The translations under genes and the position numbers were made by a program. Positions 1 to 64,000 of a stretch of 64,000 nt of DNA are shown here, one piece after another. Under the pieces are notes generated by a model, which worked only from the letters and a program-made list of their open reading frames with translations, was not told the origin of the DNA and did no database searches. The stretch comes from Maylandia zebra (Eukaryota; Chordata; Actinopteri; Cichliformes; Cichlidae), in assembly GCF_041146795.1 (NCBI RefSeq), contig NC_135177.1, positions 22,976,560 to 23,040,559 of the forward strand, written 5' to 3'. The stretch's first letter is position 1. The number at the start of each line of letters is the position of its first letter.

Positions 1-84
1 GAAGGGTTGCTACTTGAAAGCAATTATTCCTGCACAGTTACTAATAAAAAAATGTTTCACGCATCATCGTTTCTCTCTGAGCAG

Positions 85-342
85 GAAAAGAAACAGCTGG
101 AGGAGCGTCTGAATGAGGTCACCGACCAGCTCACTGAAGAAGAGGAAAAGACAAAAAGTTTGAACAAGCTCAAGAACAAACAGGAAGCTGTCATCGCTGA
201 CTTGGAGGGTAACTATGCTAAACGAATTTTGACCTTCACACAAATTTGTTTCCACACAAGTAATCACACTAAGGTTGACATTTATGTATTCAAGAAGCAG
301 GTGTCCCAGCAGGAATGGATGCTGGAGTCCCGTCACATGCCC

Positions 343-383
<41 letters not shown>

Positions 384-3300
384 GATCATATGTCGCTGCA
401 TGAAGCTTTAAAATCAAGAGCTCCATTTGTACTTAGATCGAAAACAACATGCGGAAGACTTATTTGAAAGTAAATATGTCCAGAGCTTTTACACCTGCAA
501 GAATCTTTCAGGCAGGTAAAAAAAATTCCTGTTTGATCTCAAAGATTTGACGAATTAGTCTACTCGTCTGTCAAGAGCTGCAGTTACACGTGTCAGGTCT
601 GCTGAAGGTGCAGCCTGCTTCCCAGTTACAGGAATGCAACACCATCCCAGATGGTAGTGCGGAGGGGTTTTTGTATTTATTAGTGCTGTACAGTGTAACT
701 GATGTGCAACAATCAGAAAGTAATGATTTATTTCTGTCACTCACTGGTTTGTTTTGACAAACATACCTCCCTCTGTTCAGGCACCTTATAGATGCACTAT
801 CCTTTTCTCTCTTAAGCCCAAATTCAGCTACTTGACAGTAAAATAACTCCAACAGAATGGTTTAAATCACAGTCTGAAGTTTAACTGTCTAATCCAGAAT
901 TCTATAAAAATATCTGAACATTTAACAAAATAGTCAAAACTCTGATTTTTGTGCACCCTTACTGAATGGAGGAGTCTATTTTTTGCAGTGTCAGGGTTTC
1001 TGCAGTCAAAGCAAGGAGCATGACTCAAACTTAGGGTGAACAAGGCAGCCAAGAACTGTTTTAAGGTAGTTTACTGTTGGAGAACAGATATAAGTACAGG
1101 TACTAATGAAGAAAGTGGAAACAAGTTGAGGTAGGTGTGGCATGACAGGAGTTTAGTGACATCTGGTGGGTGGATGGGGAAATGCAGGCTTATTTACAAC
1201 TGTAATAACTTTACTGTTTAAATTCTGTGATTTGTAACTTACTCCATTGCTATTTGCAGAGCGCCTAAAGCGTGAAGAGCAGGGTCGCTTAGAACAGGAG
1301 AAGTTTAAAAGGAGGATGGAGAGTGAAGCTATGGAGGCCCAGGAGCAGCTGTCAGACCTGGGAATGCTGTCCTCTGAGCTGAGAGGCAGTCTGGCTCAAA
1401 AGGAAAAAGAAATCACCTCCCTGCAGGGCCGGTGAGACACAGAAAAGTATCAGAGACGCAGTAACTAAAATATAAGCCTGTAATGGATTTTTGAAGTTTT
1501 TTTGTGAATCTCTCAGGTTGGAGGAAGAAGGTGCACGCCGTGCTGAAGCTCAGAGGTCTCTAAGGGAGGCCTTGTCCCAAGTGTCAGAGCTGAAGGAGGA
1601 AGTAGAGAATGAACGAGGGATGCGGGAAAGAGCAGAGAAACAACGGCGAGACCTGAGTGAGGAGCTGGAGGCTTTGAGAACTGAGCTAGAGGACACTCTG
1701 GACAGCACAGCTGCACAACAGGAGCTCAGGTAGATGATGAGGACAAAACAAAGTTTACATTTAGTGATTTTGTTATCAGACCAGAACTCACACTTCTTAT
1801 AACTCCACAGGTCTCGACGGGAAGCAGAGTTAAGTGAGCTCCAACGATGTGTTGAAGAGGAGACTCGCCGGCACGAGATCCAGCTTTCAGAAGTCAGAGT
1901 CAAACACAGCGCTGCCTTAGACAGCCTGCAGGAGCAGCTGGACAACGGCAAGAGAGTACGAGAAACACAGAAAAATTCAAATGCACATGCATGGAGACAT
2001 GCGCAGTCTCTCACCGTGTCTCACCCATGCTCTGCTTCAGGCACGACAGTCCCTTGATAAAGCCAAGGCAGCGCTGGAGGAGGAGAGGCAGAATTTGACC
2101 TCTGAGCTCAAAAGCCTCCAAGCGAGTCGCTCAGAGAGCGAGAGGGGTCGTAAGAGGGCGGATAACCAGCTACAGGAACTGAGCGCCCGTCTGGCTCAGG
2201 CTGACAGAGAGAGGGAGGACAGGGAGGAGCGAATCCACAAGCTGCAGGTACAAATGAATAGGTACCAGTTTACTGGTTTGTGGTTTTAAGGTGTGTCAGT
2301 AAAGAAGTATTCTGTTTCTGTTCTGTTGAATGAATTTAACCTAAATGTGTCTCTTTTAGTGTGAGATTGAGTCCCTCTCCGGCAATCTGTCCTCCTCTGA
2401 CTCCAAATCTCTTCGGCTCGCTAAAGAAATGAGCAGCCTGGAGAGCCAGCTGCATGATGCAAGGGTAACAAATGCACACAGACACCAAGGCTGCATTTGA
2501 TTTGGACATTAGCCTTTGACTGTTACAGACTCCTCATGTTTAAAAAAGAAAAAGTAACTATTTCTTTAAAGTCCAGAAGAAAATCCTCTGACTGTAGGAA
2601 ATTAAAAGAACTTGATCCACTGATGACTCAAAAACAACCTCATATGCACCATTGCTCTTCTCTTTTAGGAACTGCTACAGGACGAAAGTCGCCAGAAGAT
2701 GGCCCTTGCCTCAAGGGTGCGAGCACTGGAGGAGGAGAAGAATGGACTGATGGAACGACTGGAGGAGGAGGAGGAAAGAGGCAAAGAGCTGAGCCGACAG
2801 ATCCAAACTCACAGCCAGCAGGTAAGTCTGAGGGCCGCAGTGACTTTATTTACCTCTTAAACTGCTGCTTTAGAAAGATATCAGTTAACATTTTTCATAA
2901 AATCACAGAAGTGCTTTCCTTCAGACAGTCAGTATTAAATGTAAAGTTTTCTGTCTATATCTATGACTTATGTATGCACCCTGTGTCTGTTTTACTTCTA
3001 CAGCTGACAGAGCTACGTAAGCAGTCAGAGGAGGTGAACAGTGCCGTGGAAGCTGGCGATGAGATACGCAGGAAGCTCCAGAGAGAGCTGGACAGTGCCA
3101 TTCAAAGAGAGCGACAGAAGGAGGAGGAGAAAGAAAGAGTGGAGAGGCAGAGGGAGCGACTGAGGGAGGAAATAGAGGACATGACCATTGCCCTGCAGAG
3201 AGAGAGGCAGAACTGCACGGCCCTCGAAAAAAGGCAAAAGAAATTTGACCAGGTTAGAAACATACCACTGCTTCTCACATACGCACAAAGGCTGCAAATG

Positions 3301-6300
3301 TCTTTATGCGCAGTAACATTACCTCCTTGACCCCCCCCAGTGCCTGGCAGAGGAGAAGGCGGTGAGTGCTCGGCTTGCAGAAGAGAGGGACAGAGCAGAA
3401 GCAGACAGCAGAGAGAAGGAAACAAGATGTCTAGCACTGTCCCGAGCCCTGCAGGTAAATTATTTGATAGACGGCACATAAATGTTTTTCATACATCTGT
3501 GTTTGTGATGGTAAATCGTCTGTCTTTCTGTGTGTAGGAGGCTCAGGACCAAAAAGAAGAGCTAGAGAGAGCCAACAAGCAGCTCCGTCTAGAAATGGAG
3601 CAGCTGGTGAACCAGCAGGACGATGTGGGCAAAAATGTAAGACTGTACACCTTGGGACTCTTTTTTTATTATTTCTGTCTCAGTCCTCTGTGAGTCACCA
3701 TTTCTTAAATGCTTGTGCGTCAGGTCCATGAGCTGGAGCGCACACGGAGGACCTTGGAAACAGAAGCACAGAACCTGCGCATTCAGACGCAGGAGCTGGA
3801 GGAGGAGCTGTCAGAGGCAGAGAACTCAAGACTGAGGCTGGAGGTCACCCTGCAGGCGCTTAAGGCTCAGTTTGAAAGGGAGATCAGCAGCAACGAGGAA
3901 AAGGGAGAGGAGAAGAGAAGGGCCCTGAGCAAACAGGTAGGATGGAGAATGAAAAAGGAAAGTGCTGGTGTTTCTGGTATGTACTTTTTGTCCAAGTTAA
4001 TCAGATTGTTTATGTTCTTCTTTTGATCCCAGGCAAGGGAGTTAGAGATCCAGTTGGAGGAGGAGAGGAGTCAGCGGTCTCAGTCTGTGTCATCCAAGAA
4101 GCAGCTGGAAGCAGAACTGCAGGAAGCTGAGGCCCAGGTGGAGACAGCCAACCGTGGCAAAGAGGAGGCGATGAAGCAGCTTCGAAGGCTGCAGGTAAAA
4201 CAGGGTACCCACACCTATTTAAAAAGTCAGTTTCCTGTAAATGTCAGTGTACTTAATTTAAAAATATCCTTATCAGGGTCAAATGAAGGAGGTTCTGCGC
4301 GAGCTAGATGAGGCAAAGGTGACTCGAGATGACGTCATCTCCCAATCAAAAGACAGTGAAAAGAAAATCCAAACACTGGAAGCAGAGGTCCTGCATCTTA
4401 CAGAGGTATGTATGTCTATGTCTGTGCAAAAAAACCCCATCCAATATAAATATTAAGATATCTTGCATTTATTTTTAACCAATCTTTTCTGTCTGCATGA
4501 ACGTCTCTGTGCAGGAGCTAGCTGTATCAGAGAGGCAGAAGCGACAGGCCCAGCAGGAGAGAGACGAGATAGCAGACGAGATGGTCAGCAGCAGTTCTGG
4601 AAAGTGAGTTTAACTTTACCTCTGATGCATTTTGTTGATTTGAGGGGGGGTTTGTGCACCAGTGGTGTTGTTACTGAGATTGCCTTTGTCCAGGAATGTG
4701 CTGAGCGAAGAGAAGCGGAGGTTGGACGCACGAGTCAATCAGCTGGAAGAAGAGCTGGAAGAAGAGCAGACTAACAGTGAACTGTTGACAGAGAGACTAC
4801 GGAAGACAGCCCTACAGGTATGTTCACTCTACAAGTGTCTCGGTCACACACTTTGAAGCACACACTCATCACAGCTACATTTCAACTGCAGGTGGAGACT
4901 CTGACTGTGCAGCTGCAGGGAGAGAGGACTCTGGCCCAGAAAGCAGAGGCGGCTCGAGAGCAGCTGGAGAAGCAGAACAAGGAGCTGAAGGCCCGGCTTG
5001 GGGAGATGGAGGGGGCAGTAAGGGGCAAACATAGGATGAGTGTCGCTGCCCTGGAGGCAAAAATTGAGACGATGGAGGAGCAGCTGGAACAAGAGAGACA
5101 GTACGAGAAACAGACACATGCATCAGTACAAAAATCTTCCAGTTTACAAAGCTGTAACCTGCTAAAAAGAATTCAGGAATTTAATTGTTTTATAACACAA
5201 ACTGTACATAAAAATAGACAAGGACTCTTTGGAATCACCCATTGGTTTGCAGCTACCATTTGAAGTCCACAATTTAGTATTTTGTCCTTTACTTTACTTT
5301 TTTAATTTTTGTTTGGACTAGAGGTAGTTGTCAGCTAATGCTAGCCCCCACTAGCTAACAAGGAGCGTCTATAATTTATAGTGAACTGGATTCTAACTTT
5401 GGTTGGTGAAAAATCTACTTACAAGAAAACAGACTTACTGGAGACACTGAACGGTCATCTCTTTATGGGCTCTTTTAGAAAAACCAAATGCTGAAAGAAG
5501 CTTTGTATTAAATCATGAATAGGTTCAGGCCTTAGTTTAATTTTTCAGTGGTGTAGGCCGCTTCTTGTTTCATACATAAAACTAAGAGTTTCTTTATCAG
5601 TTTAAAGTAAATTTGTTAGTTACATTGAATATTAATAATAATAATAATGTACACTTTATTGATCCCCATGGGGAAATTACTCTCTCTGCATTTGACCCAT
5701 TCACTCAGTGAAGCAGTGGGCAGCCACTAAGCAGGCGCACCAGGGAGCAGTGTGCTGCTCCTTTGCTTAGGGGTAGCCGTTCAGTGGATTCAAATCCCCC
5801 GACCTTCCAATCATGGGGCGACCACTCTACCTACTGAGCTATGCCTGCCCCAATTGGGCCCTTTATAAATGTGTTAATTAGAGAATAATGATCTCAAAAA
5901 ACCTATTTGAGATTACTTGAATCAAATTATGAATGTGAATGTGAAAGTATCCAGTTGTCCTGCTGGAAGCAGGCATCAAGAGATTGGTACACTTAAATCA
6001 CCTTTCTTCCCCATTCTAAATTTCAGTTTGGTCTTTAGCAGTTGCTGCCATGTGATTGGCTGAGTAGGTGTATGTCTAAAGGAGCAGTTCAATAATTGTA
6101 CCTAATAAAGTGGCCTATGATAATAGGTTACATTTACAACATTTATTAACAAAACGACACATGTGAACTGTGCCGTGATTGTAAATACATGGCATGGGGC
6201 GTATGAGGGTTTTCAGTGTTATAGGCCAAGCAATTACTGCCGGACAGATTTAGAATCACTAAACATCCGAGGGAAAAAAAGTCATCATTGATTGTAACAA

Positions 6301-7892
6301 CCCTGTTTGTCCCTCAGGGAGCGAGCAATTGCCAACAAACTGATGCGGAAGACGGAAAAGAAACTGAAGGAGGTGATGATGCAGGCAGAAGATGAGAGGA
6401 GGCATGCAGACCAGTACAGAGAGCAGGTGAGAAAATTAAGATTACCCTGACTGCACCGTGCAGGTCAGTCACATTTATCTAAGTATGCTCAGAATAGCAT
6501 TGTCAACAACAGGGCATTAAATAATCATTTAATGGGTATCAGGTCAGCTAAGCTTGCTGCTTTAATTGTGTCCGAGGGCAGTGTGTTGAAAAATCATCCT
6601 AAAATGAGTGATTTATCCAGCTCAGTCCAAACTAATCCTAATCCTGCATTGGCATCTGTGTGTTCATCGTGAAATTAGAACATGTTCCACCACAAAATAT
6701 AAATCCCTCAGTCACAGCAGAGACACTGACTCTCCTCCCAAAGCATCATCTGCAATAATCTGCCAGGTTTAATCTGACTCCTGATCCCCATCGGTCCTCC
6801 TGTCCTCACACTAATCTCTCCATTTAAATATCTGTCCCTGCTCCTTCTTCTTGGTCTCTCTTTTCCTGCAATCTCTTGTCAACTCGACCTCTCTGCTGCG
6901 CTCTGTCCTTTCCCTCCTCTTCCTCCTCCCTGCTCTTCTCCTGCAGCTGGATAAGTCGATGGTCCGACTGAAGCAGCTGAAGAGGCAGCTGGAGGAGGTG
7001 GAGGAGGAGAACTCTCGCTCCAGTGCCCAGAAGAGGAAGCTGCAGAGGGAGCTGGAGGAACTCACTGACAGCAGCCAGACCATGAACCGCGAGATATCCT
7101 CCCTCCGCAACCAGCTCAGGTAAGTGTGTGTGTGTGAGTGTGTTGGTTCATGTATTTATCTGTGGCTTCACTTACTGTTGATTTTGTTAACACCCCATTA
7201 ATTTCTCATCGTTTTTTTTTTTTTGCTTTGCTCTTTTGTTGCGTCCATTTTTGTCCACGTAACACTGACACATTACCCATCTGTCTGCGACACTCAGCTT
7301 CCCCGAATGGAGACCAGATATGTAGGTCATTGTTTTTTTTATTATTATTATTTCTTGTTCTCATTTGTTTGTCTGTTGTCTTGTATGTTTGTCTTTGTGT
7401 TTGTGTATGAAAAGCCTGCAGCTTTCCATACACAAACACAAAGTTGAGTAGTTTGCTTATATTTTTGTCTCTAGCATATTTACACAGTTCTCTGTTTAGG
7501 GGGAAAAATAGCTTTCTTGGTGAAATTTGGATGGAAAGTTTGAATATTCTTAGTCATTTTTTAGAAAGAGTGGAAACAGTTAACCTGAAAATGTTAAACG
7601 TTAATTCTGAGCCCTGTTTTTTGGAATCTCATAAACTAAACAGTTAAGTAACTGAATAATAATAAAAACACATTTTTTAACTCCCGCTTCCTTTTTGTCC
7701 AGACGTGCTGCGCTGCCTCTGTCGATGCGTGGACGCAGAGCATTGGTTGATGACCTTTCATTAGAGAACTCCGATTCAGAAGAGCCTCCTGCCTCACCCA
7801 CCCCCTCCTCTGGGGTCCCAGGGACCCCGACTCCGTCCTCAGAACACAGCCTGGACCCTCCGCCGCCCTACAGTGTCAACAACGCAGAGTGA
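85..7892 (+). CDS. myh14: Non-muscle myosin heavy chain II, C-terminal rod and tail (partial, 19 exons)
   Basis: Exons: 85-208, 1260-1431, 1517-1729, 1811-1955, 2041-2247, 2360-2464, 2669-2821, 3004-3252, 3341-3454, 3538-3636, 3724-3936, 4033-4194, 4277-4405, 4515-4603, 4694-4817, 4892-5100, 6318-6426, 6947-7119 and 7703-7892. They join without a frame break into 992 residues; the motor head and early rod lie left of the window. The sequence is continuous heptad coiled coil with alternating charge ([20 protein letters not shown] near the start), as in class II myosin rods, which assemble bipolar actomyosin filaments in the cortex. The last exon (about 63 residues) is a non-helical tailpiece rich in Ser, Pro and acidic residues, ending [10 protein letters not shown]. 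Vertebrate non-muscle and smooth-muscle paralogs share this rod. I choose myh14 because rpl18 and sphk2 are linked here, as in human 19q13.33; myh9, myh10 or myh11 are alternatives. Family certain, paralog moderately so. Confidence 0.88.
348..382. repeat. (GACA)n microsatellite
   Basis: About eight tandem copies of a GACA tetranucleotide in the myosin intron after the first visible exon. It is a simple repeat with no other visible role. Confidence 0.9.
5632..5852 (-). mobile_element. tRNA-derived SINE, minus strand
   Basis: Read on the minus strand from 5852, it opens with a tRNA-like head (GGGGCAGGCATAGCTCAGTA, an A-box type motif), then a degenerate B-box region with GGATTTGAATCC. It ends in a LINE-like 3' tail (GGGGATCAATAAAGTG) and an ATT-rich simple repeat at 5632-5648. 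A second copy with the same orientation and architecture lies at 29236-29462. It sits in the large myosin intron (5101-6317). Family name not assigned. Confidence 0.75.
6040..6122 (+). mobile_element. Terminal fragment of a Tc1/mariner-like transposon
   Basis: The segment holds TGCCATGTGATTGGCTGA followed by CTAATAAAGTGGCC. I recognise these as terminal sequence of a very common fish Tc1-like element whose decayed transposase pieces also occur near 33.0 and 35.5 kb. Only the end survives, and there is no coding potential. Confidence 0.55.
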
Positions 7893-8801
7893 CAGGCACA
7901 CATCTGCTTAGCTACACAAACAACGCACACGCACACACAAGCATCAGCCTCAGAGCCTCGACTGCTCGCGGTGATGCAGAGGCAGGCACACAGCACATAG
8001 CTACACTAGTTTTAAATTAAATGCCATGTAGGATAAATATCAGGCAGTTAGTTGTAAAGCATCCTCCCTGATATAGCGATGCTCTTTAAGATTTTGCCTC
8101 ATTTTTTTCTCAACAAGTACAGAAAATGTGTTTTAAAAAAAAAAGAAATTTTACAAAGCGTCAACTGGAATTGATTTTATTTTATAAAACAACAAAGACT
8201 TGAAGTTTCTACATTACCACCTCTGTAATGCACTTCTCATAAACTAAACTACATCTGCTCACTAAGCAGTAAAAAACTTTTACATTTGGATTTATTTACA
8301 AACATTTGATGTGGATTGAATACACAGATCAGGGCTGCTGGAAGATGACAATCTGTATTCATGTTACACGAGCAGTCAAGTACACACATGGAGCGGAGAA
8401 TTCGCCTTCGATATGAGTGTGAGTTAACTTTTTAAACTTGGAAGAATTTGGCAAAAAGAAAGAAAATTGTCATCTAAACACAGTGCTGCACATTTTCTAA
8501 GTTGGCCTAACAGATAATAATAAGAAACCGGGATGCATTACATCGTTTTCATATCACCTGTCACAATTACAGTGACACAAAGAGCTGAAAGCAGCCGACA
8601 TGCAGACAGACTCGCTGCTTTAGACGATAAACTCTTTTCTATAGATTAGAAACAGTACGTTGTTAGACCACGCAGTAGATAGTATTAGATAGTTTCTTTA
8701 TCTTAAAGTCTTAACATATTGCATCAGAAATTTTGAATTTGTATAATTTATATCAAATACCAACTTAAGTTATTGATCACTGCTTGTTTTCTGTCTTGTG
8801 T

Positions 8802-8832
<31 letters not shown>

Positions 8833-9420
8833 GGGGGGGGGGCATGTTAGTCTGAAAATTCCTCTTCATGCTGGCTCTGATGTCAGGCTGAACCGGGTTA
8901 CTTTAAAGGACAGCTAAGACTTGTTTCTGTCAGCATCTCAGCATCGGGTTGCAGATGTGAATTTGCATGGAAGACCTCTCTGGTTAACATTATTGCTGGT
9001 TTTAAAAAGAAAAAGGAAAAGGGGAAAGAAGAAGAAGTACACGTTTATGGATTCTCTTCAATGGCAACATAACTGGAAATGACTTGTGGAGGACTGTATT
9101 CATTCATATTTTTATCCAAAGCAGAACAAATGGTCAGAATGGGTCTTATTTTCTTGTTTTAGAACGATAAAGGCGTTACATTTTATTTTGACAAGCATCT
9201 TGTACACTGTAAGGTTGATTTTACTGGTTTACTGTGTAAATTATTAATCAAACAAAGCTTTTCTGTTTAACCAAACGGTGGGCGTACGGATGAGAAAAGG
9301 GACTTAAATTTGTAGTTACCGTAGAGTAGCTGTAGAATAGAGTAGATGACGGGAGTAGAGGCTGGTTGGGTTTTCTAACATGTCTTGAGTAGAATAAACT
9401 CTGCCTCTGCTCGCGGGTCC
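7893..9420 (+). other. myh14: myh14 3' UTR
   Basis: AT-rich non-coding sequence following the TGA at 7890-7892. The best poly(A) signal is AATAAA at 9393-9398. It contains a GT repeat (8797-8815) fused to a 27-base G run (8816-8842), a likely polymerase-slippage or assembly-weak spot. The true 3' end is inferred. Confidence 0.5.
8797..8842. repeat. (GT)n followed by poly-G
   Basis: Alternating GT dinucleotides run directly into 27 consecutive G residues inside the presumed myh14 3' UTR. As RNA, the G tract could form a quadruplex. The exact length is unreliable in most sequencing chemistries. Confidence 0.9.
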
Positions 9421-10850
9421 TGTGTAGAAGATTAGAATATAACTGAGCGTTAGGCTCAAAGCATTTTCATGGACTAGTAGTGTTAGATTTAAAAAAAAAA
9501 AAGACAGTGGAAACAATGAGGAGTGAACTTTTATGGAGTAAATGGCAAATAGAAAAAGAAGTTGCTTTTCTTTTTTTTACCCTGTCAACTCAAGATGACA
9601 TTATCTTACACCTGCTCTGATAACCCTGCTGTGAAGCCCACTTTTAAAGTTTTTTCTTCAGACCGTCTCCATTGTCATATCTTCTATTTTTAAAAGATGG
9701 CCTTTTTTATAGCTTTTATATAGTTTAGTTTATGACCTTCTGCTGCACTGGGGGGGTCTTAACAAATTGGCAGATGCTGTCTAAAGAAGCAGTTCAACCT
9801 TTTGGGAAATTTTCTTTCTTGCTTAATGTTAGTATCAGTCTCTTTTTTACCTGCATTTTAAAGCTGCAGCCAGTTAACTTAGCAAGTAGGAACTGGGGAA
9901 CATATAGTCTGGCCTCACTGTGAAGCCTGACATTCATATCTGCAGAAGAAGCTAAGCTACAAAAAGAAAAAAGTGGCAATTTCACCTGCAGGTTATGTGT
10001 ACAACTATTTTTTAATTATTAAATTACCAAATTTGGTTGAGTCTAATTTTAGAATTAAAATTAAAAGAGGGCTGTCTTTTTACCTGGCTAGGTTCGAGAT
10101 CAGTTCTTTGGAAGGAGAGTTAAATGAGACATAAAACACCTCTGACTTGGGCTTTAGCTTTTGTCAAGTCAGCTAAAGCCTCAGTCACACATACTAGAAA
10201 TCAGATGGCAACCTCCAGTTGCTAGGGAAAAATCTGTATAACCCCACTCAACTGGCAAGTGGTTGCTGGAGGTTGCTGGCTGTCATCAGGCGAGTGCTGC
10301 AGCAAAAACCTTGTTGTGATTTCTTTGGTGGCTAGCAGGTTGCACTTCCATGCCAGCTATGGTCATGGTCAGTTTGTATGGAAGACTCTTAGTGCTGCTT
10401 AGCAAGTAAATTGGGAATGTTGAAAACAAGTCTGCGCCTTCCATGTAAGCTACTGACGACTGCCGGTCACTATGCCTGTGTGACGGGGGCCTAACGTAAA
10501 GAAAGCCTGCCTATGTTGAACTCTCCTCCAGTAATCCAGTAATGTAGTAATATAATTCTTTAATTTTCCACCTAACAAACTGGATATTACTCAATAATCT
10601 ACAAACCTTATGTGCTGATAGGATAGGTGAATTCAGTTGTTTTTAGGGTTTCTGCCTTTATGCTAAGCTAACTAGCTGCTGGGTGTAGTTTTGCATTAAA
10701 TGTACAGACCTGTGAAAGCCACAGATCATCTAATGAAAGCCAATTTCCCAAATGGCACAAATACAACGAATGTCACTGATGCTTTAACTGGAAAATTTGA
10801 ACTAATGAAAGCTTCGGATCATGTAGCTGAAACCATAAATGTTGCTCTGA
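9421..10850. other. Intergenic, non-coding; contains a possible MITE
   Basis: No convincing exons. At about 10172-10491 there is an imperfect inverted-repeat pair: GCCTCAGTCACACA on the left and TGTGTGACGGGGGCC on the right, about 320 bp apart. This suggests a small non-autonomous DNA transposon. No clear TSD was found, so the family stays open. The remainder is AT-rich sequence without recognisable features. Confidence 0.4.
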
Positions 10851-11180
10851 ATGTCAGAATCAGAATCGCGTTTATTGGCCATGTATATGCACAGACACAT
10901 ACAAGGAATTTGGTTCTGGTAGATGATGGCTCTCAAGCACAGCCATGTAAATCACAACAACATGTAAAAAACACAACACACACACACACACACACACACG
11001 TGTATATATATACATGTACACATGCATACACATACATACACGAACATACACAAAGCTGTGTAAACCAACCATAAATAACCAATCTAAATGTTATATACAT
11101 AAAATACAGGATGAGAGAAATGAAGTGAAGTGAAATGAATACCACAGAATGTACATAAGGTACAGGTAAGGTTCTGATTC
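10850..11180 (-). repeat. Retroelement 3'-tail type repeat with (CA)n, minus strand
   Basis: It opens with CAGAATCAGAATCGCGTTTA, the reverse complement of a common fish retroelement tail (a polyadenylation-like AATAAACGCG followed by GATTCTG repeats). It holds a CA microsatellite at 10976-10999. The short ORFs here come from the simple repeats. Confidence 0.5.
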
Positions 11181-11203
11181 TGAATGTGTTTATTATTCTA
11201 AAT

Positions 11204-11630
11204 CAGCGGTCCCCAACCTTTTTTGAACCACGGACTGGTTAATGTCCGACAATATTTTCACGGACCGGCCATTAAGGTGTTGCGCAGATAAATACAACAA
11301 AATAAAATAATATGACCAAGTCAAAAAGTGTGGTATTTTTTAAATATACGTAATAATAAACACGAATTCACTGTGTAATTGTGTTTCCTCCTGAACAACA
11401 TTGAGAGTAACATCCACCTCTCTGATGCTTAATGCCCTCTGGTCGCTATGGTAACACGTAAATATTTCTTTCAAAATAAGACACACAACTACAACACGGG
11501 AAAAGACCCAGGGAAACCGAGTTAACGACAAAAACCCTGAAAACCATACATGTCATACCCGGGCCTCAACTCGCGGCCTGGTATTAAACGACTCATGGAC
11601 CAGTACCGGTCCGGGGATTGGGGACCACTG
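11204..11630. mobile_element. hAT-type MITE with exact 8-bp TSD
   Basis: A 427-bp element with terminal inverted repeats CAGCGGTCCCCAACC on the left and GATTGGGGACCACTG on the right. It is flanked on both sides by the octamer TTCTAAAT (11196-11203 and 11631-11638). An 8-bp TSD with CAG...CTG ends is diagnostic of the hAT superfamily. There is no transposase, so it is non-autonomous. Confidence 0.9.
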
Positions 11631-11639
11631 TTCTAAATA

Positions 11640-13365
11640 GTCCTATATTATCTACACTATACGGAAAAGAATCAATAATCCTGGTGGAGTTTATCATTGA
11701 TTACACACGTGACCACTACAGTAGTTTTCGGTAATCAGGGTTGTCATCACTGTTTAAGTTAACATGCCTCTGATGAACTGATAAAAACAATTTTATTAAT
11801 CTGCAGTCATCCTACATGCATCCATATTTTTTGCCATGCCATGATTCACAGTTAGTGACAGAAAAAATATGTGACTCAAGAAAGACTACTGACGACATAT
11901 ATTTAACACCCAACTAAAGGGTTTTAATTTTTATTTTCTGTATGTGTTACTCTTTTGTTTTAGTAATATCCAAAGGGTTTTGATTGAACTTTTATGTTTC
12001 TTTTAGTTTTTTTGTGTAAATGCTGCACTTTATAGTGTAAAACAACCAGACACTGTCAGCACGTTCTGTCTGCTTTGTCACGCGGTTTGTCACAAAAAAA
12101 GGCCGACATAGCATCAAGCCAAATGAGCTGACGTGGTGTTGTCTCTCTGAACTACTCAATAACTCTTATTAAACAATGTGTATCAAATAGACCAAAATCT
12201 GAAGACAAACGGATTGAACCGCTGGATCGAGGGCAAAAGAGCTCTGTTTACCTGTAGCAAGAGACAAGGCCGGTGCTTCTCAAAAGTGTTATTTTACTTT
12301 TCTCTGTCTGTGTTTGTTTATGGCGACTGTGGAACCATTTTGAAAATGTGTTTTATTGTTTTAGCCTCTTTTTTAAATTATGCTGTAATAATAAAACATC
12401 TGACCGGGGTTAACTTTAATATATGTCGTTGGTTATTATTATTACTTTGTGTCCATTTTATTTGGATAATGGGTAACATTTCATACTCCTCACTGTAATC
12501 AGTGCACAGACTGACACTCTTACATGTTAAACATAACCCATACTGTAAAAAAAAAATTCCATAGAAAAACGGAAAATGTCCTGGTAATTTTCTGCCAGTA
12601 CATTTTCTGGGTTTTTTTTTTTTTTTTTACAGAAGTTGAAGAACCTTTCCATAAATGATGGAAAATTCAGTAGATTTACAGTATACTCTCTGTAGTATTT
12701 ATGGACATTTGCTTCAGTTATAAAATGGAAAATAATATTACCATTTACAGACACCTCTTTTCACTGTAACTCATGAAATGTAGTTCTTTAAATCCTTAAC
12801 CATACATTTCTATACAATTACAAACTAATATACCATTTGCTCAAAAATTCATAAATTAAAACTTTTTAAATTAATCTGTGCTTAGTACACAAAAACATTG
12901 GTAAAATTAATGTTAAACAATTGTTTATTCTCCTCAAAATATAATGACAGCATCCAATCTCATCATAAAACAACTAAACAGCTAATACATGCACAAAATA
13001 ATGCACAAACTTTCAAATTTGAGCATTTTTATTTCCTTGAAATCAGTTTGCTGTCATGTAAATTTGTATATACATTCAGTCAAGTGGCTCCAAGTGTTTT
13101 CTTTAAACAGGACACCTGACAAATAAAAAATGTAATGATTAACGATATGTTCACATTTAATAATATCCAGAGTACGTTTAAGTTAGAATCACAGCCTTGT
13201 GGATGTTTTTGCCTCAGCCAAACAGTTAAGGTGTGGTTTACATCCATGTCTGTCCTCTTATGATACAGTATACACATGTACTCCAGGAACAAAAAGACAT
13301 TTTAAAAAGTTTCTTTTTTGTTGCTGTTGTTTATGTCTAAGTTTAAAAAAAAATGAATAAAAATA
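11640..13365. other. Intergenic, no gene seen
   Basis: AT-rich DNA with small ORFs lacking any domain signature. Around 12540-12760 there are A/T runs next to ACTGTAA-type motifs (for example TTTACAGTATAC), which may be a decayed palindromic repeat. I cannot delimit it. Confidence 0.4.
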
Positions 13366-13373
13366 CAAAGGAT

Positions 13374-13753
13374 TAGGGCTTTGTAATATGACCAAAATAT
13401 CATATCCGGAAATAAGACATTTCTCATTCTGATAATCATATATATCACAGAATAGTGCATTGTCTGTACACTCTGGGTGTTGTGTACCTGGAGTCGAGTG
13501 TTTTGACCGATGTATGAAACTATATATTTTTTAGACATAAGTTGTAGTTGCCTCATCTTCACTGGCCATGCTGGTATTTTCTGTGCCTGTATCCATATGG
13601 TGACCATCCAAACAATGAACAAATATTGCGGTGAACACTGTATTTTGTGACACCACGAAACAAATGATATATGATAAATGATAAGGATAAATATGAAACG
13701 ATGGTTGTTTTCATTTCATCATCCTATATCTATCGTCATATCGAGCAGCCCAA
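13374..13753. mobile_element. hAT-type MITE related to the one in rpl18 intron 6
   Basis: A 380-bp element starting TAGGGCTTTGTAATATGACC and ending TATCGAGCAGCCCAA. Flanking octamers CAAAGGAT (13366-13373) and CTAAGGAT (13754-13761) match at seven of eight positions. Internal sequence (TATGACCAAAATATCATATC, and GATGGTTGTTTTCATTTCATC read in context) parallels the 679-bp element at 48777-49455, so the two are one family. No coding capacity. Confidence 0.75.
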
Positions 13754-13878
13754 CTAAGGATTATAATACATGTAGAGTTGCATACACATAACAGCATTCT
13801 GTTGCAACATAAGCAGTTTATAATGAAATTAACATACATACCTTGAAAAAACGAAATCAACCACTACATTAAACTCAC

Positions 13879-13989
13879 CTTGACCAGGCTTTTTCTTCAT
13901 TTTCTGACAGCAGCTGCTCTGGATCATCACCACCTTGCGTCTTCATCTTTTTTTCACTCGGTGAAGTCTTTCCTTTTCTTGGCTCTGAA
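13879..13989 (-). CDS. Possible orphan internal exon, minus strand
   Basis: On the minus strand a 111-nt open segment lies between a polypyrimidine acceptor (TTTTTCAG) and a consensus donor (AAG|GTGAGT). It encodes a hydrophilic peptide ending EQLLSENEEKAWSR. Reading is open through the exon, and the splice sites are good. No neighbouring exon in a matching phase was identified on either side; the hAT element starting at 14013 sits just upstream. It could be an exon of an unrecognised gene, a decayed gene or chance. Not identified. Confidence 0.3.
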
Positions 13990-15214
13990 CTGAAAAACCA
14001 AAGTGTGTGATCTAGGGCTGCCACGATTAGTCGACTAGTCACGATTATGTCGACTATCAAAATGGTCAACAACTAATTTAATAGTCGACGTGTCGTTTGA
14101 AGCTTTGTAAGATCTCAAAAGACGCAGGAATAAGTAGTAGGATTTAAGAGTGTAATAACGGACTGAAACAGAAGATGGTAGCACTGCATGTACAAGGATG
14201 CCAGCTGCTGTTAAACCCCGAAGAAGAAGAAGCGGTGTCTGGTAACGTAGCTGTGTCCAAATTCAGGAATGGCTTCCTCCTGTGCCCGCATTTGTATGCC
14301 AATTACGTTACAGCAACACGACGAAGACTGTCCAAATTCGAAGACTCCGACAAATGCGCCCTTCATTTCCCCAGATTTGAAGGATGGGTCGGGTGTATAA
14401 TTCGTGGCCAAACCTATCCCAGAATTCATAGTGCGGCCCTGCTCAGTTTCCAACAATGGCAGCGCTAGTTAGTTTTAATATTACTCTTATTATTCTTTCT
14501 AGGTCACAAAATAAACGTTTAACATATTTTCAGGCGAGAATGTAGCTGTGTAAACCTCAAATATCTGCTCAGTTTATCAAGACACCACATATTTTCAAAA
14601 GCGCTCCGATGTTTTCGGAGACGTCAGTTACCCACCAGCTCGATAGCTAGCCGGGGTTCAAGGCTCACTAGAGCTGATGAGAACACCGTTTTCAAACCCA
14701 CTGCCGTCGTTCGCTACTCAGGTTAAACATGATATATAAGTCACTTAGATAACTTAAAAATGTTATTGTTTGGCTTTTTTCAGTATTTTATTTGTTCCTG
14801 AGTAAATCAGTTTGGCTGAGATTAAAGTTATATTTTTTACACAGCTGAATAAACGTCAAGCAGACAACTGATTATCAGAAGTGTGAGATGCTCGAGAATA
14901 TACTCCGGTGTCCTGTTATATTTTAAATAGACAGGAGGGTAGCAACTCCATCGAAACAATCTGCAAATGTCATTAAAATTTAATAAACTATCATCTCGTC
15001 TTTATTTTTAGTTAGCACCAGCGTTGGCCAAGTTACTTGAAAAAAGTAATCAGTAACTAATTACTGATTACTTCCCCAAAAAAGTAATCCCGTTACTTTA
15101 CTGATTACTTATTTTCAAAAGTAATTAATTACTTAGTTACTTAGTTAATTTTTAAAAACACAATTTACAACCTGAATAGGTGATAAAGCGATAGATCTTT
15201 CAACCCAATTCTAC

Positions 15215-16056
15215 TTTTTCAAGTTCAAGTTCAAATTTTATTCGCCACATGCAGTGACAGGTTGCCCTGCAGTTGAATGAACCCGCCCCCCGACCATGCA
15301 CAACACAGACATCACATGGGAATACAAGTCAGAGAACGGTTGCATTACAGAAAAAACACTGAAATGTACACTACAATGGGAAAGTACAAGAGGAAAAAAA
15401 AAGACCTCTACTCATGCTGGGCTATAGAGGACAGCATGAGAACAGGAAACAAAAAAAACTCCTCTGCACAGAAAGCACATAAATGTCCACAATACAGCAT
15501 TATAGAGCACGTGACCAGCAACAGGGTTGGGTAGGGGATAAGGAGTAAACCCAGGCAACACAGCAGCCATCCTGCCACTGCGCTGACTCTCCAGCGCGGG
15601 CCTAGACCCGCCTCGTGTTCCCAGGAGGCAACAAGCATCGAAGGCATTGGAAGGGGAGGGGGGATGTGTGAGTGCTTATCAGTGTAAATGTATGTGTGTG
15701 CGTGTCCATAGTTCAGCTGAGACAGTGTCCTTCGCCCTACCAGGCTAAGTAAACAGTCTACCAGCCAACCCAGGTGGCCTTGCATAGAGTGGGAAGAACA
15801 GTCAACACACAGTCGTTATCAGGGAGTTTTTGTTCGGCTCCAGCCTTGAGCCCACAGCTGGCACCGAGGGGGTATCCGCATTGATGTTGATGTTGTTGAT
15901 TTTTCTTTTATGCGAGCAGCTCATGAGAATTTCAAAGCTGTTCTTTAACACTCCGACACTGGTCTCTCAATCTCCCGTTGGAGAACCGTGAGCTTCTCCA
16001 CGATGTTATCAAACTTATGATTTGTGGTCTTCTCATTCTTCTCATTCTTGTATGAT
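15215..16056 (-). mobile_element. Minus-strand retroelement fragment, copy 1
   Basis: It begins with the reverse complement of a retroelement tail (TCAAGTTCAAGTTCAAATTT). It then shares long near-identical blocks with 37498-39175, for example AGCTGAGACAGTGTCCTTCG near 15714 and 37994, and ACACAGTCGTTATCAGGGAG near 15807 and 39009. No recognisable protein domain. In this copy an RTE LINE follows at its right; in the other copy an L2-like LINE tail is inserted. Confidence 0.65.
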
Positions 16057-16070
16057 TCATAATCCATCAT

Positions 16071-19000
16071 CCATCCATCCATCCATCTTCATCCGCTTAT
16101 CATCCGCTCCTCCTTGAATCGCTACCTTATCGTGGTGGAGGGGTTTGTGTGTCCCAGGGATCCCAGGGGCTATGTTGTCTGGGGGCTTTTGCCCCCTGGT
16201 AGGGTCTCCCATGGCAAACTGGTCCTGGGTGAGGGACCAGACAAAGAGCGATTCAGAAGACCCCCATGAAAAGAATATCGAGGGAACAGTTTACCCTGCC
16301 CGGGATAGGGTTACCGGGGCCCCGCCCTGGAGCCAGGCCCGGGGAGGGTGCCCGAGGGCGAGCGTCTGGTGGCCGGGCCTTAGTCCATGGGGCCCGGCCG
16401 GGCACAGCCCGAAGAGGAGACATGGGCCCATCCTCCCGCAGGCCCACCACCCGCAGGAGGCGCCATAGGGGTCGGGTGCATTGTGAGCCGGGTGGCGGCC
16501 AGGAGCGGAGGCCCTGGCGGACCGACCCCCGGCTGCCAAGACTGGCAATAGGGACATGGAATGTCACCTCTCTGGTGGGGAAGGAGCCTGAGTTGGTGCG
16601 TGAGGTTGAGAGGTACCGGCTAGATATAGTTGGGCTCACCTCTACGCATTGTCTGGGCTCTGGAACCAGTCTCCTGGAGAGGGGCTGGACTCTGTCTCAG
16701 TCTGGAGTTGCCCCTGGTGAGAGGCGGCGGGCTGGGGTGGGTATTCTTATATCCCCTCGGCTTGCTGCCGGTACGTTGGGGTTTTTCCCGGTGGACGAGA
16801 GGGTTTGTTCCCTGCGCCTTAGGGTTGGGGAACGGGTCCTGACTGTCATCTGCGCTTATGCGCCGAGTGGCAGTTCGGAGTACCCAGCCTTCTTAGAGTC
16901 CCTGGGGGGGGTGCTGGAAGGTGCTCCACCTGGAGACTCTGTTGTCCTGCTGGGAGACTTCAATGCTCACGTGGGTAACGACAGCGAGACCTGGAGGGGC
17001 GTGATTGGGAGGAACGGCCTCCCTGATCTGAACCCGAGCGGTGCTTTGTTATTGGACTTCTGTGCTAATCACAGTTTGGCCATAACGAACACCCTGTTCG
17101 AACATAAGAGTGTCCATAAGTGCACGTGGCACCAGGATGCTCTAGGCCGTAGGTCGATGATCGATTTTGTAATCGTATCACCAGACCTGCGACCATATGT
17201 TCTGGACACTCGGGTAAAGAGAGGGGCTGAGCTGTCAACTGATCACCACCTGGTGGTGAGTTGGATCAGGTGGCGGGGGAGGACGCTGGACAGACCTGGT
17301 GCACCTAAACGCGTAGTGAGGGTGTGCTGGGAACGTCTAGCAGAGGCCCCAGTCCGCGAGATCTTCAACGCACACCTCCGGCAGAGCTTCAACAGCATTC
17401 CGAGGGAGACTGGGGACATTGAGTCCGAATGGACCATGTTCAGCGTCTCCATTGCCGAAGCTGCTGCATTGAGCTGCGGCCGCAAGGTGGTTGGTGCCTG
17501 CCGTGGTGGTAATCCCCGAACCAAATGGTGGACACCAGAGGTGAAGGGAGCCACCAGGCTGAAGAAGGAGGCCTATCGGGCTTGGTTAGCCTGTGGGACT
17601 CCGGAGGCAGCCGACAGGTATCGACAGGCCAAGCGGAATGCGGCTCGGGCAGTGGCTGAAGCAAAAACTCGGGTGTGGGAGGAGTTCGGAGAGGCCATGG
17701 AAAAAGACTTTCGGACTGCCTCGAAGAGATTCTGGCAAACCGTCAGGCGTCTCAGGAGGGGAAAGCGGTGCTCTACCTGCACTGTGTATAGTGCTGGCGG
17801 AGCGCTGTTGACGTCGACTGAGAAAATTGTCGGGCGGTGGAAGGAATACTTCGAGGACCTCCTTAATCCCACTGACACGTCTTCCGGGGAGGAAGCAGAG
17901 TCTGGGGATGAGGGGTGTGACCCACCGATTTCCGGGGGCGAGGTCACTGAGGCAGTTAAACAACTCCTTGGTGGCAGAGCCCCTGGTGTCGATGAGGTCC
18001 GCCCCGAGTTCCTGAAGGCTCTGGACGTTGTAGGGCTGTCTTGGTTGACACGTCTCTGCAATGTTGCGTGGAGATCAGGGGCAGTACCTGTGGACTGGCA
18101 GACCGGGGTGGTGGTCCCCATCTTCAAGAAGGGGGACCGGAGGGTGTGTTCCAACTACAGGGGGATCACACTCCTCAGCCTCCCCGGGAAAGTCTATGCC
18201 AGGGTGCTGGAGAGGAGGGTTCGTCCGCTAGTCGAACCTCGGATACAGGAGGAACAATGCGGTTTTCGTCCTGGTCGCGGAACACTGGACCAGCTCTTTG
18301 TCCTCTCGAGGATACTTGAGGGTGCATGGGAGTTTGCCCAACCAGTCTACATGTGTTTTGTGGACCTGGAGAAGGCATTCAACCGTGTCCCTCGGGGCGT
18401 CCTGTGGGAGGTGTTGCGCGAGTATGGGGTGTCTGGCCCATTGCTACGGGCCATTCAATCCCTATACAACCGTTGCAAGAGCTTGGTTCGCATTGCCGGC
18501 AATAAGTCGGACTCGTTCCCGGTGGGTGATGGGCTCCGCCAAGGCTGCCCTTTGTCTCCGGTTCTGTTCATAATTTTTATGGACAGGATTTCTAGGCGCA
18601 GCCAAGTGGCGGAGGGCTTTCGCTTTGGTGGCCTCAGAATCTCATCTCTGATTTTTGCGGATGATGTGGTTCTGTTGGCTTCATCGGGTGAGGGCCTCCA
18701 GCTCGCACTGGAGCGGTTCGCAGCCGAGTGTAACGCAGCGGGAATGAGGATCAGCACCTCCAAATCTGAGGCCATGGTTCTCAGCCGGAAAAGGGTGGAG
18801 TGCCCACTCCGGGTCGGGGATGAGTTCCTGCCCCAAGTGGAGGAGTTCAAGTATCTCGGGGTCTTGTTCGCGAGTGATGGGAGAAGGGAGCTGGAGATCG
18901 ACAGACGGATTGGGGCTGCGGCTGCAGTAATGCGGACGCTGCACCGGTCAGTCGTGGTGAAGAGGGAGCTGAGTGTAAAAGCGAAGCTCTCAATTTACCG

Positions 19001-19434
19001 GTCGATCTACGTCCCTACCCTCACCTATGGCCACGAGCTGTGGGTAGTGACCGAAAGAACGAGATCGCGGATACAAGCGGCGGAAATGAGCTTCCTCCGA
19101 AGGGTGGCTGGCCTCTCCCTTAGAGATAGGGTGAGAAGTTCGGCCATCCGGGAGGGGCTTAGAGTAGAGCAGCTGCTGCTCCACATCGAAAGGAGCCAGC
19201 TGAGGTGGTTCGGGCATCTGGCAAGGATGCCCCCTGGGCGCCTCCTGGGCGAGGTGTTCCAGGCATGTCCCACCGGGAGGAGGCCCCGGGGCAGACCCAG
19301 GACACGCTGGAGAGATTATATCTCTCGGCTGGCCTGGGAACGCCTTGGTATTCCCCCGGACAAGCTGGAGGAGGTGGCTGGGGAGAGGGAGGTCTGGACC
19401 TCTTTGCTTAGGTTGCTACCCCCGCGACCCGACC
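16071..19434 (+). mobile_element. RTE-clade (Rex3-like) non-LTR retrotransposon with 14-bp TSD
   Basis: Flanked by a perfect 14-bp direct repeat TCATAATCCATCAT (16057-16070 and 19435-19448), the product of target-primed insertion. The left end opens with (CATC)n and CATCCGCTTAT, which is the reverse complement of the usual RTE 3' tail. The right end stops at CGCGACCCGACC, where I would expect the GGATAAGCGG...GATG tail. So the copy appears to carry an inverted piece of its own 3' end at the left and to lack that tail at the right. The intact ORF and exact TSD point to recent insertion. Confidence 0.88.
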
Positions 19435-19505
19435 TCATAATCCATCATACAAAATGTAATCAAATGGAAAAGTCTCTTTTTTTTTACTTGTTTTATCAGT
19501 TTTAA
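16266..19505 (+). CDS. RTE LINE endonuclease / reverse transcriptase polyprotein
   Basis: One uninterrupted 1079-codon ORF. An APE-type endonuclease starts at about residue 96 (GTWNVTSL), with [10 protein letters not shown] near 230 and the catalytic STDHH near 324-328. The reverse transcriptase follows: [18 protein letters not shown], a motif A FVDLEKAF, a [10 protein letters not shown] motif and the catalytic IFADD at about residue 797. The C-terminal region has the RTE-style ...[11 protein letters not shown] segment. These are enzymes that nick genomic DNA and copy the element's RNA at the nick. The first ~90 Arg/Gly/Pro-rich residues are of uncertain translation, so the real start may be later. 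The last ~23 codons (after 19434) are read from flanking DNA because the element's own 3' end is missing. The usual endonuclease glutamate is replaced within GLTSTH. Activity cannot be judged from sequence. Confidence 0.88.
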
Positions 19506-20454
19506 TCTTTTAACTTTATGCATCAAGCAAAAATTAAATTATATGCAACATTCTCTGACTTGAAGAAATTAGTTTAACATTTAAACCTACTTTCTGCACA
19601 TTCCAGCACATAAAATAAAATATTTTTTGTGTTTACACTCAGTCTTTCAAATAGATGCAAGTAAAACACAGCAGAAAATAAATAAAGTCAAAGACTAGCG
19701 GTCCTTTTGCTCTATTTTCACCTGTAAAGCAGGAGTGGGGTAGGCGGAGGTTTGCCCTGGTGCAGGTGTGCCGCAGCGGTCAGTTGAAGAATCTGCGAGT
19801 TTCTCTGTGATTTTCCCATTACGTCGTTGCGCACTCAGTGCTTGTTTAGGGTTTTGTTCGCTGTAAAAAGAAGTTTTCTTCCCATGCACAATGGACACTA
19901 ATGTTTTTGTCACTTTTTATGGAATCAAACTCAAAGTAAGGTCAGTACTTCCACGCTTTAAACGCTGCATGCTCATACTCTCTTCCGTACTCGATATATT
20001 ATCCATTGTTGATCTGCACACAGCTGTTGTCACGAACTTGCTTACGTCACTGTCATGAGACATTCCCGCAAAAAAAATCCCAGTTTTAGTAACGCAGCAA
20101 CGCAGCGTTCCTACGGGAAAGTAGCGGTGATCTAATTACCATTTTTGCGATAGTAATCCCTTACTTTACTCGTTACTTGAAAAAAGTAATCAGATTACAG
20201 TAACTGCCCATCTCTGATTAGCACATACCTTAAACACTTAAAGCTGTAAGCTAATGATAGTTATATAAGAGCAGATGCATGCTGGTGCAATAAGCTGCAC
20301 TTTTACATCCACTGGATGCATGATCTGATTAGTTGACTAATCGCAAAAATAATCGGTGACTCGTCGACTATCAAAATAATGGTTTGTGGCAGCCCTAGTG
20401 TGATCACATTTGAAATAAGTTATATTTTTCCTCTGCAGTGTTGAAGAGTTGAAG

Positions 20455-20494
20455 AGCTATCATTGATTGAAGAGTGCTTCAATTAATGATAGCT
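20455..20494. repeat. Short hairpin-forming inverted repeat
   Basis: The 18-base arm AGCTATCATTGATTGAAG is followed by a 4-base spacer and CTTCAATTAATGATAGCT, pairing at 17 of 18 positions. It lies just outside the hAT element. It may be a remnant palindrome or a cruciform site; too short and A/T-rich to call a microRNA. Confidence 0.6.
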
Positions 20495-20684
20495 GTTGAT
20501 CCATTTCTCAAATAATCTCTAAGGATCTGAATTTTTTAAGAAAGAGACAAAATATCTGCTTATTAGGCTAAAAGCTTGATATAGATATTACGATTTATAA
20601 TATGTCAGCATCCCCCACAAGGCATGTAAAACCCCTGCACACCAGCACTGCGCTTATACTTCAATCAAGATAAAGTTATTATTC

Positions 20685-20686
20685 AT

Positions 20687-20737
<51 letters not shown>

Positions 20738-20757
20738 TGTATTTATTATTTATTTAG
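20685..20757. repeat. (ATTT)n microsatellite
   Basis: About 17 tandem ATTT units with minor interruptions, in AT-rich intergenic DNA. The surrounding 20406-21900 contains no gene I can support. Confidence 0.9.
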
Positions 20758-21417
20758 TTATAAGTATTATTATTTAATCACATTAGAACAACAGGGTCAC
20801 AAAAATATACTCTGCTGTGAAGAAAAAACCATCATGAATACTAATTGAACTGTGATTTCACCTACTTGTTGTGAATAGTAGTATACTACTGATCATTTTG
20901 ATTTATTTAAGTGTACATACTAAAAATGCTGCTCAGCATTTCATAAATTATATTTTCAATAAATATTGAAGGAAAAACACAGTTACAGCGGGAATGTGTC
21001 TGTCTGCCAATATTTCACTAAACATTTCTATGTGCTATAAAATGGACATAATTATAAATGTGCTGAGATGAAACTAAACTTTCAATAGTATTACCACTAT
21101 AGTCTGTTAACCACCAAGTTAATCTATGTTGGTCAGCTAGGGTAAAAGTCTTTACTTTAGCAGCCTAAATCAGAGGCTAACATTAGCATTTATTAGCATC
21201 AGCTATGAGGCTTAAACTCGTGTAAGTGTAACTTTGCCTGAAAACCTTCAGTTCTTTCTAAATAAAAAGTTAAAAAACATGATTACGAACAAGCATCAGT
21301 CAGTAAAGGTCACGGGAAAAAATTAAACAACACTACACATGTTGATTAAAAATAAATCATGCTGAGCGGTTTCTTGTTGCTGCCACTGATTGAGGTAAAA
21401 ATAAAACAAGCAACACT

Positions 21418-21825
21418 TAAAACATTTCTAAAAAAAAAAAAAGTGAAAATATTTTTTTTTATGTGGAATTTGAAAATGTTTTTTCAAAAATGGGGGGAAA
21501 AAGGGGATTTAACAATACAGGAGAGGGGGTCAAGACCCTCACCCCAATCACCTTTCACACCCCATCTTGCCCCAACCGCACCCCACCTACCCCTTACTCA
21601 CCCCCATGACACCCACCAAAATGTTTTGATCAAAGAGGGAGGGGGTCAAGCTGGAGGAAATGGGATTTAAGGACATGGAAATATGGAAAATTCCTTCACA
21701 TTTATACAGTACATTATACTGTCTTGTTACTGGGAAAAATGTATTCACAAATGCAGACATTTCTAAGAAAAAAATGTGAAAAAAAATTTTTTAATGTGGA
21801 ATTTGAAAATGTGTTTTTTATGCCA
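21418..21825. repeat. Imperfect direct duplication pair
   Basis: A block at about 21418-21485 (ACATTTCTAAAAA..., then ATGTGGAATTTGAAAATG) is repeated at about 21755-21825 with the same ATGTGGAATTTGAAAATG core. The unit is roughly 65-70 bp and the copies are about 340 bp apart. The sequence between is C-rich (CACCCC-type). Origin unknown. Confidence 0.65.
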
Positions 21826-21907
21826 AAATGCCAAATTGATTTTAGCTAGTGTTAGCTGTGATTGTTAAACAGTTAACATGGTCAACCAAGAGCAGTTTGT
21901 CGGTTGA

Positions 21908-24300
21908 CAGTGTTGGGGAGTAACGGAATACATGTACCGCCGTTACGTATTTAAAATACAAAATATGAGTAACTGTATTCCGTTACAGTTACCGTTTAAA
22001 AAGGTGGTATTCAGAATACAGTTACTTTGTTGAAATAAATGGATTACACTGCAGTACTTTCCTGTTTCATTCTGTCGCGGGTCAGGACTGTTTGGGTTTT
22101 GTTTGACAGCTACGTTCTGTTGTTCCAGGCGGCAGCGTTATGGTTGCCATGGTTACAGGGCGACGCTCTCTCTCTCTCTGCCACTGTGTGTTTCCTGGGT
22201 GAGAGAGCGCCTTTTCGTTGTTGTTGTTGTTGTTGTGCTAAGCTAACAGGCAGAATGCTACAAGCATAGCTCTAAAGAATGTAGCATCATGGGCAGTGTA
22301 GTCCGTGTTGCAGGGAGAATGGACTGCCATACACGTTATGGGTCTGTGAGCGCGAGGAGGGAGAAAAAGGAGAGTGGAAAGGTACGAGTTGTCATCGAGG
22401 AAAAACGGGAGCTGGAAGCATGTAAATATAATAATAACCACTGCAGCCAAGAAGAGTGCCTGACGAGCCCAGTTGTAAGTAAGCTATTAAGACTCGACTG
22501 TACACCGTGTTCGTGTTTTCCTCCGAAAATAATAAGTTCCGTTGGAGCAGTCTTTCTTTTTTTTCTTTTTTCTTTTTTTTTGTGTCCCGTTTGGATCTTT
22601 AGCCATCAGAATTGTTGTCTAAAGGCCAAGTAAGATGCCAAGCGGATTTATTTTACCAAGTGGATCATCATGGCCTTGCCATATTGGTCCATTTGATTGA
22701 CCTTTATTATAATTATGAATTTATTTTATTTTCAGTTGCTACAAACGGGACAGACATGACTGGGGGATAGGACAGGGAGAAAGAATGAAAGAAAGAGAGG
22801 GAGAGAAAGAAGACCAAAGGGGAGAAGAGACGGTGAGAAGGGGGAGAAGAAAGAAAGAAAAACAAACAAAAAAAACAAAACACCTGGGTCACCTGTATGG
22901 AGAAAAAAAACAGAAGAGAAAGCAAACAACAAAGAGCAACATAATAAAAAAAACAGCACCATCACAATAAACTAGCTAGCAGTAGATATCAGTAGATACT
23001 AAATAATAAACGATGTTGTGCAGCACGCAAGATAGACAGCGCACAATGTGCTTTGAGGCAGCAGCCAAGAAAGCTGTAGTCCACGTCTGTGAATACCCGT
23101 GTGTACACCTGTGTGCATACCTGTGTGGATCAGCATGCTTGCATTCCAAAGGTTTCTCCATGTAACGATCTGCTAGGGAGTGTGGGGAGCCACAGCCCCG
23201 TCCTCCAGGGTATGAAGCAGGTATGGAGGAGATCAAAACTCCAGACATCCAGAGGCCCACAGAACACAAGAGACCAAGGAAGACCAACAGAGGGGCAGCC
23301 GCGCCACTGTCCCAGTAAGAGCTGAGGAGAGTCCCAGATGAGGGTTCACTCAGCAGCCGCGGAGCAGAAGCCAGGGGGAGTTGCAGTGACGCGCCCGTGA
23401 GCTCCGCCGGCAGCCAGCTGTGCCTGAGTGACCGAGCCCCAGGCCGAGAGGCCGGGGGCACCCCACCTCCGAAGTGGCCCGAGCGAGCCCCAGGCTCCAG
23501 GCCCCGATAAGCGGCCGCCAAGGAGTGAGCCGGTGTGTACCCGGACGCCCACCCCCAGACACAAAGAACCACCGACGCACCGACACCTGAGGGAGTCCGC
23601 CACTGGCAGGGGAAGTGGTGGTGGGCGGAGATAGGCCTCCAAACCTTGGAGGGCCTGAGGCGTCCCCAGAGAGGTGGCGTCTGATACCCAACCTGACATA
23701 TAGACACAGACATACAGGCACACACAGACACAAACATCCATTCCCACCCTCATGCTCTCATATGCACTTACTCCACACTCAACCAACGTGGAGACAGACA
23801 TAAAGAGACGCTGTACACACAATCACACTCCCCAAGCGTACTCTAGGTCTAGGTACCCTTGTCCCTGGAGGGGGGAACTGCACCCAGACCCAGGTGGTGT
23901 TACCCTTTTCCCTGCGGTGGGGAGAGGCAGACCGCCCCGACTCCGCAGCAGTTGGAGCAGTCTTTCAACGCCTCTCTCTGTCTCTCGCAAGAAAAGTTGA
24001 CCCACACAACAAAGTAAAGCTATTTTTCGGCTACAAGCCGACAGGGACCCCGCTGTATTAGTCAGAGGTCCCTTTACTACAGTTCGGAGTCGCGGACCTT
24101 CAGTAATAGTAATAAATCACACAGCAATAGTACATTCACGTTGTTGTAAAAAGCATGATAATATATTAAGTAATCCAAAGTATTCAGAATACGTTACTGT
24201 CATTGAGTAACGTAACGGAATACGTTACAGAATACATTTTGGGGCATGTGTTCTGTATTCTGTAATGGAATACATTTTAAAAGTAACCTTCCCAACACTG
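21908..24300. mobile_element. hAT-like element with exact 8-bp TSD, host of a nested retroelement
   Basis: Left terminus CAGTGTTGGGGAGTAACGGA and right terminus TAACCTTCCCAACACTG are inverted repeats. The octamer TCGGTTGA flanks both (21900-21907 and 24301-24308). Sub-terminal GGAATAC/GTATTCC motifs repeat in both orientations. Its own arms are 21908-22556 and about 23967-24300. No transposase was recognised. Confidence 0.9.
22557..23950 (-). mobile_element. Minus-strand non-LTR retroelement with 16-bp TSD
   Basis: A perfect 16-bp repeat GTTGGAGCAGTCTTTC flanks the insert (22541-22556 and 23951-23966). The insert begins with a T-rich run interrupted by C, i.e. a poly(A) tail when read on the minus strand. 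It is about 1.4 kb and G/C-rich in its upper half. The several overlapping minus-strand ORFs here show no reverse-transcriptase motifs, so it is probably a 5'-truncated LINE 3' region or a non-coding retroposon. Confidence 0.85.
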
Positions 24301-24309
24301 TCGGTTGAC

Positions 24310-24637
24310 CCAATAAAGTATAAAGTTTACCTTACATAGTACTTACAGACTTATGTTTACTGTTTAATCTGTGTAATGTCACTTGGGTTTGCTGTTGCCA
24401 TGCTCTGCGTTAGCTCTTTGTGTTAGCCTGCTGGAGCAGGCGCTGGGCTGTGTTTTGTCTGGCATGGATCTGCGGTTCACCCCTGCATTCAGGTCATTTT
24501 ATGCTCTTGAATTTTTTTCATGATCTGTTTTTTCATTATCTGGTCCTGGTGGCCTCCTGGTCCAGCTGGACCCCTCCCTCCTTGATCAACACTTTAGTTC
24601 AACCTGCCCAGTCTTTTGATGCGCTGTGAGAGCCCAG
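24310..24637. other. Intergenic, nothing recognised
   Basis: A short stretch between the hAT element and a SINE. The phrases GTCTGGCATGGATCTGCG and ATTTTATGCTCTTGAAT recur in altered form near 25074-25141, after the SINE. This suggests a local duplication or an older repeat split by the SINE. Confidence 0.4.
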
Positions 24638-24955
24638 GGTAGCTGTAGCTCAGGTGGCAGAGCAGGCCACTAATCAAAAGGTCGGTGGTTCGATCCCAGG
24701 CTGCCTCCTGGCTGCATGCCAAATATCCTTGGGCAAGACACTAACCCCATGTTTCCCTACTGGTGGTGGTCAGAGGGCCCGGTGGCGCCAGTGTCCGGCA
24801 GTGGCCTCGCTTCTGTCAGTGCACCCCAGGGCAGCTGTGGCTACAATGTAGCTTGCCATCACCAGTGTGTGAATGTGTGTGTGTGAATGGGTGAATGACT
24901 GAATGTAGTGTAAAGCGCTTTGGGGTCTTCAAATGCAGGCCATTTACCAGGCCAT
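24638..24955 (+). mobile_element. tRNA-derived SINE, near full length
   Basis: The head GGGTAGCTGTAGCTCAGGTG provides a pol III A box, and GGTGGTTCGATCCCA provides a B box. The body carries GGTGGTGGTCAGAGGGCCCG and the 3' part GTAAAGCGCTTTGGGGTC. Truncated relatives lie at 28575-28800 (+) and 48083-48375 (-). The body resembles common cichlid/percomorph SINEs; exact family name not asserted. It is not a functional tRNA gene. Confidence 0.8.
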
Positions 24956-25235
24956 TTAGTCCCCATTAAGCAGCGATTTTTCAGATCAGCTTGTTGTCCT
25001 CTTCATCCTTCATATCTGGGAATTTGTAGATTAGTTTTTTATGAATGAAGTATAGACAGCAGTGTACTATTGTCTGACATGGATCTGCGCTTTGCTCTTG
25101 ACTCAGGTGATAGGTGATTTTATGTATTTTATGCTCTTGAATGTCTTTCATTATCTGGACCCACACATATATACACATATGTATATATACACACATACAC
25201 ACATATATATATAAATTACATATATATGTATATAT

Positions 25236-25610
25236 ATATGCATTCCCAAACAACCCGACTCAGAGAAGACCGAACCCCGGCGCGATAGGGGCCGCCTCCG
25301 GCCTCACACCTTCCGTGGGGTGGGGCCTCGATCAGAAGGACTTGGGCCCCCGATCGGCAATGGCCGAAGCGGTCTTCCATACACCACATTTCCCACGCCC
25401 ACCTGTCAGACGGGGATTCGGCGATGTGGTTCCCAGGCAGGCACCACACGTCGCACCGGGCACCCCGGGCAGTCTGCGCTTGGGGCGACGAAGGCAGTGC
25501 CCGAAGGCCACCTGTGACTATAATACATATCGTACTGTGTATGACTGTGTACGTGACAAATAAAAAAAAAAAAAAAATTTGAATTTGAATTTTGAATTTG
25601 CCCCAGCTGC
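25236..25610 (+). mobile_element. G/C-rich LINE 3' end with A-rich and TTTGAA tail
   Basis: A locally G/C-rich block ending GTGTACGTGACAAATAAA, then A14-15 and tandem TTTGAA units. This is the typical 3' tail of several fish LINEs. Short ORFs lack domains, so the fragment is heavily 5'-truncated. TA/CA-rich simple sequence (25160-25240) precedes it. Confidence 0.6.
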
Positions 25611-26974
25611 GGAGACTCAGACGGATGCAGAAATAATAATAAATAAATAATGTGTGCAGTTATAACATAAAACACTAAGGTTGACAAAGCGATGTACATA
25701 TTTTTTAATGTTAATCCAGCAGGTTATTTTTTTCAGTGTAGACAGTACAAATGCCTAATCTGTCAAAAAATGTGGCAACATTTTCTAAATAACTATATTT
25801 TTTTTTCATCCAGTGTGAAGTCCTGGCCTACAATCTTGATTATTCAAGAAAACGTTAAATCTGATCATGGTTGCTTGGTAATTAATAATTAATTAAGGTG
25901 GTATAAAAAAAATTGTAGCTCATCTGTATGTCACATTATGGCAAATGCACAAACTCCTTTTCAAAAAGAACTTGTGATGCCAGCATGCTTTTTAACAAAA
26001 CACCTCATAACGACTCATAAACATTTTGGACATAAAAATTCACAAAGCTAATCAAGCATGTTTAAACTTTGGTATACAAGGAAGAACCTAGACTAGTTAT
26101 TTACAGTATCTATATAAATACTGCAAAACAGTTCTTGAACAGATTGATTTGGACTGACCTCTCAGGTAAGCACTGTTTAATTACAAAATAAAGAATAGAA
26201 TAGAATAAATAGTTCAGATCTTTGTTGTAAGCTAATAAATGCTAAAAAATAAATAAATAATGAGGTAATATGAACAGCACCTACAGATGTTTTTGATCTA
26301 AAAGCTGGTGCATTCACAAATTAGAAGTATCAAACTTAGAACTTGGTAAGGACACCGTCTGAAAGATGTTTTCAAAAGTTAAAAAAAACATCTTGAACGT
26401 ATTTATAAATGTAAGATTTCTTAACAGTGTAATTGACAGAAGAATTGAAGTACACAGCTCTATATTAGTTTTTTACTCTAGCTGTCACAAATACTGTTTC
26501 TTCATTCCTCATAATTCCCAGTTTTTAAGGATAAATTTACATACATAATAATATAAATAAATTCTCAGATTTATATCAGACCAGCTTTGATTGGAGTTTG
26601 TCCGCTGTTATGCAATCCATCAGATTAGGTTTCCATGTCATGATGAATGAGATCTGAAGGTAAAAGTGATCCAACCCTATACCTGATAAAGTGGCCATTG
26701 ACTGTACATTCACGGAGTGAATTTCTTTTGTTTTACTCTGGACCTGTTTGGTTTGATTGCATAATTCCCAGAACTTCTGTATTTGTAGTTAGCTGGCAAT
26801 TGTTCTGTAAAGGCAAAACATCAAAAAACAAAAAGGACAGCATTATAAATGTGTTCCCCAAAAATTTGTAATGTCTTTAAACAAAAGTAAAAACAAGAAG
26901 TCATTGAGAATTTGTCTTCTCAAGTATGAGACCGGTTGAGTCTGATTCTCTTTAAGAACATGAGGCATGTGTTC
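25611..26974. other. Intergenic AT-rich DNA with a Tc1-like end
   Basis: No gene recognised. At about 26660-26700, CCAACCCTATACCTGATAAA followed by GTGGCC is a decayed Tc1-like terminus matching the type seen near 6.1 kb. The segment includes the likely 3' UTR region of the minus-strand gene ending at 26975. Confidence 0.45.
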
Positions 26975-29900
26975 CTAGTAACTAGGTGACTTTCTGTCCT
27001 TCAGGATATCAGTAAACAGCCAGTTGTCTTCCTGAGGTGGTGTTGGTATGGGGCGGAGCTCAGCGTTGTTAAGTGGAACAGTGAAGGACTGAGCAACTCC
27101 TTCAAATGGTGTAAACTGTAGGTTATTTTCCCAGTTAACTTGCATACAGGTGCTCTCCTCCTGAGAACACTGGTACGCCTGAAGCTGTGCGATGTTGTAG
27201 TGGTGGTAGCTGACTGAGGAGGGGATCTGCTTCTGGTTGATGTCTGTGCTTTGACAGAGTTTAAAGGTGTTAAATTGTTCCTCTTCTGTGTATGCACTTT
27301 GTCTCAGGGTCACTGAGCTCCTGTGGTTACCCTGGAAGTGGTCTGAGGTCACTCCCTGGTCTGCATATGCATATTCATACCTACACTCACCTTCACAGTG
27401 GAGATCATCCACTTCGGTAAAGTTATGTGACTGGTCTCCAAATATATCATCATCATCACCATGGCATGCACAAATGCTTTCAAAATATGCCTCTATGTCA
27501 GTGCAATCCCCTAAGTCCTTATTGTCAATGGAAAATGGCTCCATTATGTCAGTCAGCTGACCCTCAGAGAAGTCGAAGTAGCTCTTCTGAGCCTGCGCGC
27601 AGCCCGCGAGGTCTGTGAACACTTGAACGGAGAAATCACAAGAGTCAAGAGACAATGGAGATAACTCTGGGGAGAAGGAGGGGGAGATGTCCACATTTTG
27701 GCCAAGCTGAATGAAGTCATTTGTAGTTGACTCTGTGTCTTCTTGGTGGTTGTCGGCTGGCTTCGACTGACTCTCGTTGTTAAAATAAAATAGCTCCGCC
27801 CCGTGGAACAAGTCAGAACTTCTTGGGGAGCTAATAGGTTTAATTTCCACCGGTTTATGACCTCTGCTTCCCTTTTCCTGCCTCCTCTTGCTGTGTTTGT
27901 TCGCTGCAGCTCTGCAGGTGGAGGACTGCGATATGGAGTGATGTTTCCAAAGATGCCCTGATTCAGTCTGCTTCCTTTTTGTATTTACTTGACTTGAGGA
28001 AACACTGATAGACTTTGAGGCACCATCTACACCTGTTTGAAGGCTGTTTTTATCGGCATCCTGTGGACCACCACTTTGAGATGGATTACCTGACTGGTCA
28101 GGTGAATCTGGCTTGTGTGATGACAGAGAGGACATGCCTTTGTCCTCATCCTTAAAATAAAGAGCATATGCCAACCGCTGGTTTGCTGCTTCAATATCTG
28201 CAAATTTTCTGTTGATAAGAAAAAAAGTGAATGAAACAATGAATTGGGACAACAGTGGAAAACTATTTCATGCTATTTTGGCTCTGCTAAACAATTTGCC
28301 AGTGGATTTTTTTAAATTCTTCTTTAAAGGGTTAAAATCCAAAATACTGTCATTAATATTTCATATTTATAATTCAGGCTGAAGTAATTTTAAAAGACTG
28401 TGTCATGTAAAGTAGAAAGAAAATATTACTATATAATAGTTTTTGGGAAGGTGGCATTTTTTGTTGTTAGGACCTCAAAAAAAAATCTGACACTGTAGAA
28501 AAAATAGAAATGCATGAAAATGAATGTCGCTGCTAATCGTTGGCCCATCTCAGGGCCTATTAAAAACAATGATCAAAGATACTAACCCCATGTTTGCCTA
28601 CTGGTGGTGGTCAGAGGGCCCGGTGGCGCCAGTGTCCGGCAGCCTCGCCTCTGTCAGTGCAGCTGTGGCTACAATGTAGCTTGCCATCACCAGTGTGTGA
28701 ATGTGTGTGTGAATGGGTGAATGACTGAATGTAGTGTAAAGCACTTTGGGGTCCTTAGGGACCAAGTAAAGCGCTATACAAATACAGGCCATTTGCCATT
28801 TTACTAAAAATCAATGGAGTTATGTAAACATACTGGCCTTCAAAAGCATAAAATCCCCAATCTATAATTAATATTCAATATTTACAGCTCAGGCTGAAGT
28901 ATTTTTAAAAGAATAAGTGATTTAAAGTGGAAAAAAATATTATTACATAGTATTTTTACAGCAGTTTTGGGAAAGCTGCCATTTTTTGTTCTTAGGTTAA
29001 AAAGACTTTTTAAGTTAAGGATCCTCTAAGGCACAGGTGTCAAACTTAAAGGCCGGTGTCTTGAAATTTTTCTATGTATCCCTGCTGCAACACACCTGGA
29101 CAAAATTGTAGATCATTATCAAAACTCTATGGAACGTAACTGCATGCTCAGGTGGCAATTCAGCTATTTTATTCATGTTACAGCTGTAAATGACCTCATT
29201 AATATTTTGTCAATATGGAGAGCAGACTTTATCACAGTAGATAATAATGTGTATGTGTTAGTCCCCATAGGGAAATTACTCCTCTGCATTTAACCCATTC
29301 ACCCATTGAAGCAGTGGGCAGCCACCAATGCAGCGCCCGGGGAGCAGTGTGTAGGGATGGTACCTTGCTCAGGGGTACCTCAGGGTAGCTGTTCAGTGGA
29401 GTCGAACCCCCGACCCTCCGATCATGGGGCAACCACTCTACCTACTGAGCTATCCCTGCCCTTTTTTTTAAAAATAATAATGTAATTAATTAATTAATAA
29501 TTAATAATGTAATGTAATGTAATGTAATAATGTAGATGTCTTTCTGAAAGCGCTGTAACTAAGTTTAAGAATATAATCCACCCACTGTTATCATCTTCAA
29601 TGCCGTGTACCAACATAGAGCATTAACTGCTGTATAATGCCCTCCGCTATCTTACTTTAATTGGTCACATGACTAAAATGTGTCATCGTTTTCGAAAAGG
29701 CTCCAGGTTTGCTGTCCACACTGCGATGCAAAAACTGCATTTTCATATGTATCTGCCTTGGAGAGCGTTTTCAAAACGCTGCATTTTCCTTGACTGAAAA
29801 CACCGTCACAGCGTGGATGGAAGGCCAAAACCGAGAGAAAAAGATGTGTTTTCAAACAAAAACATATTAGTATGGACATGGCCTTACATGGGCAGCATGT

Positions 29901-30959
29901 TGGTGCAGCAGTCAGGATTGTTGCCTACTGGTTCAAACCCACCGGCCAGGTGGGGCCTTTCTATGTTCTCCCTGTCCAGGTTTTCACCAAATTCCTCCCA
30001 CAGTCCAAAGAAATGCAAGTTAGGTTAATTTGTGATCCTAAATTGAGTGTGAAGTGTTAGCTTCATGATAGACAGGCGACCTGTCCAGTTGTGTTTGCGC
30101 TGCGACAGCTGGAATAGGCTCTAGTCTCCCTACAATGCCTGAACTAAGGATGAAGTTGGATGGATGATACTCTTGAGTAACGCCATCAACAGCTCAGAAT
30201 CATGCAGGCCAATCTTTCTACCGTTTCAAACAAATTATTCTCTAATCTCAGGCCTCAATAAAATCTATAAACATTTCTAGGATATTAAACTGAGAATGGT
30301 TTTTCACTGTTAGCATGTATGTGTAAGTTAAACTATGAATCTTATCCGGTTTGAAATGATAAAAATCCTTCAAATGTTTTCTTAAAAACATTTTTAGAAA
30401 GAAGTCAACTTTTGCCAGTGTTGTGAGAACCTTCCCTGCCAGCTTGTTTTTTGAAGTCACATATGTTAGATTTTTATCAAATTACTCTCCTAACCTTCAG
30501 TGTGTATTTTCAAAATACTATTCCTTTAAAAATGAAATGTTATCTACCCTCCATCCTTGTTTTTTTTTTTATCATTTTAGGGGATTTAAGGAGTAATAAG
30601 TACACATTCATGTGAAAACCACGCAACACACTGAATGCTACATAACAATGTTTTTTGTATTTTTCCCCCTCTCATCACCTGTGAGCTCGCATTTTCTTAC
30701 GCTCAGTTTCACTGGCAGGAAAAGGCTGTTCTACATTTTACTGCAAGTGTTTCACTGATGGTCAAACACACCTCTGAATCATGTTGTGCAGGAAGCGACG
30801 GTGGTTGACCTGCCGCTTGGATGGTCGGTTCTTCTTGGGTTTCTGCAGGGTCCTCATCATGTGACCTGCTGCTGAAGTTACAAAGGTGTACAGGTCACGA
30901 CCCCAGGGGACCCCTCGCTCCAACCCAGGCTCAAGACTCGCAGAGATAGACGGTCGCAT
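26975..30959 (-). CDS. FAM181-like protein (unassigned orthology)
   Basis: Two coding exons on the minus strand: 30959-30772 and 28208-26975, joined in phase (AG|A AAA) to give 473 residues. An upstream non-coding exon ends with a donor at 32157; its reading stays open but lacks an ATG, so I start at the ATG just inside exon 2. The N-terminal quarter holds DLYTFVTSAAGHMMRTLQ, then a basic segment KRQVNHRRFLHNMIQRKFAD and a helix. The C-terminus has ELRPIPTPPQEDNWLF. FAM181 proteins share this arrangement: a basic [RS]-V-[DN]-HR-x-[FY]-L helix near the N-terminus and a terminal [LV]-x-PIPT motif. The rest is acidic, Ser-rich and probably disordered. The basic helix suggests nuclear binding, but FAM181 function is poorly known. 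Family link moderate; no experimental role inferred. Confidence 0.6.
28325..29000. repeat. Direct duplication split by a truncated SINE
   Basis: Blocks at about 28325-28485 and 28845-29000 are related: both contain CAGGCTGAAGTA followed by TTTTAAAAGA, and both end in CCATTTTTTGTT-like sequence followed by CTTAGG or GTTAGG. Between them lies a 5'-truncated SINE (28575-28800) with GGTGGTGGTCAGAGGGCCCG and GTAAAGCGCTATACAAATAC. All of it lies in the intron of the FAM181-like gene. Confidence 0.65.
29236..29462 (-). mobile_element. tRNA-derived SINE, minus strand, second copy
   Basis: Same architecture as 5632-5852. The minus-strand head is GGGCAGGGATAGCTCAGTAG, followed by GGGGGTTCGACTCC (B-box-like). 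The body contains the complement of GCAGTGGGCAGCCACCAATG. It is intronic to the FAM181-like gene. A/T-rich simple sequence (AATGT repeats) follows at 29463-29530. Confidence 0.75.
29886..30165 (+). repeat. Dispersed fish repeat ending in GGATGGAT
   Basis: Contains CTCCCACAGTCCAAAGAAATG, GCGACCTGTCCAG, GGAATAGGCTCTAG and a terminal TTGGATGGATGA. I recognise these as a very widespread, degenerate fish interspersed repeat. No coding content. It lies in the large intron of the FAM181-like gene. Confidence 0.6.
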
Positions 30960-31479
30960 GCCTGAGAAACATACATTTAGTGGAGATTTAGGAGAGTCAG
31001 GAGTCACTGACTTAAAGTGGAATAAACGTCCATTTATATAACATAAATGCTCCAGCAGAGTCTTCTTGAGTTTAAAGGATGGAGAGCAGAACAGATCCTG
31101 ATCAGAGGAGCTCAGACAGGTGCTAACCATAAAGGTGCTGTATACCCGTAAGGCAGGCAGAGCTCTGAAAGTAATCAGAGTAATCTTGAACTGAATCCTG
31201 CATTTCCTGACAGACGAGAAACAATGACAGAAGGAGTAAATTTCTCTTGTACTTAAATAAAATATAATCTGCCTTCACTATATCTAAAAGTATTTATTCT
31301 GCACAGGAAAAAAATTATCTTATTATTTCTCAAAATTAATATTACTGTTCTGAGGAACTGTGACATGAGGAGTAAATGGTCTGGTACTTGCACCTTTCTA
31401 CTCAATTTTAGGATTTTTTTATTAAGATTATATGACTTATCCATTATAGTCTTATTTACCCAACTAACACATACACACA

Positions 31480-31637
31480 CATTCGTACAGCACTTTTATC
31501 TCTGCCTTTGTGTTTTCTAACATTTACACTCAGCGTCTTGCTCAAGGATACTTTGACATGTACACTGGAATAGCTGGGGATCGTTAAACCGACTTTCTGA
31601 TTGGTAGACAACACACCCTACTGCCTGAGCCATGCCT
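31480..31637 (-). mobile_element. Degenerate tRNA-related SINE, minus strand
   Basis: Phrases GTCTTGCTCAAGGATACTTT, GGGGATCGTTAAACCGAC, CTGATTGGTAGACAACACAC and TGCCTGAGCCATGCC follow the order of a tRNA-derived SINE read in reverse, with the tRNA-like head at the right. It is strongly decayed and intronic to the FAM181-like transcript. Confidence 0.45.
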
Positions 31638-32199
31638 TAAAAAGTCAAAAGTCTAAAAGCCTGGCTGCCACAAATTTTAACCCCAACTATAACGCAAAAA
31701 ACAAAGAAATGTGCCGTCAGACTAATTGCAGTGCATCTGTAAAGCAATAGAAGGGGAGTTAAAAGTTCAACACTTCGCTGTGAATTTATGTTTAGTACAA
31801 GTAAAGTACCCAAAAGTGTACATAGTCAATTTCCACTAACTAGGAAATCACTATAAAGAAATCAAGCCCCAATTCTCATAAGATGAACATATAGGAAGTG
31901 ATCAGGATGAATGATTATTAAAAAAATTAAATGATTAAATGATGAGAAAAGACAAACTGCAGGCAAAAATCACCGATTAAGCAATAAGTGTTTATATAAA
32001 CCTGTTTGTAAAGGCTGTAACTCATATTTATTATAACATAACAACAAAATGTCAAAAACGCTGTTACAGCTAATGTGTTGTACTGTGGAAACAGCAGATC
32101 TACATAACTTATAATTATATAAAAATATATAAAAATAACTGCAAAAGCCTGCTTACCGTTTTGTCTCCAGGTTTCTGTGTATCTCTCTACAAACTGCAC

Positions 32200-33029
32200 T
32201 GAAGGCTGAGGAGGCGTGCTGCAGTAATTCAGCTGTTAATGCATGTGTGTGCATGTATTGTGGACCGATGTGTGCACAAATTAAGCTGAGTGACATCAGC
32301 GGTCAATGCAAATGCATTTTTCCCAGGCAGTCTTAAAGGAATCTGCTTTGACAAATTGATAACGGGAGAGGAAGTGAGACATGATGAGAGGGTCTGAAAA
32401 GAAAAGGGCAATTATCTGAGAAGTCAACCACTTGTAGAAGTGTGGGCACACGCCTCCATTGTGTGGCTTTCTGAAAGCAGCTTGTTAAATACTGCGAGAC
32501 ACTAACGCTTGAGTTCAGGGTTAACAAGCACTTAATTGACCAGTTTAAACTCTGGCCCTAATTATCACATTCTCAGTGGGAAGATCTAGGATGGTTGCTA
32601 GCTGCTTTTAATTGACCTTTACGATTCAAAAGGACACCTTCCAAGTTCAACATTTTGCATATCTATGGCAGCAGGTGTGTGGCTAGGCTTTATTTTATTT
32701 ATTTATTTTACACAGATGTGAAAATACATTTAACTTTACCAAGTGATTTTAAGGTTACGATTATTAACTTTTCTCTTCTTTGCAGCTCACGTTATTGTTA
32801 ATTTTCTAGATGTGAGCGCAACATGCAAATCCAACACAACACACAACAAAAATTCAAATAAGGAGTAGGAATTTGTCTGTCTACATTTGACATAGACAGT
32901 CAAGTTACTTTTTGGTATCTTTTACCTAAAAGTAACTTGGTAAAAAGTTGTCAACTTATTTCCCTTCCAGCCAAAAAACTGCCACATTCATTCTCAGAAA
33001 TGAATTTCTTTTTTAGAGTCAGAATTGGT
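32200..33029. other. Upstream region of the FAM181-like gene, no coding seen
   Basis: The transcript's first exon probably lies at or just right of 32157-32200. No TATA box or CpG cluster can be named with confidence. The rest of the stretch is AT-rich. Confidence 0.3.
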
Positions 33030-33545
33030 GTAAAGAACACGAAAGCATGGCTCCATCAAGCCTTTTATCAACAGTTTAGGATGGTCGTGATTGGGTTAAG
33101 GTGTGAGGAACTTCTTCAGCACACTATAGGCCTGTTAGTACCAATTAAGCATAATTTAAGCACCACATCTTACTTGAGCATTGTTGCTGGCGTGTCCATC
33201 TCTTTATAACCACAATGTGCCAATCTTCTGATAGACAACACACCATGTCACAAATTTCAAATCATCTCAAGCTGTTTTTTTTTTCATAAATAGTTCACTG
33301 TACTCCAATGGCCTCCACAGTCACCAGAATTCAATCCAGTTGCAGTTCCTCACATTTGGAGTGAGGCAGAATGGGAGACCCTGCAGCAGCTGTGTGATGC
33401 TGTTGTGTCAATATGGACCAAAAGTTTTGAGTGTGAGGTTTGTTCCCAGCACCTTGTTGAATCTCTGACATAAAAAAATGAAGCAATTCTGATAGTAAAA
33501 GGCGTCCAACCTGCTTTTCCTGAGGTGTACCTAACAAATTACTTT
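33030..33545 (+). pseudogene. Decayed Tc1-like transposase fragment, plus strand
   Basis: Segments such as AAAGCATGGCTCCATCAAGC, GTTAGTACCAATTAAGCAT, ATGGCCTCCACAGTCACCAG and TCAATATGGACCAAAAG, then CAGCACCTTGTTGAATCT, follow the 3' half of a common fish Tc1-like transposase gene in order. It ends GAGGTGTACCTAACAAATTA. Frameshifts and stops abound. It is dead and lacks its 5' half. Confidence 0.65.
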
Positions 33546-34439
33546 TACTTTATATTACTCAAGTGAAATATCCACCCAGCTTCTTAATCTGTACTGACAA
33601 GTTTGCAGATCTTTTGGCTTTTCACTAAATAAACCAAGAAAATGTGTTTAAGCATGTTAAACAAAACACATTTTAACCAATGACCTTCAGAGCTAAACGA
33701 GCAAAAACATTCAATATATACTAATACAGCACAAGTAAAAGCAAAAATCACCCAATGCAGGTGAGATCCTGATATGCAGAGGCAAAATTTAGGAGCAATT
33801 AATGCAATGGAATCGTCTCATTTATGCTTTCATTTGGCTGTTGGGACACAGAGTAACTACTCGGAAGATGTCAGTGATTTTGTGAGAATGTTCACAGTAA
33901 AAACAAAACAAAACACATAAGTGAGAGGTGCAAATTCATTCACTTACTTCAAAAGAAGCCATAAAATCTTGAAAATTGCTTCTATCCGATTTCGGCGCCT
34001 TTTCAAAGCCAAGCGGTTAACTCAGAGAAGGGAATCGCTGCTGCAGGAGTGGCATCTATTTATAGTGACACTACATGTGCTTCGGGCCCAAGGGTGCACA
34101 GCTCTGGTGTGGTTACAAGGAATAGCGTGGTAAGTCATAGTGTGTTAGAGATTAGAGATTTTCTTACCAGGATTTGCTTACATAGTGACATTACACGATG
34201 AGTGCAATGAGTACATTCAACCGTCGTTATCAAATCTGCATGCACATACATTCAGCTGTTTAAGCTTTACAGCATGAGTTTGTTAGTGTGTGTTCAGTCA
34301 AGTCTCACGCTTCACATGTTGTGCTTTCTCACAGTCCTCTCCAGGGGGATGATAAGGCTTTATCACACATGCCCTGCAACAGGAGCAGAACTTTGACCCT
34401 GTGAGATCTCGTCACGTGTAGATTTGCCTCTGCTGATGA
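33546..34439. other. Intergenic, no gene recognised
   Basis: AT-rich sequence between the Tc1 relic and the mpv17l leader exon. No repeat family recognised. Confidence 0.4.
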
Positions 34440-34683
34440 TCGTCTTTGTCCAGAGAAATGTAGTTTGTGTCTTTTTGGCTTTGGGGAGACTCAGAAGAGT
34501 GTGAGAGGAGCAACTCTGAAAGGTAAGTCTGGATATTTTAGGGGATCACTAATCATAGCCTGGCCCTTATGCTGCTGAATTTCCTCACCCACTGTTTTTC
34601 AACCTTCAGTGAACGGCTTTCCTAACTAAGGCAAATGTCGAATGACTTCAGCTTTAATGCTCTCTCTTATCAGATTCCTCACT

Positions 34684-37183
<2,500 letters not shown>

Positions 37184-37497
37184 GACTCTCCTCGTCACAT
37201 CGAAGGCTTTAGTAAACTAACTAAAAACACAATTCCAAAAAAGCTGGGACACTGTGAGTAAAATCTGAATGCAGTGATTTATATACATCAGAAACCCATA
37301 AACCCCAGCAGCTGGTCTGTTCCCAGATGTTTACAGGCTGCTGTTAAACAAAGACGCGATGCTACATTGTAGTAAATATGGACTTATCCCAACTTTTTTG
37401 AGATGTGTTTCTGCCATCAGATTCAAAATGAGCTAATATTTTTCTTTAAACGTCACATGATACATTGTTTCAGTTTTTGACATGTTTTGTTCTATTG

Positions 37498-39175
37498 TGA
37501 ATCAGAATCAGAATACTTTATTCATCCCGAGGGAAATTAGGGGTTACAGCAGGCAGCACGCTAATGGCGCATGCGCACTCACAAAGGAACCTTCTGACCA
37601 ACTTTACACAAACATCACATTGGGCAGACATGTCAGAAGGTAGGCTGATAGGAAAAAAACAACGAAAATACACTACATGAGGTAAGAGGAGGAGAAAAAA
37701 AACTCCACTCAGACTGAGCTCCTAGTGGGAGAACAGTTTGATAAAAGAAAAAACACCTCAGCACAAAAGCACATGACTATCAATACACCATAGAAACACG
37801 AGACAAGCAACAGGGGCGGGTAAAGGGTAAGAGAGAGCCGGCGTAGACAGCGCATCCGGTCCTGCAGCATCTGTGCTGGTCCAGTTGACTGCTATCATCC
37901 CCGGTAGGGCACAAGCATCGAAGGCGTTGGAAAGGGAGGGGGATGAGTGAGTGCTTATCAGTGTAAGTGTGTGTGTGTGCGTGTCCATAGTTTAGCTGAG
38001 ACAGTGTCCTTCGGCCTATCAGGCTAAGTAAACAGTCCTCCAGCCAATCCAGGTGTCCTTATCATTAAATTTTTTACAGCTAAACGAAAACAAAACTGAG
38101 GTTGTCATTTTTGGCAATTTCAATCATATCGACAGCACGTTGGGTACCCTCTCCTCGTATTGTAAAACACATGTAAAAAACCTCGGAGTTTACATTGATG
38201 GTTCTTTTAAATTGAATAAGCAGGTGAGTGCAGTAGTTCAGTCCTGTTTTTTTCAGCTAAGACAGCTAGCCAGGATAAAGCCATACCTTCCGGCTGACGT
38301 CTTCGAGCGCATCATCCACCTTTTTCTTACTTGCAGATTGGACTACTGCAATTCATTGTATTATGGCCTAGATCATGCCACCATCCATCGCCTTCAGATG
38401 GTTCAAAATGCTGCTGCTCGCCTGCTAACCGGTACCAAACGGAGAGAGCATATAACCCCAATTTTAGCCTCTTTACACTGGCTCCCTGTCCCCTACAGGA
38501 TCCAATTTAAACTCTTACTTTTTGTTTTTAAGTCACTCAACGCCCGAGCCCCCCCCCTACTTGTCAGAGCTCCTCTCTGCCTATGCTCCAGGAAAACCCA
38601 CGAGATCTAGTTCAAAACTATTGTTGTCCATTCCACGGACTAACCTCAAATCTCGTGGTGATAGATCCTTCTCTGTGGCAGGTCCCAGACTTTGGAATAG
38701 TCTCCCCTTTAATATTAGATCTGCTCAAACTCTTGAGCAATTTAAATCTTTACTAAAGACACACTTTTACGCTCTGGCTTTTAACACATTATGACCCAAG
38801 CATTTTGGATTTATCTGAATTAGTTAGTATTGTTTCAATTCTTCTATTTTATTGTTTCTATTGTTATTATTGTATTACACTGTAGTTTTTAATTTTATTG
38901 TTATTGTTAAGCACTTTGTGCAGCATCGGCTGTTGGAAATGTGCTATATAAATAAATCTGACCTTGACCTTGACCTTGACCTTCATGGGGCGGGAAGAAT
39001 AGTCATCACACAGTCGTTATCAGGGAGTTGTTTTGGTGGGCTCCAGCCTTGGGCCTGCAGCTGGGGCCGTGGTGTCCAAATGTTGAATATTGTTGATTTC
39101 TCCTTTGTGAGCAGCTCGAATTCTAGCACTCCGAGGCTGGTCTCTCGATCTCCCGAATAAAAGGTTAAGAGGATC
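37498..39175 (-). mobile_element. Minus-strand retroelement, copy 2, interrupted by an L2-like LINE
   Basis: It begins AATCAGAATCAGAATACTTT (reverse of a retroelement tail) and shares many blocks with 15215-16056. Its continuity is broken at 38061-38983: the sister copy runs straight from CCAGGTGGCCTT to GCATAGAGTGGG, while here the two sides are about 920 bp apart. No protein domain recognised in the outer element. Confidence 0.7.
38061..38983 (+). mobile_element. 5'-truncated L2/CR1-type LINE tail, inserted in copy 2
   Basis: An ORF spans 38053-38610 and continues in another frame at 38522-38794, so there is a frameshift near 38550. It reads NENKTEVVIFGNF, VKNLGVYIDGSF, CRLDYCNSLYYGL, QNAAARLLTG and LASLHWLPVPYRIQFKL. 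This is the conserved C-terminal region after the reverse transcriptase in L2/CR1-like fish LINEs. The 3' end has tandem TGACCT units, typical of L2-type microsatellite tails. No catalytic domain remains. Confidence 0.8.
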
Positions 39176-40284
39176 TGGTGAAATCATTTGATTTAAACAG
39201 ACTAAGAGAATACTGCAACCAAATGCGAGGAAAAAAAATAAAATAATAGCTAAATAATAATAATAATAGCTAAAGCTACACTTTAGCTAGCAATGGCTCA
39301 GGGTCACTGTAGCCATTAATTTTACCTGAATCCTTTGCAAAAAATCTTTATAGATTTTGCATCATGGTACTGATCCAGAGTACTTCCCTTATTATTTATT
39401 CCTAGTGCTATAACAATAAAGTAATTAAAATAAAAAAATAAAGCAAAAAATATAAAATAATGTACTTATGGGGATTCAATTTGTTTGACTATCCAGTCTA
39501 TGCAGGCAGAAAGTTTGTTAAATGTTTAAACTCTAGAGAGACAATCATTTTGCTGCTGTAAAATCAGCACTTTGTCATATTTGAAATATAAATCCATATT
39601 TTTTAAAGTGTTTTTTCAGAATATCATAATTATAATAATTCATAATTATGTGGATATGCATATATTTCACAAAAAAATATCTAATAAGTTCTCCAGAAAG
39701 GCAGGAAAAGCCCTTGAACTTACTTTAAAACTAAATATGTTCCCTAAACGGTGGACAGACTTAGATCCCTGACATCCTTACCCAGCCAGCTAGCAGCTGT
39801 GACCAGCATTACTTGTGCAGTTAATAAAAGGACAGCTAATATTAGTTGCGCTGGTGCACACACGGCACGCCCATTTGTTTCAATTCGACACCTCGCTCTG
39901 CAGTCAAGGGCGATCATTGGTTAATAGTAGTCATGTGACTGATGCAAGTCAGATCCTTTTATTTAGCAAAACTGTGATTAATAGTTAAATATTATTGTTG
40001 AGGGGCGCAGGCAAGACCCCACACGCACACACACATAAAATAAATAAACAAAGATTTAAAAATTGCCTCAAAAAAAAAAAGGGCAATTAGGGCACCAATC
40101 AGGAAAGGGGCAGGTGCTTTAAACTTCCTCCGTTTCATCCTCACTTCTCTCTTGGCTTTAGTTAGAAAAACCCGAGCAAACGCTCAGTCTTTAAAGAACT
40201 AGTTGTAGCAAAGCTGACAAGATGAAAAACAGGCACATTTCAGTCAATCGCATATTTTCCTTTCTCTCCCTCTCTGTCCTCCTC
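39176..40284. other. Intergenic, no gene recognised
   Basis: AT-rich sequence with A runs (40071-40080) and AATAAA-like strings; no domain-bearing ORF. An L1-like or repeat origin cannot be shown. Confidence 0.4.
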
Positions 40285-40386
40285 TCTCAGGTTCAAGGTT
40301 CTTTATTTGTCACATGCATAGCTATACAAGTATAACACACAGTGACATGTAGCCTGACACGCTCCTCGACATGTGCAAAAAAATTG

Positions 40387-40442
<56 letters not shown>

Positions 40443-40505
40443 TTGGGTGAATGTGCAGTAGTAGCAGCAAGCAGGTGAATTATGTACATTAATATGAATA
40501 GACAT
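40285..40505 (-). repeat. Retroelement tail-type repeat with (TA)n
   Basis: It opens TCAAGGTTCTTTATTTGTCA, the reverse of a LINE/SINE 3' end, and contains a TA microsatellite at 40389-40434. The short minus ORF is a by-product of the repeat. Confidence 0.5.
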
Positions 40506-40904
40506 CTGACTATTTTACAGGATAGACAATATAAACATATTTAAAATTAAAGGAATTGAAATGTACATTGTGCCTTGGTTTAGTGTCTGGAAGAGTCCTG
40601 TCTCAGTCCTGTATCTTATACAAACCTTAAATGTTGTAGTGAATAAAAAAATAAATCAATTGAATACAGGCTGCTGTTGTGATTTGCTGTCATTGTAATC
40701 TGGAGCTTCACTGTTACAAACACTGAAGACAAATTCAAGCAGAAGATGAATAGAATTTTTAACAAACTAAAATAATTAAGTAGATCAGCTCCTTGGCCGC
40801 AACTCCCGATATACCAGCAGAGTGATTCAGAAAGTTAAAATGAACCGCTTAAATCGTTAGATTTAAGCTACAATAACTAAGTTTTTTGTTTAAGATAATC
40901 GACT

Positions 40905-41125
40905 ATGTGTACGTTAGCATATGCTACTTCCGGTGCGGAAACTCTTGTGAGAAGCTTTGTTTCCGGTCCAAAACAAGTTAAGCAAATGAATGAATCAAGC
41001 GGCGATTTACATTTCTACAGATGTCTTGGGCATTTACCCAATATATCTGTAAATGATGTTCATCGACTTGTCGATGTTTTTCCCCCGCCTCAGGGCAAAA
41101 GAGAAAAGGGATTCAAATGTTATAT
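40905..41125 (+). pseudogene. Possible exon of an unidentified gene, truncated by a repeat
   Basis: Open reading from an ATG at 40905 gives a peptide with NESSGDLHFYRCLGHLPN and SVNDVHRLVDVFPPPQGKR. This looks like compositionally normal protein and not like repeat noise. The frame then enters a repeat at about 41126 and stops at 41157-41159. A pair of CCGG-containing ACTTCCGG boxes (40925, 40958) resembles ETS-type promoter sites. It could be a first exon with a donor I did not find, or a gene remnant. Confidence 0.3.
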
Positions 41126-41459
41126 TTCTCAGCTGTCCCTCCTTTATCGCGGGTGTTAGGTTCTAAAAATAACCAGCGATAGGTGAAATCAAGTGGCCAA
41201 TTTTATTTTTTGACAGTGCAAAACGTTTCGTGGACATCGTGGACATACAGTACTGCACTTCAGAGTCACACTGCTATCAATCGATGCAGCGATTCTGTAC
41301 TGTACAGGAGAGACGTCCCGGAGGAGATCATCTGCAGCGATCAGGACGCAGGACACAATGTGACGTAAAAAAAAAATAAGCATGCAAACTTGCACTAAAA
41401 AATCTGCGAAACAGCGAGGTGAAAGGTGAACCGCGTTATTAGCGAGGGACCACTGTAAT
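41126..41459. mobile_element. MITE-like repeat with TCGCGG-type ends
   Basis: The left part has TCCCTCCTTTATCGCGGGTG and AAAAATAACCAGCGATAGGT. The right part has CTGCGAAACAGCGAGGTGAA and GTTATTAGCGAGGGACCACT, roughly inverted relative to the left. I recognise it as a dispersed fish repeat; superfamily not assigned. Confidence 0.55.
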
Positions 41460-42306
41460 TTTTAAGGTAAGTCACAACATACACTTCGTAAATACTAATG
41501 TATAGAAACCGTTACCAGCAATCATTCATTTTTTGTGTGGCTTTTTTTCAGGGTTTGTTAACGTGCTGTGTAGGTGTGTACTTGACTAACTGATCTCGAC
41601 ATTATGGGGGAAACATCTGGCTTGACTATTCTTCACCTGCAGTTTGAATGCTGAACATTTGTCTGGTTAAATCATAAGACCAGTCACTATACAGAGATGT
41701 GCTTCTGAATGTGGACGATGTGTCTTCTGCTGCAGTAATGCAGTTCTGCTTGTGTTGAGTGATGTAAACAACTGATCGATCTAAACTCTTTAATTTTTTA
41801 TGACACAACAGTTGTGAGTGTTCCCACCTTCTCCTCTTTGTAACTTAACGCGAACTTTCCGTTTTCGAGTTTTGGACATGATTTTGGAGTATATCTTCGC
41901 AGTAGCGATTGACCGCAAGGTAAAGCTACCGGAAATGTACAACCCCACATCCGGTCTCAAACCAGGAAGTTAGCATTTTCTCGTGCACAGGGTCTATCGA
42001 ATATATTTGGGGAAAGGGAAAGTGGAACGAAATTTTAAATACAAAACTGTGTGCCGTTATTTATTTGTTTTTGAAGAGCAAAATAACTTGAGCCCTGTCA
42101 AAGGTCGTTGCCATGGACACGCGGTGGCAAACAGCTGAAAGCCTCGTTTAAACCTTCTTTGCTTGTCTCGTCAGTGTGTTTTCTTCCGTCAAAACCTAAC
42201 AAGCTCTTCAACTGCAAACAGCAAGAGACTTTATTGAACGTTAAATTTCGTGTCTAGAAAGGATTTCTTTTGTTTAAGGTAAAGAAAAAAGTTAGTTTTT
42301 TTTACA
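41460..42306 (+). other. Presumed promoter and 5' UTR of the coiled-coil gene
   Basis: Non-coding. ACCGGAAATG (41928) and CATCCGGTC (41949) are ETS-like boxes upstream of the ORF. The last ~250 bases are AT-rich leader. No TATA box can be named. Confidence 0.3.
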
Positions 42307-43005
42307 ATGACCCAAAGGTTCAACTACCAAAGAAATCCACTAAACATTGGCGCTCCTCGCTGGGGTGGTCCGCTTTACAATGAGCTCAACGCCCTCCGAA
42401 GAGCAAACCAAGACCTCAGCGAGAGCGCATACATGCTGAGGAGACGTCTAAATGGTCTCTTGGAAGAAAGGCAACGCTACATCCACTGGGATCTTTTTGT
42501 AAAGTATAAAAACGAAACAGAGCAGAAATACAAGGAACTTGAAGAACGTTACAAACAACTGGAAGCAGAAATGAAAACAGCGGAGGAGCAGAAGCAAGAA
42601 ATGGAAAATCCAAAAGATGCAAGTGTAAAAGTGAAGCCAGACAAAGAGGCCCAGAGTCAGAAAGGTGTGGAGGAAATGCTGGAACACCAGCAGGAGTGTA
42701 AACACATGAAAGAGGAGCCTAAAGATGAGGAGGAACAATTGGAGCAACTTAAGAATAACTACAAAGTACTTCTGCAGAATTATACAAACTTGATGGAGTT
42801 GCATGGGCAGAGAAAATGTTGTGAGCAAGAGACAGACACTACAAAAGACCAGAAAAAGCAAGAGAAGCAAGAACAAATGGAAGTCGAAGAGAAAGAGAAG
42901 CAAGAAAAGAAGGAAAGAGGTAAATGGAGATTGTTTAGGAAGTTTTTTGCTGAAAGGGGCATTGAGGAGGCTGCTGAACTTCAAGATAGATACGAGACCT
43001 TCTGA
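42307..43005 (+). CDS. Intronless coiled-coil protein of unknown function
   Basis: A 232-residue ORF with a clear ATG, no intron, and a candidate poly(A) signal ATTAAA at 43156-43161. Residues 1-25 are a distinct Pro/Asn/Gly segment (NYQRNPLNIGAPRWGGPLYN). From about 25 to 60 there is an amphipathic helix (LNALRRANQDLSESAYMLRR). The rest is Lys/Glu/Gln-rich with heptad-like spacing, ending in a basic-aromatic stretch GKWRLFRKFFAERGIEEAAE. I do not recognise the family. The low-complexity opposite strand gives shadow ORFs, which I ignore. It could be a retrogene or a lineage-specific gene; expression is unproven. Confidence 0.6.
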   Translation: MTQRFNYQRNPLNIGAPRWGGPLYNELNALRRANQDLSESAYMLRRRLNGLLEERQRYIHWDLFVKYKNETEQKYKELEERYKQLEAEMKTAEEQKQEMENPKDASVKVKPDKEAQSQKGVEEMLEHQQECKHMKEEPKDEEEQLEQLKNNYKVLLQNYTNLMELHGQRKCCEQETDTTKDQKKQEKQEQMEVEEKEKQEKKERGKWRLFRKFFAERGIEEAAELQDRYETF

Positions 43006-43161
43006 CCTCCTTTCACCACCTTCCTCTGTTACGACCCTCACCTGCAGACCCCATACATCCTTCTCCACACCCTCAACCTTCCTGCTTTCATCTCTTCACC
43101 TCCACTCACCCAGCCCCTCTCCTCCACCTGCAGGGAGGTGTCCCGTGTTAATGTAATTAAA

Positions 43162-44400
43162 AGCATCATATAGAATTCTGCTCAGCATGTCTGTTTCTCT
43201 GTGTAAGTTACTTTGGTTGATTAACGTGAGTTTTTAGTTTGTCACATTAAAGAACAAAGTGGGAAAATACATTGTACAGATACACAAACAGTTTGGTTTA
43301 ACTGTGTTTCTGTGTATAAAATGATCTCATCATGTTAATGTCTATTAATTTAATAACATTATATGTTCTACTTCACCAAAATATGAAATACTAAAGTTTA
43401 TTTTCCGCTATTGAATCAAAACAAACGAAATTTTCACCATCAATAAATTTGGCTTATCTCAAATTTGCAGCTTACTAACTCAAACATCTGGGAATGTGTT
43501 TGAGATCATAACCTGTTGACTTCTGGGTGTTGTTGTTTTTTTTCTTTTTAAACATAGTATTTGAATGAATACTTAGTGTACACCACCACTTCCTTCGGTG
43601 CTCCCTGGGCATACACTGTGCGATTTTTTTTTTGGCCCATTTTGAGCCGATTTTTCAGTCGTGCGACCGTTTTGGGCTGTTAATCCTCCAATATGCATAG
43701 ATCAAACATCATTATCACAACAAGAACCACTTGAGAGATCAGCATAGAAAAGCGGGGTAGTAATAAAACGGCACTGTAAATGTCAAAACCCCCAGGCAGA
43801 GATCTGAGAGGAATAAAGAGGTCAGGGAGCAATAAAACATTAAAATTCAAATATGATGTCGCCTTTTTTACATTTTGGCGACACCCTGTGGCCTCAGCTT
43901 CATTTGCAGAATGCATGGTGTAGCGATGTAGCATGGAAAACGCAAGACACATTACCGGGTATGAATGCCTGGTAAAAACGAAGGCTATTATAATTTTAAT
44001 AATGAGGTCACGTAAAATTTTCCACTTAACTAACCAAAACAATTTGTTCATATGCTAAATATAAATCATGCTCCTGTTGCTAAACCATTTCTGATACAAA
44101 ATGTAATCTAAACAATTCATTTTTAAAGCTCTGTGATATAAAACTACTTTTTGGGTGAAATTCCGTGTTTATTTTCAAAATGCCTGATAAAAAAAATAAT
44201 CCTTCTAGTATTTTACTCAATGTACTAATTTGCTTAAATACTTATAACTAAATTAAACCAAAAAGATGCGAAAAGGTGAACTCGAGAAATGCTCATTTTC
44301 TGTTTCTACCACTGGGGGCGCCATCCCATATCATCCGAGCTGTTGGGGCAGGAAACGCATGCTCTCTAACCAATCAGGCGCCTGAGATCTAAGCGCACAG
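43162..44400. other. Intergenic, with a decayed inverted-repeat fragment
   Basis: At about 43598-43680 there is CATACACTGTGCGATTTTTT and CAGTCGTGCGACCGTTTTGG, resembling one end of a dispersed DNA-transposon repeat; no partner end found. Otherwise no gene. The last 150 bases form the rpl18 promoter region. Confidence 0.4.
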
Positions 44401-44419
44401 CTTATCGCGAGACCTCGGG

Positions 44420-44451
44420 TCTTCCTTTTCCCTTTTCGCTCTGAGTCCAAG

Positions 44452-44454
<3 letters not shown>
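44420..44454 (+). promoter_or_regulatory. rpl18: 5'TOP-like start region of rpl18
   Basis: A pyrimidine tract CTTCCTTTTCCCTTTTCGCT lies about 30 bases upstream of the ATG. Ribosomal-protein mRNAs start with a C followed by a pyrimidine run (5'TOP), giving mTOR-dependent translation. The exact cap site cannot be seen. The first exon then ends immediately after the ATG, as is common in ribosomal-protein genes. Confidence 0.6.
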
Positions 44455-50632
<6,178 letters not shown>

Positions 50633-51801
50633 TGCGTTTTTGTTTTCACTCTGCTACCAATAAAAGGCTGGTTGTACAAAATGTCTTCTGTGTTTTTGTT
50701 TGCCTGCTTGCTCTTCGCAAAATACACCCTTCATTGTTAATATGGTGGAGCTCGTGTTAAAGCACCAGCCATGCTGGAAGACAAGAATGGCATGTGGCTA
50801 ATAAACTGAGGTCCCCACGTAAATGTTACAGGACACGTCTTTTAATTGGCATTTATCAGCCGGCCTGATAACAAGTGAGTTGGCCAGGAAGTGCTGGTCT
50901 GTCAATGATTGGAGAATGTCGGTGGGTGGGTGTTCTGTTTTCCTTATCGTCATTGGATTTCCTCTCCGCCGCTCAGAGCTGCTGCTCCTGCGTCTCCACA
51001 TACTTCCTGCACCGAGCCACAGCATTCAGAGGCTATCTGTCGAAAGAGGGGAGCCAAGATGAGGTAGTTGGGGCTTTTTCTTTTCTTCTTTAAAAACCAT
51101 GAAATGATATTAAACATGGGTTATACAGATATGCTTCTGGCGACATGCAAAGCTCGAAAACAACTTTTCCTGTTGCTCATTTTGATAGGGTCTTAATAAC
51201 TGCTAGCTAAAACCATGTATCCTATGCGCTAATTTAAGTATTTAATTAAACAAAAGGGGCATTTTATTTCGATTTGTCCATAGTGTTCCTCACTAATCTT
51301 TAGTGGAGTTATATTTGAATATATTTGTCTGGTTGAACTGGGACTATATGTCAGTTAGAAAGCCCCTAGTTAGCCCCTGTGCAGCGTGTCAGCCGTTTAC
51401 ATTAGCTAATGTTAGTGACGCTCGATTCACAACTATTGCTTAGCAGCTCTGTTTACCGTACACAAAGACCCGCTTCCTGCAGTTCATATTTCACCTTCTC
51501 ATTTCTGGCACTACAAGCTAGAATTATCGGCTCTAGCTCGCCTGTGCTGTAACTGTCAAAATACAGCTAAACATGAACAGGTTAGCAGGCTAACAGCCTG
51601 TCAAATCCATGTAGCATTAAAGTTTAACCACATAGACGTAGCTCTTACTACCAGACAAGCTGCTAATAAATGTTTAATAACGCCTTTACTACAAGAGCGA
51701 CCTCGAATTCAAAAGTGTAACCTTATCGAAAATTGGCTTTGTACTTTGAAGTCACTCAAAGACAACCTCATTGTGTGGGAGACCAAAATTAGTCGGAGCA
51801 T

Positions 51802-51806
<5 letters not shown>

Positions 51807-51843
<37 letters not shown>
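51807..51843. repeat. (ATT)n microsatellite
   Basis: About 12 ATT units in the AT-rich stretch 51064-53137, which otherwise contains no gene I can support. Confidence 0.9.
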
Positions 51844-53200
51844 GGGTGTCCCCGCCCTGCGATTCAAGGACAGGGTAAGGTGCAACAATGGGCATCGGTA
51901 GGGTCTTTTTCTGTGTGTGTGCTTTATCAGGACGGGACATCAGCCAAGTATTGATTTTGTCTACACCACAGCTTGCATAATGTTTCCTGACTGCTATAAA
52001 AGTTGAAAGATGTGAACAGTTTATTAATTTAGGGTAAACCGAAGTCCCAGGTGAGACTGCAGCAATTGTACTTTATGAGCTAAAGTCTAATGATCTGTCT
52101 CCTGCTGACTTGGTAATTTATCATTGCTATAACCTCACGTGTAATGTAATTTGAAAATAATACATGTGTTTCGGTGTATTTTGATTATATATCCAGGGTT
52201 TTTCTAGGGTCAACATGAGTATTTTATGCAGAAGTCTGTGCGTTTTCCTATTATATGGGGACATGTTGTAAAACAAAGTTATGTTTAAGCTTGACTGAAT
52301 GAAATCCCACTTTCAAAAATCATACCTCTGTTTGTTTTATTTTGGTAGAAGTTTAAAACCTTTTTGGAGGGAAATAAAAGATTTACCATACAGGGAAAAT
52401 CCTGATATGGCTCTTTGATAAGAGGTGATACCAGACCTCCTTGTTTGGTACAAATATGAGACTGTACTAATGCTTATTGCAAAGTCTGTAAAATATAATA
52501 CAATTATTTAGGTTAGGTTATTTAAACCGTGAAAGAGACACTGTGTCCCTAAATCCTGTTACGCAGAAGTTACCCTGAATTAGAAAAAAAACACATGAAT
52601 TATCATGCAACCTTTCCTCTACAAAAAATAGTGTCTCAGCAAGCCAGTTGAGGATGTGTGACTCTTGAGTCATTACGTGGTTTATCACAGACGCACCTCA
52701 GGTCAAAGGGCATAACGAATCTTATATTGCTTCACCCTGTACCCATAATCAGTTTTCTTATCATCAATGTCCTCCTCTGTACTTGACTGAAGTATTGTTT
52801 TTGTGCAGTACAATCAATCTAAAGTTTTATTCATTTCATGTAATTTACTGTTGTGCTTCTTAAATTTTGATTTCTTAAATATTTGCAAAATCATGTCATG
52901 GTTATCACCACAGCGTTGTGGTGTGGTCATAGTGCTGAGGCTTGTACTGGCAAGCAAGATTCTGCTCTTACTGAGGTAACATCAGCTATAACACTGGATT
53001 ATCAGTGTTACAAAGGGTGATTCGCTTTTTACCAGAGTAAATGATCTATTCTGACCCATGGACCTAATGGTACAGCTATTTTGAGGGGGTGAAGTTTTTG
53101 TCTGAGAAATTTTGAAAAATGAGAAACAATGGATTCTTAGTGCCATCCATCCATCTACCACTATCATGGTTTGAATGTGTACCAGTCTTACCAGAGTGAC

Positions 53201-53201
<1 letters not shown>

Positions 53202-53234
<33 letters not shown>
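53202..53234. repeat. Poly-C run of 33 bases
   Basis: An uninterrupted C homopolymer in the RTE relic. Its length is likely variable or unreliable, and it can form i-motif or G-quadruplex structures. Confidence 0.9.
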
Positions 53235-53761
53235 ATTGCCTCCCCTAGTACTTCCAGGAAGACGCCAAGGTATTCACAGTCTTTATGGGAGATATAATCT
53301 CTCCAGCACCTCTTTGGTGTACCCCAGAGAGTCCTCACGATAGGACATGACCAAAACAGTTCACCTTGGAGGCACCCAGGGAGCATCCCACTCCTTTTGA
53401 TGTGTAGGAGGAATGACTCTACTTTGAGCCCTTCCAAAACGACCAAGCTTCTCACCCTATCTCTAATCTGCTGATTGTGTTGATGATGTCAGTATTTCAG
53501 TTCACTACCCAGAGCTTGGGTCCACAGGTGAGGGTAGGAATGTAGATCAACAGGTAAACCATCAAGTTTAGCTCTCTCTTCACCGCAATAAACCGGTTTA
53601 TCGTCCACATCATTGCTGATGCTGTGCCAATCAGCCTTTCAAACTCGCATCACTCATGAATCAGACCCAGAAATAGTTAAACTCCTTCACTTCGGCCAGC
53701 AACTCCTCTCTAACCTTGAGTGGGCAATCACCCCTTTTCTGACTGAGAACCTTGTGTCTTA

Positions 53762-54251
53762 GGCTACGTTCACACTGCACACTGTCTTAATGCTCAATTC
53801 CGATTTTTTGATCAGATCCGATTTTTTTGTCTGCTTGTTCACACTACAAATAAAATGTGACAGCAAAAGCGCTCTAGTGTGAACCCTCAAAGTGGCCCGC
53901 ATGCACAAAAGAAGACATCACACACAACGCGCTCTGTTTAGACCCAGAGCAAACAGTATTGTTTGACTGATAGCCCTTAATATAAAGACTTGTTTCAGTC
54001 TTTACGTTTCCCAATTTTTCTTTAAGTTATAAAGTTATTTTGTTATTTACATATGGCCTAATAATTATCCTTATTGCAGTTTTAGAGAGGAGCTGTGCTT
54101 CAAAGGATAGTTGCAGGTTTCTGTCAGAATCTGCAGATTATACAGTACAAATAAAATGTTCACGTTTCTCCAACGTTGTCTTCTCAACAGTTTAGGGTAG
54201 GGTCAAAAAAGTCGGATTTGATGCGCTTTTGCTTGCAGTGCGAACATAGCC
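53762..54251. mobile_element. PIF/Harbinger-like MITE with TTA target duplication
   Basis: 490 bp with termini GGCTACGTTCACACTGCA and TGCAGTGCGAACATAGCC. It is flanked by TTA on each side (53759-53761 and 54252-54254), the typical PIF/Harbinger TSD. It contains TCCGATTTTTT motifs in both orientations. It interrupts the RTE relic and therefore post-dates it. Confidence 0.75.
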
Positions 54252-54560
54252 TTAGATTCGCTAATTCTTATCCCACTTCACACTAAGCTACCAACCACCT
54301 CGGTGCTGGAGGCCACTTCCTGGTGAGGCAAAAAAAATAAATAAAAATTGCATGATTCCACAAAAAAGCAAAGAGATTATCCATGGCCTCCAAAACAGAA
54401 ACCTTCCACAATCTTACTGCACTTAGAAATTCTGTCTACAAAAGCTACAAATAGAACTGGTGACAAAGGGCAGCCCTGATAGAGTCCAACTTCCACCGGG
54501 AGCGGGTCTGACTCTTACTGCTGGCAATGTGAACTAAGCTTTCACTGGCTGTACAGGAAC

Positions 54561-55016
54561 AGGCTTTTTTCTGTTTGCTGCTAGCAAGTTTAAAGTAGTT
54601 TTAGTGTTCTGTACGCCTTTAGTAGCATGATCTTAAAACAGGACACCTGTGCCTTGTTCTTACAAACTTTATACAAAGTTTGTGAATAGACAGGAAAACC
54701 ATATTTTTCTTTATTTTTTTACATGTTCTCACACAGTTTAACCTCACTGGCACTGAATTTAAAATGTTTTACATACACGTATGTCAGATCCTCCTGTGTC
54801 TTAATGACACATCAAGTGAACGCACTTGCAGGTAGTTTGGAAAACACTGGGTTAAGTTATTGAGCTGATCAGTGCATGTTAGAGTAACTGAAACCAGATA
54901 AGGAAAAAATATTCAGGGTATGCTGAACTTGCTTCTTAGTCAGGCCCCTGCTTTTGTTTCTTTTTCCTACTGTTGTTTTTTTCCACTAACTGCTGTTCTC
55001 CTTTGTCCTCAAACAG
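54561..55016. other. Intergenic/intronic, no gene recognised
   Basis: AT-rich DNA leading to the polypyrimidine tract before 55017; no repeat or ORF of note. Confidence 0.4.
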
Positions 55017-56148
55017 GAACAGAGATATTTGGGAGGGAACGTGAGGCTTGACTCAAGGACTTTAAGATGACATAAATTAAGGACCCAACTGGAACTGTCT
55101 CCTTGTTTGTCTTTTGTTTTGTTTCTGTTTTTGTTTTTGATTTCTGTTGTCATTTTTGTTTTTTCACCTGTCTTTGTGTTGCTCCTCCTCTTGGGGGGTA
55201 GTACTTGATTGAGTGAATGTTATCACACTACTGTCTGGAGAACTGGCTTAGTCACTCCTTTTGTCTGCCTCCTTTATGTCACTTAGAACAAGATAGCAAT
55301 AGAAGTGTCAAAGGTCTTGAAAAGTCTGCACTAATCTATCTTTGTGGCATTAATTACTTTTTGGGCAACACTTAAAATGCAACTTACTTTACAAAAATCT
55401 TGTGCATTAATTTAATTTAATTGTTGTAACCTCCTTGTCTAAACAAGGTGTGTTTGTGTTTTGTCTTGATCATACTTAATGATCATTTTTAATGCAACTA
55501 AGAGTTTCATTTTTGTCCATATGTGTAATTATTTAAGGCGAATTGTCATTGTTAAGTAGCTGCTGAGCTGCCCTGTATTGCTATCACAATAGGCAGCTTT
55601 TACATTGTAATGTAAACTTATTTTTATACTTTGTGAAGAACACTTTTTTTTTTTTGCTTAAATGACTGATTCTACATTTTATAAAAATCCTGTTTGTTGT
55701 GACTATGTTGATGTATTTTCTGTCCACTTTCCAATTCGGAGCCAACTGTATGAGCTGACAGCTCCACAGATCACACCTTGATGGGAGGTTTCTAACTGTG
55801 ACACAAAGACTGGTCTTAAGCAGTTCCCATCTTCACTGGATCAATAAAAAATACTCTAATTTGAAGAAGGATTAAACTGGGAAACGTTATTTGTATTCTT
55901 TTCAAATGAAGACATATATCTGAACTGGAACGACAGGAAGATCATTTTTTGTGACTTTTACCCCTTAAACTGAAGCACTGACAAAAAGAATGATTTCGAA
56001 GAGATTTTAAGGAGAAAGTTCTCGACAGACATAGTCTTTCAATTTGTGCTGCAAAACATGAACAGCTGGTAGATTGCCCAGCTCTTCAAGCATCTGAGTT
56101 CAGAAGCCCTTGTTTTTTTTTTAGACTGATTAACTTTGAGCAAAGAAA

Positions 56149-59100
56149 ATGCGATCCCCAGAACCTTCCTCACCTTCTCCAGCAGAAGCTCTCCTTCATG
56201 GTCAGTTTGCCAGCTGGGGAACAAACAGCAACAATAACAGTAGTCCCAACAGCCCCGGTGGTTCAGGAGGGCTGTCCCCAGCTGCTCCTCCAACTCCAGC
56301 TCCGGCATCCAACTACGCCCTGACCCTCACCCACACCCACATACATATACAACGCCTGTCCCCCCGGCCTGGAAAAGAAGCTCGTCTCCTGCTACCCTTA
56401 TTAGAGTTGGTGGGGTGCAGCTGCCCCCGGTCCCCTGCTCCCCCTCTGCTGGTGCTGTACTGGTACCCACCAGGAAAACGAAGGAAAGGAGTGTCCCGGC
56501 GCAGGCAGGTGAGGGCCTATCTGGCAGAAAGCAGAGCTGAAGCTGAGAGGTGGTCTGCTGCTGTACAGTGTCTACTTAGAGGTGTGATGGTCACTGCTAA
56601 CACAGGTGAGTATGTTTTACCTGTGGTTTGTTTGTGCAGCTTGGATCTTGTTTCTAAATGAACATACAAAAGACTGTAGCAGTAGCTACACATTTTGCGT
56701 ATTTATATACTGTAGAGTGTGATTTTTTTGTTTTTGTTTTATTGCATGAATTTTATTATGTTGTCTTAAATGTAAGTATGTCATAATGATAAACTTTTAT
56801 TATAAATGACCATGGGCAGTAGAAGCAAAGCTTTTGAACATTTTCCAGGAGTAATTCAGACAGTTTTTATTTTATTTTATTTTATCACAATTTAATAATA
56901 ATAATTTAATAATAAAAAAAAGCAAATTAGTGAACAATAAGGCAAAAAATTCATTAAGGCAAAATTCAGTTTTCTGATGTCTTATATACAACTACATCTG
57001 CTCTATTATATTATATAAGACTAGGCTGAAATCGATTTGATAGTGGCAGCAACTGTAAACCACAGTTCGCCCTGATCGTTGGTACTGTACACTGAGCTGA
57101 TGGCCTAATTAAAAGAGTAACACTAATAGCTTATCACAGTGTTTATGGAGCTTTAGGCTTTGTATTTGTCTCCTTGATAAAGTCTTGAATTTCAGATGCT
57201 TACAGTAGAAAACCTACACAATGTAACATCAATCCACTTTGCTCCATGCCCTCTTTGTAAACTTCTACTAAGCCTAGCGTAATGTCACAGGGAACCAAGA
57301 CTTTAATGTATTACATTTCCTCACTGAGGGCACAAATGGTAACAAGACTAGTTTAACATTTTGGGGCATTATATAAAAGACAAATGAGGATTAACACTAA
57401 TGCACCCTAAGAGGCTGTGAGATTTAGCATCGAGAGCTTTTGGATTTTGTGTGTTTCACATAACAGGATCATTTTCTTTATTTTTTTTGTGGGGTTTTTT
57501 CCATCTAAACCTATACGTCCTTCCTCTTATCTTTCCTGCACATGTGGTCTGTATCTTTCAGTGTCTAATGCAGAGACAGAGGGCGGGGAGTCACCATCCT
57601 CAGTTATCTGACAGCTCAGCATGAACTTTGTGTTTGTGTTTACTTTTTTTGTCTCCATTGTCTGTGTGGCACAGAGTTAATCGGCATCTCCCATCTTCTG
57701 TTTTTCTTTTCCTCGTCTGTAGGCTCACTCTTTAATCCTTAAGTCTCTTAAATCTCCTCGTCTTCTGAGATCTTTAGTGCATACCCTTCACTCGCAGTGA
57801 TGCAGCTGTCATTCTTTTTTTAATTTCTGCTTGTGTAACATTCATAATCACACTTCTGAATCACTCAGTGGCCCAATACTGAGAATGTTTATGCTGACGG
57901 GCATTATAGGTGTGGTCAGATGGGTTTTCCGCACAATAGCGTGAAGTGTGGTTTATTGCATAATCAAGGATTATGTGACAGCACAGCCACATAATATCCT
58001 CTCATGCACCAGTGGTTTCATCTATAACATACTACAGTTTATATTGAATTTTATCCTTAGATATTTACTTTCCCCACAGGTTTTATAGAACAGGACTAGA
58101 GTAATTTCATTGCCTTCATATGCCACTGTTTAGTTTTGACCAACTATAATACCTATAATTTGAAGTCTAAATGTGCCCTTTATCATATATCTGACTTTAA
58201 ATGATTGACAAACTCACTCTTGAAGGACAGTGTGATATGTATTCTGTCAGGAGAACTTTAGGAGGCTTCAAATGGATAAATGCATTCAAAGTCCAAGGTT
58301 GGGCAACACTGTAATACCAGCTTAGCTTATGTCCCAGTTGGCTGGTTTTGAAAATGTTCTGAACCACTTTCTTTGTCCTGGACCAGAGCTGTGCAGGTTT
58401 TAATTAATCCATCCTGTTCTGTCTTTCTTGTGAAGAATTTTCAAGAAGTCTGCTACCTCGTCCCAGGCGACTACTGTTATTGGTCAATCCCTTCAGTGGA
58501 AGAGGCCAGGCAATGCAGTGGTGTCAGACCCACATCCTGCCAATGATTAGAGAGTCCAACATCAGCTACAACCTTATACAGACAGGTAACACCCTGAGGT
58601 CTAAAACATCCCAATGAGTCAGAATGTATGCATTTATATGGCAGGCATTAACGTAATTACCCTCCCTCAGAACGCCAGAACCATGCCAGAGAGCTCATCA
58701 GAGAGATATCACTCCCAGAGTGGGATGGCATCATCATTGTTTCTGGGGATGGTCTACTGCATGAGGTAAGGTGTTTTTGGCCTGAGAGGACAACCAGGCT
58801 GAAATTGTGGCACATAAATGTATGTCTATGTCTAACACTGTGATTATTTAAATCTTCTGTCTTGTTTTCCTGCAGGTAATTAATGGGCTGATGGAGCGCT
58901 CAGACTGGGAACAAGCAATAAAAACACCTGTCGGGATTCTACCCTGCGGCTCTGGGAATGCACTGGCTGGCTCCATCAATCACCACGCAGGGTGAGCACA
59001 TCTGTTTAGGTTGAAGCTTTTCTTCCAGCTGCCTGTACAGTGTGGAATTAGGTGGAACATTAAGTCTTCATATCTCACTCAGTGTTTGCATAGTGGATGA

Positions 59101-62100
59101 TTTAAAATAATGCTGACAGTCTAGATTGTGTTTGCTGATAACGGGTGCAGTCAAGTTAATTCTTTAAACTTTATGACCTCTGAATGAGCCAATCATATTA
59201 CAGATTGCATATGCAGACTCTTTCACAGCAAAACTTAACCAGTTTAATATTTTTGACAGAGAGTAACAGAAACAAGCTGTGATACCCTGAAAGAATTATC
59301 TGTTTTCTGATACGTTTCTGGAGAAACTTAAAAAAGTGCACTTTCTGTAAACCCTCAGCCAGCTATCTCATCCTGTGAGATAGCTGGCTGGTCAAAACAA
59401 CTTTTAGCCAATGAAATGGCTCATTTTTAATCTACATTTTGATACCAGGTTCATTTTCTAGCCATGAATCCTTCTGTCTAGAAATAATTTTCTATGATTT
59501 AAACCTCCTTGGATCTGCATCACAGAGGGTCTCAGAGTCAATGGATGCTCTCTTTGCTAGTGCTGAATTTTCTTATTATATTCATACATTCATATGATGG
59601 CATGTCTCTTTTGCTTTACTGAACTTCCGAGAAGAATATCCAGTTGTCGTGACATTTATGTTCAATGTAACGTCCTTATCTGCTGGCTTGTACAGGGAGG
59701 TTTAGATGATCCTGAGACCCTCTGATGTAGTCAGATGATTTTAGTTTATTTTTATGAAAACTGACCTTACAAAAAAGCCCATGGATACCCAGATTATTCT
59801 GTTAAAATAAACTACATAAAAAACGATGTTTTTTTCCTAAACAAAAGACCGTAGAATTATGTATATTTGTTTTGTTTAATCTAGTCTTTGAATAGCTGTT
59901 GTACAGATCTGTCTTTATTTTTACTTTTTTTAAAATTTCCTCAGGTATGACATGTGCCTTCGAGAGCCCCTCCTTTTGAACTGCTGCTTTTTGCTCTGTC
60001 GAGGCGGAGTCCGACCCATGGACCTGGTCTCTGTGACAACAAGCCCCGCCCCTTCCAACAGCAACCGTGCTGCAGGACCCAGGAGACTGTTTTCCTTTCT
60101 TTCTGTTGCCTGGGGCTTTGTGTCCGATGTGGACATTGAGAGTGAGAGGTGGGTGTTTCAAGTTTTCAGAATCTTAATCTAATGTTGTTTTCTTCATAAA
60201 AGCCTGGCTTTTAATTTATTCTGGATTATGTGACGTCAATTTCAAAATGTAGCTTCACTTGCAGTCTTGTCTTCTTCCAGGTATCGTGGTCTTGGCTCAG
60301 CTCGCTTCACCCTGGGCACATTAGTGCGCATAGCTTCTCTACGATCCTACAAGGGTCGTCTCTCCTTCCTACCACCCTCTGTTGTCACCACATCACCAGA
60401 TGCCACACCTCCACCAAGGAGACCGCTCTCCCGCAGTATCACAGAAGGCCTGGAGGGCTTCTGCCGCACGCCTATCCATCGCACCTGCTCTGACATGGGC
60501 ATCAGTGAACAGAGGAGCTTGCGCAGGGGTGAGGGAGAGAGGGAAAAAGAAGAGAGGCAAAAGGAAAGGGAGAGAAGAAGGGAGAGGGCCAGGGGAGGAG
60601 GAACTGGTGTGGTGAGGGCAAGCAGTCTGGCAGAAGACAGAGAGAGGGAGGGACAGATGGAGATGGAAGCAGAGGAGGAGAGGTCAGGGACTTGTTCAGA
60701 GAGATCAGGGACAAGTTCAGAATCAAATGAAAGGGATGAATGCAGTATGGGAAGGGAAGAAAGGCTGGAGAGGATCAAGGATGAAAGGGAAGATGATGGA
60801 ACAGCAGAGCAATACTCAGAGGAGATTGAGGAAGACGATAGAGGTAAGGACGGGGAAGGGAGCAGTGGTTCTGTAGAAGGAGAGGGAGTGTTGCATGCGA
60901 GAGAGCTGGGTGAGAGCTATGGGGTTGTCATGGGGCGAGAGGCAGATGAAGAGCCAGAGGATGGCGTCACCCACCAGGATTGCCTTCATGAGACCAGGCA
61001 GGCAGTGAGAAAGAATTCAGCCCCTTCAAGCCAGATAGCCGAAGCTCTCTGCAACCAGCCTCTCAGTCAGGAGGCTGATGCAGATTCAGGCACTTCAAAT
61101 GGCGTCGATGATATGGATCTGAATGGATCTTACTACCGGAAAGATTCATACACACTGGATGTCGCTCGTGAGCGAGCTTTGACGATCTCCTCTCCCTTTC
61201 GTCATTCTCCCTTCTCTTACAAGGCCAAAACCCTGGACAAAAACCAAAACGCCTCCCGGCCAAGGCCCCTCTCCCTCCTTCAGCACTCCCAGACAAATTC
61301 CCTCCCACCTAAACTCAACTCTCTCTCCCTGTCTCTTTCTCCCACACCCCCCTCGTCTCCTTCTTGTGCCTCCCCACACTCATCATCCTACCTCGCTCCT
61401 CGTCCTAACACCCCAAATTCCACATCACCCTCGCCCTCTTTACGCACGCCATCCTCTTCTTTTAACTTTGACATTGCTGAACCAGCAGGACCCTTCAAGA
61501 ACCGTCCATCATTCTCGCTGCCTTTAAATCTAGCAAGGGATGACTTGTTACCCCCTCTTGACCAGCCCCTTCCCACTCGAGACTGGATCACCATTGAAGG
61601 GGACTTTGTCCTGGTCCTGGCCCTTTATCAGACCCACCTTGGGGCTGACCTTTTTGCTGCACCCCAGGCCAGGTTTGACGATGGGCTGATCCATCTGACT
61701 TTTGTGCGAGCAGGGATCTCTAGAGCAACTCTACTGAGACTTTTCTTTGCCATGGAAAGAGGAACCCACCACTCTGTCAGCTCTCCCTATGTGAGCCACG
61801 TTACCTGTAAAGCATTCAGGCTGCAGCCTCTGTCGGCACGAGGAACACTCACTGTGGACGGAGAGCTTGTGCCCTACGGGCCGCTTCAAGCACAGGTCAG
61901 AAAGAAAAACAAGATTTAGCATAAATAATACTTGTTGAGTAAAACCACAGTGATAAATTCCTAGGTCTTTTCATTTGTCTCAGTCTGAATTTAGTTTGTA
62001 ATAACTACATGTTCTGTACTTTTAAAGCTTTTAATTAATCATCTGATTATTCATTCACATTGCCAACAGCAACTTACGTACTGTATGTTTCTACTCTCAA

Positions 62101-62253
62101 CACTTAAGTACTGTGTGTTCTGTGCTGCTTTTTTTTGCTAACACTTGTGATTAGTAATATTCATTTTCCTGATCTCTTAATGTTTTATAGATCCATCCTT
62201 CCATGGCCCGTCTCATTGTTGGAGACTCTGGAGAGAGGATTACCAGATTCTAA
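56149..62253 (+). CDS. sphk2: Sphingosine kinase 2
   Basis: Coding exons 56149-56605, 58436-58585, 58671-58765, 58876-58991, 59945-60148, 60281-61895 and 62191-62253 join to 899 residues. The enzyme phosphorylates sphingosine to sphingosine-1-phosphate. Diacylglycerol-kinase-type catalytic motifs: LLLLVNPFSGRG at 165-176, SGDGLLHEVINGL at 227-239 (nucleotide binding), GILPCGSGNALAGS from 254, and SDVDIESERYRGLGSARFTL at 333-352. Residues from 776 (WITIEGDFVLVLALYQTHLG) to the end close the fold. Between about 365 and 770 lies a roughly 400-residue low-complexity insert: an Arg/Glu-rich block, an acidic block and a Ser/Pro block, all in exon 6. Mammalian SPHK2 also has a Pro-rich insert here but is about 654 residues in total. 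The N-terminal 150 residues are an extension typical of SPHK2, absent from SPHK1. Acceptor at 56123 implies upstream 5' UTR exon(s). Candidate poly(A) signal 63735-63740. Confidence 0.93.
56606..58435 (+). other. sphk2 intron 1 (coding numbering), no feature
   Basis: About 1.8 kb of AT-rich intron. It has a short TTTTA tandem at 56872-56886 and no recognised repeat family or ncRNA. Confidence 0.5.
59356..59390. repeat. Perfect 15-bp hairpin in sphk2 intron
   Basis: CAGCCAGCTATCTCA, a 5-base loop, then TGAGATAGCTGGCTG, pairing at all 15 positions. It lies mid-intron between 58991 and 59945. It is shorter than a microRNA precursor. Confidence 0.75.
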
Positions 62254-64000
62254 TCAGGGATTGGTTGATTTGATTGACATATCAGCACTCTACTGAATTA
62301 TATAATCTCTGTTGCCATCCATAGTCTGAGAGGACAGGAGTAGCTGAGAGACTTCAAATAGCCCGAATTGCAGAAACTGCTTTTCTACGGATTAATGAAA
62401 GGGATAACCAACCAAGCCACGCATCACTGAAGCATCTCTGCAGGGATTAATAGTGAATTTGAAAATGGATGAAAAATGCACCTCATTACACAGCTGTTGG
62501 ATTACGCACAGTGTACCCTGAGAAGCATGAAAACAGCACGGCCTGGGATGATGAGAGGGAAAAACAATTGAATGTTTATGGGTTTTTGTGCAGATAGTGC
62601 ATGTGTTGGATGTATACATAACAGTATGCATGCAAAGAAGCACTACCTGTTTTATTTTTGTTTTTGTTTTTGCCTTACGCTGAGATGAAGAGAAATCAGA
62701 TTAAATTCAAAGAATATCATTTGTACACATGAAAAGCTATAAAAAATGTATTGAGATTCTCTTAGGCCAAGAGCCAGTGAAATTATTGCCACGTCTCTAT
62801 CATCAAACAGCCTCATCTTACATCAACATCCAGATGTTTGAGTATAAAAACTTTAGTCCCTGAAAGGAATGCCTTATCTGATACTGTACAGTACAGCTGT
62901 ACTTTTATCCTTTCCTTCTTATGTATGAAACTTTAATCTTCTTGATTTCCGTTCACCTATCAAAGTCCTTTGACTACATTTAAAAAACATAAAGTCTGAG
63001 CGCATGTGACTCGGCCACTTTTGTGTATCAGTGGAGAAAAAAAGTGACTACAAGTAATCATTTTTCTCATGCAAGTAAATCCACATAGAGCAGCAGGATC
63101 AAGCTTTTCAGGGTCACCACATTAGTAGGAGCAGTGGATCCGTTAAAGGGTATCCATCACCAACGTTTGCATAATCTGCCTTTTTTTCTTAACCAGTGGA
63201 GGCAAAGTGATAGTGATGTTTAACAGACGTTGCATGCCTCAGTTAAGAAGTAAATTTCACATGTATTCTTCCCAAACACACTGAAGATCACAACACTAGA
63301 ACAATTCAAACTATAGGGTAACACTATTCTGTCTGATGCAGTGTTTTGTTTCAGAAAGTAGATCCACTAGCATTAGCGTCACCTGACATGAATTAACTGT
63401 TGCACTTTGAAGACTCTTAGCTTTTGAGGATGTGACTGACCGTTAACAAAGTCATGTTGAAACTCTAAAATCCTGCTGTAGAGTCAGCACTAATCCCCAG
63501 CGTTGTCAGATCAGGTGGTAAATCAGATAGAAGAACAGCTTGCACTTTGAGAAATTTGCCAGCAGCAGAGGCAGTTTGTTCAAGTAGGCAACAGACTGAT
63601 GTTTAAAACTGAAATATATATTTTGAGACTACAAGTATTTCCAAATGTTGATGAGTTGAATCAAACTACAGAGGTTGAAGCCCTTTGAGGATTTTTTTTA
63701 TTTTTTATTCAAATCTGCTGATACTTGGACGAAGAATAAATCATTAGCATGTGCAGTTCAATAATCAGGAAGTTTGTGTGCCAACTGCTTGGTTCATCAT
63801 CAACTTACTGTATGTCTCGGTCATACCTGGACAAATCAATGCCTTTGTATAATAAGCCTGTAAATTCTGGCTGTTGATCATGAACTGTTTAAACCTGACT
63901 GCAGAAAATGGAGTAAAACTCTTTTGCTTACCAGGATGTTATTTTTTTGCTTTTGTTTTTATTTTGTGTTCCTTTGAGCGCACAATGCAGCTATTCTACC
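62254..64000 (+). other. sphk2: sphk2 3' UTR and downstream
   Basis: Non-coding AT-rich sequence with no further gene seen. The clearest poly(A) signal is AATAAA at 63735-63740, giving a 3' UTR near 1.5 kb if it is used. The ORFs here lack domains. Confidence 0.5.

What the first reader, a model, noticed from the sequence alone, without database searches (positions are those of the whole stretch)
14005..20405. Four-level nest of transposable elements
An outer hAT-like element (exact TSD GTGTGATC) contains a second hAT-like element (TSD 7/8). That one contains a minus-strand retroelement, next to which or in which an RTE LINE landed (exact 14-bp TSD). Boundaries and TSDs give an explicit order of insertion in one locus.
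Basis: partly seen in the sequence, partly recalled or inferred. Interest (0 to 1): 0.7.

Follow-up and report, generated by a model that had tools for sequence, protein, structure and literature searches.

The report
Nested fish transposons around inverted LINE
A fish-like intron holds jumping genes nested inside one another, which is ordinary, but the innermost one (a Rex3-like LINE) carries its tail at the wrong end, as if it had been copied into the genome from both sides at once.

Summary
The nest is real. An outer element with hAT-like ends (14013-20397; 12-bp inverted ends, exact TSD GTGTGATC) holds a second one (15019-20216; TSD 7/8). That one holds a minus-strand retroelement fragment (about 15220 to 16050; second copy at 37.6-39.2 kb) and an RTE-type LINE with an exact 14-bp TSD. 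Nested transposons are ordinary.

Two points change. (1) Containment does not order insertions 'in one locus': cut-and-paste elements can carry inserts. The fourth level (LINE inside the retroelement) is not shown. (2) The LINE was misread. Its 1090-codon frame meets no stop before leaving the element and has no tail at the ORF end. The published Rex3 tail, stop-GCG-(GAA)2-(GATG)n, stands at the other end in reverse orientation (16071-16101; 1 mismatch in 21, 0 expected). Best reading: twin priming. Reverse transcription began in the minus orientation, a second cDNA started about 31 nt from the tail end at a 2-bp microhomology, and the whole body came out inverted.

All 28 searches of the window's own genome did not complete, so the family's normal 5' end is unchecked.

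The parts
14005..14012 (.). left TSD of outer element, GTGTGATC
14013..15018 (.). outer hAT-like element, left part (TIR TAGGGCTGCCAC); its last 8 bases 15011-15018 are the left TSD copy of the second element (GTTAGCAC)
15019..15219 (.). second hAT-like element, left part (CAGCGTTGG...)
   Evidence: right edge at about 15220 is where the (CAAGTT)n tail of the retroelement begins, read by eye
15220..16056 (-). 3' part of a minus-strand retroelement: (TTGAAC)n tail, 3' untranslated region, and the end of a reading frame (15948-16046 minus); right border not found
   Evidence: second copy at 37606-38060 and 38977-39155; frame; no Pfam match
16057..16070 (.). left TSD of the LINE, TCATAATCCATCAT
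16071..16101 (-). LINE 3' terminus in reverse orientation: stop TAA, GCG, GATGAA, (GATG)n; 31 nt
   Evidence: published Rex3 tail in PMC6274825 (passages)
16102..19434 (+). LINE body, about 3.33 kb, with one open frame (16233-19434 within the LINE) carrying endonuclease and reverse transcriptase; no stop and no tail at its right end
19435..19448 (.). right TSD of the LINE; its first two bases TC are a possible microhomology with the element
   Evidence: that the family has TC at this point is recalled
19449..20216 (.). second hAT-like element, right part (some of the left end may still be retroelement); broken minus-strand frame 19849-19935 resembling a BED-type finger of fish hAT elements (recalled)
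   Evidence: Pfam found no match
20217..20397 (.). outer hAT-like element, right part; 20217-20224 is the right TSD copy of the second element (ATTAGCAC)
20398..20405 (.). right TSD of outer element, GTGTGATC

Best explanation
A stack of independent transposon insertions in a fish-like genome. A hAT-like element without a detected transposase was entered by a second hAT-like element, and that one by a minus-strand retroelement and by a Rex3/RTE-type LINE, in an order not fixed between these two. Shown: TSDs, termini, containment, the LINE's domains, and the place and orientation of the LINE tail. Inferred: the LINE came in by twin priming. Target-primed reverse transcription began from the (GATG)n tail of the RNA in the minus orientation, at a target that resembles the tail's complement (ATCCATCAT). 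The first cDNA grew only about 31 nt, covering tail and stop codon. The exposed 3' end of the other target strand annealed to the same RNA at a 2-base match just before the stop codon and was extended to the RNA's 5' end. Joining the two cDNAs left a 3.33-kb body inverted relative to a 31-nt tail, between 14-bp TSDs, with almost nothing lost.
For: Exact TSDs and anchored ends. The ORF runs through its last LINE codons (LLPPRPDL, 19413-19436) into the TSD without a stop. The stop-GCG-(GAA)2-(GATG)n string that defines the Rex3 end (PMC6274825, passages) is on the minus strand at 16079-16099, 1 mismatch in 21, 0 in 100 shuffles, and nowhere else in the window. The one other RTE copy in the window (aligned 54540 to 53289, minus strand) has GATGGATGGATGG in sense orientation about 130 bp beyond its last aligned base, where about 110 bp of ORF remain. 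Yardsticks from L1: 132 of 287 inverted insertions had the two cDNA ends within 20 bp, TSD median 13 bp (PMC12016303, passages); 28 of 605 lacked a microhomology at the 5' junction and about 70% had 2-5 bp (PMC2912911, passages).
Against: No normal full-length copy of the family was seen: 28 own-genome searches did not complete, so an inverted tail that is native to the 5' end is not excluded. [quoted passage not shown] A survey of snRNA chimeras found for L2 and RTE only template switching (PMC4476161, passages). In L1 the noninverted cDNA has medians of 253 bp (somatic) and 571 bp (germline), far longer than 31 nt. The 2-bp microhomology depends on a recalled family sequence.
Confidence: 0.7

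Rival explanations
1. Native structure: this LINE family normally begins with an inverted copy of its own tail, and this copy is a plain plus-strand insertion that lacks its 3' end.
For: No normal 5' end was seen here; the stub sits exactly at the 5' boundary next to the TSD.
Against: It needs two separate facts (an inverted tail at the start, and a loss of exactly the stop and tail at the end) where one event explains both; the other copy in the window has the run in sense at its 3' side, though it is 5' truncated and says nothing about the 5' end.
Confidence: 0.15
2. Other one-off histories: inversion of the body after a normal minus-strand insertion, or reverse transcription of a chimeric read-through RNA that began in an oppositely oriented tail.
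For: Both could give a tail and a body in opposite orientations.
Against: A later inversion would need breakpoints exactly at the TSD edge and just before the stop; a chimeric RNA would also need loss of its own 3' tail, although the tail is what a tail-dependent LINE is primed on (inference).
Confidence: 0.1
3. One reading: four successive insertions at this locus in an explicit order, the LINE being a plain plus-strand insertion.
For: TSDs and containment.
Against: Cut-and-paste carriers may have moved with their loads; the retroelement has no found TSD or right border; the LINE's tail is at the other end.
Confidence: 0.05

Closest known systems
Rex3 (RTE-clade non-LTR retrotransposon of teleosts)
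   Same: Endonuclease and reverse transcriptase in one frame; stop-GCG-(GAA)2-(GATG)n end.
   Different: The end stands in reverse orientation at the other side of the body; no tree was made.
Twin-primed (5'-inverted) L1 insertions
   Same: Two segments in opposite orientation between TSDs of 10-20 bp; cDNA ends that nearly abut; short microhomology.
   Different: A LINE of another type; noninverted part only about 31 nt; the inverted part is about the whole element.
Non-autonomous hAT elements of fish
   Same: 8-bp TSDs and short terminal inverted repeats.
   Different: No transposase found in the pieces tested; superfamily assignment rests on the ends.
Nested transposable elements in fish, e.g. 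at medaka Sox5 (PMC5789577, seen in the search listing only)
   Same: Elements inside elements in a fish genome.
   Different: That title reports co-option; no function is suggested here.

Membership tests
Rex3 / RTE-clade LINE | One frame with apurinic-type endonuclease and reverse transcriptase | tested here: met
   PF00078 E 2.4e-37, PF14529 E 3e-08, PF03372 E 1.2e-07
Rex3 / RTE-clade LINE | Stop codon followed by GCG, (GAA)2, (GATG)n | tested here: met
   Present with 1 mismatch, but inverted at the other end of the body
Rex3 / RTE-clade LINE | Place in a tree of RT sequences within RTE/Rex3 | not tested
   No reference sequences of the clade were held; best solved relatives were L1 and R2 proteins, which says nothing about clade
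Twin-primed LINE insertion | Inverted and noninverted segment between one pair of TSDs | tested here: met
Twin-primed LINE insertion | Noninverted segment ends in the element's own 3' tail next to the TSD | tested here: met
   16071-16101 next to 16057-16070
Twin-primed LINE insertion | Microhomology at the junction of the inverted segment with the target | tested here: inconclusive
   2 bp (TC, 19435-19436) if the family reads CTC before the stop, which is recalled
hAT superfamily | 8-bp TSD | tested here: met
   8/8 outer, 7/8 second element
hAT superfamily | Short terminal inverted repeats starting (C/T)A(A/G)NG (motif recalled) | tested here: met
   TAGGG; CAGCG/CAGAG. Unanchored scores are not beyond random
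hAT superfamily | TSD motif nTnnnnAn of many hATs (recalled; not shared by all) | tested here: inconclusive
   GTTAGCAC fits; GTGTGATC does not
hAT superfamily | hAT transposase | tested here: inconclusive
   No Pfam match, but only 14148-14468 and the broken frame around 19849-19935 were given; hence only 'hAT-like'

The most novel reading that the evidence does not exclude
A Rex3/RTE-type LINE in a fish can twin-prime, and can do so within its last 30-odd nucleotides. This turns a full-length, open-frame element end over end against its own tail. Such a copy looks intact to an annotator, yet its stop codon and tail lie on the wrong side, and its insertion strand is the opposite of its coding strand.
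Probability: 0.65. Interest if true: 0.4.

Novelty: new member of a known kind. Interest (0 to 1): 0.27.

Why it matters
As a nest it is ordinary. The LINE copy matters a little more. In the passages read, 5' inversion by twin priming is documented for L1 and hardly for other LINEs (PMC4245944: human L1 and one Nimb-2_DR insert). A clear case in an RTE-type LINE would show that both target strands can prime on a LINE RNA that is recognised by a specific tail. It would also warn that annotation by ORF strand can give the wrong insertion strand. A survey of tail orientation against ORF orientation in fish genomes would test it at once.

Tried and rejected
Own genome: the genome search 'own' was sent 28 times and stretches of G000 three times; none was answered. 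So there are no copies, empty sites or ages from the rest of the genome for any of the four elements.

Other collections: LINE protein in genome contigs: of 15 stretches that matched a pattern, 1 encodes a relative (L001). Viral contigs: none by protein or by three typed patterns. phages: none. plasmids: one 30.6%-identity hit, not followed up. 16071-16500 in the L001 genome: none. tRNA genes 0 and Rfam matches 0 in the window.

Rejected: another element inside the outer one at 14249-14846 (13-nt inverted pair, 85%), as no TSD was seen by eye. A TSD for the minus-strand retroelement: none convincing by eye. The frame of that retroelement read across the LINE site stays open for 71 codons, but the far part is AT-rich and the piece tested has no family match, so it does not settle the border. 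Inverted repeats as proof on their own: rejected.

Papers: passages only of PMC6274825, PMC5389967, PMC13295347, PMC2912911, PMC12016303, PMC4476161, PMC2887409; passages and section 16 of PMC4245944. Ostertag and Kazazian 2001 is not held and is known here through others. Searches on twin priming with RTE, BovB, Bov-B, Rex3, non-LTR, fish or zebrafish: 6 of 6 papers listed; 20 of 111 listed; 0 papers; 12 of 24 listed. I saw no report for Rex3/RTE in these listings and passages; most subscription papers are not held. Further searches: 20 of 26 listed; 20 of 96; 10 of 11; 10 of 82.

Full report
What was checked. The window is part of a 962-Mb genome in 63 contigs with animal-type genes (myosin tail exons and a YegS_C lipid kinase exon). 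That it is a fish is inferred from the repeat types (recalled) and from the one relative found: a fragment 85% identical over 164 bases to 19007-19170, in a contig of an Epulopiscium MAG. That these bacteria live in fish guts is recalled.

The nest. The outer element runs 14013-20397, with a 12-bp perfect inverted terminus (TAGGGCTGCCAC) and an exact 8-bp TSD, GTGTGATC. The second element runs 15019-20216, with ends CAGCGTTGGCC and CAGAGATGGGC and TSD GTTAGCAC/ATTAGCAC. Both have hAT-like ends. No transposase domain was found, but only two pieces were tested. The inverted repeats taken alone are no better than the best 0.1% of random pairs, so the assignment rests on anchored ends and TSDs. 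Inside the second element lies the 3' part of a minus-strand retroelement (about 15220 to 16050). A second copy, 73-74% identical, lies at 37606-39155, and its two halves are parted by 916 bases that end in (TGACCT)n. The LINE lies at 16071-19434 between exact 14-bp TSDs.

What the nest proves and does not. Containment shows that the outer element existed before the second entered it, and the second before the two retroelements entered it. It does not show that all this happened at this locus: hAT-type elements move by cut and paste (established knowledge) and may carry inserts. The four levels are three plus one undecided, since the retroelement's right border and TSD were not found.

The LINE is turned against its tail. 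The frame (16233-19502, 1090 residues to the first stop, which lies beyond the LINE) has endonuclease and reverse transcriptase domains. Its last LINE residues are LLPPRPDL at 19413-19436, after which the frame runs into the TSD: no stop, no tail. A review gives Rex3 a stop codon, GCG, two GAA and GATG repeats (PMC6274825, passages; the running text writes GATC, the figure legend GATG). This string, TAAGCGGATGAAGATGGATGG, stands on the minus strand at 16079-16099, between the left TSD and the 5' region of the LINE: 1 mismatch, 0 expected, no other match in the window. The one other RTE copy seen in the window, aligned from 54540 to 53289 on the minus strand in three pieces at 66-74% identity, has GATGGATGGATGG in sense orientation about 130 bp beyond its last aligned base, where about 110 bp of ORF remain. 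So, on the minus strand, the copy reads: TSD, whole body inverted, stop and tail in the right orientation, TSD.

Mechanism. Twin priming makes this structure. One target strand primes on the RNA tail; the 3' end of the other target strand anneals inside the same RNA and is copied towards the RNA's 5' end. Here the switch would have come about 31 nt from the tail end, at TC/GA shared by target and element (if the family reads CTC there, as I recall). If TAA is the in-frame stop, CTC-?GA-TAA suggests that about one nucleotide was lost between the two cDNAs. In human L1, 132 of 287 inverted insertions had the two cDNA ends within 20 bp, and TSDs had a median of 13 bp (PMC12016303, passages). Only 28 of 605 inverted L1s lacked a microhomology (PMC2912911, passages). 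The 14-bp TSD and the abutting cDNAs fit. Unlike L1 (noninverted medians 253 and 571 bp), the first cDNA is very short and the second is the whole body, 3.33 kb. A Tetraodon Rex3 interval used in print is 3170 bp (168-3,337; PMC2887409, passages), so the body is probably about full length; its true 5' end was not tested.

What speaks against it. No normal full-length copy of the family was seen, because 28 requests to the own genome did not complete; a native inverted tail at the 5' end stays open (0.15). In a study of more than 200 LINE insertions, 5' inversions came from human L1 except for one zebrafish Nimb-2_DR insert (PMC4245944). An snRNA survey found only template switching for L2 and RTE (PMC4476161, passages). 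This makes the case less expected, and more useful if right.

Verdict. The nest is ordinary. The LINE is probably a new example of a known process in a LINE type for which I saw no report in my searches (two of these lists were capped).

Noticed in passing
window 37606-39155: Second copy of the minus-strand retroelement, itself split at 38061-38976 by a LINE-like piece (192-codon frame 38032-38607, no Pfam match; tail (TGACCT)n); a second nest in the window.
   Followed up: partly
window 53143-54540, minus strand: Decayed RTE copy with a run of 33 C on the + strand (53202-53234) and a sense (GATG)n end.
   Followed up: partly
window 13879-14012, minus strand: By eye, an exon of 111 bp (13879-13989) whose acceptor lies 23 nt from the outer element. 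The element's end reads ...GACTAAT... on that strand, so it may supply the branch point. Not tested.
   Followed up: no
window 13374-13751 and 48779-49455: Flank of the nest is itself repeated DNA: three pieces match at 75-86%, opposite strand.
   Followed up: no
window 20452-20497: Near-perfect palindrome just outside the nest: two 21-nt arms, 90% complementary, 4 nt apart.
   Followed up: no
L001 6001-6192 (MDJM01000023.1, Epulopiscium MAG): Rex3-like fragment (80% protein identity) at the end of a contig filed as bacterial; probably host fish DNA in a bacterial genome bin.
   Followed up: partly
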